Shown here: piece after piece, positions 1 to 64,000 of the stretch
Layout: every line of letters starts with the position of its first letter
How positions within the stretch are numbered: position 1 is the first letter of the stretch
Origin: Opitutus sp.
GTDB lineage: Bacteria; Verrucomicrobiota; Verrucomicrobiia; Opitutales; Opitutaceae
Reading direction: 5' to 3'
Assembly: GCA_013821985.1 (NCBI GenBank)
Contig: PNJQ01000001.1
Coordinates: forward strand, 108,195-172,194
Length of the DNA stretch: 64,000 bases
The notes under the pieces: model-generated
The model's input: only the letters and a program-made list of their open reading frames with translations
Databases searched by the model: none
Told to the model about the DNA's origin: nothing
Made by a program: the position numbers and the translations under genes

Positions 1-2353
1 TCCCGTCCGGATAGAGGAGCTTTGCACCGACCACGCCCACGCCGCCAATTGAAAGCCAGCCAGCCATGTCCTCCAGCCAGCCGGGCGCGAGCGCCTCGAC
101 GTCATTGTTGAGATGCAAGACGAGTGGCGTCCCGGCGCGAGCCGTGCCGAGATTCACGAGGCGCGAGTAGTTGAAACCTTCGCCGGTGGCCGGCGCGCGC
201 AATACTTCGACGCGGAGGTCGGCTCGTCCCGGCACGGCGGCAAGATATTCAAGCGCGGAGGGATCGTCTGAATCGTCATCGACGACGATGACCTTCACGT
301 GCTCGCGCGGCGTGGTGCGTGCGAGAGAGTCAAGGCACTTCGCGAGGAGTTCGGCGTGGTTCTTCGATGGGATGACGATCGTGACGGGGTTCGCAGCGAG
401 CAGGGCGGGGTCCCACCTCAATTGGTGAAGGCAGAGCGCGTAGTTTTTCGCAAATTCCGGGAGGATCGGCTCGGCACGGTGTTTTCTCCGCGTGAGGGCT
501 TCCGCAATGCCGTTGCGCGCCGCCGCAAAGAGGTAGCCCTTTTGGTCGCCGCGCGTCGCGGTGCTCTCCGCGTGCGCCCTCCAATGATAACCGATGAAGG
601 GCACGTGCACGACGTCGCGTTCGTCCAGCAATTCCCAGCAGCGCAGAAACAGATCGATGTCCTGCGCCCCGTTAAACTCCGGGCGGAGGCGACCGGCACG
701 CTCCACAATGCTGCGGCGAATGACGGTCAAGTGATGCGTGTAGTTGTGCGTGATCGCCATCTCGGGCGACCACGCGCCTTTGAACTGCGGATCGAAGCGG
801 CGGCCGGTGTCGTCAATTTTATCTTCGTCAGTGTAGAGATAGCCCGCGGTCGGATGGCGGGCGATCGTTTGGGCGACGTGGAACAACGCGTCGTGCGGCA
901 GCAGGTCGTCGTGGTCAAGCAGCGCGACGAATTCGCCGGTCGCGACTTCGAGAGCGGAATTGGTGGCGCGGGCAATATGGCCGTTGTCGGCCCGAAAGAC
1001 GGGCTTAATGCGACTTTCGGTCTTCGCGGCTTCTTCCAGGATGCGGCGGACGTGCGGTTGCGGCGAAGCATCGTCGGCGATGCAAAGTTCCCAGCGCGGA
1101 TAAATCTGCTGCAGGAGGCAGTCGAGCAACTCGCGGAGGTATTTTTCCGGCGTGTTGTAAGCGGGAACAACGACGCTGATGAGCGGGCCGCCGGTGCGGA
1201 GGAGGGCGTCGGCGTCATGTTGCAGCACGGTGCGCAGGCGCGGGGTGAGGCGATTGTGCCAGCACCAGCGGGTGTAAGGATCCTGATCGCGGCGACGAAC
1301 GGCAGCCGCAGAAATTTTCGGCACTTCGCCGCGGCTGAGTGTCTGGGCGAGATGCGCCTGCAAGCGTGCGATCTCGGCGCGCGATTCCCTCCAGGAGTCG
1401 AACTCGTAGCGGTCCAATACGGCACCGCGCAGGAAGGCTGCGACAACTTTGTAGAACAGCCACGGCTTGAACACCGGAATAGGGCCTGCATGTTCGTCGC
1501 GACGGACGAGATACATGCGGCGGGCGAACGCGAGTTCGCGCGTGCCGCTGTCGGTCTCGGCAAAGATTTTCAGGTTTACCGGGGAGGGGGTTTCCCCGCG
1601 AATGTCAACGAGGCCGTAGTAACCGGACTTGAGCGCGTTGGCGTGATCGGCGCGATGACGGGCGACATCGGGGCGATCTTTCGGAAAGACGAGGCGGTTC
1701 TCCGTGAGCACCCCCGTGGTGGCGCTGAGCTGCTTGATCTCCCTTCCAATGCCAAAGATCCAGCCGGTGATGCGAAATTTGTCGTAGCCTACGTTGATCC
1801 AATAGCCCGGATTCTCGATGAAGCCGAGGAAACGGTCGCCGATGGACACATCGCTGTTCGCGGTGAGGACGTCGTGCAGCACGGCGTCCGTCGCCCGACA
1901 CAAATCCCTCCACCCGGCGCGATGATGGTATCGATAAAGGTGCGCGAGGGTTTGGTAAACGACGGCCGCTCGGAGGATTTTCGGCGGTTTTGTCGCGGAG
2001 GCTGGCAGGGCCGAGGTGTCGAGGGCGGTCCGAAAAAACTCGTGCCAACCGGTGCCGTCGTGGAAATCGAGGGCGAGTTCGCGCGCGCCACGCCAGACCT
2101 GTGCGCGTTGGATGAAGCCGGTGCGCCGGGCCGCGATGCTTCCACCGAAGGCAGCCTGAGTATCCGGACGGTCCAGCCCGTAGATTCCCAAGAACGCCCT
2201 TCGATCGACGCGTGCGCGAATGTCGAGCACGCCGCCGGCGTGATCGCCGGCAAGAATCCAGCCCGTGACTTCAATGCCGGCAACCTCCGGCCGCCAGGTT
2301 CGGGGGCTGTCGATGTGAAAACGAAGTTGAGGACGTTCGGTAGCCAAGAACAA
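1..2353 (-). CDS. Glycosyltransferase family 2 protein with two N-terminal GW-type beta-sandwich-like modules; C-terminus truncated by window edge
   Basis: Reverse-strand open frame not in the ORF track because it runs off the window: (TTG) MATERPQLRFHIDSPRTW...PLISVVVPAYNTPEKYLRELLDCLLQQ...ELCIADDASPQPHV...ARATNSALEVATGEFVALLDHDDLLPHDAL...VTIVIPSKNHAELLAKCLDSL...LHLNNDVEALAPGWLEDM. Start is TTG at 2353 or 2347. Confidence 0.85.
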   Translation of the reverse strand, partial: MFLATERPQLRFHIDSPRTWRPEVAGIEVTGWILAGDHAGGVLDIRARVDRRAFLGIYGLDRPDTQAAFGGSIAARRTGFIQRAQVWRGARELALDFHDGTGWHEFFRTALDTSALPASATKPPKILRAAVVYQTLAHLYRYHHRAGWRDLCRATDAVLHDVLTANSDVSIGDRFLGFIENPGYWINVGYDKFRITGWIFGIGREIKQLSATTGVLTENRLVFPKDRPDVARHRADHANALKSGYYGLVDIRGETPSPVNLKIFAETDSGTRELAFARRMYLVRRDEHAGPIPVFKPWLFYKVVAAFLRGAVLDRYEFDSWRESRAEIARLQAHLAQTLSRGEVPKISAAAVRRRDQDPYTRWCWHNRLTPRLRTVLQHDADALLRTGGPLISVVVPAYNTPEKYLRELLDCLLQQIYPRWELCIADDASPQPHVRRILEEAAKTESRIKPVFRADNGHIARATNSALEVATGEFVALLDHDDLLPHDALFHVAQTIARHPTAGYLYTDEDKIDDTGRRFDPQFKGAWSPEMAITHNYTHHLTVIRRSIVERAGRLRPEFNGAQDIDLFLRCWELLDERDVVHVPFIGYHWRAHAESTATRGDQKGYLFAAARNGIAEALTRRKHRAEPILPEFAKNYALCLHQLRWDPALLAANPVTIVIPSKNHAELLAKCLDSLARTTPREHVKVIVVDDDSDDPSALEYLAAVPGRADLRVEVLRAPATGEGFNYSRLVNLGTARAGTPLVLHLNNDVEALAPGWLEDMAGWLSIGGVGVVGAKLLYPDG

Positions 2354-2455
2354 GATTTAGCCCGAGGCCCCAAGGTTGAGTAAAGCTTGTTCCATTCGTC
2401 CGAACAGCGAACGTTCGCGATTGGCAGAAGGCGTGCGGTGGCTTCAAGTCGGGTG

Positions 2456-4552
2456 ATGCGTATTCCTGCGGTCTTCGCCCAAGCCGGCCGCGTTGAAGCG
2501 GTCGCGGCGGTGCTCGTCTTCGTCGTGGCGGTGGCGTTTCACAGCTGGGGGGCGTCGGTCGGTTGGGAAAGCAAGAACTTGCCGGGAGTGGAGTATCGTC
2601 AGGCACAGACCGCACTTTCGGCCTACTTCATCGATCTCGAGGATAATTTTTCCCTCGCCTATCCCACGCCGGTCTTGGGGAAACCGTGGTCCATCCCGAT
2701 GGAATTCCCGCTCTATCAATGGACGGTGGTCGGAGCATCGCGGTTGACCGGAATGGAGCTGACCAGGGCCGGGCGCTTGGTTAGCGTGGCGTGCTTTTAC
2801 CTGACATTGCCGGGCATTTTTCTTTTGCTGCGCCGCTGGCAGGTGAAAACCGCTCACCGTTGGCTCGCGTTGGCCTTGGTGGCGAGCTGTCCGTTCTACG
2901 TCTTTTACGCCCGTGCTTTTTTGATCGAGACAATGGCGCTGATGTTTGCGGTGTGGTTCTGGGTCGCGTTCGAACGTGCGGTGATCGGACGCAGCGTTGG
3001 TTGGCTCGGTGTCGCCGTGGTGGCCGGGAGTGGTGCCGCCTTGGTGAAAGTGACGACGTTGCTGCTCTACCTGCTGCCGCTGGCGCTTTGGTCGTCGCGC
3101 CGGCTTTGGCTGGCTCGTGCCGGCCAGCGGTGGTGGAGCGAGGTGGCTTGGATGGGGGGCGCGGCGGTATTGCCGTTGCTGGCCGCGATTTGGTGGGTCG
3201 GCGAGGCGGACCGGATCAAGGCGCTGAATCCGGTGGCCGATTTTCTCGGCTCCCAACATATGCGGGATTTCAACTTCGGGACGAGCGAGCTGCGGTTTTC
3301 CCCGGAGATTTGGGCCATGAAATGGCGAATTGTGCGCGACGAGCTGACTTTTTTTCCGCTCGTATGGTTGATCGTGCCCGTTCTGTGGCTCGGACAATGG
3401 CGTCGTGCCGGTGCGGTGGGGCTCTGTCTCGTGGTCTTTACCGCAGCGTTGGTGGTCTTCCCGTTGCTGTATGCCTACCACGATTACTACTATGTGGCGA
3501 ATGCCGTGTTGGCGATGCTCGCTCTCGCGCTCGCTCTGATCGGTCTCGCTGAATCGCCGCGTTGGCGCTGGCTCGCCGTGCTTTTGGTCGTTGGGTGCGT
3601 GGCCGGGCAGATGGTTCGCTACCGTCAGCACTATTGGCCGATACAGCAGGGAATTTCCGCCGGGGGCAACGCCCTCACGAGTGCCCTCAGGAAACTGACG
3701 GCGGTCAACGATGTGATCGTCATTGTCGGCGAGGATTGGAATTCCATGACGCCCTACTTTGCCCAGCGCCGCGCGCTCATGCTGCGCGCGGATGTCGAGG
3801 ATGATCCCGCGCGCGTCGATATCGCCCTAACGCAATTGGCCGCGGAGCGAATCGGAGCTTGGTTGGTCACCGGCAAGAGCTGGCGCGAACGATCCATTCT
3901 TGGGGATCGGCTCGCTGCGCGCGGCTTATCCCCGCGACCGTTGCTTCAGTGGAACGAAACCGTGGTTTTCGTCCGACAGGAGCAGGAGTCCGAGATTATT
4001 CGCACGATGCTCCAAGACGAGCTGCCGGGACTTGCATGGGCGCCGGGCGCTGCGCCAGTCGCAAAGCCGTTGGCAGGCCGCTGGTCCGCCGTCGCGGGGC
4101 TGCCCCCGGCGCAGCGCATGCTCTTTGCATCGATGCAGCCTCAGCCGGTTCGTTTTTTCAGCAGTTTTGAGCCGGCCCGGCAGGTGATGGCGGGTGAGTA
4201 TTCTTTCAATGCGCATCCGGTGACCCGCTTCGTCTTCGCCGTGAGCGCCGGACGGAGGCACCTACGGACACAGGTTTGGTTCACTCCCGATGCCTACGCC
4301 CAGACATCGGCGGACCGCACCGACGGCGTCGAGTTGATCCTGCTTGCCCAATCAGCTGACGGCGGCCAGCGCGAACTCAGCCGGCAGTTCATCGATCCGG
4401 TCAACGAACCTGGCGATCGCGGCGCGCGGTCGGTCCATTTCATTTTTGAAATCGCTGAAGACGCTGAGATTGAACTTGTCGTCGGCCCCGGCCCGCAGGG
4501 TCGCGACACACGCGACTGGATTTGGTTGCGAGGACCGCTGACCATCGACTGA
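2456..4552 (+). CDS. GT-C-like membrane glycosyltransferase (ArnT/PMT-like) with C-terminal beta-rich extension
   Basis: Multi-TM ORF: VEYRQAQTALSAYFI...GKPWSIPMEFPLYQWTV; paralogous to the convergent gene at 4574-6670. Track ORF begins at TTG 2387; ATG 2456 is a more likely start. Confidence 0.8.
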   Translation: MRIPAVFAQAGRVEAVAAVLVFVVAVAFHSWGASVGWESKNLPGVEYRQAQTALSAYFIDLEDNFSLAYPTPVLGKPWSIPMEFPLYQWTVVGASRLTGMELTRAGRLVSVACFYLTLPGIFLLLRRWQVKTAHRWLALALVASCPFYVFYARAFLIETMALMFAVWFWVAFERAVIGRSVGWLGVAVVAGSGAALVKVTTLLLYLLPLALWSSRRLWLARAGQRWWSEVAWMGGAAVLPLLAAIWWVGEADRIKALNPVADFLGSQHMRDFNFGTSELRFSPEIWAMKWRIVRDELTFFPLVWLIVPVLWLGQWRRAGAVGLCLVVFTAALVVFPLLYAYHDYYYVANAVLAMLALALALIGLAESPRWRWLAVLLVVGCVAGQMVRYRQHYWPIQQGISAGGNALTSALRKLTAVNDVIVIVGEDWNSMTPYFAQRRALMLRADVEDDPARVDIALTQLAAERIGAWLVTGKSWRERSILGDRLAARGLSPRPLLQWNETVVFVRQEQESEIIRTMLQDELPGLAWAPGAAPVAKPLAGRWSAVAGLPPAQRMLFASMQPQPVRFFSSFEPARQVMAGEYSFNAHPVTRFVFAVSAGRRHLRTQVWFTPDAYAQTSADRTDGVELILLAQSADGGQRELSRQFIDPVNEPGDRGARSVHFIFEIAEDAEIELVVGPGPQGRDTRDWIWLRGPLTID

Positions 4553-4577
4553 GGCGGGCGGACGCCCAGCGTCTCAG
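4549..4577. terminator. Possible bidirectional terminator hairpin overlapping both stop codons of convergent genes
   Basis: ctgaggcg ggc ... gcc cag cgtctcag: outer 8-bp stem (one G-U), inner 3 bp, between two convergent stop codons; no long U-tract. Confidence 0.4.
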
Positions 4578-6670
4578 CGAATCTCGATTTTGCCCCAGTA
4601 AGACTGATCGTAGGTGGCATTGCCTTCGCGGCCGGGGTCGATCGAGAACACGAGGTCGCCTGCAAACGGTTCGCCGTTGTCGAATTCGATTTGTTGCGGG
4701 CCGCGGTCCGCTTTGATGAAACTCGGGTTTAGTGTGCGGCGCAGCAGGGGCCGCCGGATGCCGTCGGGCTGTTGCAGGAAAACCTGCACGATCACGCCAT
4801 CGGAGCCTTCCGGCGGAGGCTTTCCGTAGGAGATAGGCGTCAGGCCGACGACCGCGATGAAGCGCGTCGCGGCGGGGGGCGGGCGGAAAAAAATCTCCGA
4901 TGGGGCGTGGGCTCCCAGGGCCTTCTCGCCGGACACATCGATCACGCCGACGCTGTAGCGACTGCGTGCGCGCAACGGCGCGGGTGAACACATCGACAAA
5001 TCCATGCCCGCAAGATCCTGTTCCTTGGCATTTGGAATGGTCGGAGCAGCGGCGACCCCGAACGAGATGCGCGTGCGCGCTTGATTCGTCAGTCGGGCGT
5101 TCGCCTTCAGGCTGGCCCCGGCCACGGCACGCGCTGGCAGATACAGGTCGGCGTCATCGCTCGATGCGATCGGCTGGGGTGCGAGCCCCAGCCGGCTGAT
5201 GCGGGCACGCACGAGATTGCGGTTCTTGCGTGCATCACCGACCAGAACCATCCCGGCGATCTGTTCCGAAGGAATGCGACCTAGCACCTCCTCAAACATC
5301 CCGAGTTCATCGTCGCGGTCATGCGGAATCATGAAGGCACGGCGCTCCGAATAATACGCGATCAGCGGATCCCAATCGATGCCAGAGATGATGAGCACTC
5401 CGTCCGGAGGGGTGATCTGGCGGATGGCAGACGCGAGTTCCGGAGCCGCGGGCGCTTCCTTCCAGTAGTGATAATGCAGACCTCGATCGAACGCGTTGTA
5501 TTGAAAGACCATCGCTGCCCCCAACACCGTCCAACGCGCGGTGCGGGTCAGGCGTGGATTGTCCCAGGCTGACGCGATGAGCAGTCCGCCCGCGCCAACC
5601 AGCAACAGTGCGTTCGCGGTGTAATAATAGTCGTGGACGTGATAAAGATTGGCGAACACGAGCGGGCCCGCGAAGAAGCTTAAGCCGCCGAGCAACGCGA
5701 GGCGACGCGCCAGCGGTGTGGCGAACGCGGCGAGGCAAAGCGCAACGGCCAGCGCGCCCTCACTGAGAACGTTGCGCGTGACGTTGTCCTGAATTGTTTT
5801 CCAGAAATTCGCTTCCATCCGCAGCGCAGCAGTCCCGAAGTTCCACTGACGCAGCTCCGTCGAAGTGAGAAAAGTCGTAAACGGATTCTGGAGCTTGATG
5901 GCGTCGCTGTGCGCGGTCCACCAAAGGGCGGCGGCGAGACCCAATCCCATCGGCACCGCCGCAACTGCCAGGCGACGGCGTGCAGCAACAAGTGCAGCAG
6001 GCAGCGGCAATCCGGCCCGCGCGGCCCGCCACGCAGCCACCACGGCGATCACCGCGGCGGGGACGCAATAGACCGCGAAGGTCGTTACTTTCGTGAGGCC
6101 GGCCAACACGGCACAGGCGGCGGCGCCGGAAAGGGCACGCCAGTTTTCCGGTTCCAATCCGCGGCAGAAGAGGCAGAGAAACCAAACCGAAAAGCAAAGC
6201 GCCGTTGTCTCGATCATCATCGCGCGCGTGTAGAAGAGGTAAATCGGCGAGGAGAGAACAAAGGCCAGTGCCAACAGCCGGCGTGAGGGCGACAGGCCGG
6301 CACGACCGAGCAGATCATACGCGGCCGGAAGCATCGCCCAAAAGAACAGGAGGCTGACAAGCCTTCCCGTCTGTTCAAGGTGCAGGCCCGTGAGATTCGA
6401 GAGCGCGGCGACGATCCATTGGTAAGTGGGAAACTCCATCGGCACCGACCACGGCGGTCCGAATAGTGGGGTCAGGTAATCCATCCGAAATCCGCTTTGC
6501 TTGATCCAATAGACGCTGAGCGCCGTCTGGACCTGCCGCGATTCGTAGCGATCGAGGATCGAGGCGTTCCACCGCTGCGTAACGGTGAACAGCACCCCGA
6601 CGAGAATTAAAACAAACAGCGCGATCAGAACTCGCGGGCTGGGCTGGCGGATTTGCACGGGTTCACTCAT
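4574..6670 (-). CDS. GT-C-like membrane glycosyltransferase with C-terminal beta-rich extension
   Basis: Multi-TM ORF, VQTALSVYWI...GPPWSVPMEFPTYQWIVAALSNLTGLHLEQTGRLVSLLFFWAMLP; paralogue of the 2456-4552 product. Confidence 0.82.
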   Translation of the reverse strand: MSEPVQIRQPSPRVLIALFVLILVGVLFTVTQRWNASILDRYESRQVQTALSVYWIKQSGFRMDYLTPLFGPPWSVPMEFPTYQWIVAALSNLTGLHLEQTGRLVSLLFFWAMLPAAYDLLGRAGLSPSRRLLALAFVLSSPIYLFYTRAMMIETTALCFSVWFLCLFCRGLEPENWRALSGAAACAVLAGLTKVTTFAVYCVPAAVIAVVAAWRAARAGLPLPAALVAARRRLAVAAVPMGLGLAAALWWTAHSDAIKLQNPFTTFLTSTELRQWNFGTAALRMEANFWKTIQDNVTRNVLSEGALAVALCLAAFATPLARRLALLGGLSFFAGPLVFANLYHVHDYYYTANALLLVGAGGLLIASAWDNPRLTRTARWTVLGAAMVFQYNAFDRGLHYHYWKEAPAAPELASAIRQITPPDGVLIISGIDWDPLIAYYSERRAFMIPHDRDDELGMFEEVLGRIPSEQIAGMVLVGDARKNRNLVRARISRLGLAPQPIASSDDADLYLPARAVAGASLKANARLTNQARTRISFGVAAAPTIPNAKEQDLAGMDLSMCSPAPLRARSRYSVGVIDVSGEKALGAHAPSEIFFRPPPAATRFIAVVGLTPISYGKPPPEGSDGVIVQVFLQQPDGIRRPLLRRTLNPSFIKADRGPQQIEFDNGEPFAGDLVFSIDPGREGNATYDQSYWGKIEIR

Positions 6671-7578
6671 GGGCTCATGCTGGGTGCGTAGCGGGCGGCG
6701 GCTCGACGGATGCCGTCAGACAACAATACTTGCGGACGCCAACCGGTGGCCGCGATTAAGCGGGAATTGTCCAGACGTGAATCCTGGACATCCCAACTCG
6801 GCGCCGGTGAATGACTCAAGTCGATGCGCTTGCCGGTGGCGGTTTGGACCAGTTCGATGACTTCGTTTACGGTGTGCGATTCTCCCGCCGCGAGATTGTA
6901 GGTCCCGGTAACGCGGCGCGAGACCACGACCTCGAGGGCGGAAAGGAAATCTTCGTAATAGAGGAAATCCTTCCGGGCCGAGCCGTCGCCCCAAATCGTC
7001 AGGGACTGGCCTTCCACGGCGCAACGCAACGCGTGCGCGATCAACCCCTGCGGACGATTTTTCGCGACCGGGTAGCCATAGGGATTCGAAATGCGCAGGA
7101 TGGTGTATGGCAGCCCTTCGCGGTCAGCGCAGGCGACGATCATTTTTTCTGCCGCCAATTTGGCCTGCCCGTAGCGCCCGACAGGTGAACAAGGATCGTC
7201 CTCCCGATTGGGGCGCGCCGGGGCGTCACCATAAACGGCTCCTCCGGTCGAAAAAAATACCAGATGTGGGCGGGGTGAGACAGCGATCCGCGCGATGGAA
7301 TCGAGCAGGCCGGCCAGCAGGGGCAGGTCATAGCGCGCTTCGCTGCCCGGATGCGCTTCGGACGAAGCTGGAAGGGTGCTCCACGCGAGGTGCAGCACGG
7401 TCGTGCAATCGGCGACAGCGGAGGACTGCAGGAGTTCCAGATGGGAGCGAAAGCCGGGCGAAGCCGTGCGCGAAAACATTGCGAGCTCGTGGGCCGGCGC
7501 GCGAAAATGCTCGGCGATGAGCGAAGCCAGACGGCCTCGCCCGCCGGTCACGAATACGCGTTGCGGCTGGACGCTCAT
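6667..7578 (-). CDS. NAD-dependent epimerase/dehydratase (extended SDR)
   Basis: MSVQPQRVFVTGGRGRLASLIAEHF; YGQAK (YxxxK); 4-nt overlap with both neighbours. Confidence 0.88.
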   Translation of the reverse strand: MSVQPQRVFVTGGRGRLASLIAEHFRAPAHELAMFSRTASPGFRSHLELLQSSAVADCTTVLHLAWSTLPASSEAHPGSEARYDLPLLAGLLDSIARIAVSPRPHLVFFSTGGAVYGDAPARPNREDDPCSPVGRYGQAKLAAEKMIVACADREGLPYTILRISNPYGYPVAKNRPQGLIAHALRCAVEGQSLTIWGDGSARKDFLYYEDFLSALEVVVSRRVTGTYNLAAGESHTVNEVIELVQTATGKRIDLSHSPAPSWDVQDSRLDNSRLIAATGWRPQVLLSDGIRRAAARYAPSMSP

Positions 7579-9500
7579 GCCGCGGACGCTGGCAGGGACT
7601 GGTAGAATTTGGCAAGCGCCTCTGCGCTGCGCGCCCAACTAAAATTCGCCGCGGCAAAGCGCACGGCGCCTTCGGCCAGCCGCGCAGCCAACGCGGGCTG
7701 CGCGCGCAGCTCCCGCACCGCGCGGGCGATGCCCGCGGCGTCGGCCTGTTCGAGCACGTAGGCGTCGACGCCGTGCCGGATTTTTTCACCGAGGTTGGTG
7801 CGGGGGAGCACCACCGGCCTTCCGATCGAAAAAAATTCCGGCAGCTTCGATGGGAATCGATAGTCATTGAAGGCGTCCCGTCCGCCGGGCTGCACGAAGA
7901 TGTCCGCGAGGGCCATGAGCGGCGGCAGGTGGCGGTGATGCAGGATTTGGCCCAGTTCGAGAACGTGCTCGTGCGCGCGGGACGCGTGCGCACCGAGGAA
8001 ATCCACAGTGTCGAGTCCGGTGCGGATCAGCGTGACCGGCACGCCGTCCTCGTTGAGGCGGGTCACGGCAGCGTAAAGCTCACGAACCTCGGCGGCGTTG
8101 GCGGCGTGCACGTTGCCGTGATAAAAGATCACCGTGGTGTGAGATGGGATTCCGAGCGCGCGACGAAATTCCTCGGGCAGCGCCCGAGGAAAGAAGTAGC
8201 GGTCGTCCGCCGCGGGCCAGAGCGTGTGGCAACGCGCCGCGACGGGGGTGAATTCGCGAAGGCGCGGGGTGATCAATGTTACGCCGTCCGCGGAGGCGAG
8301 AAAGTCGCGGCTGCGGTGCGGATGTGACAGCTCGGCGGGCACGAGCGCATCGAGTTCCACGTCGCTCAGAGCGTTGAGTTGATCGAAGTTTTGGCCGAGA
8401 GAAAGTGCGAGAATTTCGCGCTCGTTATCCTCCAGATGGATGACGACGCGACAAGCGTGCGTCCGCCGAATTTCCTCGGTGGCACGGCGCACGGACTCGC
8501 GGGTGGTCCAGGCGTGGACGATGTCGGCCCCGCGAGCGTCGGCGAAGCGGTAGCTGGGGGCCTCTGCGTGGCTCAGCGCGGCGAAGCGCGGCGCGGCGTG
8601 ATGGGCGATGGTCGCGACATCGTGTGTGACGGCGATCGCGCAGCGGTGCCCGCGGGCGGAGAGCTCATTGGCCAGGCCCGCGGCGTGCAGGGCATTGTTG
8701 GCCGCAAAACTCCCTGGCAGCACGAAGAGAACGTTCAGCGCGTGCGCGGCGGGCGTAGGGAGACGGCGAGGCGTGAGCGCCGCGTGGCCCGGCAGGCCAG
8801 TGCGTGGAACGGTGAGGTCGAGGTCAGCCGTGTGGTTCTCGTCGGTCGCGATGCTGAACGTGACGTTGGTCCGTGCGACGTGCAGGCTTCCATCGGCGAG
8901 TTGAGCCCGCACACGCACCGGGCCGTGTCCGGCCACGAGAAAGTCTGCACTGCGAAAGCCCGCGTTGGCCGCATGCGGCACCGCGGGGAAGGCCGCGGGC
9001 ACATCGCGGCGCGGTAAGCCGAGCTGACAATCGATTTCGCGGTGTCCGTAGCGCAGCGTGAGTTTTTCCACCGTCTGCAATCGATCGAGAGCCCAGCCGC
9101 CGACTTTCACCCGGTCACGCAGGGTGCCGGCGCTGATCGGTTCGTCGAGCACCGCCGTGAAGGGCGCGGCATCGGCGGCTAGGGACAGCAGCTTGAAAGT
9201 TTCCCAGTGTCCGGCCGCGATTTCTGCCTCGAATCGGACGAGATGCACGCCGCTCGGCCATTCTATCGCTTGGGAGAAGCCGCTGATCCGCGCGGCCGGC
9301 TCGGCCGGAAACAGATCGCCGACATCATCCCGTGGGTGCCGTGCCGTGATGAGCCAGGTGTGGCGGCCGATCGCGACGCGGAGCGGAGGCAGCTCAGGAC
9401 TGCCGCGTCGGAAGCACCACCCGGTGACGGTGGCGCGGCCGTCGGGGGCCCGCAACGGGCGGGGGGATTCTACTTCACCAACCAGTGCCGCCGCCTTCAT
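7575..9500 (-). CDS. GT4-like glycosyltransferase with two N-terminal GW-type modules
   Basis: MKAAALVGEVESPRPL...LNVLFVLPGSFAANNALHAAGLANELSARGH...IFYHGNVHAAN...PSKLPEFFSIGRPVVLP. Start ATG 9500 overlaps the upstream stop; the track start 9539 is longer. Confidence 0.8.
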   Translation of the reverse strand: MKAAALVGEVESPRPLRAPDGRATVTGWCFRRGSPELPPLRVAIGRHTWLITARHPRDDVGDLFPAEPAARISGFSQAIEWPSGVHLVRFEAEIAAGHWETFKLLSLAADAAPFTAVLDEPISAGTLRDRVKVGGWALDRLQTVEKLTLRYGHREIDCQLGLPRRDVPAAFPAVPHAANAGFRSADFLVAGHGPVRVRAQLADGSLHVARTNVTFSIATDENHTADLDLTVPRTGLPGHAALTPRRLPTPAAHALNVLFVLPGSFAANNALHAAGLANELSARGHRCAIAVTHDVATIAHHAAPRFAALSHAEAPSYRFADARGADIVHAWTTRESVRRATEEIRRTHACRVVIHLEDNEREILALSLGQNFDQLNALSDVELDALVPAELSHPHRSRDFLASADGVTLITPRLREFTPVAARCHTLWPAADDRYFFPRALPEEFRRALGIPSHTTVIFYHGNVHAANAAEVRELYAAVTRLNEDGVPVTLIRTGLDTVDFLGAHASRAHEHVLELGQILHHRHLPPLMALADIFVQPGGRDAFNDYRFPSKLPEFFSIGRPVVLPRTNLGEKIRHGVDAYVLEQADAAGIARAVRELRAQPALAARLAEGAVRFAAANFSWARSAEALAKFYQSLPASAA

Positions 9501-9961
9501 GCGTCGCTCGAGCCGAGGCGGCGCAACCAAGCGGTCCACCGCCAGGACCGGGTCGCCTGCAACCGGGCGAGCTCGCCGGCGAGGGCGGACGTCCGAGCAC
9601 GTTCCGCTTCAAGTTGCCCGCGCAGCGTCATGGACTCGGCTTCGCACTCGGCCGCATTTTCTAACGTGCGCGCGAGTTGGGCGGATTGTTCCCGAAACTG
9701 GATTAAAGCGGCGTCGAGCTGCTGTTGCACCGCCGCGGCGTGGGCCTGCGTCGCGGCCGTGACCTCCCCGAGGTGCTTCGCCTCTTCCAATTTTTCGTCA
9801 GCGAGTTGTTGGGCGGACTGCAACAGGCGCTCGAGCTCGAGCAAACGCGGAGCCAGCATTTCGCGCGCGTCCTCCAATTCCATGATACGCACCTGAGCAA
9901 GAATCAGCTGCTGGCGCAGGCGGTTCTGCAGCTCGGTGGGCTCCGGGGAGGCGGGCGTCAT
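9497..9961 (-). CDS. Small coiled-coil protein
   Basis: Almost entirely heptad-rich (RLLELERLLQSAQQLADEKLEEAKHLGEV...), ending LQATRSWRWTAWLRRL; tail resembles coiled-coil tails found on glycosyltransferases. Confidence 0.7.
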   Translation of the reverse strand: MTPASPEPTELQNRLRQQLILAQVRIMELEDAREMLAPRLLELERLLQSAQQLADEKLEEAKHLGEVTAATQAHAAAVQQQLDAALIQFREQSAQLARTLENAAECEAESMTLRGQLEAERARTSALAGELARLQATRSWRWTAWLRRLGSSDA

Positions 9962-10025
9962 CGTCGCGGCAACTCAACGCGCGAGCGCCGGTGAAGGGAA
10001 GCCAATTGTCCGCGGGCGCCTGGCG

Positions 10026-10745
10026 TCACAGCCGGTAGCTCGCGCTGGCAGCGTCGTTCGCGAACATCTTCACCGTGTCGAGCGACAGCGCGGTCAGGTC
10101 CATGCCGAGCAGTTTGGCCGCCTTGGCGAGCACGTCGTGAGTGACGGTGACGATGCCGCAGCCGCATTGCTCGGCTTGCACGATATTCAACACCTCGCGC
10201 ACGCTGGCCCAAAGCAGCTCCGCCTTGGGCTGATGGGTGAGCAGCTCGCGGCTGGCACGCATGATTGGCATAGGATCGACGCCGGTGTCGGCGATGCGCC
10301 CGGCGAAGACCGAAACGACTGACGGCACGCGCGGATTCAGCACCGCGGCGACGGCGCGGACCTGTTCCAGCGTGAGGATTGCCGTGATGTTAAGCTGCAC
10401 GCCTTCCGCCGCGAGTTCGCGAATCAGTGCCGTGGACGGTTCCGCGCGCGTGTTCGTGATGGGGATTTTTACATAGACGTTGCGGCCCCAGCTCGCGATT
10501 TGAAGTGCCTGGCGTTTCATCTCGGGGAATTCGTCGGCGAACACCTCGAGCGAGATTGGCTTGGCGGTGACGACCTGCAGGATATCGCGCGCAAAGGCCT
10601 CGTAGTCGGTAATCCCCGCCTTTTTCATCAGCGTGGGATTTGTCGTGAGGCCCTTGATGTAGGGCTTGGCGTAGAGGTCGAGGATGCCGGCCTTGTCGGC
10701 GCCATCGGCATAGATCTGGATCTTGAGGTCGTTAAGTCCGGGCAT
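10026..10745 (-). CDS. Transaldolase-family protein (small transaldolase / fructose-6-phosphate aldolase type)
   Basis: MPGLNDLKIQIYADGADKAGILDLYAKPYIKGLTTNPTLMKKAG...SLEVFADEF...VYVKIPITNTR (Schiff-base Lys motif). Confidence 0.88.
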   Translation of the reverse strand: MPGLNDLKIQIYADGADKAGILDLYAKPYIKGLTTNPTLMKKAGITDYEAFARDILQVVTAKPISLEVFADEFPEMKRQALQIASWGRNVYVKIPITNTRAEPSTALIRELAAEGVQLNITAILTLEQVRAVAAVLNPRVPSVVSVFAGRIADTGVDPMPIMRASRELLTHQPKAELLWASVREVLNIVQAEQCGCGIVTVTHDVLAKAAKLLGMDLTALSLDTVKMFANDAASASYRL

Positions 10746-10753
10746 GGTGGAAT

Positions 10754-11353
10754 TCAGGAATGGGCCAGAATGATCTCGGTCGCGCGAGCAAGATCAGGGG
10801 CGGTGAAATGAGGACGGGCGCGCAGAGATTCGTCGTATCCGAGATCAAGGAAGACGGTCCGGACGCCGGCGCGATGACCGCAATCGATATCGCGCCACCG
10901 ATCGCCGACCATCCACGAACGGCTGAGATCCAGGCCGAGGGCGGTGGCGGCGTCGAGGAGCATGCCGGGCGCGGGTTTGCGGCGCGGGTCCTCCGGATGG
11001 GCGCCGCCCTGGCCGGGTGCGATGCAAACTTCGATCCGTTCGATCTCTGGGATGAGCGCGCGCAGGCGGACGTGCATGGCCTCGACGAGCGCGGCGGGAG
11101 TGGTGCCGCGGCCGACGTCGGGCTGGTTGGTGGCGACGACGAGCGCGAAGCCGGCAGCGTGCAGCCGCTGGCACGCCGCGGCGACGCCGGGCAACAGATG
11201 AAATTCGTCGAGCGTGGCGGGTGGATACGGTTTTCCTGCGCGCACGACGGGGGCGTTCAACGTGCCGTCACGGTCGAGAAAGACGGCCGGGCGAAGAAGG
11301 ATATCGGCCACGTCCGCGCGGGTCAGAGCTTCGTCGCGGCGACCGACTCCCAC
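10754..11353 (-). CDS. gmhB: HAD-family D-glycero-D-manno-heptose-(1,7)-bisphosphate phosphatase-like
   Basis: RPAVFLDRDGTLN...FALVVATNQPDVGRG...CIAPGQGGAHPEDPRRKPAPGML...WMVGDRWRDIDCG; start uncertain. Confidence 0.85.
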   Translation of the reverse strand: MGVGRRDEALTRADVADILLRPAVFLDRDGTLNAPVVRAGKPYPPATLDEFHLLPGVAAACQRLHAAGFALVVATNQPDVGRGTTPAALVEAMHVRLRALIPEIERIEVCIAPGQGGAHPEDPRRKPAPGMLLDAATALGLDLSRSWMVGDRWRDIDCGHRAGVRTVFLDLGYDESLRARPHFTAPDLARATEIILAHS

Positions 11354-11931
11354 TTTGTCTGCGCGATCTTGAGATCCGGGTGCGAGACGAAAAGGTGCCA
11401 GACGACGGCTTGGAACGCCTCGGAGTGCGGCGTGATGGTGGCGGCGTTGACCACCGGGACGATGACGCAGGCGTGGGCGACCTTGGCGGTGTAGCCGCCG
11501 TCCTTGCCGAGGATGCCGACAATGCGCGCGCCGGTGTGCTGTGCGAATTGCAGAGCGGTGACGAGGTTCGGCGAGACGTTTTGCTCAAGATTGCCGCCGC
11601 CGACGGAGAAGACCAGCACGCAGTCCTTCGCGTTCAGGCGCGAGGTGCGCAACCACTCCACGAATACCGTGGCCCAGCCTTCATCGTTCGTGCGCGCGGT
11701 GAGTTCGGAGACGTTGTCGGTGGGCGCGTAGGTCTCGAGCCCGGCGATCTTGCGGAAATCGTTCACGGCGTGCGACGCGTTGGCCGCGCTGCCGCCGACT
11801 CCAAGGATGAAGAGGCGTCCGCCCCGGTCGCGCGTGGCGCGGAGTTCGGCGACGCAAGCCTCGCAGTCGGTCGGATTGAGGCGCGCAACGATCTCGGCCG
11901 TTTCGCGCAGGTGCTGGGCAGCGTAGGACAT
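11323..11931 (-). CDS. gmhA: SIS-domain sedoheptulose-7-phosphate isomerase-like protein
   Basis: MSYAAQHLRETAEIV...ILGVGGSAANASHAVNDFRK...SVGGGNLEQNVSPNLVTAL; the track ORF extends upstream to 12159, start at ATG 11931 preferred. Confidence 0.82.
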   Translation of the reverse strand: MSYAAQHLRETAEIVARLNPTDCEACVAELRATRDRGGRLFILGVGGSAANASHAVNDFRKIAGLETYAPTDNVSELTARTNDEGWATVFVEWLRTSRLNAKDCVLVFSVGGGNLEQNVSPNLVTALQFAQHTGARIVGILGKDGGYTAKVAHACVIVPVVNAATITPHSEAFQAVVWHLFVSHPDLKIAQTKWESVAATKL

Positions 11932-11980
11932 GGGTAAGACCAATCGGGAATTCGTTCGCCGGAGAAAAGCGGAAAAAGCC

Positions 11981-12709
11981 TCAACTCGCACCGGCCCCCG
12001 GCGCGCGGCGGAGATGACGATCCAATTCAGCCAGACCGGCGACCGAACCAATCTCGTAGAAACGCTCGCGGATTTCGTGTCCCGAGAGCTGGCCACGCCG
12101 ACTGAGCTCCGCTTGCACGGTGGCGAGATCCACGGACGTCTCGCGCGGATATCCCGCAAACGCTGCGGCGCGCATCACACTCAAACCGTAGTCGATGTGG
12201 TGCATGCGGGGTTGTTTCTCGGACTTCGAGTAGAGACGTATCTGGCCGTCTTCGAACCACACGTTACTTGCGTCGAAGGCTCCGCGGTTTTCGTAAACCG
12301 TCATCAGAGCCGGCTGCCCCGCGGCAATAAACGCCTGCCCGACGGCCGCATAGTCGATCGGCAGGTAGGAATCGCCATACAGCACGTAGAAGGCGTCGCC
12401 CAGTTTCGGCAGCGCGCGGATCAGGGCTCCGCCTGTGCCGAGGGGTTTTTCGCCGTCGAAAGAGTATTCGATTTCCACGCCCCAGCCGGCCCCGTCTCCA
12501 TAGCGCGCGACGATTTGTTCGCCGAGGTGACCGACGCAGAGCACGAGGCGCCTAAGGCCGGCGCTTCGAAGGAGGCGGAGTTGGTGATTGAAAAACGGCT
12601 CGCCCGCGACCTCCACGAGCAGTTTCGGTATTGTCCGGGTGATTGCGCCCAAGCGGGTGGCCTTGCCGCCGGCAAGCAGCGCGACAGGCAGCGGAGCGGT
12701 AGGTTTCAC
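11981..12709 (-). CDS. hddC: Nucleotidyltransferase, D-glycero-alpha-D-manno-heptose-1-phosphate guanylyltransferase-like
   Basis: VALLAGGKATRLGAITRTIPKLLVEVAGEPFFNHQLRLLRSAG...EKPLGTGGALIRAL...YGDSYLPIDY. Confidence 0.82.
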   Translation of the reverse strand: MKPTAPLPVALLAGGKATRLGAITRTIPKLLVEVAGEPFFNHQLRLLRSAGLRRLVLCVGHLGEQIVARYGDGAGWGVEIEYSFDGEKPLGTGGALIRALPKLGDAFYVLYGDSYLPIDYAAVGQAFIAAGQPALMTVYENRGAFDASNVWFEDGQIRLYSKSEKQPRMHHIDYGLSVMRAAAFAGYPRETSVDLATVQAELSRRGQLSGHEIRERFYEIGSVAGLAELDRHLRRAPGAGAS

Positions 12710-12746
12710 GGGTGGTGGGCGCGCTGCGCAGGACGTGCGGCGCCGG

Positions 12747-13730
12747 TTAATTCTGGGCGACGACTTTGGTGCCTTCGAAATCGAACCGGAACCGCACTTC
12801 GGGCAGACCCTTTTCCCGCATGGCGTGACGCAGTCGCGTCTTCTCCGGCGCGTAGAACATCAGAAAACCGCCGCCGCCGGCTCCGATGAGTTTTCCTCCG
12901 AGCGCTCCGTTGGCCATAGCATGATTATACCATTCGTTGATGCGGTCGTTGGTCATGCCGGAACTGCGCGCCTTTTTGCGCTGCCAGTGGACATCCATCA
13001 GGCGGGCGAATTCTTCCAAATTGCCGTTTTCAAGCGATTCGAGCGAGCGGTAGCCGAGTTCCTTCGTGAAGTGGAGATTGTCGAGCATCACCGGGTTGTT
13101 CTCCTTCGATTTGTCGTTCTGGTCCTTCAAAATTGCCGAAGCCGAGCGCGAATAACCGGTGAAGAAAAGCAGGAGATTATCCTCCAGATTGAACAGCGAT
13201 TCCTCGGAAATTTTGCACGGCCGGTATTCGACCCTTCCGTCACGATGGAACGTGAATGCCGTGATACCACCGACGGCCGCGATGTATTGGTCCTGCTTGC
13301 CCACCGGTTCGCCGAGTTTGTCGATCTCGATGTGACAGGCCTCCTCGGCCAATTCGGCGGGCGAGATGAGATTTTTTTTCGCCGTATGCAGGACCTTCAG
13401 CAGCGCCGTGGTGAAGCTGCCCGATGAACCGAGACCGGTGCCGCCGGGAATGTCCGCCATGGACGTCAACTCGAGGCTGCGCCCATCCAGACCGAGCAGC
13501 GCGAACGCTTCGCGCACGATCGGGTGCTCGAGCTGACTGGCGTGCGCGACGCGCTCGAGTTTCGAATATTTGACGATCAGGTCCGGCACGAATGTCCGGT
13601 GCAGTGTCAGGTAAACATATTTGTCGAGCGCACCGGCGACGAGAAAACCGCCGTGCTCCCGATAATACGACGGGAGGTCGGTGCCGCCACCACCAAGGGA
13701 AATGCGCAAGGGCGAACGCGTGATGATCAT
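12747..13730 (-). CDS. hddA: GHMP kinase, D-glycero-alpha-D-manno-heptose-7-phosphate kinase-like
   Basis: MIITRSPLRISLGGGGTDLPSYYREHGGFLVAGALDKYVYLT...DIPGGTGLGSSGSFTTALL...KLIGAGGGGFLMFY. Confidence 0.9.
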   Translation of the reverse strand: MIITRSPLRISLGGGGTDLPSYYREHGGFLVAGALDKYVYLTLHRTFVPDLIVKYSKLERVAHASQLEHPIVREAFALLGLDGRSLELTSMADIPGGTGLGSSGSFTTALLKVLHTAKKNLISPAELAEEACHIEIDKLGEPVGKQDQYIAAVGGITAFTFHRDGRVEYRPCKISEESLFNLEDNLLLFFTGYSRSASAILKDQNDKSKENNPVMLDNLHFTKELGYRSLESLENGNLEEFARLMDVHWQRKKARSSGMTNDRINEWYNHAMANGALGGKLIGAGGGGFLMFYAPEKTRLRHAMREKGLPEVRFRFDFEGTKVVAQN

Positions 13731-14764
13731 GGGGCGAGTTGGTGGAGGGAGGCCGTGTTCACCGGATAGCCGCTCTGCCGGTAGATCGATTCCACGATCT
13801 CGAGCGTGCGGGTGGCTTCGGTCAAGCCAGGGGTGGGCGCGCGGTCGAGACGGAGGTCGTCCTCGAAGGCCGCGAGCTCGCGCCGCCACGAGTCGTCGGT
13901 GGCGGGGTATTCCCAAACCTTCGTCTCGGGCGGCCCCATTTGCGGCAGCATCTTGTAGAAGGTGCATCGCTCCAATCCATAGCTGCCGCCCAGACCATCG
14001 ATCGCGATCTTCGCGTCGCGGCCATAAATCTCGAGGGAGAAGAGATTTTTCCACTCGGTGCAACTGACGTGCAGCCACGCGGTCTGTCCCTGCCCGGTGC
14101 GCAACGAGAGGAACGCGTTGTCGTCAACCGGCATGTCCCAATAGGACGTAGTGGCGTGACCCTCCACGCGCGCGAATTCGCCGAGAAACCATCCGGCGAG
14201 ATCGATCAGGTGGACGCCTTGATCGATGAGTTCGCCCCCACCCGAGAGTCGGGGATCGGCGCGCCATTCACGATCATAGCCCTTGCGCCCGCCGTGGCCA
14301 TAACGTCCGCGCAGAAACATCAGCGGGCCGAGCGCGCCTTGCGCGACCAGTTCGCGGGCCTGCTGCAACGCCGGATGGAAGCGGTGATTGTAGCCGATGC
14401 GAACCTTGGCGCCCGTGCGGGCCGCGGCGGCGGCGATTGTGCGAAGTTGTCCGGCATTCAGCGCGCCGGGCTTTTCCACCAACACATGTTTACCGGCTTC
14501 CACCGCGGCGAGCGTCAGCGGAGCGAGAGCGCCGTTGATCGTTGCAACGATGCACGCATCGACGGTTGGATCGGCGAGCGCAGGGGACCAGTCCGCGATG
14601 CAAAGGCAATCTGGCGCGCTGGCTGCGAGCGTCTGGGCGCGCGCGACATCGACATCGCAGGCGTAGCGCAGCTGTCCGGGTCGCAGGGCGGCCGCGCGCT
14701 TTTTGCCGATGACACCGCAACCGGCGATCGCGTAGCGCAAGGGTGCAGGGGGCGCGTCTGGCAT
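13727..14764 (-). CDS. Gfo/Idh/MocA-family oxidoreductase
   Basis: RYAIAGCGVIGKKRAAAL...GKHVLVEKPGALNAGQLR...GYNHRFHPALQQ. Confidence 0.9.
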   Translation of the reverse strand: MPDAPPAPLRYAIAGCGVIGKKRAAALRPGQLRYACDVDVARAQTLAASAPDCLCIADWSPALADPTVDACIVATINGALAPLTLAAVEAGKHVLVEKPGALNAGQLRTIAAAAARTGAKVRIGYNHRFHPALQQARELVAQGALGPLMFLRGRYGHGGRKGYDREWRADPRLSGGGELIDQGVHLIDLAGWFLGEFARVEGHATTSYWDMPVDDNAFLSLRTGQGQTAWLHVSCTEWKNLFSLEIYGRDAKIAIDGLGGSYGLERCTFYKMLPQMGPPETKVWEYPATDDSWRRELAAFEDDLRLDRAPTPGLTEATRTLEIVESIYRQSGYPVNTASLHQLAP

Positions 14765-14767
14765 GGG

Positions 14768-15628
14768 CTAAACGGAGAACTTGCGACCGCGGTCTTCCGG
14801 GACGATCCGGCGCAACGTGTAAACGTCGCCCGCGAGTTCGGCGCGCAGCTGCGCGAAATTCCGCCAGGGATCCCACTGGGCGCTGATCAATTTGCCCGTG
14901 ATGCCCTCGCCCTCCGAGCTGGCGAGGTGGACGCAGAGTGCCGCCCCGAGCCTCGGATCCACGGCGCCTTCCTCCGACCATTTTTTATTTTTCGCGAAAA
15001 ATTCTGCGCCCGCTCGCTGGGGACCGGCCGCCAGAACCTGTTGCGTCATGCGGGTGCGCAGCGCGCCAGGCGCAACAGCGTTCACCCAGATGCAATCCTC
15101 GCGGTATTCCTCGGCGAGCGTCTCGGTCAGGCGGACAAGGGCCGCCTTCGTGGCCGCATAAGTTGCGAGTCGAGGCATGGGGTTGGTTGCCCCGCCACCG
15201 GAAATGTTGATGATGCGCCCCGAGCGGCGCGGCTTCATGCCTCGCAAGGCGTGTTGGCACACGAGCAATACGCCCGTGACGTTAATTTGCCACGCGCGCG
15301 TCCACTCCGCCAAATCCACCGTCTCGGTCGGGCCAATCGGCCCATAAACCCCGGCGTTGTTCACGACGGTATGCAACGGCCCGACCTCTGCGGTCCGCGC
15401 GAACAGCGCGGCGACACTCGTCGGCTCGGCGACATCGGCGGTGACACCGACGAGTTTCTGGTCGGGGTTTAATCGCGGTTGCAGTTCGGCTCGGGTGCGC
15501 TCGACGTCCTCGCTCGTGCGCGCACAAAAGACGACGTGCGCGCCTTCGGCGAGAAAGGCTTCGACGATATGACGGCCGAGGCCTTGGCTGCCGCCGGTGA
15601 CGAGTGTGGTGAGGCCGGGAAGTTTCAT
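14768..15628 (-). CDS. Short-chain dehydrogenase/reductase
   Basis: MKLPGLTTLVTGGSQGLGRHIVEAFLAEGAHVVFCAR...VNNAGVYGP...YAATKAAL. Confidence 0.9.
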   Translation of the reverse strand: MKLPGLTTLVTGGSQGLGRHIVEAFLAEGAHVVFCARTSEDVERTRAELQPRLNPDQKLVGVTADVAEPTSVAALFARTAEVGPLHTVVNNAGVYGPIGPTETVDLAEWTRAWQINVTGVLLVCQHALRGMKPRRSGRIINISGGGATNPMPRLATYAATKAALVRLTETLAEEYREDCIWVNAVAPGALRTRMTQQVLAAGPQRAGAEFFAKNKKWSEEGAVDPRLGAALCVHLASSEGEGITGKLISAQWDPWRNFAQLRAELAGDVYTLRRIVPEDRGRKFSV

Positions 15629-16887
15629 GGACGACCGACGGTGAGGTAGAGAAGGCCCGGGTGGCCAGCCACGACTTTTTCGACGTGGCGATTCGCGTCG
15701 ATGACGACCGGCCGGCTCATGGCGGCAAGGAGGACAGGCCAGTCATAGTTGCGAAACTCCGGCCACTCCGTGCAAATGACGACAGCGTGTGCGCCGTGCA
15801 CCGCGTCGGCGGGATTTCCGAAGAGCGCAAGATCGTGATGGTCGCCATCGGTCGCGCGAATTAGCGGATCGAAGGCGCGGACGGTCACGCCGCCCGCTGC
15901 GAGCGTGCGACAAAGTTCTACCGCTGAACTGCGCCGCAATGTGCTCGTGCCCGGCGTGTAGGCGAGACCGAGCACGGCGACCGTCGGATGAGCGATGCCG
16001 GCCAGCACGGGGGCGAGTTTGCGGGCGACCCAGCCCCGGTGACGGTCGTTGCTCTCCTTGATCGCGGGAATCAGTGCCAGGGGCACCTTCTGTTGTGCAC
16101 CTAGGCCGGTGAGGGTGACCACGTCGCGCGCCAGCGTGCCGCCGGCGAACGGCCCGCCGGGATTAAGGTAGGCGCGGGCGCCGATGCGGGGCTCGCTCTT
16201 CAACCCATCCGCGACTTCACGGGCGTCGGCACCGACAGTTTCGGACAGTGCGGCAATCTCGTTCACGAACGCAATGGACAGCGCGAGGAAGGAATTCAGG
16301 GCGTGCTTCACCATCTCGGCGGATTCCGGTCGCATCCAAAAGAGGGGCGCGCCGAGCGGGGCAAACAGCTGTTCGAGCACGCCGCGAGCGATGACAGGGG
16401 CGCCCACGATGATCCGGGCCGGATGCTCGAATGCGTCGATGGCCTTGCCGAGCCGCAGGTTCTCGGGTGAACACGCGATCGGGTGGTGCGGAAATCGTGC
16501 GGCCAGGCGCGCGCACGATCCGACCGGGAGTTGCGACGAAACGAGCACCGGTGTGTTCGGCGCCAGTGCAGGTATTGCGCGCGCAATGCGCTCGAGCACC
16601 CACTCGGACTCAGACTGGTCGTCGGCGTTGACCGGAGTGTCGTAGCACACCCACAATAGGTCGGCGGCGGCGATCGCGGCCGGATCGATGGCGAAGCGCA
16701 GGGCGCCGCGCTTGATGCCTTGCGCGAGGAGTTCGTCGAGACCGGGCTCACGTAACGGCGCGCGCGCCGTTTCCAGTCCCGCGACGGTCGCTGCGTCAAA
16801 ATCGAGGCCGATCACATCGTGATGGCGAGCGGTGCACGCCGCGGTGACAGATCCGAGATGCCAGAGGCCGAGCACGGCGACTTTCAT
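15625..16887 (-). CDS. UDP-glucose/GDP-mannose dehydrogenase-family protein lacking the catalytic Cys
   Basis: MKVAVLGLWHLGSVTAACTARHHDVIGLDFD...ACSPENLRLGKAIDAFEHPARIIVG...EMVKHALNSFLALSIAFVNEIA; the usual GFGGxCFPKD appears as GPFAGGTLARD. Confidence 0.85.
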   Translation of the reverse strand: MKVAVLGLWHLGSVTAACTARHHDVIGLDFDAATVAGLETARAPLREPGLDELLAQGIKRGALRFAIDPAAIAAADLLWVCYDTPVNADDQSESEWVLERIARAIPALAPNTPVLVSSQLPVGSCARLAARFPHHPIACSPENLRLGKAIDAFEHPARIIVGAPVIARGVLEQLFAPLGAPLFWMRPESAEMVKHALNSFLALSIAFVNEIAALSETVGADAREVADGLKSEPRIGARAYLNPGGPFAGGTLARDVVTLTGLGAQQKVPLALIPAIKESNDRHRGWVARKLAPVLAGIAHPTVAVLGLAYTPGTSTLRRSSAVELCRTLAAGGVTVRAFDPLIRATDGDHHDLALFGNPADAVHGAHAVVICTEWPEFRNYDWPVLLAAMSRPVVIDANRHVEKVVAGHPGLLYLTVGRP

Positions 16888-16893
16888 GGGGAA

Positions 16894-18537
16894 TCAGGGA
16901 GCGTTACGCTGGTAGAGCGAGAGCTGGCGGCCAAACACGCGAAATGTTTCCACGCGCTCCAAGTTGGCTTCGCACCACGCCTTGAGCTGCGGGTAGAGGC
17001 GGCGCATTTGTTTGTCGTAAGGCCAGTGGCCAGGGCCGTCCATCTGGTCGGTGAGGACGACAAAATGGCAGAGCTTCAGACGATAGAGCATAACTTCGTC
17101 GGTGTCTTCGAGAATGCTGTTCGGCAATTGGATCACGAACGGCACCCATATTTTTTTTCGTTCGTAGCAGATGACCTGCAGGATCTGGGCGTCGAAATAG
17201 TCGACCACCTGGTCGATGGCGATGTAGGGATTCTTTATCTGGTTCCGTCGGGCGGACTCGAAGATCCGGTCGGCCACCTCGTTGATTTTCCGAACACTCG
17301 CGAGGTCGGCTTGGACGGGGTGGATCTGCCGGTTCACGTAAAACCATCCCCCGATCCCGAGGGCGAGCATCGCCGGCGCCAGCGCAAGACGGCGTCGGAG
17401 CGGAGCCGCGTTTTCGAAGGCGATGCGGTCCCACGCGCACGCCCACAACGCCGGCACGAGCAGGACGATGCCGCCGACGAGAACGCCGAGCACGTATTCC
17501 GATTTCTGCCGGTGCAGGGTCAGCACGGCGGCGGGCAGCAGCGAAAAAATCAACGCGCTGAACATCCAAGCGCGCCGGGAGTGGGCGGACTCCCGCCGCG
17601 GTCCCCACACCCAGAGGACCGCCACCATCGCCGTGAGCACGGCCACGGCCCAACCGAACTGCGCCCCGAGGTGCATGCGTCCAAGATTGGCGAAGATGAA
17701 CTGCACCGAATTCCAAAGATCGAGTCCGCGGAACCGCGCCGTGCTCTCCGCACCACTGACGTGGCCTACCCAGTAATAATTGTAGATCGCCTCGCGACTG
17801 TGCCAAAAGGCCGGCAACGCCACCGCCGTCGCGATCGCACCGGCCAAGACCAGATGGCCGAGGCGGCGCCAGCGCTCACGGCCGGTGGCGGCCCAGATCG
17901 CGAACGTCACAAAGATCGCTGCAAAATACGCCCCGGTGAGGAACCGTTCGAGCAGCGTTATGGCGACTGCAACTCCGAACGCCACCGACCAGCCGCGGTG
18001 GCGAAATCCGTCGCTCAGGGCGGCGCAGCAGGCGGCGACGCCCATCAGGCACATGGCCGCGTGGTCGAGGCGGAAATCCACGGCGGAGCCCGCTTCGCCC
18101 GACCAGGGCCACGCCACACACAACACGAGGCCGAACGCCATCCAGCCGAGCACCCGCGAACCAGTGAGTCGATGAACCGTGAAGAGCAGCGCGGCTTGCC
18201 AGACGAGAAACACGAGCATGTTCAGACTCAAGGCGGCGCTGCGCGACGGCGAGCCGGTCACGGTGAACACGACCAGCGCCGCCACATCGTGCAGCGTGCC
18301 CTGCAGCGCGGTCTTGGTCAGCGCGGTCTTTGCGCTGGAGAAGAAGCCCTCGCTCTGTGCGCGCTCGTAAGCGGTGTAGGCTTCGGAGAGGTATTGGATC
18401 TGATCGTTCCAACGCGGATAGACCGAGGCGTGGTGCCGAGATGTCATCCGGTCGAAGAGCAGGAACTCAGCGACCATCAACGTGACGGCGAGAACCCACA
18501 TCCAGCGGGTGGCGGAAGCTGGCACGCTCGCGCTCAT
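16894..18537 (-). CDS. Multi-TM membrane protein, probable GT-C-like glycosyltransferase
   Basis: About 10 hydrophobic segments; N-terminal MSASVPASATRWMWVLAVTLMVAEFLLFDRM; soluble C-terminus. Confidence 0.65.
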   Translation of the reverse strand: MSASVPASATRWMWVLAVTLMVAEFLLFDRMTSRHHASVYPRWNDQIQYLSEAYTAYERAQSEGFFSSAKTALTKTALQGTLHDVAALVVFTVTGSPSRSAALSLNMLVFLVWQAALLFTVHRLTGSRVLGWMAFGLVLCVAWPWSGEAGSAVDFRLDHAAMCLMGVAACCAALSDGFRHRGWSVAFGVAVAITLLERFLTGAYFAAIFVTFAIWAATGRERWRRLGHLVLAGAIATAVALPAFWHSREAIYNYYWVGHVSGAESTARFRGLDLWNSVQFIFANLGRMHLGAQFGWAVAVLTAMVAVLWVWGPRRESAHSRRAWMFSALIFSLLPAAVLTLHRQKSEYVLGVLVGGIVLLVPALWACAWDRIAFENAAPLRRRLALAPAMLALGIGGWFYVNRQIHPVQADLASVRKINEVADRIFESARRNQIKNPYIAIDQVVDYFDAQILQVICYERKKIWVPFVIQLPNSILEDTDEVMLYRLKLCHFVVLTDQMDGPGHWPYDKQMRRLYPQLKAWCEANLERVETFRVFGRQLSLYQRNAP

Positions 18538-19529
18538 GAGTTCACGCCGCGCGCGGCATAGACCCAGGGATTATCGCGCAGCCAGCGCACGGTGCGCACG
18601 ACGCCTTGTGCGATGGTGAGCTTCGGGCGCCAGCCGGTGGCTTGGATTTTTTGCGTATCGAGAAAAATGAAGGGGTTGTCGCCGATCCAACCGCGGTCAC
18701 CGCCGGTGTAGTCGAGACGAGGCGTGACCCCGAGTTCGGCGCAAAGGTGAGCGATGCTTTGATTGACCTCCACATATTCGGGCGTGCCGAGGTTGTAAAC
18801 CTGCGTGCGGTGCCGGGCCTCGCGTGCCGTGTGAGCGCGCGCGACGTGCAGGATCCCATCGAGACAGTCCTGCACGTAGAGGTAGCTCTTGCGCTGGCGA
18901 CCGTTGCCCAGGACGCGCAGGTAATCCGGATGCTGGCGCAACTGGTGATAGAAATCAAAGACGTGGCCGTGCGTGTAGCGTTCGCCGAGGATCGACACGA
19001 AGCGGAATACGTAGGCCTCATCGAGCTGCCCGCCCTCCGCGTAGGCAGAAATCAAGCCCTCGCCGGCGGTCTTGGACGCGGCGTAGAGCGAGGTCTGGAC
19101 TGGAAATGCATCGGTCTCCGGCGTGGGTCGGTCCGGCGTGACGAGCGCCTCGCCATAGACGGAGCCAGTCGAGGAAAACGCCATGCGCCGCACGCCGTTC
19201 GCGCGCATCGCTTCGAGGACGTTGAAGGTGGCGATGGTGTTTTGCTCGAGGTCGCGGCGCGGGTGCGACCAGCCGTCCTTGATGTCGGCGTTGGCCGCAA
19301 GGTGGAATACGAAGTCCGTGTCGCGCATTCCGGCGGTCAGGGCCGGAAGATCGAGGTTGTCGCCGCGCAGTAGTTGGAAGCGGGGATTTTTTTGTGCCTC
19401 CGCCAGAAAACGCAACTGGCCGGTAGCGAGGTTGTCCCAGCCGGTGACGGCGACGCCGTCGGCCAGCAGGCGGTCAACGAGGTGGGAGCCGATGAAGCCG
19501 GCGGCGCCGGTGACGAAAGCGTGATTCAT
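18534..19529 (-). CDS. NAD-dependent nucleotide-sugar epimerase (UDP-glucose 4-epimerase-like)
   Basis: MNHAFVTGAAGFIGSHLVDRLLADGVAVTGWDNLATGQ...SSTGSVYGEA...YAASKTAGE. Confidence 0.88.
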   Translation of the reverse strand: MNHAFVTGAAGFIGSHLVDRLLADGVAVTGWDNLATGQLRFLAEAQKNPRFQLLRGDNLDLPALTAGMRDTDFVFHLAANADIKDGWSHPRRDLEQNTIATFNVLEAMRANGVRRMAFSSTGSVYGEALVTPDRPTPETDAFPVQTSLYAASKTAGEGLISAYAEGGQLDEAYVFRFVSILGERYTHGHVFDFYHQLRQHPDYLRVLGNGRQRKSYLYVQDCLDGILHVARAHTAREARHRTQVYNLGTPEYVEVNQSIAHLCAELGVTPRLDYTGGDRGWIGDNPFIFLDTQKIQATGWRPKLTIAQGVVRTVRWLRDNPWVYAARGVNS

Positions 19530-19533
19530 GGAT

Positions 19534-20268
19534 TTAGCCGGCCGCCGCGGACGGGCGCGGGCGGAGCGAGTAGCCGATGCACAGGTTGCAGAAATGGAAG
19601 GGGACCAACAGCGGGAAGTGGCGGCACGTCTCGATCGCGAAGAGCGGGGCGAGCTCCGCAAGGATCTCCGGCACGAGATTGATGTGCTCGCGACGGTAGA
19701 ATTCCTTGTAGGGCGCGGTGAAGTGGCGATACCACAGGCGCTGGGCGGACAGTCGCCGCGCCAGCCCGTAGGCCGGACTGCCTTCGGTCGGCACCACGAT
19801 CAACAACTGGCCACGTTCCTTGTTCAACAGGCGGTGGAGTTCGCGCAGGCAGGCCGGAAGGTCGGGCAGGTGCTCCAGCACGTGGATGGCGAGGATGCGA
19901 TCGAAGTGCCCCTCGGGGAAATCCATCCGCTGCTGGCAGTCGGCTACGACCGTTTGCACGCGCGGGAAGCGTGTGCGGATCGCCGCGGCCATGTTCTCGC
20001 GGTATTCGTTGCAGTAGTAATTTGCTTCCTGCTCTGGCGTCAGTCGTTCGTAGTCGAGATGTGCACCGAGTCCCGCGCCGATCTCGAGCGTGGTGCGAAA
20101 CCCCGGGTGGGAGTGGCGGATGGGAAACAGGTGGTTGAACTTCTCAACCGCACCGTAGCGCGAGCGCCCGCCGAGTTCCTCGTGCCAGAGACGCATGAAC
20201 TCGTGATTGCGCGCCTGTTGCTCGGGCGTGAGCGGCGGCAGGATCTTGGGCCACTTTGCAACGGCCAT
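19534..20268 (-). CDS. Class I SAM-dependent methyltransferase
   Basis: TTLEIGAGLGAHLDYERL...DFPEGHFDRILAIHVLEHLPDLPACLRELHRLL. Confidence 0.85.
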   Translation of the reverse strand: MAVAKWPKILPPLTPEQQARNHEFMRLWHEELGGRSRYGAVEKFNHLFPIRHSHPGFRTTLEIGAGLGAHLDYERLTPEQEANYYCNEYRENMAAAIRTRFPRVQTVVADCQQRMDFPEGHFDRILAIHVLEHLPDLPACLRELHRLLNKERGQLLIVVPTEGSPAYGLARRLSAQRLWYRHFTAPYKEFYRREHINLVPEILAELAPLFAIETCRHFPLLVPFHFCNLCIGYSLRPRPSAAAG

Positions 20269-20270
20269 GG

Positions 20271-21209
20271 TCAGGCGCGGGGCTCGAAGCCGGCCGAGCG
20301 CTCGACGATGTAGCGCGGGCGGCCGCGGACTTCCTCGTAGATGCGTCCGATGTATTCGCCGAGGATGCCGACGCTGATGAGCTGGATGCCGCCAAGGAAG
20401 GAGATGAGGATGATGGTGGTCGGGTTGCCCCACAGAATAGTCCAGCCCATGACCTTGTAGAAAAGATAGATCGTGGCGAGGAGCAGCGAGCCGCCCGCGA
20501 TCGCGAAGCCGAACAGCGTGCTCAGCTGGAGCGCGTAGGTGCTGAAACAAAAAATGCCGTTGAAGCCGATGCGCAGCGAACCGAGGAAGCGGTTGTAATT
20601 CGTGTGGCCTTGAAAACGCGGCGGCCGATCGAACGGAATGATGCACTGGCGAAAACCGACCACCGCCACCATGCCGCGGAGAAAGCCGTGGGTTTCCTTC
20701 AGGCGCACAACCTCGTCCACCACGCGGCGCGTCATCAGGCGAAAATCGCCCGTGTTCGGCGGGATTTGCACCTCGGCCATGCGATTGATCACGCGGTAGC
20801 CGACGGCGGACACCACGCGTTTGAGCCAGGGCTCGCCGGTGCGCTGCCGGCGCTGGGGCAGCACGACTTCATAGCCCTCGCGCCATTTTGCGATCATCTC
20901 CGTGATGAGTTCCGGCGGGTCCTGGAGATCGACGTCCATCACGATCACAGCCTCACCGCGCGAATACGCCATGCCCGCCAGCGTGGCCATCGGCTGGCCG
21001 AAGCGGCGCGAGAATCGGAGGAGCTTGATCCGCGGGTCGCGCGCACGGTGTTCGAGGATCACGTCCTCGGTGCGATCCGTGCACGGATCGACGGCGAAGA
21101 TAATTTCGTAGTCGGGCGTGATCGGCTGCAACAGCGGAGCCAGTCGCCGAAGAAATTCGGGGACATTACGCTCCTCGTTGAAAACCGGCACGACGACCGA
21201 AAGCTGCAT
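20271..21209 (-). CDS. GT2 polyprenyl-phosphate glycosyltransferase-like with two C-terminal TM helices
   Basis: MQLSVVVPVFNEERNVPEFLRRLAPLL...VIVMDVDLQDPPELI; C-terminal hydrophobic pair. Confidence 0.88.
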   Translation of the reverse strand: MQLSVVVPVFNEERNVPEFLRRLAPLLQPITPDYEIIFAVDPCTDRTEDVILEHRARDPRIKLLRFSRRFGQPMATLAGMAYSRGEAVIVMDVDLQDPPELITEMIAKWREGYEVVLPQRRQRTGEPWLKRVVSAVGYRVINRMAEVQIPPNTGDFRLMTRRVVDEVVRLKETHGFLRGMVAVVGFRQCIIPFDRPPRFQGHTNYNRFLGSLRIGFNGIFCFSTYALQLSTLFGFAIAGGSLLLATIYLFYKVMGWTILWGNPTTIILISFLGGIQLISVGILGEYIGRIYEEVRGRPRYIVERSAGFEPRA

Positions 21210-21303
21210 GGCCGAGCATTCAGCACGCCTTGCGGCGCAAAATCAACTTTCCCGTGGCAGGAACCATGGACGCGGAGGCGGTCGAATCGTTGAGTGAGCG
21301 GGC

Positions 21304-22584
21304 TCAGTCAAGGCGCAGGCCGAGGTTCCAGGCGAATTCGAGGAATGCGCTGCGCCGTAGATAGCGGAGGAGAAGTGGGTGGCCTTCGATCTCCTGTGCG
21401 GGGAAGGTCCTGCCGTGGGTCCGCTCGCGCAGTCGCGTGATCTCGCTCTGTCCGGTGCTGTGCATGATCGCGGAAGTTTTCTGGGCGGCGTGCGAACGGA
21501 AGCACGCGAGAAAATACGGGACCCGCACGATGCGTGCGCCCGCGGCCTGGAAGCGCAGCAGCAGATCCCAATCCACCGCGAAGTGGAATGTAGGGTCGAT
21601 GCCACCGATACGGTCCCAGATTCGTCGTCGCCAGAACAATGTTTCCTGCGGCACGAAATCGTTCAGCCGCACCACCTCGGCGTCGTGCCGGGGCAAAAAC
21701 CAGCGGGCAACTTCCTGCGAGGCTTCGTCCACGACGATGCGGTGGCCATAGACTACATCCACATCCGGGTGGCGCGCGAAATAATCGGCGACGAACTGCA
21801 GCGCACCAGGGAGATGAAAATCGTCGGAGTTGATCCAGCCCATCACATCGTCCGGCTCGCCGCTGGTTTGAGCGAAGCCGCGGGCGATCGCGTCGGCTTG
21901 CCCGGCGTCCTTTGCCGATGTCCACGCCGTGACGCGCGGTCGGTCAGCGGGCATTTTTGCCGGCGAAAATTCGGCCGCGAGCCGCTCGATGATGGCGACG
22001 CTGCCGTCGCGCGAACCGCCGTCCTGCACGACGTAATCGACGGCTGTCTCCTGTTCGAGCACGCCGCGCATGGTCGCCTCGAGGTAGCGGGCTTGTTGAA
22101 AGGACGGCGTGACGATGGCGAGCCGCGGCCGACGTGGGCCGGCAAGGGGGCGGCGGAATTTTTCAAATCGCACCGGCCGCGGTGGATAAGCCATGTGCGC
22201 CGGCATCTGGAAAAACATCAACTCGGTCCAGTCGCCGCCACCGAGCCAGAGCGGAACCCACTGTCGGGCGATGGTCACTTGGCGCGCAAAAATCTGCTGC
22301 CACGAGCCGCCGGCCAACTCGACTTCAATCGACAGATCCTGCCGGCCGGAGGGGAGCGTGCCGCGAATCTCGAATCCAGAGTTGTCGTCCGGCGCCGTGG
22401 GGAGCGCCTGTCGCACATCCGGCCGCGGCAAACCCACGACGCCGTGCAGCGCGCGATCGCGCGTGCGGAGTCGCACGCCTGTGACGTGGCGGTCGCCGTC
22501 CGCGAACGCCCAACCGCGGACGATGACGCACCGCGTTGGGCGTGTCCAATCCGCCGGTTGGTCGATGTAGGATTGGACGGCCAC
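21304..22584 (-). CDS. GT2 glycosyltransferase with N-terminal GW-type module
   Basis: CVIVRGWAFADGDRHVTGVRLRT...GLPRPDVRQALP..NSGFEIRGTLPSG...LAIVTPSFQQARYLEATMRGVLEQ...YVVQDGGSRDGS. Confidence 0.85.
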   Translation of the reverse strand: MAVQSYIDQPADWTRPTRCVIVRGWAFADGDRHVTGVRLRTRDRALHGVVGLPRPDVRQALPTAPDDNSGFEIRGTLPSGRQDLSIEVELAGGSWQQIFARQVTIARQWVPLWLGGGDWTELMFFQMPAHMAYPPRPVRFEKFRRPLAGPRRPRLAIVTPSFQQARYLEATMRGVLEQETAVDYVVQDGGSRDGSVAIIERLAAEFSPAKMPADRPRVTAWTSAKDAGQADAIARGFAQTSGEPDDVMGWINSDDFHLPGALQFVADYFARHPDVDVVYGHRIVVDEASQEVARWFLPRHDAEVVRLNDFVPQETLFWRRRIWDRIGGIDPTFHFAVDWDLLLRFQAAGARIVRVPYFLACFRSHAAQKTSAIMHSTGQSEITRLRERTHGRTFPAQEIEGHPLLLRYLRRSAFLEFAWNLGLRLD

Positions 22585-22591
22585 GGCTCGG

Positions 22592-24004
22592 TTAGACGAA
22601 TTTCAGTTTGCGAGCGGCGAAGAGCACCATCCGCAGCAGGAGCCAGCCATGTTTCCAACGCTGGATGTTGGTTGTGCCGTAGGTGCGCTCCTTGTAGCGG
22701 ATCGGCACGTCCACAATGCGAAGGTTGAGTTTGGCGGCGCCGAAGAGCAGGTCGAAATCGCCGAAAGGGTCGAAGTCACCGAAGTAGCCGCGGTTGGCCG
22801 CGATCTCTTCATAGTGGGCGCGGGTCAAAACCTTGGTGCCGCAGAGCGTGTCCTTCACCGGTTGGCCGAGCAGCCAAGTGAAGATGATGCCAAAGGCGCG
22901 GTTGGCGCAGAGGTTGAGGAATTGCATGGCTTCCTCGTCCATCGGGTAGACGAGGCGGCACCCGTTGGCGAAATCCGCCTGCCCGCGCGCGAGAACTTCG
23001 TAGAATTTCGGCAGCTCTTCCGGCGGCATCGTCAAGTCGGCGTCGAGGATCATGAGGATGTCGCCGGTGGCTGCGGCGAAGCCGGTGCGCACGGCATCGC
23101 CTTTGCCGCGGCCGGGTTGCTGCATGATCTTAATCCGGCGTTCGGGGTGGGCGGCAGCCACCCGCTGAATCTCCGCCCACGTGTGGTCGGTCGAATTGCC
23201 TTCCACGAAAATGATCTCGGTGCCGGCGCCGAGTTCGGGCGTGCGCAGGACCGCGGCCTCGATGTTGCCCGCTTCATTGCGGGCCGGGATGACGACCGAA
23301 ACGGTGCGGGCCGGTGGGGCCATCGGAGCGCGGCGGGCGACACCGAATGTGGTGATGCAAAACCAAGTGGAGAGCGGAGCGATCCACCGGTTGCAGAGCG
23401 CAGCGAGCAGCGGCACCTGGACAGGCACGAGGATGCGCGGCTGGATTGCCAGGAGTTGCCAGCCCGCCAGCGAGAGAAAATTCCGAATGTCCGCGGTATT
23501 GATCCAACTGCTTTGCGGTTGCGGGCCGCGCAGCCCGAGCCACCGCGCTGCCTGAAGGACCGGGCGCCACAGCGCGGAGTAATAATTGAACACCAGCCGC
23601 GAGTCGGCGTGGCAGACCGAGTGGATCCGTTCGAGCAGCTGCTGCGCGTCGCCGGCGAAATTGAGGGTTTCCGAAACGATGATGTAATCGTATTTTCCCG
23701 ACAGAACGAGCTTCGCACCGGCCTGCACGTGAAATTCGGCTTCGGGCACCCGGGCGCGGGCCGCCTCGATTTGATGGGCGGACAGATCGATCCCGGCTTT
23801 GCGCCGGGCGCGGATCAGCGCCAGCAACTCGCCCGCACCGCAACCGATTTCGAGCACCGAGGTGTTCGGTGGGATGGAGAGGTTATAATAGTGGGCCAGC
23901 AATGCGCGATAGCTGCGCGCAGCCCAGCTGCTCGTCGTGGGTGCCGCCTCGAAGAACCGGCGGGTGTGATCCAGGTGGGCGTCGAGAATATTCACGGGGT
24001 TCAC
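22592..24004 (-). CDS. Fusion: N-terminal SAM methyltransferase + C-terminal GT2 (DPM-synthase-like)
   Basis: (GTG) ...TSVLEIGCGAGELLALI...YDYIIVSETLNFAGDAQQLLERIHSV... then VSVVIPARNEAGNIEAAVL...DILMILDADLTMPPEEL in a single uninterrupted frame; start GTG at 24004 or 23995. Confidence 0.85.
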   Translation of the reverse strand: MNPVNILDAHLDHTRRFFEAAPTTSSWAARSYRALLAHYYNLSIPPNTSVLEIGCGAGELLALIRARRKAGIDLSAHQIEAARARVPEAEFHVQAGAKLVLSGKYDYIIVSETLNFAGDAQQLLERIHSVCHADSRLVFNYYSALWRPVLQAARWLGLRGPQPQSSWINTADIRNFLSLAGWQLLAIQPRILVPVQVPLLAALCNRWIAPLSTWFCITTFGVARRAPMAPPARTVSVVIPARNEAGNIEAAVLRTPELGAGTEIIFVEGNSTDHTWAEIQRVAAAHPERRIKIMQQPGRGKGDAVRTGFAAATGDILMILDADLTMPPEELPKFYEVLARGQADFANGCRLVYPMDEEAMQFLNLCANRAFGIIFTWLLGQPVKDTLCGTKVLTRAHYEEIAANRGYFGDFDPFGDFDLLFGAAKLNLRIVDVPIRYKERTYGTTNIQRWKHGWLLLRMVLFAARKLKFV

Positions 24005-24780
24005 GGAGAGGGCTCTTTTTCGAGCACGACGAGCAGACGCGCAGCGAAGAGCCGCGGAAACGGAGAAGTCAGCTTGTCGAGACCGCGCATCAGGCCGTGG
24101 AGAAACCAGCCGCCGAGCTGCGGACCGGAAAAGCCGCCCGAAGCAAAGTAGTCGAAGGAAGCCATGGGCGCGATTTCGCGCACTCGCCAGCCGTCCAGCC
24201 GCGCGTGCCCTTCGCCCCACCAAAAGAGACGGGTGGCTGAGCCTTGGGCGGCATAATAGTCGGCGTCGGCCGCCGTGAATCCGGCTGGCGCCTCCCACGT
24301 AATCGGATCGGCCAGCGCGACCGGCTCGTGATGAAAGACGCTGTAGATGAAACGCCCCGTCCAACTGGCGGCCGGCTCGAAGAGGATCAACCGCCCGCCA
24401 GGCGCGAGCACCCGATGAAACTCGCGCAACGCGGTGCCAGGATAACGCAAATGATGCCAGACGTCGAAAAGGATCAAATGGGATACGGAACAGTCGGGGA
24501 ACGACAGCGCATAACAGTTCTCCTGACGGTCGAGCCAAGGATTGGCGAACAGATCGGTGGTCACGCAGTCCGGGATGACCTCCTTGATCTTGGCCATGCC
24601 CGAGCCAAGTTCGACGATCGGTCCCGGAAGCGAACGATCGATGCGCGCATCGATGCGCTGATAGAATTCGCGATAAGCGGCCCGAAGCATTGGCTTGCGA
24701 TCCCAAGCGAGGCGGTTGCGGCCGATCTCGACATTATGTTGATCGAGGGGCTGGGAGAGAGGGGAAGCGGGAAGGGACAT
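24001..24780 (-). CDS. Class I SAM-dependent methyltransferase
   Basis: PIVELGSGMAKIKEVIPDCVTTDLF...VSHLILFDVWHHLRYPGTALREFHRVLAPGGRLILFEP. Confidence 0.85.
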   Translation of the reverse strand: MSLPASPLSQPLDQHNVEIGRNRLAWDRKPMLRAAYREFYQRIDARIDRSLPGPIVELGSGMAKIKEVIPDCVTTDLFANPWLDRQENCYALSFPDCSVSHLILFDVWHHLRYPGTALREFHRVLAPGGRLILFEPAASWTGRFIYSVFHHEPVALADPITWEAPAGFTAADADYYAAQGSATRLFWWGEGHARLDGWRVREIAPMASFDYFASGGFSGPQLGGWFLHGLMRGLDKLTSPFPRLFAARLLVVLEKEPSP

Positions 24781-24806
24781 CGGCGCGTGAACCTTATTGG
24801 GGGCAC

Positions 24807-26384
24807 TCAGCGCCGCGAGAAAGTCAAAATGCACCATTCTTCCAGCGGCCCACTGCCGTCGCCAGCCGTGACGGACCACTCCTGCACCTCGCGAAACCCT
24901 CGCGCGGCCATCCGCTGGATCAATGTGGGACGTTCAGCTTTCACCGACGACGACTCCAAGTAGAGCAGCCGGAGCGAGTCTTCGAGGCTGATCGTTTCCA
25001 AGTCCGGAAGGATTGCGACGCGGTTGGAAAGCGGGTGCGTTCCAGTCAAAGTGGCGCGAGTCACGAAATCGTAGGTGAAAACCACGTCGGTCGGTTGCAC
25101 GGTCTGCGCGACTGCGGTCGCGATGGCCGGCCAGTTCACCGCGGCATTTGTGCTGGTATCGAAATAGGGGTCACGGCGGTAGCTGTGGACCTGGGAAAAT
25201 GCTGACACCACGAGAAGGGTCCCGCTGGCAGCGAGGATCGCGTTCTCTCGACGAGGAACGAGATGGATGCGAGCGGCCATCAGCGCTTGGAAAGCGAGGC
25301 CGATCAAGGTGGTGAGAAAGAAATAGTGGATGATGAAATAACGCGGCCACACGGACAATGGCTCCACTCGGTAGAAGTAGATGATTTGAAACGCCAGAGG
25401 CACGGCGCTGCACAGGATCAGCAGCCAGGCGCGCCGCGCCACGCCATGGACGAATCCACTCGGCAGCGCACGGCGCTTTTGCCACAGCAGGGAGGCCGCG
25501 TAAAGTGTGAGCGCCAGCCAGCCGAAAGGCAGCCAGTCGGTGAACCAGCTGTGATTCCGCGGCTGGCCCGCCAAGACGAGATTGAAGCCATTGGCCAGCT
25601 GTCCGAGCAAAGTAACCTTCTCGGGAGCCCACAGTCCCACGTTCACTTTCTGCAGGTTCGACTGCAGGTAAGGCCAAACAAGCGTGAAAACCACCAGGTA
25701 AGCGAGTCCGAGATGGGCGAGAAAACGGACCTGCTGCGGACGACGGCGCGAGACCAAGAAGATGCCCTGGGCCGCGGCAGGAAACACGGTCCATGTCTGC
25801 AGATAAAAGCCCGCAGTTAACATCAAGCCATAGCCGAGGAACGCAGCAATGTCCGGCCATTCGCGATCGAGGTGGCGGTCGTCCAGGTGCAGGACGAGCC
25901 GCGTGCCCCAGATATAAAGAGCGACCGCCGCGATGTATTCGCGGATCTGCAAAACGTGCATGATTAGGTAGGCGTTGAACGCGAATAACCCGATCAGGAA
26001 AGCGCGGGCAGACGTGGGCCACGCGCGGGTCAGTCCGAGCAGGCCCCCCAGGCACAGCGCCAAGAGCGCGACGTTGACGAGACGGAAGAACAGCAGGTCG
26101 TGCCGTTCCGCCGCGCGCATCAGTGTATTCAGGAAAAGATAATAACCGGGCTGGTAAGCATAAGGCGCCACCGTTTGCAGCACGTCACGATACGTCGGCG
26201 CCGGACTGGTCGCTTCAGGCGTAAATTGGCGTCCGCCATTCACAATGCCCAACCGGATGCCTTCATCAGTGCTGATACCCTTGAGGTCGATCAGCGCTAC
26301 ACAAGTCACGATGGCCGTGACGCAGAGCAGGAACGGCAAAGCGGCGAAAACACGACTCGTGACGGAGCGGACGACAGCGGACAT
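24807..26384 (-). CDS. Multi-TM GT-C-like glycosyltransferase
   Basis: About 10 TM segments; ISTDEGIRLGIVNGGRQF near the N-terminus as in the GT39/ArnT-like loop. Confidence 0.65.
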   Translation of the reverse strand: MSAVVRSVTSRVFAALPFLLCVTAIVTCVALIDLKGISTDEGIRLGIVNGGRQFTPEATSPAPTYRDVLQTVAPYAYQPGYYLFLNTLMRAAERHDLLFFRLVNVALLALCLGGLLGLTRAWPTSARAFLIGLFAFNAYLIMHVLQIREYIAAVALYIWGTRLVLHLDDRHLDREWPDIAAFLGYGLMLTAGFYLQTWTVFPAAAQGIFLVSRRRPQQVRFLAHLGLAYLVVFTLVWPYLQSNLQKVNVGLWAPEKVTLLGQLANGFNLVLAGQPRNHSWFTDWLPFGWLALTLYAASLLWQKRRALPSGFVHGVARRAWLLILCSAVPLAFQIIYFYRVEPLSVWPRYFIIHYFFLTTLIGLAFQALMAARIHLVPRRENAILAASGTLLVVSAFSQVHSYRRDPYFDTSTNAAVNWPAIATAVAQTVQPTDVVFTYDFVTRATLTGTHPLSNRVAILPDLETISLEDSLRLLYLESSSVKAERPTLIQRMAARGFREVQEWSVTAGDGSGPLEEWCILTFSRR

Positions 26385-26390
26385 GACTGG

Positions 26391-28025
26391 CTAGTAGCGA
26401 TTGGCCGGATCGCTGAGAAATTTGTTGAGCTCGGCGGCGAATTCCTCGCGGGTGGGATAGCGTTGTTTCATCGCCGTCAAGTAGGCCGGCGGATGCGCGT
26501 CGTGGTCGTAGAGAAAGGTGATCGTCAGACCGCGGACCGGCACCTCGGCGTCGGGTTGGAATTGGGAGTATTTGGGAACCAGCGCGACGGGGAGCGTGAT
26601 CACGAGGAGCGTCGCGCCGGTCGCCGCGAGCGCCATCGGCCACTTCGGGCGTGGGCCGCGGCGGTCGTTTTCCCGGCACTCCAAGGCGAAGAAGCCCAGC
26701 GCCCAGATCATCAGGAGCGGGATTTGGGCGAAGACACTGTATTGTTCGAGGAACTGGCGCTTGCTCAGCAGGAACACCATGCCCAAGCCCTGCAAAAGGA
26801 GCAGCACCGTCAGCAAACGAATGCGCGCCGGCATGGCGCGTAGGCCTGCGATGGCGATGGCAAGCCCGGTCGTGACCGGGAAGAGAACGGGCGTTTCCAG
26901 AAAAAACCGGCCCATCTCGCGCCAGCGGTGCGATTCTTCCGCCACGGTGAAGAGCCTCAGGAGCGGCTCCGGGTAAACGGTCGTGGTGAGGACTTTCGCG
27001 ATGTAACTCTCGGCGGCTCCGGCGGGCAGCACGGCGCGCAACAAACCGAACCAGCCGACGAAGCAGAGCAACATGCCCGCGAGGAGGAGCGCGAAGTCCA
27101 TCACCCGGCCGACCGCAAAGTGGGCGAATTTTCCCCGCACGGCAGCGAGCAGGACGAGCGGTGCCAACGCGACCGTCGTCGCCGCGATGCGCAGCCGGAT
27201 CGTCGCCGCCGGATTCAGCACGTCTTCCATCGGACTGATTCTGCGGAGGAGCAGCAAGGCCGCGATAGCCGCTGTCAGGCAAATCCCGATTGCCCACGCA
27301 CCCGACGGACGGTTCTCCGCACTTTGGTCCTCGCGGAAAGGCAGGGAAGCGAAGCAACACCAGCCGAACGCCAGCGCCACGTAGAGCACCGCGGGCAACT
27401 TGGAAATCAACGCGAGGCCGAGAAACATCCCAGCGACCGCCAGCCAAAGCGAGCGACCGGCGCTCCCCCGGCTTTCGGTGGCGGACCACAAGGCATGGGT
27501 GGCCAGCAGGCCGCCGAAGGTGGCGCACAGCAGTTCGGGCCGGACGAGCAGCCCGTGAAAGATAAGCCCGGAGCTGCCGGACAGCAGCACGACCGTGAAA
27601 CACGCCAGATCGAAACGCCGCGTAACCCGGCCGATGAAGGCTGCTCCGACCAGAATGGAGGCGATCACGAGCCATTGGCTGTGCACCCGCCCCACCTTCA
27701 CCAGTTGGGCAATCTCCCGGAGCGGCTCCGGGCTCCGTGCAACGCGTTTCAAGGTCCAATTCGGCAGTGCGCCGAGCGCGTTGCGGATGCGGTAGTCGAG
27801 GGCGAGGAGAAATTTGGTGGGAGCCGCGGGTTGATCGACCACCCCGGGCGGGAAACCCGAATTCAGGCTCAGGGCATCCGCCATGTTGTGGATGTTCATG
27901 TCCGTGTTCCGATACCACGGATCGGTGGCGGAGATGTGCGCCATCCAGAACCAAGCGAGGCCGAGCGAGAGCACCGCGAGGGCGGGAAAGGCGTAGCGAT
28001 GATCATGAGTGGCGGCCGGTTTCAT
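26391..28025 (-). CDS. Multi-TM GT-C-like glycosyltransferase
   Basis: N-terminal TM followed by WYRNTDMNIHNMADALSLNSGFPPG; many TM segments. Confidence 0.65.
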   Translation of the reverse strand: MKPAATHDHRYAFPALAVLSLGLAWFWMAHISATDPWYRNTDMNIHNMADALSLNSGFPPGVVDQPAAPTKFLLALDYRIRNALGALPNWTLKRVARSPEPLREIAQLVKVGRVHSQWLVIASILVGAAFIGRVTRRFDLACFTVVLLSGSSGLIFHGLLVRPELLCATFGGLLATHALWSATESRGSAGRSLWLAVAGMFLGLALISKLPAVLYVALAFGWCCFASLPFREDQSAENRPSGAWAIGICLTAAIAALLLLRRISPMEDVLNPAATIRLRIAATTVALAPLVLLAAVRGKFAHFAVGRVMDFALLLAGMLLCFVGWFGLLRAVLPAGAAESYIAKVLTTTVYPEPLLRLFTVAEESHRWREMGRFFLETPVLFPVTTGLAIAIAGLRAMPARIRLLTVLLLLQGLGMVFLLSKRQFLEQYSVFAQIPLLMIWALGFFALECRENDRRGPRPKWPMALAATGATLLVITLPVALVPKYSQFQPDAEVPVRGLTITFLYDHDAHPPAYLTAMKQRYPTREEFAAELNKFLSDPANRY

Positions 28026-30679
28026 TCGCGCAGTCCTTCCACCTGCAGCTGTCGGAACATGAAGAAGAAAGCATCCGGCGGTGGCCGGGGCACCTCGACG
28101 AAGTGCATGATCCGGCCCTCGCGTTCGCCGGAGAACTTGTAGTGGTTCAACGCGGTCTCGCGCAGCGGCTGTCCGCTCGTTTCCGCACTGCGCTTCACGT
28201 CCGGATAGCGCTCCAGGTAGTCCGCCCAGTTCGCCTCGGGCAGCAGAGGAGCGTCACGGAGTTCGATGATGTTTTCGCCCGGCCGGGCGGCGAATTCGAT
28301 CGCGATGTTGTGCCACGTCACGGCGTCGTGGAATTGAACGCGGCGTTGTTCCTCCCCGTTGATCACGACGGAGAGGATCGCTTGGGTGCGAATGTGCAGC
28401 CGCACGTCGAGCCGGAGCCGCAGGCGGGCGAGTGTTGGCGTCGGAAGAACGATGAGCGTGATATTCTCCGCACGCGCCCAGCGGATGCGGGGCAGCTGCC
28501 ACTGCGGGAATGGGCCCTCGATCGCCGTCAGTCCGGAGCTGACCTGCAGCGGACCGGGGCCGGCGTTGCTGACCAGTTCGGCCAAAAAGAGACGTCGCGG
28601 GTCGGCCGGCGTCGTGTCCTCGGCTACCGATTCGACATAGTCGGCCAGGGTCGCTTCCCCGAGAAGCCGGTTCTCCTCTTGGCCGACGATCTGGAATTGC
28701 AGAAACTTCAGGTCGCGGGACGCGGCGACTTCCTGTTCGCCTTGCTCGCGGAAGGTGGCCAGCAGCCGTCGCTGTCCGTCATCGTGCACGCCCCAGATCT
28801 CCAGGCGCGCATGGTCCGGGGGATTGAGTCCGCGCATATCGACGAGAAGCCGGCGAGTCGCAGCGTCGTGCGCGACCTGAGTGATCGTCACCAGGAGCGT
28901 GCGGTCGGCGGGTATGGGCTGCTTTTCGGCGGCATCTCCGGCCAAGCCAAAATAATCGCGGGCCAGCTGGGCTGGTCCCGCCCGCCCGAGAAATTCGACT
29001 CCGGCGGTGGGTTTGTCCGGAAACGCGATCATCACGTAGGCCGGACCCCCGGCGAGCTGTCGCAGCGGCCGCTCCTTGTCGCTCGTCGAGCGGGAAATGA
29101 GATTGTAGGCGTCCGACACACTCGGTCCCCGTGCCGCATAGCGCTGTTGCTGCTGCCGGCGCATCAGTAAAAAAAGCAGCGGGTCCTCACCGTCGGAGCT
29201 GAAGTTGATGCGGGTGGCTTCCGCCACGCGCAGCGCCAGCAGCGGGGGAATCTGGGCGGTCGCCGGCGCGACGAGAGCAGGTTTCGTGAGCGCGGCGAGC
29301 GGCTGGTTGGCATTGTGCCAGAGGTAAAGGTAGCCTGACCACAGCCCGGTGCCCACCAGCACCCCCGCCACCGCGAGCCGCGCCGACGGTCGCGGCAAGG
29401 CGTCCAGCCCGAGCGCGAGCGCGGGGGCGGACAAGAGCAGCGCCGGAAACAGCAGACCGGAGTCAACCGGGACCCAGCGGCTCGCGGCGAGGGCGGCCGC
29501 GACCCAGACGAAGGTCGCGGCGGCCAACCAGGTCGCGGTCTTGGCGCCGTTTGGTCGCCGAAGGACGAGGATTGTCGCCGAGAGCAGGATAGCCAACCCC
29601 GGCACGCCCCAGCCGACCGAATCTTCCGTCGGCGCGAGCAGCGGCGTCGGCACCTTCCAGAGGGGCTGAAGCCACGAAAAATCGAAGCCGGCCGGAGCGG
29701 AGATGGTCCGGCGCAACGAAGCGAGCAGTTGAGGCAGATCGGCGGAGAGGGCTGTTGCGGTGTTGACGGCAAAGGGCAACAGCCCGAAGGCCAATGCCAG
29801 CGCCGCCGCCCCGCGATGCTCCCGCGGCAACCCGCGTGCGGCACACCAACCGGCGAATCCCACGGAGACCGCGAGCGTAATGTCCAGCCGGCAACCGGCG
29901 GCGAGTCCGGCCAGAAGCCCGGCGAATATCGCCGAACGCCGCTGGCCGTGCCGCGACCAGTCGATGGCGAAAACGACGGAGCCGAGCAGGCTCGCCGCGA
30001 CCGGAAGGGCCACATCCGCGGTGCTCGCGTAGGCGAGGACGGGCGTGGTGAGGAGGGCCGCACTCGCGGCGATGACGGCGGCGCTGCGGCCGGTTCCGCT
30101 CAATAGGCAGAGGCGATAGGCCGCCAGACCACAGAGTCCCCACGCGCCGAGGCTGAGAAAATTCAGGACCGAGAACGGGGGTTGGTAAACCAGCACCCAC
30201 GTCTGGAGCAGACCATAGTTGAACGGGAGCAGGACCTGGCGCGCGTCCGCCGCTTGCAGCATGAACACGCTGCCGCCGCCGGCCTGGAACAAGGCGCGCG
30301 GCAATTCGTAAGCGATGGCATTGGTCCGCGACGGAAGGAAAGTCGCCGCCGCGGCTGCACTCGCCAGACCAACCGCTGCGACGACGACCACGAACACGCT
30401 GGGCCAGCCGAGCGGCGCCGCGTCGTCCCGGGTGGGGGCAAGCGCCGAACGGCGCGCGACGAGCCATGTTCCCAGCGCCAGCGCCAGCGATGTCACGAGC
30501 AACACGGCCGGTTGCCCAAAAAGGCGGAAGGGCGAGAGTAACAGCGCGGTCGCGACCAGGTTGGCCCAGGCGATGGCCGCGGCGGCGAGGAGGCAGTATG
30601 CGGTCCGATGGGTCCACCGCCGGGCTGCTCCGACGGACAACCAGATCAGCAGGACGACATGGATCAGAAGCAGGTCCAT
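28022..30679 (-). CDS. GT-C-like membrane glycosyltransferase with ~450-aa beta-rich C-terminal extension and YPDV module
   Basis: MDLLLIHVVLLIWLSVGAARR...; C-terminus EGPFPQWQLPRIRW...ENIIELRDAPLLPEANWADYLERYPDVK...HYKFSGEREGR. Track start 31474 is upstream read-through across the adjacent MTase. Confidence 0.78.
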   Translation of the reverse strand: MDLLLIHVVLLIWLSVGAARRWTHRTAYCLLAAAAIAWANLVATALLLSPFRLFGQPAVLLVTSLALALGTWLVARRSALAPTRDDAAPLGWPSVFVVVVAAVGLASAAAAATFLPSRTNAIAYELPRALFQAGGGSVFMLQAADARQVLLPFNYGLLQTWVLVYQPPFSVLNFLSLGAWGLCGLAAYRLCLLSGTGRSAAVIAASAALLTTPVLAYASTADVALPVAASLLGSVVFAIDWSRHGQRRSAIFAGLLAGLAAGCRLDITLAVSVGFAGWCAARGLPREHRGAAALALAFGLLPFAVNTATALSADLPQLLASLRRTISAPAGFDFSWLQPLWKVPTPLLAPTEDSVGWGVPGLAILLSATILVLRRPNGAKTATWLAAATFVWVAAALAASRWVPVDSGLLFPALLLSAPALALGLDALPRPSARLAVAGVLVGTGLWSGYLYLWHNANQPLAALTKPALVAPATAQIPPLLALRVAEATRINFSSDGEDPLLFLLMRRQQQQRYAARGPSVSDAYNLISRSTSDKERPLRQLAGGPAYVMIAFPDKPTAGVEFLGRAGPAQLARDYFGLAGDAAEKQPIPADRTLLVTITQVAHDAATRRLLVDMRGLNPPDHARLEIWGVHDDGQRRLLATFREQGEQEVAASRDLKFLQFQIVGQEENRLLGEATLADYVESVAEDTTPADPRRLFLAELVSNAGPGPLQVSSGLTAIEGPFPQWQLPRIRWARAENITLIVLPTPTLARLRLRLDVRLHIRTQAILSVVINGEEQRRVQFHDAVTWHNIAIEFAARPGENIIELRDAPLLPEANWADYLERYPDVKRSAETSGQPLRETALNHYKFSGEREGRIMHFVEVPRPPPDAFFFMFRQLQVEGLRE

Positions 30680-30687
30680 GACGCGGC

Positions 30688-31284
30688 TCAGGAAAGCGGA
30701 GCAGGAGAGTCCGCGTGGACCAGTGCGGCGAAGCTGTTCAGGCCGAACTGAAACGTCTCGTAATGACGCAGGCGGAAACCCGCACGCGACGCGAGTCGCG
30801 CGATGTCCGCTTCGCTCCAGTAATGTTTGTGATCCGCGATCTCCGGCCCGGAGATGATTTTTAATTTGAAGGCGAGAAATTCGAGCAGCGGCCGCGATTT
30901 CGGCGTCGGCGTCGTAAGCAACACCGAGCCGCCCGGCCGCAGCAACCGGCGAAACTCGGTGAAGAGTCGGTCCACCTGGTCGAGCGGGATGTGCTCGAGC
31001 ACGGCCAGAATCGTCAGGTGGTCGAAACTGCCGTCGGCATAGTCGAAGCGATCCTGAAAACGAAACTGGCGGATCTCGAGGTTCGGGGCCGGCCGGCTCG
31101 AGGCCGCATCGTAATCGATGCCGACCCCGGAACGAATGTGGGCCGCTATGCCGCGCAGGAACAGCGCTTGATGTCCGCAGCCGAAATCGAGCACTTCCGT
31201 GTCGGGGCGGATCTGGCGGTTCACGATGCGCGAACGCCACCGGCAGATGAACAGGTCGAGCGCGTTGAAATCCTTCGTCCCCAT
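30688..31284 (-). CDS. Class I SAM-dependent methyltransferase
   Basis: TEVLDFGCGHQALFLRGIAAHIRSGVGIDYD...FDHLTILAVLEHIPLDQVDRLFTEFRRLLRPGGSVLLTTPTP. Confidence 0.88.
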   Translation of the reverse strand: MGTKDFNALDLFICRWRSRIVNRQIRPDTEVLDFGCGHQALFLRGIAAHIRSGVGIDYDAASSRPAPNLEIRQFRFQDRFDYADGSFDHLTILAVLEHIPLDQVDRLFTEFRRLLRPGGSVLLTTPTPKSRPLLEFLAFKLKIISGPEIADHKHYWSEADIARLASRAGFRLRHYETFQFGLNSFAALVHADSPAPLS

Positions 31285-31293
31285 ACGCGCGGC

Positions 31294-32247
31294 TTAGTTC
31301 GATCGCGTGCTGCGCAGTTGTTTGGTGACAACCCGCTCGACCTCGAGCAGCCGCTGGTTGACCGAGCTGAGCACGAGCCCGAGGGCGAGATTTAGGAACG
31401 CGACCATATAACAGGAGATCGCCACGATGGCGCTGGCGCGGCTCACCACCCGATGATCGCTCAACAGTTCCCAAGCGGGCAGGGCACTGGCGGCGAGCGC
31501 GGCGACGAAGAGGACGAGCGCAAAGCTGCCGAACAGCGTCAGCGGCTTGTAGGACCGCATCAGCAAGAAGAGTCGGAGCAGGACGCGGATGCCGTCAGGC
31601 AGCGTGCGCAGCTTCGAAAAACTTCCAGAGGGACGCTCACCGTAGGGTGCCTCGATTTCCCGAATCACGACGCCGCGATACAAGCTCTGGACGGTGAGCT
31701 CGGTCTCGACGTCGAAGCCATGCGAAGTGACCGGGATGTCGCGGGCACAGGCGCGCGTGAAGGCGCGATAGCCAGAAAAGATATCTGAAATCTGGGCGTG
31801 GAAGATCTTGTTGATGATCCAGCAGACGAGCTGGTTGCCGGCGACGTGGAACTTGCGGAACGATTTATCGCTATACTGCTGAAGCCGCGCCGCGACGGTC
31901 ATGTCGGCGTCTCCGGCAAGAACCGGCGCGAGGAGGCGATGCACGGCGGTGGAATCGTAGGTGCCGTCACCGTCCACCATCACGACGATATCTTCGGTGA
32001 GGACTTCGAACATCGACGCGACCACGTAGCCCTTGCCTTGGCGTTTCTCGCGGATGACGGTCGCGCCGGCGGCACGGGCGATCGCAGCGGTGCGGTCCGT
32101 GCAGTTGTTGTCGAAGACGTAGATCTTGGCGTCCGGCAGTTCGGACCGGAAATCCGCGATGACTTTTTCGATCGTCTTCTCCTCTTGGTAACAAGGGATG
32201 GCGATCGCGATGCTGGGGACCGAAGAAGGCGAAGTGGCTGGGGCCAT
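31294..32247 (-). CDS. GT2 (DPM-synthase-like) with C-terminal TM helices
   Basis: SIAIAIPCYQEEKTIEKVIADFRSELPDAKIYVFDNNCTDRTAAIARAAGATVIREKRQGKGYVVASMFE...DIVVMVDGDGTYD. Confidence 0.9.
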   Translation of the reverse strand: MAPATSPSSVPSIAIAIPCYQEEKTIEKVIADFRSELPDAKIYVFDNNCTDRTAAIARAAGATVIREKRQGKGYVVASMFEVLTEDIVVMVDGDGTYDSTAVHRLLAPVLAGDADMTVAARLQQYSDKSFRKFHVAGNQLVCWIINKIFHAQISDIFSGYRAFTRACARDIPVTSHGFDVETELTVQSLYRGVVIREIEAPYGERPSGSFSKLRTLPDGIRVLLRLFLLMRSYKPLTLFGSFALVLFVAALAASALPAWELLSDHRVVSRASAIVAISCYMVAFLNLALGLVLSSVNQRLLEVERVVTKQLRSTRSN

Positions 32248-32355
32248 GGTTACGTCAGGAAAAACTTAGGTGGCTGCGGCGGACAAAGGCAAACTCCGAG
32301 GGAGTCGGTTTTGGGTCCGCGTGTCGACGGGCATTTCTCGCGGCAGCGCCCGCGG

Positions 32356-33507
32356 TCAAGCCGTTTTCACGATAACGACCCGATGAGAGCGGACGTAAGC
32401 GCGCAGTCGCTGCCAGCGGTCAGCCGCCACAGCGAGGAGCACTGTCGCGCCGAGACAGATGAGCACGATCAGCTCGGGTTGCGCGCGACAGGATTGGAGG
32501 GCATCGGCGTAGCGCCACACGCCAAAATAGAGCACGAGGATGTGCCAAAGATAAATCTCGAGCGTGAAACGGCCGAGGAACGAAATCAGGCCCGGCCGGA
32601 TCGACCAGCCGAAGATCAAGCCCAAGCCAAGCCCTCCCACCATCCCGAGGTCATAGATCAGCATCTCCGGCCGAGCATACGCGAAGTCGAGCCGGTTGAA
32701 TTGGAAGTGATCGCCCATGACGGTGCGGTCGAGGAGGTGACGCGCGTTCCAGGCCATGGCCCCGAAAGCGGCGAGGAACGCCAGCAACGCGAGCCAGGGC
32801 GCGGCGCGGCGCGGGATCAGGCCGGTAATCTCCCGGAAGTGCAGGCCCGCGAAAAAATAGAACGTCCAGAACAGCACGTTCGGCCGGCCCCACACATAAT
32901 AGTTGAGAGTGCCGCGATCACACAGCCACCCGAGCGTCAGATGCAGTATGAGTAATAGTGTGGCCAGCACGGCGGCCCATCCGCCCGGACTGAGGGGCAT
33001 CGCCTGCTGCAGCCAGCCCGGCAGGGCTTTCAGGAGAGGTTGCAGCAGGTAAAGTTGCAGAATGAGAGGAATGAAATACAGCGTGGGCTCCACGCCGGAA
33101 AACAGCAGGCGGTGGGCGAGCCAAGTGAGTTTTTCGGCGATCGTCGGCAATTGTTGCCAGGCGGCGTAATGATTGAGCAGAAAGAACGCGGCGACGCTCG
33201 CGATGAAGTAGGGGACCGCGATGCGGCGGAAACGTCCTTGATAGTATTCCGTGAGAGAGCCGGTGTTTTTCGAGAGACCAGCCAGCAGTCCGGAAAGGAA
33301 GACGAACAGCGGCACCGCGAAGCCGAAGAACTGATTCAGTGCCAGGCCGAGGTAGAAAGAGGGGCTCCACGCATGGATGTCCGTCGTCACGAAACTCCCA
33401 GCAAAATGCACGCAGACCACGCCGAAGATGCTCCAACCGCGCAGCACATCGATGTAGGCGTTGCGCGGCGCTGCGGGATGTCCAGGACCTGTCGCTGCGA
33501 CGGTCAT
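32356..33507 (-). CDS. OafA-like acyltransferase family 3 membrane protein
   Basis: RNAYIDVLRGWSIFGVVCVHFAGSF...FLSGLLAGLSK...multi-TM. Confidence 0.88.
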   Translation of the reverse strand: MTVAATGPGHPAAPRNAYIDVLRGWSIFGVVCVHFAGSFVTTDIHAWSPSFYLGLALNQFFGFAVPLFVFLSGLLAGLSKNTGSLTEYYQGRFRRIAVPYFIASVAAFFLLNHYAAWQQLPTIAEKLTWLAHRLLFSGVEPTLYFIPLILQLYLLQPLLKALPGWLQQAMPLSPGGWAAVLATLLLILHLTLGWLCDRGTLNYYVWGRPNVLFWTFYFFAGLHFREITGLIPRRAAPWLALLAFLAAFGAMAWNARHLLDRTVMGDHFQFNRLDFAYARPEMLIYDLGMVGGLGLGLIFGWSIRPGLISFLGRFTLEIYLWHILVLYFGVWRYADALQSCRAQPELIVLICLGATVLLAVAADRWQRLRAYVRSHRVVIVKTA

Positions 33508-36341
33508 GGCTGGCGGAATCCGTCCACGCGCAGGCGGCGGAAGATATAGTAAAGCTGGTCAGGACCCGCGATGCGCTCCGTCTGGCGGTGGGTGAAAAGG
33601 GAGCGGCGCTCGCGCTGGCCGAATGCCTCCCAATGTTCCTGCGCACCTTTTTCCAAGGGGATGTTTTGGGACACGAGGTAATCCTTCACGTCCGGGTAGC
33701 GCGCCAGATAGTCCATCCAGTCGGGCACGTCGGTGACCGCGACGTTACGGAATTCGATGATGTTTTTCCCGGGCTTCGCGGGGAGTTGCAAAGATTGGAT
33801 GAGCCAACGCTTGGGGCCCTCCCATCGGTAGGCCTTCACCGTTTCGCCGTTGTGCACCACGTCGATCCACGCGCCTTCGCGGGCGTGCAGCGCCAACTCG
33901 AACGAAAGGTTGAGCGTGCCGAGTTGATTGCTCCCGGGAATCTCGAGCCGGACCACCGGGGCCTTCGCCCAGCGAATGAGCGGCAGGTCCCATTGCGGAT
34001 ACGGCCCTTCCGGCGCCGCGAGCCCCTCGGTCGTGATCGAGGTCTTGAGCGGGAAGGCGACGAGTTCCTCCGCAAAGAGCGACATCGGATCGTGCGGAGT
34101 CTCCGCTTCGGCCGGCTGATCGCGGAACAAGTAGGGCACGTCGCTCGAGCCCAGCAGCCGCTGGTCGGCGCGGTCGCGGATCCGCACCGTAAAGCGGCGG
34201 AACGGTCGGGTGATCGAGACTTTCGCCTCGCCGGTGTGATCGAACTCCGCGAGTTCCTCGGAACTGTTATCCGCGTAGTCCACTCCGACGATCACGCGCG
34301 CGGCATCGGCGGGATTCAGCCCGGCGACCTTGATGCGGGTATGAATATAGCGGTTCGGCTCGCGCGGGGCATAATAAAATTCGACGAGCACGTTGCGGTT
34401 CGCCTCCGCGGACGGCTTTTCATTGGGATGGGCCGCGAGTCCATAGTAATCGAGCGCCGGCTGGCCTTGCCCGATGGTGCCGAGAAATTCCACGCCAGCC
34501 GTCCGTTTAGTGGGGAATGGCGCGAGGGTGTAAGAAGAGAGCTGCTCGATGTTGCTGTAGGCGACCTTGCGAACGAAGCCCCATTCCGAGAACACCTGAT
34601 AGGCCGCCGGATCGATGGCATCGAAGGACGTGAAGCGCTGGCGCTTGCCCGCGGCCATGAGCAGGAAGATCCGCTCGTTGCCGTCGGTGGAGTGGATGTT
34701 GACGCGCGGCTCGGCGGCGATGCGCTCGATCATGGTGGCGGGTAACGTGGGCCACGCCGGCGGCGGTGGTTGGCCGGCCCAGAGCGGCGCGAAGGGACGG
34801 CTCGTGTTGTTGAAAAGGTAGATCGCGGCGAGCCAGAGCGAGCAGAAGGCAAGAAAGCCTAATCCGGAACGCACGCGCGGCCGAAACTTCGCTCCGCCTG
34901 CGTCAATGCACGCGCCCAGACAGGGGGTGAGCACGAGGATGGCGGGAACGAAATACCGTTGGTTGTAGAGCGACCATTTGTTCAGCACGAAATAGGTGGC
35001 GAACCAGCCCAGGCCGAGCGCGGCAAGCCATACCACCGGAGTGGTAAACCGCCGCCAGCGCACCAAACAATAGACACCGGCAAGAAATACGACCGGGCCG
35101 GTGAGTCCGAAAAATACATGGTCTTCGTTCAGGTCGGGCGGGAACAAGTAGAGAGGGGAGAAGGCGTAGGCTTCGTTCCAGTTCGGGAAAAACGTGCGGG
35201 CGCCCCACGCATTGAGTTCGGCCGTGATCTTGAGATCGAAGACGAAGCGGTGCAGCGGCTCGAGAAAGAGTTGAATGAGGTAAGCCGAGCCCGTTTGCAG
35301 GACCGACCAGACCGAGAACGGCCGGTTCAGGGTGAAGTCGTAGGTCTTGTTGATCCACTCGCCTTTTTCCGCGAGGTTGATGGCGGCGAACGGCGACGCC
35401 AGTGCCAGTGCGACCACTCCCGCCGGGATCCATGCGGCGACGCCGCGCATGAACGCGGCGAAACGTCGGTCGCGCCAGTGTTGCACGGCCAGCACGACCA
35501 GGATCAGCGCGCCCGTTGGACCGAAAAACACCACCGTCAGCTTCGAACCCGCGGTCAATCCGGCAGCGACGCCCGCCAGCAACGCGAAACGTTGTCCGGA
35601 CGTTTCACGCCAGCGCAGGGCGAAAACGAGGGCGCAGAGCAGCGCCACTCCGGTGGGCAGATCGTTCGTCGTCGCGGTTCCCTGCGCCAAAACCTGCGTC
35701 GAAGTCAGCGCCAGCCACGTCGCAATGAGACTCGCGTTGGCGCTCAATGCGGCCAGCCGGCAGAGGCGGTAGAGCGCCAGTCCACCCGTCAGCCACGCGA
35801 ACAGGTTGATGAAATTGATCGCCTGCACCGGCACGTTGTGAAGCAGCACCACAAGCTGCAGCAGATTGTAATTGAACGGAAAGTAGATCTGCCGCGGATT
35901 CCCGGTCTCGAAGTGCGCGAGGTCGCCCTGCCCGATGTAATACATCGCGCGTGGCAGGTGATACGTGAGCGTATCGTAGTTGTTCGGTTCGTAGGTCGCG
36001 GCGACCCGGATCGCCACGTAGAGTAGGGGAGCGAGCGTGAGACCGCAGGCGAGCAGCAGGCGCGTCGCCGGGATTTCCTCGCGCTGCAGCGGTGCGGGCT
36101 CCGGTTTCAGCCAGCGCAACGCCAGCCAGGTGACCAGCGCGAGGAGCAGTGACGTGCGGAAAAACCACACTGTGTTGCCGAGCTGTTCGAACGAGGCGAG
36201 CGCGAGGCTCGTGAGCACGATGTTCGTCCACGCCAGCGTGGCGGCCGCGAGGATGCGATCGATCGGGTGACGCACGCTGTGGCGCGCCGCCGCCCAGGAG
36301 GCGCACGCCAGCGTCGCGAGATGCGCGAGAAATAATGCCAT
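33504..36341 (-). CDS. GT-C-like membrane glycosyltransferase with beta-rich C-terminal extension and YPDV module
   Basis: Multi-TM N-terminal half; C-terminus EGPYPQWDLPLIRWAKAP...KNIIEFRNVAVTDVPDWMDYLARYPDVKDYL...HWEAFGQRERR; paralogue of 28022-30679. Confidence 0.82.
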   Translation of the reverse strand: MALFLAHLATLACASWAAARHSVRHPIDRILAAATLAWTNIVLTSLALASFEQLGNTVWFFRTSLLLALVTWLALRWLKPEPAPLQREEIPATRLLLACGLTLAPLLYVAIRVAATYEPNNYDTLTYHLPRAMYYIGQGDLAHFETGNPRQIYFPFNYNLLQLVVLLHNVPVQAINFINLFAWLTGGLALYRLCRLAALSANASLIATWLALTSTQVLAQGTATTNDLPTGVALLCALVFALRWRETSGQRFALLAGVAAGLTAGSKLTVVFFGPTGALILVVLAVQHWRDRRFAAFMRGVAAWIPAGVVALALASPFAAINLAEKGEWINKTYDFTLNRPFSVWSVLQTGSAYLIQLFLEPLHRFVFDLKITAELNAWGARTFFPNWNEAYAFSPLYLFPPDLNEDHVFFGLTGPVVFLAGVYCLVRWRRFTTPVVWLAALGLGWFATYFVLNKWSLYNQRYFVPAILVLTPCLGACIDAGGAKFRPRVRSGLGFLAFCSLWLAAIYLFNNTSRPFAPLWAGQPPPPAWPTLPATMIERIAAEPRVNIHSTDGNERIFLLMAAGKRQRFTSFDAIDPAAYQVFSEWGFVRKVAYSNIEQLSSYTLAPFPTKRTAGVEFLGTIGQGQPALDYYGLAAHPNEKPSAEANRNVLVEFYYAPREPNRYIHTRIKVAGLNPADAARVIVGVDYADNSSEELAEFDHTGEAKVSITRPFRRFTVRIRDRADQRLLGSSDVPYLFRDQPAEAETPHDPMSLFAEELVAFPLKTSITTEGLAAPEGPYPQWDLPLIRWAKAPVVRLEIPGSNQLGTLNLSFELALHAREGAWIDVVHNGETVKAYRWEGPKRWLIQSLQLPAKPGKNIIEFRNVAVTDVPDWMDYLARYPDVKDYLVSQNIPLEKGAQEHWEAFGQRERRSLFTHRQTERIAGPDQLYYIFRRLRVDGFRQP

Positions 36342-36342
36342 G

Positions 36343-38271
36343 CTACTGGGGAGATTTCACGGTGACGTAGAGCGCGGAGCAACCAAAACAGCCCATGAAA
36401 GCCGCCTGTCCGCCGTCGCTCCATTCCAGCGCGGCCCGCCGCACGCCGTCGCGCCGGAGGAGTTTCCGGCCGTCGAGAAAATGGCGCAGCAGCACCGGGG
36501 TGCGCTCCGGCAAACTGGCCGACAACTGGGCGAGATCCGCGCCGAGCGTCGTGGCCGAAGCCGGATCGATCACCACCATCGTGGGCCGGACGTCGCGCCA
36601 GCGTTGAAAAAACTCCGCGAGCGAGCCCTGGAAGAGATGGCAGAGGTGGCCCACTTCGTGGGCGAGTAATGCTTCACGCGTGCGGGCGAGCGCGTCCGGA
36701 TCCGTCGTCACGCCAAAATACTGCGGTGCGACCGTGCGGGCGGGATTCGCGCGCGCGCCGCGCAGGGCCGTCACGGCCGCCCGGCCGCCGAGCGAACCGA
36801 GCTCGAGGATCACGTCGCCGGCTTCGTAGCCCATCTCGTGAAACTTGAGCACCTCGCCCGGAGTGTGCGCGCCGGGCAACGCCGCGGTGGGGCCGGCAAT
36901 TTCTTCCGTGGTCAACGGCGCGGCTCCGCTGCGCTCCGGCCAGGAGGGACGGTGCCGCTCGAGCGAGCGCAAGTCCTCGGCCTCGTTTTGCGGGTAGGCC
37001 AGCACGGCGGGGCGGGGACCGAGGCCCGCGGATTTTTCCCCGCGAAAAAATCGCGCCCAGCGCGCGGCGTGTGCCGGCAGGGAAAAGCGCAGCACGGCGT
37101 GTTCCCGCGCGGCTTGGCCGGTGCTCTTGAGCAGCGCGGAGTCGCGCAGGAAATCCCGCAGCGCGGCGGTGGCGGCAGCGACGTCGCCGATCGGCACCAG
37201 CCGGCCGGTGATCTCGTGGCGCACGATTTCGACCACGCCGCCCGCTTGGAATGCCACGACGGGGAGCCCGCAAAGCTGGGCTTCCATCACGGTTTGTCCG
37301 AAGGCCTCTTCGGTTGCGGTGCCGAGAAAGATATCCGCCGCCTGATAAATCAGCGCGAGGCGGTCCGCCCGTAGGTGATAGCCGAGACCGATGAGGCCGG
37401 GGACTTCCTGCGCGTTGTGACCGAACGCGGCGAAGTGAACCTCGTTGCCCATCGCCGCGACAATCTCGCGCAGGTAGCGGCCGCCTTTGCGCTCCTCTTG
37501 AAAATTCACGGCTGCGCAGAGGACGATCGGGCGGTCGAGGGGCAGGCCGAGTTCCTTCCGCGCTACGAGCTTGTCGCCGGGGCAAAACACCCGTTCATCG
37601 GCGCCGAGTTCGAGTGGTTCGACGCTGTGGGCGGCGGGCAATGCCGTGCGGAACATTTGCTGGTTCCACCGGCTGTTGGCGATGACCTCGAGTCCGTGAG
37701 GGCCGCCGAAAATTTCGCGTCGGACGCGCCACGCCGGGCCGATGCGCGCGGGTTCGAGCGCAGGATAGTGCGTGGCGGTCGGGCACGTGTGATCGCAGCC
37801 GGTCAGGTAGAGCTGACAGTGGCCGGGATACGCGCAGCGTCCGGTGAAAAGATAGGCGTCGTGCAGAAACGCCGCGACGCGGCAGCCGATCGCGGAGAGC
37901 GCGGGCAGCAGTTGAAATGGCCAGCGGGCCGCGTGGAGGTTGCCTACGATGACAACTTCCGGATCGAAGCGCGCCACTTCCGCGAGGAGCCCGGCGATGA
38001 CGGCATCGTCGGCCAATTTTTTTCCCCCTTCCAAATGGTCGACATCACGAATGCCCAGCCAGAGATCCGGATCGAACGGGCGCGTCGCGACGGCTTCGAG
38101 GGGAATGTCGCCCGGCGCCCAAGCCAGCACGCCTGCCTCGATGCCGAGGCTGAGGACCGCCTCGACTTGGCGCGCCTGCGCGATTCCGGCTCCGTATTGA
38201 AAGCTGACATCGTTCAGGAACAGCACCCGCTTGGGTAGATCGGGGGAGATGCGTTTGTCGGTGGAAGACAT
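36343..38271 (-). CDS. GT4-like glycosyltransferase with C-terminal methyltransferase-like domain
   Basis: VLFLNDVSFQYGAGIAQARQVEAVL...GLGYHLRADRLALIYQAADIFLGTATEEAFGQTVMEAQLCGLPVVAFQAGGVVEIV; C-terminus GDVILELGSLGGRAAVTALRG...FFQRWRDVRPTMVVIDPASATTL. Confidence 0.8.
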   Translation of the reverse strand: MSSTDKRISPDLPKRVLFLNDVSFQYGAGIAQARQVEAVLSLGIEAGVLAWAPGDIPLEAVATRPFDPDLWLGIRDVDHLEGGKKLADDAVIAGLLAEVARFDPEVVIVGNLHAARWPFQLLPALSAIGCRVAAFLHDAYLFTGRCAYPGHCQLYLTGCDHTCPTATHYPALEPARIGPAWRVRREIFGGPHGLEVIANSRWNQQMFRTALPAAHSVEPLELGADERVFCPGDKLVARKELGLPLDRPIVLCAAVNFQEERKGGRYLREIVAAMGNEVHFAAFGHNAQEVPGLIGLGYHLRADRLALIYQAADIFLGTATEEAFGQTVMEAQLCGLPVVAFQAGGVVEIVRHEITGRLVPIGDVAAATAALRDFLRDSALLKSTGQAAREHAVLRFSLPAHAARWARFFRGEKSAGLGPRPAVLAYPQNEAEDLRSLERHRPSWPERSGAAPLTTEEIAGPTAALPGAHTPGEVLKFHEMGYEAGDVILELGSLGGRAAVTALRGARANPARTVAPQYFGVTTDPDALARTREALLAHEVGHLCHLFQGSLAEFFQRWRDVRPTMVVIDPASATTLGADLAQLSASLPERTPVLLRHFLDGRKLLRRDGVRRAALEWSDGGQAAFMGCFGCSALYVTVKSPQ

Positions 38272-38275
38272 CGGC

Positions 38276-39271
38276 TCAGGCGGGATCCGACTGCTTGCGG
38301 AAAACGAAGACGCCGGTCACCGCGGGGCCGACGTGGCTGCGATGGCATTCTTCAATGAACTTCAGTTGGGTGCGGAGGTGCGTGCGGATGAGGGCCATGA
38401 ATTCGGCGTCGAATTGCATGCAAAATTCCAGGTAGTTGAGAAAAAACGTGCTGAAGCCTTCCCAGTCCGGCGCGTGCGGCGGCGCAAAATCGCTGAACGT
38501 CGCGTTGGTGAAATACCGCAAGCGCAGACCGTGGCGTTCGCCGAGATCGCCGAGCTCCGTCGGCGAGAAGAGGTGTTTGTCCTCGGCGTTGTTCTTCACC
38601 AGATCGCGCCGGCAGTAGAACTTGATCGTCTCGGTGAACGCCTGCAGCTGGCGTTCCCATTCCGGACGCAGTGTGACTCCGGCGGCCTGCAAGGTCGGGG
38701 CGATCGACTGGCTGACGGCCGCCATCAAAAGGTAACCGCTCTCGACCGGCTCGGCGCCGAGCGCGATCGCGCCGTTGGGGCGCAGCGTGCGGGCGCACGC
38801 GGCGATGAATTCCTCCACGTGCAGGATGTGGTGGAGCGTCGAGCGCATCGCGATCAACGAGAACATGCCGGCGGGAAGTTCCCCGAGATCGTCCGCGTTC
38901 AGCAGCGCGTAATGCAATTTCGCCGGACCGACCCGCGGCGGCGGCAGTTGACTGCTCGTGAGTCGGAGGAAAGTGGGCGACGGATCGGTGATGACGAAAT
39001 CGGATCCCGGATAATGGTGCGCGATGCCGAAGGTCAGCCGGCCGGTGCCGCAGCCGATCTCCAGCGCCGGACCGGTGGTATCGATTCCCTGTTGCTCAAG
39101 CAGGGCGCAGAGCCCCTGGCCCTCTTCGGGATCGGGCGCGCTGATGCCGTATTGGGAATCGTATTGATCCTCGGCGTGCGCGTAAGGGCGCTCCGGCGAA
39201 ATGCGCAGCATCCCACGCCATTGCGGGAGTGAGTCGAGCCACTGGTTGAACGATTCGGCGGCAGGCGGCAT
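38276..39271 (-). CDS. Class I SAM-dependent methyltransferase
   Basis: GPALEIGCGTGRLTFGIAHHYPGSDFVITDPSPTFLRLTSSQL...SLIAMRSTLHHILHVEEFIAACARTLRPNGAIALGAEP. Confidence 0.88.
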   Translation of the reverse strand: MPPAAESFNQWLDSLPQWRGMLRISPERPYAHAEDQYDSQYGISAPDPEEGQGLCALLEQQGIDTTGPALEIGCGTGRLTFGIAHHYPGSDFVITDPSPTFLRLTSSQLPPPRVGPAKLHYALLNADDLGELPAGMFSLIAMRSTLHHILHVEEFIAACARTLRPNGAIALGAEPVESGYLLMAAVSQSIAPTLQAAGVTLRPEWERQLQAFTETIKFYCRRDLVKNNAEDKHLFSPTELGDLGERHGLRLRYFTNATFSDFAPPHAPDWEGFSTFFLNYLEFCMQFDAEFMALIRTHLRTQLKFIEECHRSHVGPAVTGVFVFRKQSDPA

Positions 39272-39279
39272 GGCGATGG

Positions 39280-42027
39280 TCAGGCTTGAGCGCGGTGGGC
39301 GGAGTTGAGCGCCGTGAGTTCAGGCAGGTAGGGCACGTGATCCCCGCCGGTCTTTTGTTTTCCGTGTTCGCGGAACAAGGCGAGGATCTCCGGCACCGCC
39401 AAAATCCGCGCACCGGCGCGTGCCATGCGGACCCACAGATCGTAATCCATGCTGAAATAAAGATCCTCGCGCAGCTTTCCCCCGCTGCGCTGGAAAATCT
39501 CGCGCGTGAAAAAAACTTCCGGTTGGTGGAAGAAATCGCCCTGCAGCCAGCTGCCCTCGAGATCGAGGAGATCCTTGAGCGGCAACGGCACAATCCGGCC
39601 GAGCGGCAGGGCGCACTGATGGACGTGCCGCGGTTGAATCTGCTGATCCACGACGCGCGCGCAGCGGCCGACGATCAGATCCGTGGCGTGCAGCAGAAAA
39701 TGCTGTCCGACGGTGAACAAGCTGCCGGGCGCGAGGCGGTCGTCGCTGTTCAGCCACGTCATCACCGTGCCGGTCGCGCGTTGGAATCCCTTGTTCAGCG
39801 CCTCGGATTGGCCGCCATCCTTCTCGCTCACCCACCAGCTCAGGCGAGGGGCATAACGCTGGATGATCTCCACGGAGCCGTCGGTCGATCCGCCGTCCAC
39901 GACGATGTATTCGAGGTTCGGATAATTCTGATCGAGCACCGAGCGCAGCGTCTGTTCCAGATACGCGGCTTGGTTGAAGCTCACGGTGACGACCGTGATT
40001 TTCGGCCACTCGCCGGCTTGAGCCGGACGCGCGGGATAAAGATCCTCCACCCGGGTTCTGGGCCAGACGGCGCGCACCTGGCAGGTCGGCAGCAGCGGTC
40101 CGCGCCACACCGCAGGCGGTCGCAGACACAGCAGCGAACCGTCGCTGAAGTGCAGCTGCGATTTCTCCGGCGGCAGCCAGTTCGGTTGCGGGTCGGCGCC
40201 GCTGATCAGCACGCGGTGATGAATCTGCATCCGGCCCACGAGCGTCGGCAGGACCTCGGTCGCGTCGGAGGCGTCGAAGGCGACCGCGTCGAAGTCGGCT
40301 AGCCCAGACGAATAGCTTTTCGAACCCGAGTCACGCGACTCGCGCAACCCGAACAACAGATAATGCTCCCAACCGCTGCGCAATGCCCCGGCTTCAACGG
40401 CACCGCCGACATCAGGGTTGGCTTCCAAATAGGCGCGCTCGTTGAAAAACGAATCGATGCCGGCGAGCCAGTCGAGGAGCGATTCCTCCCAGAAATGGAC
40501 GGCGCCGGGGTGGCGTTTTGCGAGCTCCGGCGGACGGCCGAACACCTGCACCACCGCGCCGACGCCCGCCAGCCACGCGATCTGCGGCAACAGGCGTGGG
40601 TGATAGCGGGCGAACGCGATTTTCCGGATGTGACGGCCGTGCGGAAGAAATTCCGCCAACTGACGCTGCGGATCGACCGGAGCCGGCGGCGTCGCCTGAG
40701 CCAGCAGACGTTGCTCGGCCGACTGGAGGCGCTCGGAAAGGGACGCGAGGCGCGCGTCGCGTTCCTGCCCGACCGTGACATGCGCCGCGATCTCCGCCTC
40801 CAGCGATTTCAGGTAGGCGACGTTGCGCTCCAAGTCGGTGTAGGCCTCGTGAAGCTTCGCCTGGTAGAATGAAATCGATTTCAGGCGCTCGGCCCGATCT
40901 TCCTCGATCAGGCGCAGGCGCTCGGCCGATTCCTGCACGAGCGCGCGGGCTTCCACTTCGCGGTCGAAGGTGCGGCGCACTTTTTCGCGCGCGTCGATCG
41001 TGGCTTGGCGTGCTTCATCGATCGCGGCTTTGGCCGCGCGTTGATTCGCGGCCAGCGCCGCGACGAAGTTTTTGCGATCTTTCTCCGCGCTCTGCAGCCG
41101 CGCGGCCAGCGCCGTCAGCGCCTGATTCAATCGGGCTTCGCTGGCGGAGGCGGGAGGGATCAAGTCGGGCGTCTCGCCTTTTGCGCCGTCGAACTGCGCG
41201 AGCAACTGCAGGTAAGGCCGGTAGATTTTCTCGCGGAGCGTCGGCGGAGGAAACGCCGCGAAGGGCCGCGTGCCGGCGTCGTAGAGTTGGCCGCCCAACG
41301 AGATGAGGTCGCCGAACTGGTAGACGAAAAGGGGGACGCCCTCGATCTGCGGAGCGTCCGCTCCCGCGATGCCGGCGTCCACCGCCTGCGCGGGATCCAC
41401 GCTGGCGCCGCGCTCGCCGATCACCCCGGCAAACGGAAATTCCTGCGGCCAGCGGTCGAGGTATTTTCGATTGCTGAAGCGCGTGGGTTCGAGAATTTCG
41501 AAACACCAGGCCGCGCAATCTTCGCTCCAGCGTGTCAGGCACGTCTGGCCTTGGTCGTCGTTCCGGAATGCCACGAAGCGAGTGGTGAATTTGCCGTATT
41601 CCTCGAGGGCGAGATGCGTAGCCGGCAGCGCGCGGCGAACGAGGGCGACCGACGCGGTGGGCAGCGCCGCGAACAACTCCGTCAACGGTCGATAAACGAA
41701 GGCGCTCGGATCGAGGTAAGTGAGCCATTTTCCCGCCGACAACGTTGGCAGCACGTGCCGCAGGAGCCACGGGAGCAGGGTGGCATGGAATTCCGCCGCG
41801 GTGCGATCGGACTGCGTGCGCTTTAGCTGCGGAAATGCCCGCAGCAACTCGGGCAGCGCGATCACCTCGGTCCGCGCCAGTTGGGCGCTCCGCAATTGCT
41901 CCTGCGCGTCGTCGTCAGTCGCGAGCACGACGAGCGAAAACTCCCCGGCGTGCATCGTGAGCGAGTGATGCAGGGCTTTAAGCCGGGGAAGCCGGTCGGA
42001 ATCGAGGAGAGTGCAGAAATTACGCAT
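39280..42027 (-). CDS. Large GT2 protein: N-terminal putative GT-A-like segment, coiled coil, NPDV module, C-terminal GT2
   Basis: [23 protein letters not shown]...[14 protein letters not shown]; coiled coil [97 protein letters not shown]. Confidence 0.85.
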
Positions 42028-42153
42028 GCCGGAGCGGGAGCTGCTGATCAGGTGAAGTTCGGCGCGGCGGGACGGAAATATTGCGGCCGCCGGGCGGAAA
42101 AACCTGAAGATGGCAACGATTTGGGCCCGACAATGCCAGCTGAAACTGCCCCC

Positions 42154-43797
42154 TCAACCGGTCGTGGGCGGCGGTTGTGCCGCCGCGGTTTGCAGCCGGG
42201 CAATTTCGGCGTTCAGCTGCGCGATGATCTGGTCCTTGTCCGCGCTGACTTTGACGTGCTCGGCAATCTCCTCGTGGAGTCGACCGATGTAAGCGACATT
42301 GTGTTCGTGGTCTGAATACGCGGATTTCAGTTTGTCTTGATAGAACGTAATGGAGGCGAGGCGATCATCGCGGTCTTTTTCGACCTTCCGGAGATATTCG
42401 ATTGTTTGTGCCAGTGCGTCCTGCCCTGCAAGAATGGCCGCCAGACGATCATCCCGGTCTTTCTCCACCTCGCGAAGGTAGAATTCGGCCTGCTCGAGGG
42501 CACTCCTCGACTCCTCCAACTGTTTGTTCAGTCGGCCGGTGTGTCGTTTCTGCCACAAAGTGAGGAGTTCGAGATTGAATTCGGGACGCAGCGCGCTGAC
42601 GGGCCGATCCTCACGAGTTTCGTAAGGTTGGGGATGCAGGGCTTGACTGCCAAGGCGCCCAGGGAGCAACGGCTCGTCGGGAAGATCGAATTCAGCGAGA
42701 CCCCAGGTGGGCCCGTTCAGCGCCGCAGGCAGCTCGCCAAGTCGCATTGACTCGAGCAACGCGTTAACGACCGACCAGTCAGGACTGGGAATGCCGCGCT
42801 CACGGAGGCGTTCGAAGAGCTTCGTTTCTCCTTCAGGTGTCCAACCGGAGCCGAGGCTGTGCTCGATATGGAAGCACACACAGGGAGGGAGGAGCGCGAT
42901 TTCCTCATAGCCGGCATAATGCGCGGCTCCAAGGCCAAGGCTGTCGATATTGAACGAGTAAGAGGCGAATTCCGCATAGCCCGTAATCGCCTCCCACCCT
43001 GCGCGGGGAAGGAGCGTGAAATCGCCGCATGCGTTGGTGTGTAGGTCGTCGATGGGTGCGGGACCCTGCGCGCACAGGGCCAATTCGCCATTTTCGGTCG
43101 TCAACTTAAAGTGGTCGAGTGCGGCGCAATCGTTGGGTTCTCCATGGCATCGGCGGGCAAATATCTCGGTTCCGTAGAACTTGGCTATCAGGGCGCGTAA
43201 GCCAAGCCGCCGGTTTGCTCGCACGGGATTGATCCAGGCGTATTCGAGCGTCTGCTCCACCGAATAGGAAAGCGGTATATCCCGGTGAATATCGTAACGA
43301 TCGACCCGTAGCATGCGGCGATGGTCAAGATTACGGCATGCGATGAACCGGATCAGTTCGTCGGAGAAAACGATGTCGATATTCGTGGCGAGAATGAAAT
43401 CTCCTTTCGCGCGGCGAATGCCGACGTTCTTGGCGATCATCTGGAAAAACGGCAGGCGATCGGCGTGCGCAAAGCGGTCGTGCAAAACCGCCGGCACCGT
43501 TACTACGCGGCCTCGGCAATAGGTGGAGTTCGCCGGCAGCTGAAGCACTCCGGCCAACCCGGGGCGACCTGGCACGGGGTTCCAATCCACCAGGATCAAC
43601 TCCGCGGGCAGTTGGTATTTTTCGCACTGCTGCGCGAAGCAGTTGATAAAAATCTGCGTGCGCGTCAGAGGATCGCCTCCGTGATCGTCGTTCCGTGACG
43701 CGGCGACCACGGACAGGTAAGGGGACGGAATGGCCTGGCTCGGACGGGTCATTTGCTGCATCAAAACGCCGGCTTCTCCTGCTTGTAAAGCTTGCAT
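42154..43797 (-). CDS. Glycosyltransferase-like protein (GT-A type) with C-terminal coiled coil
   Basis: PYLSVVAASRNDDHGGDPLTRTQIFINCFAQQCEKYQLPAELILVDWNP...GDFILATNIDIVFSDELI; C-terminal EKDRDDRLASITFYQDKLKSAYSDHEHNVAYIGRLHEEIAEHV. Confidence 0.72.
   Translation of the reverse strand: MQALQAGEAGVLMQQMTRPSQAIPSPYLSVVAASRNDDHGGDPLTRTQIFINCFAQQCEKYQLPAELILVDWNPVPGRPGLAGVLQLPANSTYCRGRVVTVPAVLHDRFAHADRLPFFQMIAKNVGIRRAKGDFILATNIDIVFSDELIRFIACRNLDHRRMLRVDRYDIHRDIPLSYSVEQTLEYAWINPVRANRRLGLRALIAKFYGTEIFARRCHGEPNDCAALDHFKLTTENGELALCAQGPAPIDDLHTNACGDFTLLPRAGWEAITGYAEFASYSFNIDSLGLGAAHYAGYEEIALLPPCVCFHIEHSLGSGWTPEGETKLFERLRERGIPSPDWSVVNALLESMRLGELPAALNGPTWGLAEFDLPDEPLLPGRLGSQALHPQPYETREDRPVSALRPEFNLELLTLWQKRHTGRLNKQLEESRSALEQAEFYLREVEKDRDDRLAAILAGQDALAQTIEYLRKVEKDRDDRLASITFYQDKLKSAYSDHEHNVAYIGRLHEEIAEHVKVSADKDQIIAQLNAEIARLQTAAAQPPPTTG
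42340..42490 (-). repeat. 28-aa (84-nt, four-heptad) internal coiled-coil repeat, two copies
   Basis: YLREVEKDRDDRLAAI and YLRKVEKDRDDRLASI spaced exactly 28 residues apart in the 42154-43797 product. Confidence 0.6.
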
Positions 43798-44132
43798 GCA
43801 AAGCGGCTCCTAGAACCGCCCGGGACAGGTTGATTCCTCTACCGTCTCCATCCTACGAACTTCGCATTGGGCGCTCGCGCCCGAGCCGCAGCCGCGGTAG
43901 TGATGGGCATCAACTCCTTCAGCGGTGCGGTCGGGTCCATAAGGGATGGCCTCACGTTTTCAGTCCCGTCCGCCCGAGGCATGCTTCCGTGCTGCGAATC
44001 TGACGATTCACGTGACGGGTGCACAACCCATCCGGGGCGGAGAATACCTGGCTGTAGTTAGCGTCTTTGCCGTGTGGGCAAAATCGGCTGATAGTCGTTT
44101 GCCGAACCGACGTTGTTCGGGAGCGAACTCCG

Positions 44133-45500
44133 TCAGGGCGAGGCCCACAATGCCTTCAGTTGGCCATCGATTTCACTGGAGGTGCAGATGCCGATCGGTA
44201 GGTAGCGGATCCTTGGGTCACGGGCGAGGGGCTTGAGGGCGCGCCAAAAATCGACAACTGTAATTTGAGTTTTGCCTTTGAGCAGCTGCTCCGGAGTCAA
44301 GGCCAAGTAGGGTTTGTCGGTGGTGGTGACAAGCACAACGTCGGCATCGCGAAGCGCCTCATCGAGGTTGTCGGTGACGAGTGCGCTCATCTTTAAGGCG
44401 GTCTCCGCGTAAGGCGCGGCGAGCGCATCGTGGCCGACCACGCGGTAGCCTGCTTCAGAGAGGGCGCGACACAGGTAAACGCCTGGCGACTCCTCAATCA
44501 CGTGCGAGAGGGGCTTGTAGGCGAGGCCGAGCACGGCGACGTTGGCCCCGCGTGGCAGATGGGGCTGCAATTTTTCGACATAGCGGCGCGAGAGACCGCG
44601 GTTGTAGTCGTCGTTGGTCTTGAGGAGACGGCTGTCAACGCCGAGTTGATCGCCCATGAAGTTGAGTGCGACGTTGTCGCGCGGGAAGCACGGGCCGCCG
44701 AACCCGAAGCCGCCGGTCAGATACTTTCGGCCGATGCGTTTATCCATCCCGAGCGCGTCACTCACGACATCGACGTCTCCGCCCGGCACCTTCTCGCAAA
44801 ATTCCGCCAGCATGTTGGCGAATGAGATTTTCATCGTCACAAAGCTATTCACCGAGATTTTGGCGATCTCGGCGTTTTCCAGGCTCATGCGTTTTACAGG
44901 CGCGTTGTTCTGCGAGACGCGGTGATGAATTTCCTCGAGGGCGTCGCCGGAACGCGGGTCGAACTCTCCGAGCAGGTAGAAATCCGGGTTAAGGAAATCC
45001 CGAATGACGGACCCAAGCGCGATGAACTCCGGGTTGTAGCAGAGGCCGAAGTCCGGGCCGCACTTCTTGCCTGATTCCGCTTCAAGAATGGGCAACAATC
45101 CATGGCGCGTCGCACCCGGCAGCACCGTGCTGGTGAGCACGATGACATGATAACGATTTTTCTTTTTCAGAGCCTGCCCCAGGGACTTGAACGCGTAGCG
45201 GGCGTATTGCAGGGAAAAGGCGCCTCGCTCGTCGCTCGGAGTCGGCACGATGACGAAACTGATGTCGCTATTCTCGACGGCGTCGTGGACGTCGAGTGTC
45301 GCGCGGATGCGGGGCTGGTGGGCCGCGATCATGTCGCCGAGATTTGTCTCTTGGACCGGTTCGCGGCCAGAGTTGATCGCATCGACAGCGTTTTTGTTTA
45401 CGTCGACGCCGATGACGTTCAGTCCGCGCGAGGCCATGCCCGCGAGCATGCTGGCGCCGAGTTTGCCGAGTCCGATGATGGAGACGTTTTGGATGCTCAT
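44133..45500 (-). CDS. UDP-glucose/GDP-mannose 6-dehydrogenase-family protein (catalytic Cys intact)
   Basis: VSIIGLGKLGASMLAGMASRGLNVIGVDVNKNAVDAINSG...YNPEFIALGSVIRDFLNPDFYLLGE...GGFGFGGPCFPRDNVAL. Confidence 0.9.
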   Translation of the reverse strand: MSIQNVSIIGLGKLGASMLAGMASRGLNVIGVDVNKNAVDAINSGREPVQETNLGDMIAAHQPRIRATLDVHDAVENSDISFVIVPTPSDERGAFSLQYARYAFKSLGQALKKKNRYHVIVLTSTVLPGATRHGLLPILEAESGKKCGPDFGLCYNPEFIALGSVIRDFLNPDFYLLGEFDPRSGDALEEIHHRVSQNNAPVKRMSLENAEIAKISVNSFVTMKISFANMLAEFCEKVPGGDVDVVSDALGMDKRIGRKYLTGGFGFGGPCFPRDNVALNFMGDQLGVDSRLLKTNDDYNRGLSRRYVEKLQPHLPRGANVAVLGLAYKPLSHVIEESPGVYLCRALSEAGYRVVGHDALAAPYAETALKMSALVTDNLDEALRDADVVLVTTTDKPYLALTPEQLLKGKTQITVVDFWRALKPLARDPRIRYLPIGICTSSEIDGQLKALWASP

Positions 45501-45521
45501 GAAACAAAAGGGTGGGAAGAC

Positions 45522-46565
45522 TCAGGGGACCCACCGGTCGGGATAAAACGAGGTTGGGTCCTCGCGGAACTGCCGGAGGTATTCGTGATATGAGTTCAGC
45601 GAAGGTTTCACTTCGTTGGCAAGGAGGTGCAACAAAGGTTCTGCCGCCGCCACGTCCGCCAGGCTTGCGCTGTGATCGCGGAGGAGTTCGGCTGCATGGT
45701 CGGGCAATCCGAAAAGCGAAAACAGGCAACTGAGCTTTAATAGTTTTATCGCGTCAAGGGGCACAGCGGTCTCGGGGACTGCGTCCCAGCTGCAGGGGTC
45801 GCGGAGGTAGATCGCGTCACCTTGGAACGGGCGGCCCCGCACGGTTTGGGCTGGAATATTCCATTGGTAAGGCTGCGGAAGAGCGGCGGTCGAATACCGT
45901 CGCACACTCAGGTCAAAAAGTTCGAACCCCCATTCACGCATTAATCGATCGGTGTTATGGAACGTGTGATCCATTGGAGACGCCGAGCCATAAAAATTTA
46001 CCTCCAAGGCAAGTCCGAGTACCGGCGAACTTTTGATGGTTCGTTCCGCTGACAACAGTGCGTCGAGATCATAGCCGTCGATGTCGATTTTAATAAAATC
46101 GACTTCCGAGAAACCGGCGGCGTCAACAATCGAGTCGATGGTGCGGGGAGTGGGATCCGCCGGAAGCGAAGCTCGATCCCAATCATTGAGGAGCGGTAGA
46201 GCTTGGTTCGCTTGCGTGCGCTCACGTAAAATATCTGCGCCCGCCGGTGCGCTGAGGCGCGGCCAAGGATTGCGTTCTGTCGGCGGGCGTTGACCGCGTG
46301 CCGCGACGAATGGATGATCGGGGGGAAGTCCGACAAATGCGCGGGTATAGGACACGGCGGAATTTGTCTCTGCCGCGGCGAGGCGATCGCATTCCGCTCC
46401 GACTGGATCGATGCCGACTGCGCGAAGGCTCGGTTCGAATCTGCGCCAAAAACCGGCAATGCCACCGCTACATCCGGCGTCGATTAAGGTGAATGGGCGT
46501 CGCGCAAAACAGCCGCGTTCCACCAAACATTGCACGAGTCGGCCGAACTGTAGGGTCTGTTCCAC
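45522..46565 (-). CDS. FkbM-like methyltransferase
   Basis: FTLIDAGCSGGIAGFWRRFEPSLRAVGIDP...VDFIKIDIDGYDLDALLSAERTIKSSPVLGLALEVNF. Confidence 0.75.
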   Translation of the reverse strand: MEQTLQFGRLVQCLVERGCFARRPFTLIDAGCSGGIAGFWRRFEPSLRAVGIDPVGAECDRLAAAETNSAVSYTRAFVGLPPDHPFVAARGQRPPTERNPWPRLSAPAGADILRERTQANQALPLLNDWDRASLPADPTPRTIDSIVDAAGFSEVDFIKIDIDGYDLDALLSAERTIKSSPVLGLALEVNFYGSASPMDHTFHNTDRLMREWGFELFDLSVRRYSTAALPQPYQWNIPAQTVRGRPFQGDAIYLRDPCSWDAVPETAVPLDAIKLLKLSCLFSLFGLPDHAAELLRDHSASLADVAAAEPLLHLLANEVKPSLNSYHEYLRQFREDPTSFYPDRWVP

Positions 46566-46766
46566 GTCACTCCCCTAATGGAGCAAGGGCGCGCCAGTCC
46601 ACAGAGACTTTTCGCCCAAGTGGCGGACGCGCGAAGGAAGTGGGGCAAATCAGTTGCGGCGGGGACATGACGAAGGCGGTGCGTCCGAGGTGGATTGGCT
46701 GGAGCTGGGGCGGACGACAAAGCTTCGGTGAGAGCAATCTCCGCCCGGATTTCAGCAAACGAATTG

Positions 46767-47774
46767 TCAGCTGCAATTCACGACGGCATCCTTCGAAGCC
46801 CCGGACTTCATTTGATCGTAGATCCAGGCATAGGTTTTTTCCATCCCGGTGCGCAGCGGGATCGACGGCTCCCATCCGAGCATTTGCCGGATGAGCGTGT
46901 TCTCGGAATTGCGGCCGTTCACGCCTTTTGGTGCGGAAAGGTTATAGTTGCGCTTCAGCTGCACGCCGGCAATCGACTCGACGATATCGACCAGTTGGTT
47001 GATCGAAACTTTTTCCTCTGAGCCGAGATTGATCGGGAACGTGATCGTGTTGCTGGCCATGATCGCTTGAGAGCCACGGAGGCAGTCGTCGATGAACATG
47101 AAGCTGCGCGTCTGCTCGCCGTTACCCCAGATCTCGATCTCGTTCCGGCCGCTCATCTGCGCGGCGATGACCTTGCGGCAGATCGCTGCGGGCGCCTTCT
47201 CGCGTCCGCCATCGTAGGTGCCGTGCGGTCCGTAAACGTTGTGGTAACGGGCGACGCGTGTCACGAGGCCGAAGTCCTCGGTGTAATGGCGGCACATTCG
47301 TTCGGAAAAGAGCTTTTCCCAGCCGTAGCCGTCCTCGGGCATCGCGGGATACGCATCGGCTTCCTTCAATCCGGTGACGTTCGGATCGGTCTGCTTGTCG
47401 TGCGCGTAAACGCAAGCGGAGGAAGCGTAGAAGAAACGCTCCACGCCGTTCTCGCGCGCGGCCTTTAGGAGGTGCGTGTTGATCAGCACCGTCATCATGC
47501 ACAGCGCCTTGTTTTTCTCGATGAAGCCCATGCCGCCCATGTCCGCGGCGAGGTTGTAGACACCGAACGCGCCCTTGGTCGCGGTGCGGCAGGCATCGAG
47601 TTCCTGCAGATCGGCGGAGATATTTTCCACGCCTTCGAACTTCTGATACCAGCGCTGGAGCGGCTTGATGTCCACGGCGCGGATGCGCGTGTAGCCCTGC
47701 CGCAGCAGGTCCGCCACGAGATGGCCGCCGATGAAACCACCGGCACCACAGACGACGATGAGTTGATTGTTCAT
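46767..47774 (-). CDS. GDP-mannose 3,5-epimerase-like SDR
   Basis: VCGAGGFIGGHLVADLLRQGY...NLAADMGGMGFIEKNKALCM...SSACVYAHDKQ...YGWEKLFSERMC...RYHNVYGPHGTYDGGREKAPAAICRK. Confidence 0.88.
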   Translation of the reverse strand: MNNQLIVVCGAGGFIGGHLVADLLRQGYTRIRAVDIKPLQRWYQKFEGVENISADLQELDACRTATKGAFGVYNLAADMGGMGFIEKNKALCMMTVLINTHLLKAARENGVERFFYASSACVYAHDKQTDPNVTGLKEADAYPAMPEDGYGWEKLFSERMCRHYTEDFGLVTRVARYHNVYGPHGTYDGGREKAPAAICRKVIAAQMSGRNEIEIWGNGEQTRSFMFIDDCLRGSQAIMASNTITFPINLGSEEKVSINQLVDIVESIAGVQLKRNYNLSAPKGVNGRNSENTLIRQMLGWEPSIPLRTGMEKTYAWIYDQMKSGASKDAVVNCS

Positions 47775-47856
47775 GAGATATTCGGACGTGTGGTGCCAAG
47801 ACGGCGAGCGATGCGGCCCAAGTCAATGCCCAGATTATCGGCCCCAGATTCGATCA

Positions 47857-48774
47857 CTAGTTCCTGCTGACAGGGGAAAGACGGGTGAGCAAACGCGCGC
47901 GGGCGGCAACGGCGGCCTGAGCTATTTTCTCCGCGGCTGCCTCGCCGGAAGTGGAGATCGGGAAAAGAAAGAGGAAGAGCGGATCGTCCGTCCCAAGGGC
48001 TTGTTTTAAACTGGTCCCGTATGCAGGTATTCCGCGGAGCACGTTTTCCATTCCCCACGTGACGCAATACAGGTCGAAGTTCGCGGTTCTCTCGACGAGT
48101 TCGGGTTGGAGCTCAAAATGCGCGCTGACATTTTCGATGTCCTGCCGCCGGTCGTAAGCCATCAGATGCCTCTCGTCACCTGCTTTGGCGATGACGACCT
48201 CGTCTCTCCTTCCCGTGGAGAGCAACTCTAGGAAACGAAAAAAATCGAGGAGGTCGCCATTCCGATCGCGCAAGATGGCATTGAAATACGCCCCTTGGAC
48301 GCTCCAGATTTCCCCGTTCCCGGTGCGAATTTTCGCCAAGGTGGTAACGTGGGTGGCCGCTGTTTCCGGAAACCCGAAATTCACCGTGACGGCCTCGAAC
48401 CCGAACGCACGGTAGACTCGCTGCGCCATGACCGCCACCGCGCCACAGAGAAATCCGGCACGGCGATCTTGGGCGATCGTCATCATTTCGCCCAAGCTGG
48501 CCTGGTTGTGATCGATTCCGGATGAGGTGTATTGGTCTCCCAGCATCACGAAACCCGTGAGCCACCGCCGCAGGGCCATGATCCGCTGTTCGTCGGTGAG
48601 CGCTTGGTTCACCGCCTCCGGCACGATGGCTGCGATGCGCGCGTGCACGTCAGCATCTGACATCGTTGCCCAAAAGAAATTCGGGGCGGGCGAGTCTGGT
48701 GGATATTGTCCAGCCGAGTGGCTGGACGAGACGAAACCGGCAATCGAAACGACGAATGCAAGCAACCGCAACAT
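47857..48774 (-). CDS. Secreted transglutaminase-like protein
   Basis: N-terminal signal peptide MLRLLAFVVSIAGFVSSSHSA; RRAGFLCGAVAVMAQRVYRAFGFEAVTVNFG...ATHVTTLAKI resembles transglutaminase-fold Cys...His spacing. Confidence 0.5.
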   Translation of the reverse strand: MLRLLAFVVSIAGFVSSSHSAGQYPPDSPAPNFFWATMSDADVHARIAAIVPEAVNQALTDEQRIMALRRWLTGFVMLGDQYTSSGIDHNQASLGEMMTIAQDRRAGFLCGAVAVMAQRVYRAFGFEAVTVNFGFPETAATHVTTLAKIRTGNGEIWSVQGAYFNAILRDRNGDLLDFFRFLELLSTGRRDEVVIAKAGDERHLMAYDRRQDIENVSAHFELQPELVERTANFDLYCVTWGMENVLRGIPAYGTSLKQALGTDDPLFLFLFPISTSGEAAAEKIAQAAVAARARLLTRLSPVSRN

Positions 48775-48868
48775 GGCAGTGAGTTGGTCTTGGCCCGCGG
48801 GTGACTAGCAAGCGTTCCCCACCGGACTTGGCAAGGAATCTTACCCGGCGTGGGTCAAGGCACGCGTT

Positions 48869-50827
48869 TCAGCTCTCGGTTTGCAGTGCTCGGGTTTCGT
48901 CCAACCAAAGCGCGGCCGACGCGTCGCTTGGCATGCGCCAATCGCCGCGCGGAGAAAGCGCGACGGAGCCGACCTTCGGGCCGTCGGGCATCGCGGAGCG
49001 CTTGAACTGCTGCGAGAAAAACCGCCGCACGAACACCTCGAGCCAGCGGAGGATCGTCGCGCGGTCGTATTTTTTGCCGAAGGCCATTTCAGCGAGGTAG
49101 AGAACTTTCGCGGGCCGGCTGCCGTGGCGGACGATGTGGTAGAGAAAATAGTCGTGCAGCTCGTAGGGGCCGACGACTTCTTCGGTTTGCTGTTGTTGGG
49201 CGCCCTTGGCATTGACCGGGAGCAATTCAGGACTGATCGGCGTCGCCGCGATGTCGCGCAACACGTCGGTCGTCGGGCCGGTGAACTCCGCGTCGGCACA
49301 CCACTCCACGAGGTAACGCACCAGCGTCTTCGGCACGCCGCTGTTCACGTGATACATCGACATGTGGTCGCCGTTGAAGGTGCACCAGCCGAGCGCGGCT
49401 TCCGAAAGATCGCCGGTGCCGACGACGAAGCCCCCGACCTTGTTGGCCAGATCCATGAGAATTTGCGTCCGCTCGCGCGCCTGTGCGTTTTCGTAGGTGA
49501 TGTCGTGCACCTGCGGATCGTGCCCAATGTCGCTGAAGTGCTGGCGCACGGCCGCCTCGATCGGGATCACGCGCAAGGTCGCGCCGAGGAGTTCGACGAG
49601 TTTTTCGGCGTTGGAGCGCGTGCGCTTTGTCGTGCCGAAGCCCGGCAGCGTTGGCGCGAGGATGCCTTTGCGGTCGAGGCCGAGCAGATCGAACGCGCGG
49701 ACGGCCACGAGGAGGGCGAGCGTGGAATCGAGGCCGCCGGAAATGCCGAGCACGATGTTTTTGGCGCCGGTGTGCTTGAGGCGCTTCGCCAACCCGGTTG
49801 ACTGAATGGAGAAAATTTCCTGACACGTGTCGGCGCGCACACGCGGGTCCGCCGGCACGAACGGCAGCGGAGGATTGGGGCGCAGCGTGCCGCGCGGCGC
49901 CTTGGCCTGCGCATTCGCGGTCAACGCGACCGGCACGCGCCGGAATGCCGCCGTCGCACTGCCAGCCGAAAAACTGCTGTTGCAGAGCCGCTCGTGGAGG
50001 AGGCGGCCGACATCGATGTCAGCGTAGACGATTTGCGAATCGAACTTGAACCGCGACGACTCGGCGAGCAGCGCGCCGTTTTCCGCGATCAGGCAGTGGC
50101 CGGAGAACACGACGTCGGTGGACGATTCGCCCGGACCGGCGCCGGCGTAGGCGTACGCGGTCATGCAGCGCGCAGATTGCTGGCGCACGAGATCGCGTCG
50201 GTAGGCGGATTTACCCAGCAGTTCGTTACTGGCGGAGGGATTGAGAATGAGATTCGCGCCGGCGAGGCACAGGTCTCCGCTCGGCGGATGAACGGCCCAG
50301 AGGTCTTCGCAAATCTCGACGCCGAACGTGCAGCCGGACGACAGGTCCTCGAAGAGCAACTGGCTCGCGAGCGGCACGCGTTCGTTTCCGAGTGCGACCT
50401 CCGCGAGCCCCATTCCGGCGGCGGAGGTGAACCAGCGCTCCTCGTAATATTCCGCGGTGGTGGGGAGATAGACCTTCGGCACGAGGCCGAGCACGCGGCC
50501 AGCACCGAGCACCGCGGCGCAGTTGTAAAGCCGGCCGTGGTGCGCGACGGGCAGGCCGACGACGGCGTGCAAGCCCAGCGTGCTCGTCGCGCGCGCGAGT
50601 TCGACGACGTGGGTTCTTGCGCGCTCGTGCAGCAGCGCTTGCGAAAACAAATCGCCGCACGTGTAGCCGGTGAGGGCCAACTCGGGAAAGAGCACGATGC
50701 TCGCACCGTCCCGCGCGGCCGCTTGCAGGCATCGGAGAATTTGCGCGGCGTTGAAGCCGACATCGGCGACGCGCAACTCGGGTGCAGCGGAGGCAACGCG
50801 GAGGAAATCGCCGGTGTTCTGGTTCAT
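48869..50827 (-). CDS. nadE: Glutamine-dependent NAD+ synthase (nitrilase + NAD synthetase domains)
   Basis: [30 protein letters not shown]...[15 protein letters not shown]...[16 protein letters not shown]...[24 protein letters not shown]. Confidence 0.95.
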
Positions 50828-51588
50828 CGCTTGATTCCCATCAACAGCCAGCTCGGGTTGATCCAAAAGCAGTATTGGAGCTGAGAAGATAATTCCGGCC
50901 ACACGAAGGCGAGTCCGTCTTGCACGCCGCGCACGGAGTCGAAGTCTCGGGTCTCGGGTGCCGGGCAAAAGTCATGCCAGAGCATCAAGCCGCCAGAGCG
51001 CACTGATTGAAGGGCTTTGCGGCTGTCGGACGCCACCACCTCGGGGGCGTGTCCGCCATCGATGAACGCCGAGTCGAAGAAGCCGGCGGGATAGTTCGAG
51101 TTATCCCACTGCCGCGTGTCGCAATAAATCTGGCAGACGCGATGACCGAATCCGCGTTCGCGATACAGCCGGCCAATGTAGGAGGCCGCATCAGTGCGGT
51201 GGTAGGTGCGCGGTCCGAGTTCATCAACTCCGTAATTTGCGGCTATCGCACCGGGCGGGCTGAGTTTTTCGTCCACGACGCGTTCGCCATAAGCCCACGA
51301 CCCATCCGATTTAGTTTCGCCGTCAGGCAAATTGATTGTCCATACCGTCGCGTCGCAAGATTCGAGGCACAGGCAGGTGCCAAAGCCCTGCCATGTGCCG
51401 AACTCCAAATGCCGCCGCGGACGGAATGAACTGAACAGACTCCGGAGAAGCGGCGCGTCATCGCGCTGCATGTCCCAAGCATCCAGCGGGGTGCGGCACT
51501 CGGGCAAGGTGACCTGCCAACCCATGAGCTTGGGAACATCCGCTCGCGTCACGGCGAGCGGGCGTTGATGGAAGTCGGGCAGGTTCAC
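50824..51588 (-). CDS. Class I SAM-dependent methyltransferase
   Basis: [43 protein letters not shown]...[38 protein letters not shown]. Confidence 0.8.
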
Positions 51589-52322
51589 GTCGGGGGAAAA
51601 TTAAGCGTGATCTGACGGCTCGTCGCGAAATCACGCGGAGGAGCGGAGCGGCGCAGGATGAAATTATCATGATCGAGGACGAGCGCGTGTTGGTAGCCGC
51701 GAGTTGCAAGCCAGTCCACCGCCGCCATGGGCGAGTAGCCGCGTTCTCCCAGCGCGTGATTCAGCTCGACGACCACCCAAGGATCGAACTGGCGCAGCGT
51801 GCTTTCTGCGCCCTGCAAAACCTCGAAATCAAATGAATCCACATCGATCTTCAGACAATCGAGGCGGCCCGGTTTTTCCGAGAGCACGAATTCATCGATC
51901 GTGGAAAAAGGATAAGCCAATTTTTCCGGTTCCTGGCCCCAAAGCCGGAAGATGCGCTCTTCGCGCGTGCCCGGATGCTGGCCCAGGGCGACGCGGTGAA
52001 TGGCCACATTCGGGCAACTGTGATGCTGGAGGTTTTTCTCCAGCATGTCTGCCGTTGAGGTGGGCTCGAAAGCATGAACCCGTCCCTCCGGTGATAACTG
52101 GGAAAAGAGAATCGAGTAGTAACCGATGTTCGCGCCGCAATCCAAGTAAACCCAGCCCGGTTGCGCATGCTCGACGAACCAAGCCTTCGTCTGCATCTCG
52201 CAATTGGGATAATACCAAGCGAACTCTTCGTAATAATGCGGCAGCTCGATGGGCGCGCGGCCGGGGACGTTGGTGAACATAAGCTGGTTAAATTTGATCA
52301 GGGGAGCGCATTTTGCCCGCAA
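51585..52322 (-). CDS. FkbM-family methyltransferase
   Basis: GWVYLDCGANIGYYSILFSQLSPEGRVHAFEPTSTADMLEKNL...LDCLKIDVDSFDFEVLQGAESTL; start 52322 or 52280. Confidence 0.9.
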   Translation of the reverse strand: MRAKCAPLIKFNQLMFTNVPGRAPIELPHYYEEFAWYYPNCEMQTKAWFVEHAQPGWVYLDCGANIGYYSILFSQLSPEGRVHAFEPTSTADMLEKNLQHHSCPNVAIHRVALGQHPGTREERIFRLWGQEPEKLAYPFSTIDEFVLSEKPGRLDCLKIDVDSFDFEVLQGAESTLRQFDPWVVVELNHALGERGYSPMAAVDWLATRGYQHALVLDHDNFILRRSAPPRDFATSRQITLNFPPT

Positions 52323-53007
52323 GGTGGGCGGCTCTCAGACGGCTCCACAACGTCCGGTTCACGTAGACGGCGTCGGCCCACGAAAGCAGTCCAGCGTCGG
52401 TCACCTTCGGGCAGACGAAATTGACGAATTCGTAGGCGTGAGAGGCGAAAAACCGATGGAGATCCCATGCGAGCGGTTGTCCCGCGTAGATTGCCCGAAA
52501 TTCGACTTCGGAAAAGACGCAATCGATGCGATGGGCAGAAAGCGCTGCCGCCGCGCCGCGCAGGGCGGACAGTTCACCGCCTTGAATGTCGAGCTTTAGG
52601 ATGTCGAGCCGGGACAGGTTTTGCTCAGCCAAGTATCCATCTAACGCAACCTGCTGGACCTCCACCTGCCCAACCGACCGTATATCGGCGGCATCGGCCC
52701 AACGCGCGATTTCATCGGGCGCGATTGGTATGACCGAGTGGGTCGCGTCGTAATTATTGAGGTGCAGCTGGACGGTTTCTTTTTGGGCTCCAAGCGCAGC
52801 TTGGTGGACGCGGACGCTGGGGTGGCCCTCGAACCGACTGGCGAGTATTTGGTAATTTGCTGGGGCAGGCTCGAACGCGTGAACCGTCGCGCGAGGGAAA
52901 AGTTCGAGAAACGAGGCAACGGAGTTTCCGACGTGCGCACCGGCATCGACGATCTGCAGGGGAGCCTCGCGGTCATAGAAGCGGGAGAAGATTTCCAATC
53001 CGGTCAT
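52288..53007 (-). CDS. FkbM-family methyltransferase
   Basis: MTGLEIFSRFYDREAPLQIVDAGAHVGNSVASFLELFPRATVHAFEP...LDILKLDIQGGELSALRGA. Confidence 0.9.
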   Translation of the reverse strand: MTGLEIFSRFYDREAPLQIVDAGAHVGNSVASFLELFPRATVHAFEPAPANYQILASRFEGHPSVRVHQAALGAQKETVQLHLNNYDATHSVIPIAPDEIARWADAADIRSVGQVEVQQVALDGYLAEQNLSRLDILKLDIQGGELSALRGAAAALSAHRIDCVFSEVEFRAIYAGQPLAWDLHRFFASHAYEFVNFVCPKVTDAGLLSWADAVYVNRTLWSRLRAAHLAGKMRSPDQI

Positions 53008-54479
53008 TCTGGGAAAGGCTGAAGACTGACGGGTGCAGCGACGTGAACGGGGCCCGGCAAGGGCATGGCGGAGCATGGGTTCACCTTGAGGAAGATCGCG
53101 TCTTCCACGACTTCCCAGACGTCGGCGAGGCTAAAATCATAGCTGCCGCTGATGCGGGAGGTGCCACCTTGAAAGCCGAAGATTCCAGCCAAAATGCTGT
53201 ATTGCTGATGGTGCAGCGGCAGCCGGATCTTTAACGTGGCCATCCATCGTTCACCCGCGCGAGCCTTCAGACGATGGGTCGCAAAGATGTCGTGGGCGGA
53301 AAGGACGTAGTTCCCGTGCAAGTCTTTCACGCGAATGGAAACAATGCACTCGGAATCGACCTCGGAGCAAACGCGGGCGACGAAAAAGAAGACGAGTTCC
53401 TCGTCGTAGTCGACGGTCGTTGCCACCGAACCGTCCGCGCGTCGGGCGATCACGTTTTCGAGCACGACGGCTCCCGTTCCGAAGCGGCTGCGTTCGCGCG
53501 CTCTTGTGAAATCAGGGTTCGGCAGGAGCAGCGTAGCACGTGAGTCGTCGATTTTGTTTGCTGCGAGCATTGGCGCGGGGGCTCGCTCCTGCTTGCTGAG
53601 GTCCAACGTCGAAGACAGTGCGACACCTTGTTCCTGCCAGCAGAAGCGTTCGTAGGCTTTAGCTACTTCCTTCGCCTCGCCCCACATTTCGGCCTTTCCG
53701 TTTTTGAGCCAGAGGGCGCGCGTGCAGATCGAGCGCACCGTGCCGAGATCGTGCGAAACGAAGAGCAGGCTCACGCCGCCGTCGATCAACTGCCGCAGTC
53801 GGCGAAAACATTTCGACTGAAACGGTGCGTCGCCCACGCTGAGAGCTTCGTCGACGATCAGGACCTCCGGGTCCACGCAGGTGTTCACGGCGAAAGCGAG
53901 ACGCATCATCATCCCGCTCGAATAGGTTTTCACCGGCTGTTCGATGAAGTCCCCGATGTCGGCGAAGGCAGCGACCGAGTCGAAGCGCGCCGCCATCTCG
54001 GCCTTCGAGAGGCCGAGCACCGCGCCGCTCAGAAAGACGTTTTCGCGACCGGTAAACTCCGGGTTGAAACCCGCGCCAAGTTCAAGCAACGCCGCGACGC
54101 GGCCGCGCACCTCGATCGTTCCAGCGCTCGGTTGAAGGGTGCCGGCGATCAGCTGGAGCAAGGTGCTTTTCCCGGCACCATTTCGTCCCACGACTCCCAC
54201 GGCTTCGCCGCGCCGAAGTTCGAACGAGACATCCTGCAGGGCGAAGAAATCGCGGTAAGATTCCCGGGCTTTTTTCTCCATGGCCAGCCCGAGTGACCCT
54301 GGAGTCCAGCGGGCGGCTTCGGCGAACAGCGGGCCGAGCAGTCGTTGCGCCGGATTGTTCCAGATCCGATAGGCCTTGGAAAGATTCCGCGCAGAAATGA
54401 GCACCTCAGCCTCCCCTTCGGTGCGGCCGCGGCTTTGTCCGTTCGATCCGGGGGAGGAACTGCGAAGATCAGAGCACAT
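53004..54479 (-). CDS. wzt: Polysaccharide ABC exporter ATPase with C-terminal carbohydrate-binding-like domain (Wzt-type)
   Basis: GEAVGVVGRNGAGKSTLLQLIAGTLQPSAGTIEVRGRVAALLELGAGFNPEFTGRENVFLSGAVLG...YSSGMMMRLAFAVNT...; ~200-aa beta-rich C-terminus. Start may be downstream of 54479. Confidence 0.92.
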   Translation of the reverse strand: MCSDLRSSSPGSNGQSRGRTEGEAEVLISARNLSKAYRIWNNPAQRLLGPLFAEAARWTPGSLGLAMEKKARESYRDFFALQDVSFELRRGEAVGVVGRNGAGKSTLLQLIAGTLQPSAGTIEVRGRVAALLELGAGFNPEFTGRENVFLSGAVLGLSKAEMAARFDSVAAFADIGDFIEQPVKTYSSGMMMRLAFAVNTCVDPEVLIVDEALSVGDAPFQSKCFRRLRQLIDGGVSLLFVSHDLGTVRSICTRALWLKNGKAEMWGEAKEVAKAYERFCWQEQGVALSSTLDLSKQERAPAPMLAANKIDDSRATLLLPNPDFTRARERSRFGTGAVVLENVIARRADGSVATTVDYDEELVFFFVARVCSEVDSECIVSIRVKDLHGNYVLSAHDIFATHRLKARAGERWMATLKIRLPLHHQQYSILAGIFGFQGGTSRISGSYDFSLADVWEVVEDAIFLKVNPCSAMPLPGPVHVAAPVSLQPFPE

Positions 54480-55278
54480 CGGCGAATGCGGGCTTCAACC
54501 GGCGGAACACGGCGTATCCGAGGTAGCAGGTGGTCGTGCCAAAAACGTAAAGGTAGAGGAGGTGCTGCGCATTCAGCGGATCTTGCCAGAGCGTGGCGTC
54601 GCGTGCCGCTTCGATCGCGAGCAGGATCGGGTTCAACCGCATGATTTCCCAGGCTCCGGCAGGAATCTTTGAGATCGGATAGAAAACGGCGCTGGCGAAT
54701 AGCAGGGCCATCGAGACGAATTGCACGAGTTGTCCGATATCGCGCAGAAATACCCCGAGGGCGGAAAACAGCCAATTCAGCCCCAGGCACATCAGCACGA
54801 CAGGCAGGAGGACGAGCGGAAGCCAGATGAGCGCGGGCGAAAATCCATCCCCAAACAACAGGAGACCGAGCAGAGCCAGCGACAAACCGATTAACAAATG
54901 GATGAAGGCGGCACCGACGTTGGCGGCAGGCAAGATTTCGAGCGGGAAAACCACTTTTTTCACGAAATTCGGATTGCCGACAATGACCGTTGGCGCGGTG
55001 CCGAGCACCTCGGAGACAAAATGGAAGACCACGAGGCCGATAAAAATCGCCAGTCCGTATTCCGTCCGGGTCTCTCCCGGTCGCTCGAACGTGCCGCTAA
55101 AAATATACCCGAAGACCAGGACATACAACCCGAGCATCAAGAGCGGATTCAGCAAGGACCAGAAAATGCCCAGATAGCTGCCTTTGTGCCGGAGTTCGAT
55201 ATTCCGCAGCGTAAACTGCCACAGCAGTTCGCGGTGTTGGATAAGGTCGGCAGCAAAAGGCGCGAGACGGCGCAGCAT
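54469..55278 (-). CDS. wzm: Polysaccharide ABC exporter permease (Wzm-type)
   Basis: LIQHRELLWQFTLRNIELRHKGSYLGIFWSLLNPLLMLGLYVLVFGYIF...ABC-2 type TM pattern. Confidence 0.92.
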   Translation of the reverse strand: MLRRLAPFAADLIQHRELLWQFTLRNIELRHKGSYLGIFWSLLNPLLMLGLYVLVFGYIFSGTFERPGETRTEYGLAIFIGLVVFHFVSEVLGTAPTVIVGNPNFVKKVVFPLEILPAANVGAAFIHLLIGLSLALLGLLLFGDGFSPALIWLPLVLLPVVLMCLGLNWLFSALGVFLRDIGQLVQFVSMALLFASAVFYPISKIPAGAWEIMRLNPILLAIEAARDATLWQDPLNAQHLLYLYVFGTTTCYLGYAVFRRLKPAFADVL

Positions 55279-55394
55279 GGGAAAAGTCAGTCTTCAGCCG
55301 GAATGAAGGCGCGCAAGGAAAGTTTTTCCCGCCACCGGCGCTCGATTTCCTGATTGCCAATGCGTTGGGTTTGCGGCGCTTTGGCGGAATCGTT

Positions 55395-56747
55395 ATGAAT
55401 CTTCGTCCCGCTGTTTCGGTCCTCGTTCTGCTGTTTGGAACCGGTGGCTCAATCGCGTCCCCCGTTTCCGAACTTGCCCTCCCTGAGCGCGCCATCCCGG
55501 CGCTTGATCCGATCCTGAAACGCGCGGCGGAACAATCCCCGCGCATGGTCTCGCGCGCGCTCGATCTCGAAATGGCGGAGAACAATCGGATTCAAGCTCG
55601 CGCCGGGTTGCTTCCGACCGTGAATGCCTCCTACCGGCTTTCCCGGTCGCGCGACGATCGGGCTGATTTGCTCGAACCGACGGATGCGACCAAGACCTAT
55701 TACGACGTATCTGTGACCCAGCCGTTGTTTCATTGGGGCGAGCGGCGCAACAGTGCCCGCATCGGCGAAATTCAACAGCTGATTGCGGAGGGAAATTATC
55801 GCGAGGGCTACCGCCAACTGGTTCAGGAATTGCGCCAGAAATATGTGGCCTTGACGGTCCAAAAGACTCAGCGGGAGCGGGCGCGCGCTTTCCTCGGTCT
55901 GGCGCAACAGCAGCTCGCGCTCGCTGAGGAACGTTTGACGAAGAAAGTGATTTCCGAGGTTGAAATCTATCCCATCCGGTTGAACGCCGAACAGGCCCAA
56001 ATCGGCGTCGAGCGCGCCGAGTATGATTTCGAGAGTGCCAAGCACACCTTTGCCCGCCTCGCCGGAATGAACGCGTTGACCGACGCCCAAATTCCGGACG
56101 CCGTCCCGCCGGTTGCCTACACGCGGGCGCCGGTAAACGCGCTGTTGAGTGCATTCCTGGCTCAAAAAAACATTCCCTCGGTGGAAGCCGCCAATCTGCG
56201 ACACATGCTGGAAATCGAAGCTTTAAATGTGAAAAACCAGCAGACACGCCTGCGGCCGAAGGCCGGAGCGGTATTAGGCCTCAATCAGGACGAGCAAAGC
56301 TATTCGTTAAACACGGCGCAAAAATATCGTGTGACGTCGATGTATGCCGGCGTGCAGATCAATTGGACCATTTTTGACGGGTTTGCCGCTCAAGCCGGCA
56401 CGCGCTCCGCACTCGCGCGCCGGAGACAAATCGAGACCGATTACGCGCAAGTGCTGGATCGTCTTGGCCAGCAGGCCCAATCGTTGGCGAAGCAGATGGA
56501 TTTCGCGGCGCGTGCGATGTCCATCGCAGACCGGGGACTGGCGTCCGGAGAGGGCAATCTTCGCACGAAGCAGGGCGAGTTTCAGCGCGGCAGCGCGTCG
56601 GAGACCGACGTTGCCCAAGCCGGAATCCAGCTGCTCGACGCACGAATTGGCGCCTACGTGGCGCGTCTCGATTATCTTACGAAGGTGGGTGAATTTCTGG
56701 GAACCCTGAATGAGGATCCCGTGGTCGCAGCGCTATCCATCAAGTGA
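55395..56747 (+). CDS. TolC-like outer membrane efflux protein
   Basis: MNLRPAVSVLVLLFGTGGSIA signal peptide; coiled-coil OEP repeats ...DVSVTQPLFHWGERRNSARIGEIQQL...VQINWTIFDGFAAQAG. Confidence 0.9.
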   Translation: MNLRPAVSVLVLLFGTGGSIASPVSELALPERAIPALDPILKRAAEQSPRMVSRALDLEMAENNRIQARAGLLPTVNASYRLSRSRDDRADLLEPTDATKTYYDVSVTQPLFHWGERRNSARIGEIQQLIAEGNYREGYRQLVQELRQKYVALTVQKTQRERARAFLGLAQQQLALAEERLTKKVISEVEIYPIRLNAEQAQIGVERAEYDFESAKHTFARLAGMNALTDAQIPDAVPPVAYTRAPVNALLSAFLAQKNIPSVEAANLRHMLEIEALNVKNQQTRLRPKAGAVLGLNQDEQSYSLNTAQKYRVTSMYAGVQINWTIFDGFAAQAGTRSALARRRQIETDYAQVLDRLGQQAQSLAKQMDFAARAMSIADRGLASGEGNLRTKQGEFQRGSASETDVAQAGIQLLDARIGAYVARLDYLTKVGEFLGTLNEDPVVAALSIK

Positions 56748-57880
56748 AAAATCAATCAGTGACCGTCCGCCCTTGGATTTCCCGTCTGCTGATCGGCGCT
56801 CTCGTTCTGTCCCTCGGCGGATGGTTGATCGCTTATCTGATGAGGCCGCAGGCCTTGGTCGCAACCGCGACGCGAGGGACCGCCGTTCGGAGCGTGCCAG
56901 GCACCGTGGAGGTGAAGGCCGAGTTCGCCAACGAGCTGAAAAGTGAGGTCGCCGGGCGCGTTGCCGACACCACCCTCGATGTCGGCAAGCGCGTTTATCT
57001 CGGCGATGTTCTTGTCCAACTCGATACTGGCGATGTGGACATCGAGATTGAGCGCATTCGCAATGAACTGGTCGCCGCGCGTCGCAGATTCGAACTCGGC
57101 TCCACGATGCGCGCTGACGTGTTGAATACTCGCGACACGGTGGCTAACCTCGAGCGGCAGGCAGCGGCAGGTGCCTATCCCCAAGCGGAACTCGAGAAAC
57201 AGCGCCGTTCGCTCCAGCAGCTTGAGCAAAGGATGGAACTCGATGAGGTGAACCTAAAGCTCGCACTAGAGAATCTCGAGAATCAGCTCCGCTCCAAGGA
57301 GCGTGAGAAGCAAAAAATGACCATCACTGCGCCATCCGACGGCGTGGTAACAGCAGTCTTCGCCCGGGTGGGCGATTTGATCGGCAGCAACTCGCCGATC
57401 GCCATGATCATCGCGACCACACGCACTGTCGAAGCGAAGCTGAGCGAGGAGAACTTCGCTGCCGTCAAACTCGGCCAGAAGGCTTCCGTGCGCTTCCTGA
57501 CCTACGGCGCAGACCAATATAACGCCACCGTCACGAAGATTCTGCCGTCGGCGGACTCGGCCACTCAACGCTACACCGTGTTTCTCGATGTTGTATTGCC
57601 GGAGGGCCGGACCCTGGTGCCCGGTCTGACGGGCGAGGTCAGCATCGTCATTTCCGAACGTGCCAATGCGGTCATCATCCCTCGTCGCGCGTTGATCGGC
57701 GACTACGTCTATGTTCTGGAGGGCAGCAGCCTTGCGCGCCGCCGGGTCGAAAAAGGCTACGAAAGCCTCAACCAAGTCGAGATCGTGAAGGGCCTTGCCG
57801 TCGATGAGCAGGTCGTGGTGGAGCAACACGATCGCTTCCGTGACGGCGATCGCGTCCGCACGCAAAGCGCGCAGAACTGA
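56744..57880 (+). CDS. Membrane fusion (HlyD/MacA-like) periplasmic adaptor
   Basis: N-terminal TM; GRVADTTLDVGKRVYLGDVLVQLDTGDVDIEIERI; ITAPSDGVVTAVFARVGDLIGSNSPIAMI; VIIPRRALIGDYVYVL. Confidence 0.9.
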   Translation: MKNQSVTVRPWISRLLIGALVLSLGGWLIAYLMRPQALVATATRGTAVRSVPGTVEVKAEFANELKSEVAGRVADTTLDVGKRVYLGDVLVQLDTGDVDIEIERIRNELVAARRRFELGSTMRADVLNTRDTVANLERQAAAGAYPQAELEKQRRSLQQLEQRMELDEVNLKLALENLENQLRSKEREKQKMTITAPSDGVVTAVFARVGDLIGSNSPIAMIIATTRTVEAKLSEENFAAVKLGQKASVRFLTYGADQYNATVTKILPSADSATQRYTVFLDVVLPEGRTLVPGLTGEVSIVISERANAVIIPRRALIGDYVYVLEGSSLARRRVEKGYESLNQVEIVKGLAVDEQVVVEQHDRFRDGDRVRTQSAQN

Positions 57881-57903
57881 GCGCCGCCCGGTTTCCGCCC
57901 GCC

Positions 57904-59157
57904 GTGCCGACTAATCTTCGCATCGCCATCCGTTTTCTCACCGCGAGGAAACGTTCCATGTTGATGAGCCTTGCCGGCATCGTTTTCGGCATCGGCTTTT
58001 TCATTGTGACGCAGGCCCAAACGAGCGGTTTCGAGGACTTCTTTATCAAGACGATTCTTGGCACCAACGGCGCGATCCGTATCGAGGATAAATTTCAAGA
58101 CACGATTTTTGCCATGGCTGCGGCGGGCCACGACCAGAACGCCAGTGGTTTCCAGGTCTCCGCTCGAGACGGCCGAAAATACATCGAAGGCGTGGAGGAC
58201 CCTGAATTGCTGATGGAGGCTCTGAAACAATTCCGCAATGTCTCCGGCGCGTCGATGGTGGTGCGTGGTTCAATCGTTGCGGACAGCTCATTTAAGAACG
58301 ACACGGCCCAGGCTTTCGGTATTCGGCTCGAACACCACCTTGGTGTCTCGGACCTGACGCGGCAGATTATCCGCGGCAGCCTCGAGGATTTTCGCGGCAG
58401 CCCGTCCGGGATCATCGTGGGCAGCGTTCTCGCCCAACGCCTGCAGGTCTCGGTCGGTGACACGCTCATCCTTCGCGCTGGCGACCAGCAGCGGCGTTAC
58501 CGTGTCTCGGCCGTTTACGAAACGGGCGTGAGCGACATCGACAAGACCCGCATCTATCTGCACCTCGGCGAAGCGCGCTCGCTCCTCAAACGTCCGACTG
58601 GCGCCACGTTCATCCAAGTGGCGCTTTTCGACAAGGACCGCGCCGCCGAGGACGCCGCCCAGATGGAGGAAGTTTTTCGCCACGGCGCGCAGGGCTGGCA
58701 GGAACGCGAGAAGACCTGGCTCGAGGTGTTTCGCGCACTGCGCGTCTCCTCGGCGCTGACGGTTTCCACCATCATCCTCATTTCCGGACTCGGCATGTTC
58801 AACACCCTCGCGATGATCGTCATGGAGAAGACCAAGGAGATCGCGATCCTCCGCTCAATGGGATACACGCGGGAGGACATTTCTCACATCTTTATTCTGC
58901 AAGGCACGATCGTCCTCGTGATCGGCACCGTGCTCGGTTGGGCCTTCGGCGCCGCCGTGACGTATGGCGTGTCGCAATTGCCGATTCGCATCCGCGGTAT
59001 TTTCACGACCGATAGTTTTGTGGTCGCGTGGTCGATCTGGCATTACGTCGCCGCCACGGTGACCGCGACCGTCGTCGTGTTTACCGCCTCACTCATCCCC
59101 GCGCGCCGGGCGGCGCGACTCGAGCCGGGAGATATCATTCGCGGCACTTCGCAGTAA
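57904..59157 (+). CDS. FtsX/MacB/LolE-like ABC transporter permease
   Basis: (GTG) IRFLTARKRSMLMSLAGIVFGIGFFIVTQAQTSG; C-terminal GLGMFNTLAMIVMEKTKEIAILRSMGYTREDISHIFILQG. Confidence 0.92.
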   Translation: MPTNLRIAIRFLTARKRSMLMSLAGIVFGIGFFIVTQAQTSGFEDFFIKTILGTNGAIRIEDKFQDTIFAMAAAGHDQNASGFQVSARDGRKYIEGVEDPELLMEALKQFRNVSGASMVVRGSIVADSSFKNDTAQAFGIRLEHHLGVSDLTRQIIRGSLEDFRGSPSGIIVGSVLAQRLQVSVGDTLILRAGDQQRRYRVSAVYETGVSDIDKTRIYLHLGEARSLLKRPTGATFIQVALFDKDRAAEDAAQMEEVFRHGAQGWQEREKTWLEVFRALRVSSALTVSTIILISGLGMFNTLAMIVMEKTKEIAILRSMGYTREDISHIFILQGTIVLVIGTVLGWAFGAAVTYGVSQLPIRIRGIFTTDSFVVAWSIWHYVAATVTATVVVFTASLIPARRAARLEPGDIIRGTSQ

Positions 59158-59162
59158 GGCTC

Positions 59163-59852
59163 ATGACCCACGGCAATCCCATCGCTCTGCGCTGCGAAAA
59201 TCTCCACCGTTACCTCGGGCACGGGGAGGGCAGGGTGCACGTGCTCCGCGGCGTGAGCTTCGAGGCGCATCCCGGGCGCGTGACCGCGATCGTCGGTCCG
59301 TCGGGTTGCGGCAAATCCACGTTGCTTTACCTGCTCGGCCTGCTCGACAAACCCGACGATGGCGCAATCTGGATCCGCGAAAAATTGATGTCGAATAGCG
59401 GTGACCTCGAGCGCACCGCGGCGCGAGGTGAACACATTGGCTTCGTTTTTCAATTTCACTTCTTGATGCAGGAATTTTCCGCGCTGGAAAACGTCACAAT
59501 GCCGATGCGCAAGCTCGGCCGGCTTTCCGAAGACGCGATGACTGCCCGCGCCAAGGAACTGCTCGGCCACGTCGGACTCGGTGACAAGACCCACCGCCTC
59601 GCCACGCAGCTTTCCGGCGGCGAGCAGCAGCGCGTCGCCATCGCGCGCGCGCTGGCGAATCAGCCCGCGATCATCCTCGCCGACGAGCCAACGGGTAACC
59701 TCGACCAGAAGAATTCCGCGATCGTCTTCGACCTGCTCACGCGCTTGGCCAAGGAAAATGGCCAGGCCGTCGTGCTCGTGACGCACAATCCCGACATCGC
59801 CAACCGCTGCGACGAGATCCGTCCGATGCGCGACGGCGAGTTCGTGAAATAA
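59163..59852 (+). CDS. LolD/MacB-like ABC transporter ATPase
   Basis: VLRGVSFEAHPGRVTAIVGPSGCGKSTLLYLLGLLDKPDDG...QLSGGEQQRVAIARALANQPAIILADEPTGNLD; start ATG 59163. Confidence 0.95.
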   Translation: MTHGNPIALRCENLHRYLGHGEGRVHVLRGVSFEAHPGRVTAIVGPSGCGKSTLLYLLGLLDKPDDGAIWIREKLMSNSGDLERTAARGEHIGFVFQFHFLMQEFSALENVTMPMRKLGRLSEDAMTARAKELLGHVGLGDKTHRLATQLSGGEQQRVAIARALANQPAIILADEPTGNLDQKNSAIVFDLLTRLAKENGQAVVLVTHNPDIANRCDEIRPMRDGEFVK

Positions 59853-60156
59853 CCGGAACCGGGCCGTCCGGCTGGCTCGTGGCGGGGAACGTGTCCACGC
59901 GTTTCTTGCAAATCTCCGCAAGATCCGCGCAGCGCGCTGCGCATCGGTTGCGGAGGAGCTCCCGGTGCAGGGCACGAGGAAATCGGACGATTCTCCTCTG
60001 AAAATGCAGCCGCCAACGGGCTTTTCGCGGATAAGTCGGAATGTTCGCCTCCCCCGACGGCGTTAATAGTCGCAGGGCTCCAAACCCTTCTGGAATTTTT
60101 GTTTTACATCGTAAGTCCCGCGACCTTTTCTGGCCGCTCCCCGAACCACACCCACC

Positions 60157-60336
60157 GTGAGCCAACACTGTTCGCGTAAGTCATTTTTTGCCAAATTGGG
60201 CGGCCTGATCGCCGCGGCGGGGCTATTGCCCAAGGCGCTTGCGAGTGCCGCACCGAAGGCCGCCGCACCGGCGACGCCGAAGTTCGCCGTTCGCCCCGAG
60301 CAACGCGCGGTCGCCCGCCAAGAGGAGTCTCTCTAA
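60157..60336 (+). CDS. Putative 59-aa Tat-signal-like mini-protein upstream of actA
   Basis: GTG start: MSQHCSRKSFFAKLGGLIAAAGLLPKALASAAPKAAAPATPKFAVRPEQRAVARQEESL*; RK-variant Tat-like motif; not in the ORF track (<60 aa). Confidence 0.55.
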   Translation: MSQHCSRKSFFAKLGGLIAAAGLLPKALASAAPKAAAPATPKFAVRPEQRAVARQEESL

Positions 60337-60367
60337 CACGCGTCCCCGCGCGTCGTCCCGACAACCT

Positions 60368-61021
60368 ATGTCGAAGATCTTCCCGAAATCCGCGAACGCT
60401 CTGCCGCTGCAGATCGTGATCTTTTTGTTTGTCCTCGGCAGCGTCGCGACCGCGGCGGTGACCTACTACTCGACGCCGAAGTATCTGCGCGTCGGTTACC
60501 AGCCGGTGCAACCGGTGCCGTTCGACCACTCGCTCCACGCGGGCAACCTCGGGCTCGATTGCCGCTATTGCCACACGTCGGTGGAAAAATCCGGCACGTC
60601 GTCGGTTCCGCCCGCGCAGACGTGCATGAACTGTCACTCGATCATCAAGCCGACGAGCCCGCTGCTCGAGCCGGTGCGCAAGAGCTTCGAGACCGGTGAA
60701 CCCATTCCCTGGGTGAAAATCCACCAGACCCCCGACTACGTGTTCTTCAACCACTCCGTCCACGTGAACCGCGGCGTCAGCTGCGTCGAGTGCCACGGCA
60801 AGGTGAACGAGATGCAGGTCGTCTGGCACGACAAGTCGCACTCGATGGGCTTCTGCCTCGATTGCCACCGTCAACCCGAGAAATTTATCCGCCGTCCGGA
60901 AAACGTCTTCGACCTCAACTCGAAGACTGTCGCCGACGCGGAAGGCCTCGAGAAGGCCCACGCCTTGATTACCGACTGGAAGGTTAAGCCCCCGCAAAGC
61001 TGCTCTGGCTGCCACCGCTGA
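60368..61021 (+). CDS. actA: Alternative complex III subunit A, pentaheme cytochrome c-like
   Basis: Five CxxCH motifs: CRYCH, CMNCH, CVECH, CLDCH, CSGCH; N-terminal TM; followed directly by actB. Confidence 0.9.
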   Translation: MSKIFPKSANALPLQIVIFLFVLGSVATAAVTYYSTPKYLRVGYQPVQPVPFDHSLHAGNLGLDCRYCHTSVEKSGTSSVPPAQTCMNCHSIIKPTSPLLEPVRKSFETGEPIPWVKIHQTPDYVFFNHSVHVNRGVSCVECHGKVNEMQVVWHDKSHSMGFCLDCHRQPEKFIRRPENVFDLNSKTVADAEGLEKAHALITDWKVKPPQSCSGCHR

Positions 61022-64000
61022 TGAAACGCAAATTTGACCATCCCGCCGCTCCCGCGAACGGCCCCCGCTACTGGCGCAGCCTCGACGAGCTGGCCGACAC
61101 GCCCGGCTTCCGCGCGCAAATGGCCCGCGAATTCCCCGAAGGCGCCTCGTCCATCGAAGGCGTCGATCGTCGCCAGTTCGTCAAGATCATGGCCGCGTCG
61201 TTCGCGCTCGGGGGTGTCGGCCTCGCGGGTTGCCGCCGTCCGGAGTCGAACATTTTGCCCTACGGCAAGGCAGTCGAATACACGATTCCCGGTCTGCCGC
61301 TCTACTACGCGACCGCGATGCCGCTGCGCAAACACGCCGAGCCGCTCCTCGCCGAGACGCACCAGGGCCGCCCGACCAAGCTCGAGGGCAACCCGAGCTA
61401 CAAGCCGCACGGCGGCGGCACCTCGTTGCTCGCGCAAGCAGCCGTTCTCGACCTCTACGACGTCGATCGCCTGACGGAACACCGCAAGGGCGGCAACGTC
61501 CTCAGCGCCGCACAGGTCAACGATCTCCTCGCCAACATTTCGAAAACCTACGCCGGCTCCGGCGAAGGTCTCGCGTTCCTCGCCGACGAGTCCGCTTCGC
61601 CGACTCGCGGGCGCCTCGTCGCCGCGCTGCGCACGAAATTCCCGCGCGCCATCTGGGCGGAATACGAGCCGGTGCAGGACGAGCCGTCGATCGCCGCCGC
61701 GCAAGCTGCGTTCGGCGCGAACGTGAAGCCGCTCTACCGCTTCGGAAAAGCGAAGCGCATCCTCACGCTCGACGCGGACATTTTCCACGCCGAGGCCGGT
61801 TGCCAGTTCCACGGTCGCGAATTTGCCAGCGGCCGCCGTGTGAAGAAGCCGACGGATCCGATGAACCGCCTCTACGCGGTCGAGAGCGCGTTCACGCTCA
61901 CGGGCAGTATGGCGGATCACCGCCTGCGTCTCGGTTCGAGCCACATTCTCGCGTTCGCCGCCGCGCTCGGGCACAAGCTCACCGGATTCGACCGTTTGGC
62001 CCCGCTCGCGCAAGGCGCCGAGCTCGAGACGCACGCGAAGTGGATCGAAGAATGCGCCAAGGACCTCGCCGCCCACCGCGGTGAGTCGCTCATCGTCGCT
62101 GGCGCGCACCAGCCCGCCGCGGTCCACGCGATCGTTTACGGCCTGAACGAATTTCTCGGCAACACCGGCCGCACGATCGAGTTTGTCACCATCGAAGCGC
62201 CGACCGCCTCGACGATTCAGGCGCTCGCCACCGCAATCAAAGGCGGCTCGGTCAAGACGCTCGTCATCCTGAACGGCAACCCGGCCTACAACGCGCCCGC
62301 CGATCTCGATTTCGGCGCGCTGCTGAAATCGGTGCCGGACGTCATCCGTTACGGTTACCACGCCGACGAGACCGCCGCGCTTTCCGGCACGGTGCTCGCG
62401 GGCACGCACTTTCTCGAATCATGGGGCGATGCCCGCACGGTCGATGGCACGATCGTGCCGATCCAGCCGATGATCCTTCCGCTCTTCAATGGGCTGATGG
62501 AAGTCGAACTGCTCGCCCGCCTCGCCGGTGAGGAAACGCCGGACGCCTACGCGCAGGTCTTCACGACCATCGCGAGCCTCGTCGGCGGCGAAAAGAAGGC
62601 GTTCGAGAAATTCCTGCACGACGGCGTGCTCGAAAATTCTGCCTACAAGACCGCCAAGGTTTCGTTCAGCGCCAACCGCGCCGCCGAGCTGCTGCGCAAC
62701 GTCGCGGCGCCGGTCAAGTTGTCCGCAGAGAATCTCGAAGTGCTCTTCGCCACCGACCACAAGGTCGATGATGGCCGCTTCGCCAACAACGGCTGGCTGC
62801 AGGAGTGCCCGGACCCGATCACCAAAATTTCCTGGGACAACGCCATTCTCATCTCGCCGCGTTTGGCGAAGGAGATCGGCGTTTATCCGCAGGGTTCGAA
62901 ACTGCAGGTTGCGCGCGTCGAAAATGCCGCGTTCGAGCAGGGCAAGGAACTTGCGCCGATCGCGGAGATCACGCTCAACGGCCGCACGGTTCGCGGCCCG
63001 CTGCACATCCAGCCGGGTCTCGCGAATTACACGATCGTCCTCCCGCTTGGCTACGGTCGCACCGCGGTCGGCCGGGTGGGCGAGGGCACGGGTTTCAACG
63101 CTTATGGCGTGCGCACGTCCGAGACGATGGGTTTCGCCACCGGTGCGAAGCTGACAAAGACCGGCGCGACGATGAAGCTCGCAAACACCCAGGAGCACTG
63201 GTCGATGGAAGGTCGCGACATCGTGCGCGAGGCCAACTACGACGAGTTCTCCAAGAACCCGGCTTATGTCGATGGCATCGGCATGGAATCCCACACGCCC
63301 GCGGTCTATGGCCCGGCCAAAGGTGAGCCGGCGCCGTTCCTCGCGACCGCGACACCGCGCGGCAATTCGCTTTACGAACATCCGAATTTCGACGGCACGC
63401 ACCAGTGGGGCATGTCGATCGACCTGAACACCTGCCTCGGCTGCAATGCGTGCGTCGTCGCGTGTCAGGCCGAGAACAACATCCCGATCGTCGGCAAGGA
63501 CCAGGTCATGCGGGGCCGCGAAATGCACTGGATCCGCCTCGACCGTTACTACTCGGACGGCAAGGCCGACGCCGGCGCGTTCGGCGGCGAGGGCAACAAA
63601 GAGATTCCGGAAGATCCACAGGCGGTCGTCCAGCCGATGACCTGCCAGCACTGCGAAACCGCGCCGTGCGAAACCGTGTGCCCGGTCAACGCCACCGTGC
63701 ATGACGACGAAGGCCTCAACGTCATGGCCTACAACCGTTGCATCGGCACGCGTTACTGCGCCAACAATTGTCCCTACAAGGTCCGCCGGTTTAATTATTT
63801 CGATTACAACAAGCGCGCGACCGACGCCCTCTACATGGGCCCGCTCGGCCACCAGAAGGAAATGCCGGAGCTGGTGAAGATGGTGAAGAACCCCGACGTC
63901 TCCGTGCGCATGCGCGGCGTGATGGAGAAGTGCACCTACTGCGTGCAACGCATCCAGCAGGCCAAGATCGCGCAGAAGCGGAAGGCCGCCGCCTCCGGCG
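61021..64000 (+). CDS. actB: Alternative complex III subunit B (molybdopterin-oxidoreductase-like/Fe-S protein), truncated at window end
   Basis: MKRKFDHPAAPANGPRYWRSLDELADTPGFRAQMAREFPEGAS..VDRRQFVKIMAASFALGGVGLAGCRRPE...; ferredoxin-type CLGCNACVVACQ, CQHCETAPCETVCPV, CIGTRYCANNCPY, CTYCVQRI; TGATG overlap with actA. Confidence 0.93.
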   Translation, partial: MKRKFDHPAAPANGPRYWRSLDELADTPGFRAQMAREFPEGASSIEGVDRRQFVKIMAASFALGGVGLAGCRRPESNILPYGKAVEYTIPGLPLYYATAMPLRKHAEPLLAETHQGRPTKLEGNPSYKPHGGGTSLLAQAAVLDLYDVDRLTEHRKGGNVLSAAQVNDLLANISKTYAGSGEGLAFLADESASPTRGRLVAALRTKFPRAIWAEYEPVQDEPSIAAAQAAFGANVKPLYRFGKAKRILTLDADIFHAEAGCQFHGREFASGRRVKKPTDPMNRLYAVESAFTLTGSMADHRLRLGSSHILAFAAALGHKLTGFDRLAPLAQGAELETHAKWIEECAKDLAAHRGESLIVAGAHQPAAVHAIVYGLNEFLGNTGRTIEFVTIEAPTASTIQALATAIKGGSVKTLVILNGNPAYNAPADLDFGALLKSVPDVIRYGYHADETAALSGTVLAGTHFLESWGDARTVDGTIVPIQPMILPLFNGLMEVELLARLAGEETPDAYAQVFTTIASLVGGEKKAFEKFLHDGVLENSAYKTAKVSFSANRAAELLRNVAAPVKLSAENLEVLFATDHKVDDGRFANNGWLQECPDPITKISWDNAILISPRLAKEIGVYPQGSKLQVARVENAAFEQGKELAPIAEITLNGRTVRGPLHIQPGLANYTIVLPLGYGRTAVGRVGEGTGFNAYGVRTSETMGFATGAKLTKTGATMKLANTQEHWSMEGRDIVREANYDEFSKNPAYVDGIGMESHTPAVYGPAKGEPAPFLATATPRGNSLYEHPNFDGTHQWGMSIDLNTCLGCNACVVACQAENNIPIVGKDQVMRGREMHWIRLDRYYSDGKADAGAFGGEGNKEIPEDPQAVVQPMTCQHCETAPCETVCPVNATVHDDEGLNVMAYNRCIGTRYCANNCPYKVRRFNYFDYNKRATDALYMGPLGHQKEMPELVKMVKNPDVSVRMRGVMEKCTYCVQRIQQAKIAQKRKAAASG

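Follow-up and report, generated by a model that had tools for sequence, protein, structure and literature searches.

The gene at positions 15625-16887 of the window, by which we mean the whole 64,000-nucleotide stretch of Opitutus sp. DNA analyzed here, encodes a protein of the UGDH family with a threonine where the catalytic cysteine is expected. This raises the question whether the protein is a broken dehydrogenase or an enzyme suited to a different reaction. The interval holds a single open reading frame of 420 amino acids on the minus strand (read 16887 to 15625) and many stops on the plus strand. A previous sequence-only reading had described the gene as coupled to an SDR gene; the two genes indeed share four overlapping bases (ATGA), but the coordinates given there have to be read on the minus strand. 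The product carries the family landmarks quoted in that reading (GLWHLG, SPENLRLGKAIDAFEHPARIIVG and EMVKHALNSFLA) as well as the altered loop GPFAGGTLARD. Alignment of LNPGGPFAGGTLARD over LHAGPGYGGSCFPKD of solved UGDHs places Thr251, encoded by an ACG codon on the minus strand (window 16135-16137), at the position of the catalytic cysteine, so that the proposed replacement of Cys by Thr stands. All three Pfam UDPG_MGDP_dh domains are found above their cut-off, the TIGR03026 score is 271.8 against a cut-off of 189.8, and the middle glycine of the GxGxxG motif is lost. A structure model, which had also been called for, is full-length and confident (pLDDT 94), and its best PDB matches are the UGDHs BceC, UgdG and human UGDH with TM values of about 0.9.

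Since threonine occurs in every close relative and throughout the clade described below, we discarded a sequencing error or a lone mutation as its source. A substitute cysteine that fills the active site from elsewhere, for which a search had been suggested, was likewise rejected because none of the six cysteines of the protein (residues 18, 81, 125, 139, 326 and 372) is conserved across the clade. The genome contains four UGDH-family genes, and two ordinary Cys members were among the loci read. One of them, at 44133-45500 and also on the minus strand, shows the normal GFGGPCFPRD loop ascribed to it before. This gene has a normal cysteine yet lies on a very long tree branch (3.27), and its function may be unusual.

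A clade of Thr-type enzymes that includes LmbL and CcbL

A genome scan with the Thr251 protein as query yielded 58 loci. All relatives with at least 44% identity that cover the site share the loop GG-T-L-x-RD, the motif SPENLRLG or LPENLRLG, and KHxxN, whereas relatives at about 35% identity or less possess the ordinary Cys loop (GGxC) and an NPEF- or SPEF-type motif. Threonine occupies the catalytic-cysteine position in 22 of 22 aligned clade members and cysteine in 43 of 43 sequences outside the clade, which is far beyond chance; the former count leaves out one distant member from Actinomycetota (L144), which has asparagine. The linked motifs WHL, PENLRLG, KHxxN and TLxRD accompany the threonine in all 22 aligned sequences. 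In a tree of 68 sequences, a branch supported at 100/98 separates all rows without the cysteine, CcbL and LmbL included, from the others, and the same branch is recovered with 100/99 after removal of the motif columns. The Thr251 enzyme thus groups with LmbL and CcbL, apart from the Cys-type UGDHs.

Members of the clade come from Verrucomicrobiota, from plasmids (two Rhizobium megaplasmids and Lawsonia intracellularis plasmid 3), from a Clostridiales bacterium and from Actinomycetota, the last contributing L143 (GGTLGRD) besides the distant L144 (GGNLERD). Within Verrucomicrobiota the distribution is patchy, with the Thr-type gene present in 10 of the 289 sampled genomes. The asparagine-containing gene (L144:8593-10818) adjoins SDR, Gfo/Idh, transaldolase and LmbS-like genes and possibly represents a third variant.

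The connection to LmbL and CcbL was made through the lincomycin and celesticetin gene clusters. Gene functions of the lincomycin octose branch are described in the literature (PMC4351081, PMC12945683), in which LmbM, LmbL and CcbZ together with CcbS turn GDP-octose into GDP-lincosamide (PMC12945683) and the genes form the subcluster lmbRSOPZNML (PMC7014725). A profile of the Thr251 enzyme proved unsuitable as a route to Streptomyces LmbL, returning ordinary Cys-type UGDHs first, and the clusters were found with the HddA-like kinase, which as query against 394 genomes of one genus, taken as Streptomyces, matched eight. Two of the Streptomyces regions show the order K-L-M-N-Z-P-O-S-R, consistent with the lmbRSOPZNML subcluster. 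One (L135) is taken as the celesticetin cluster because one of its proteins is identical to CcbF (PDB 8kdk) across all 416 residues and its Gfo/Idh enzyme bears the carrier domain of CcbZ. The other (L136) is taken as the lincomycin cluster because it encodes a protein identical across all 436 residues to LmbT, to which a review assigns 8ILA, and bears the carrier domain on LmbN. The L enzymes of the two clusters read GAAFSGSTLQRD (GSTLQRD, CcbL) and GAAFSGATLRRD (GATLRRD, LmbL) and have the threonine in common. Hence, what the sequence-only reading had treated as an unexplained oddity is the state common to a known enzyme group. The window enzyme further shares GLWHLG, SQxPxxT, PENLRLG, KHxxN and (G/S/A)TLxRD with LmbL and CcbL, but is only about 38% identical to them, and substrate and outcome may therefore differ.

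The gene cassette around the Thr251 enzyme

The neighbors of the Thr251 gene, all on the minus strand, match LmbR, N, P, K, O, M and Z. The overlapping gene (14768-15628) encodes a classical SDR oxidoreductase, which from its domains and the locus comparison is a putative ketoreductase in place of LmbS. It is accompanied by a Gfo/Idh/MocA oxidoreductase (13727-14764), the LmbZ/CcbZ counterpart, and, as judged from domains and locus comparison, by an HddA-like GHMP sugar-phosphate kinase (12747-13730, LmbP counterpart), an HddC-like sugar-1-phosphate nucleotidylyltransferase (11981-12709, LmbO), a distantly GmhA-like SIS-domain isomerase (11323-11931, the LmbN isomerase) and a GmhB-like HAD-IIIA phosphatase (10754-11353, LmbK). 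A small transaldolase (10026-10745) belongs to TIGR02134 by family score and is the counterpart of LmbR by position and reaction. An NAD-dependent epimerase of the extended SDR type (18534-19529) corresponds to LmbM. The gene between epimerase and dehydrogenase (16894-18537), found at this place in closer relatives only, has a product without a Pfam match; from its hydrophobic sequence, we guess at a membrane glycosyltransferase-like protein. CcbL, CcbM and CcbZ each find their best match in the genome in a cassette gene of the window (1.3e-58, 2.6e-59 and 6.3e-52, versus 2.5e-24, 1.1e-20 and 1.8e-26 for the respective next matches).

The sequence-only reading had also suggested surveying homologs for co-conservation of the threonine with the neighboring genes, and such co-conservation is evident. 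Epimerase, Thr enzyme, SDR, Gfo/Idh enzyme, kinase, nucleotidyltransferase, isomerase, phosphatase and transaldolase co-occur in Opitutaceae, Rhizobium, Lawsonia and L143, and the GmhB match alone is missing from the cassettes of Akkermansiaceae and Verrucomicrobiaceae; the visible part of the cassette on a short Clostridiales contig agrees. The complete nine-gene set is present at 13 of the 32 Thr-type loci, a further five are complete but for the GmhB match, and in the five Streptomyces loci the SDR is the one gene missing. Several of the remaining incomplete loci lie on short contigs, and one locus (L027) is a real exception that has no transaldolase, isomerase, phosphatase or nucleotidyltransferase within 10 kb. 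A transaldolase or HddA-like gene was found near none of the 36 Cys-type UGDH loci (0/36). The transaldolases of L143 and L144 are about 29% identical to that of the window, the other L143 genes being closer (39-55%, phosphatase 38%); from these sequences, cassette transaldolases seem to have been recruited from different subfamilies.

The window thus combines the companion genes of LmbL and CcbL in the lincosamide clusters (transaldolase, isomerase, kinase, phosphatase, nucleotidyltransferase, epimerase and Gfo/Idh enzyme) with an SDR where those clusters have the LmbS aminotransferase. SDR and LmbS are mutually exclusive at every compared locus except L144, which has both. LmbS without an SDR is found in the lincosamide clusters and in three further Streptomyces clusters, and no LmbS-like aminotransferase was detected in the non-actinobacterial Thr-type loci or among the window genes scanned, where the SDR is present instead. 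Unlike the lincosamide genes, the window cassette is placed among glycosyltransferases and not in an antibiotic cluster.

The three further Streptomyces clusters (L140, L141 and L142) encode LmbL-like GATLHRD enzymes next to LmbS- and LmbT-like genes, the latter at about 33% identity. No CcbF or carrier-domain match occurs within the 20 kb read, and these clusters possibly direct the synthesis of an uncharacterised octose-containing natural product.

Active-site substitutions and competing explanations

A published comparison of 229 NDP-sugar dehydrogenases lists the residues that never or hardly ever vary, together with their roles (PMC4794789); in the numbering of the S. pyogenes enzyme used there, Cys260 serves the second oxidation, Tyr10 the hydrolysis of the thioester, and Lys204, Asn208 and Asp264 the first step. 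We compared these positions between 22 Thr-type and 43 Cys-type rows. All 22 Thr-type sequences share the exchanges of Cys260 to Thr, Tyr10 to His, Gly9 to Trp, Thr118 to Gln, Phe142 to Asn, Glu145 to Leu and Lys263 to Arg; among the 43 Cys-type rows, five have a histidine for Tyr10 and two a glutamine for Glu145. Glu141, Lys204, Asn208, Asp264 and Asn287, which act in binding and the first oxidation, are kept. The window enzyme accordingly resembles UGDH and AlgD in its three-domain fold and in Lys204, Asn208 and Asp264, but differs from them in having Thr251 and His10 for Cys260 and Tyr10 and in lacking Thr118 and Glu145. As far as the aligned residues tell, the pattern in the Thr-type clade is one of removal of the second half-reaction, in line with the earlier expectation that the second oxidation would be missing, and a four-electron oxidation is not expected of these enzymes.

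Heptoses and octoses carry a secondary alcohol at C6, the oxidation of which leads to a ketone and no further to an acid. Since oxidation of an octose at this position yields a ketone, neither a thioester step nor a cysteine would be needed, and the thioester-forming cysteine and the thioester-hydrolysing residues could therefore be lost together. A ketone as the outcome would account for the change of Cys to Thr without any loss of function, and makes the earlier idea that the enzyme stops at the aldehyde unlikely. We consider it probable that the window enzyme is a UGDH-fold member of the LmbL/CcbL family that performs a single two-electron oxidation at C6 of a GDP-bound higher-carbon sugar, encoded in a lincosamide-style cassette.

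An alternative would be that the protein behaves like a UGDH deprived of its cysteine and releases a free aldehyde made from a hexose (UDP-Glc or GDP-Man) for use by the SDR or the Gfo/Idh enzyme. Cys mutants of UGDH lose the second oxidation, and the fold and the conserved first-oxidation residues would fit such a reaction. We nevertheless regard it as very improbable, because a higher-carbon sugar pathway accompanies the entire clade, with LmbL among its members, but never the Cys-type loci, and because the sugar site has changed at Phe142 (to Asn), Lys263 (to Arg) and Glu145 (to Leu). Still less credible is a degenerate, non-catalytic paralog that serves as a regulatory or structural subunit. 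Such a role could be read from the absence of a residue that all 229 aligned dehydrogenases share (PMC4794789) and of the middle glycine of GxGxxG, but the equivalents of Lys204, Asn208 and Asp264 as well as the new motif are strictly conserved across phyla, the confident full-length model argues against decay, and LmbL of the same clade functions in the lincosamide pathway (PMC12945683).

The length of the sugar is harder to judge. The sequence-only reading had placed the enzyme in the tailoring of a heptose or other sugar. The gene set, which matches the lincomycin octose branch, bears out a higher-carbon sugar nucleotide, but makes a heptose doubtful. LmbL-family chemistry might still act on a seven-carbon sugar, with GDP-heptose oxidized to the 6-ketone and reduced again by the SDR, for example with inversion at C6, and the transaldolase merely topping up sedoheptulose 7-phosphate. 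The neighbors do bear names from the GDP-D-glycero-D-manno-heptose pathway (GmhA, HddA, GmhB, HddC) and would catalyze the same types of isomerase, kinase, phosphatase and nucleotidyltransferase reactions. As a heptose, too, has a secondary carbon at C6, this reading would account for the loss of the cysteine just as well. Moreover, the window transaldolase is of the housekeeping type (TIGR02134), a subfamily other than that of LmbR, to which it is only about 29% identical, and it may therefore supply sedoheptulose 7-phosphate. However, all four heptose-named proteins miss their NCBIfam equivalog cut-offs (GmhA 45.8 versus 209, HddA 146.7 versus 600, GmhB 93.8 versus 178 and HddC 60.5 versus 300 bits), and a better GmhA match than the cassette isomerase is encoded elsewhere in the genome. 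A second transaldolase is also encoded elsewhere, which seems to leave little need for a copy dedicated to sedoheptulose 7-phosphate. With its additional transaldolase, epimerase and LmbL- and LmbZ-like genes, the whole set corresponds gene for gene to the octose pathway. The dedicated transaldolase and the missed cut-offs speak in favor of eight carbons, and we regard the heptose route as unlikely. GDP-octose is our best reading of the substrate.

A proposed octose pathway and its destination

In the pathway that we propose, the transaldolase would form an octulose 8-phosphate, which isomerase, kinase, phosphatase and guanylyltransferase would convert to GDP-octose as the substrate of the LmbM-like epimerase. 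The Thr enzyme would then oxidize C6 to the ketone with NAD+. LmbL reportedly carries out a 6,8-dehydration, and the window enzyme probably also retains the NADH and completes such a redox-neutral dehydration to a 6-keto-8-deoxy sugar. The Gfo/Idh enzyme may epimerize another center. Because SDR and LmbS alternate between loci, we propose a reduction of the ketone by the SDR in place of its transamination by LmbS in the lincosamide pathways; the product would be something like a GDP-8-deoxy-octose for a surface glycan. The L144 locus, with its asparagine and LmbS-like genes, indicates that the family is not uniform.

The surrounding locus encodes many glycosyltransferases and methyltransferases and an ABC transporter ATPase with a Wzt-type C-terminal domain, for which reason we propose a role in surface-glycan synthesis. 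Our best reading of the window enzyme is thus a C6 dehydrogenase or redox-neutral 6,8-dehydratase that, followed by ketoreduction through the SDR, would feed this locus. By its clade and its gene neighborhood, it adds a new member to the LmbL group, encoded in a variant form of the octose cassette of lincosamides, and is not a broken dehydrogenase. We lean somewhat towards the wider view that a lincosamide-type GDP-octose pathway ending in an SDR, with the UGDH-fold enzyme as C6 oxidase or 6,8-dehydratase, supplies Verrucomicrobiota, rhizobia, Lawsonia and others with an octose or 8-deoxy-octose for their surface polysaccharides. The host and its distant relatives would then probably have an unusual long-chain sugar exposed at the cell surface; we know of no unbranched octose described in surface glycans, and a literature search returned no report of an octose-type cassette outside the lincosamides. 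Lincomycin octose chemistry would in this case extend beyond Streptomyces antibiotics to several phyla and to loci that resemble surface-glycan loci, and it becomes directly testable where the lincosamide sugar pathway arose and what such glycans are composed of. The combination of (G/A/S)TLxRD, PENLRLG and WHL may serve as a marker motif for ketone-forming two-electron enzymes of the UGDH fold.

Two further observations concern the plasmid-borne loci. The two Rhizobium megaplasmids (L103 and L104) carry the complete SDR-type cassette in records without gene annotation at this place, and all nine genes of this cassette are found on plasmid 3 of the intracellular bacterium Lawsonia intracellularis (L105).
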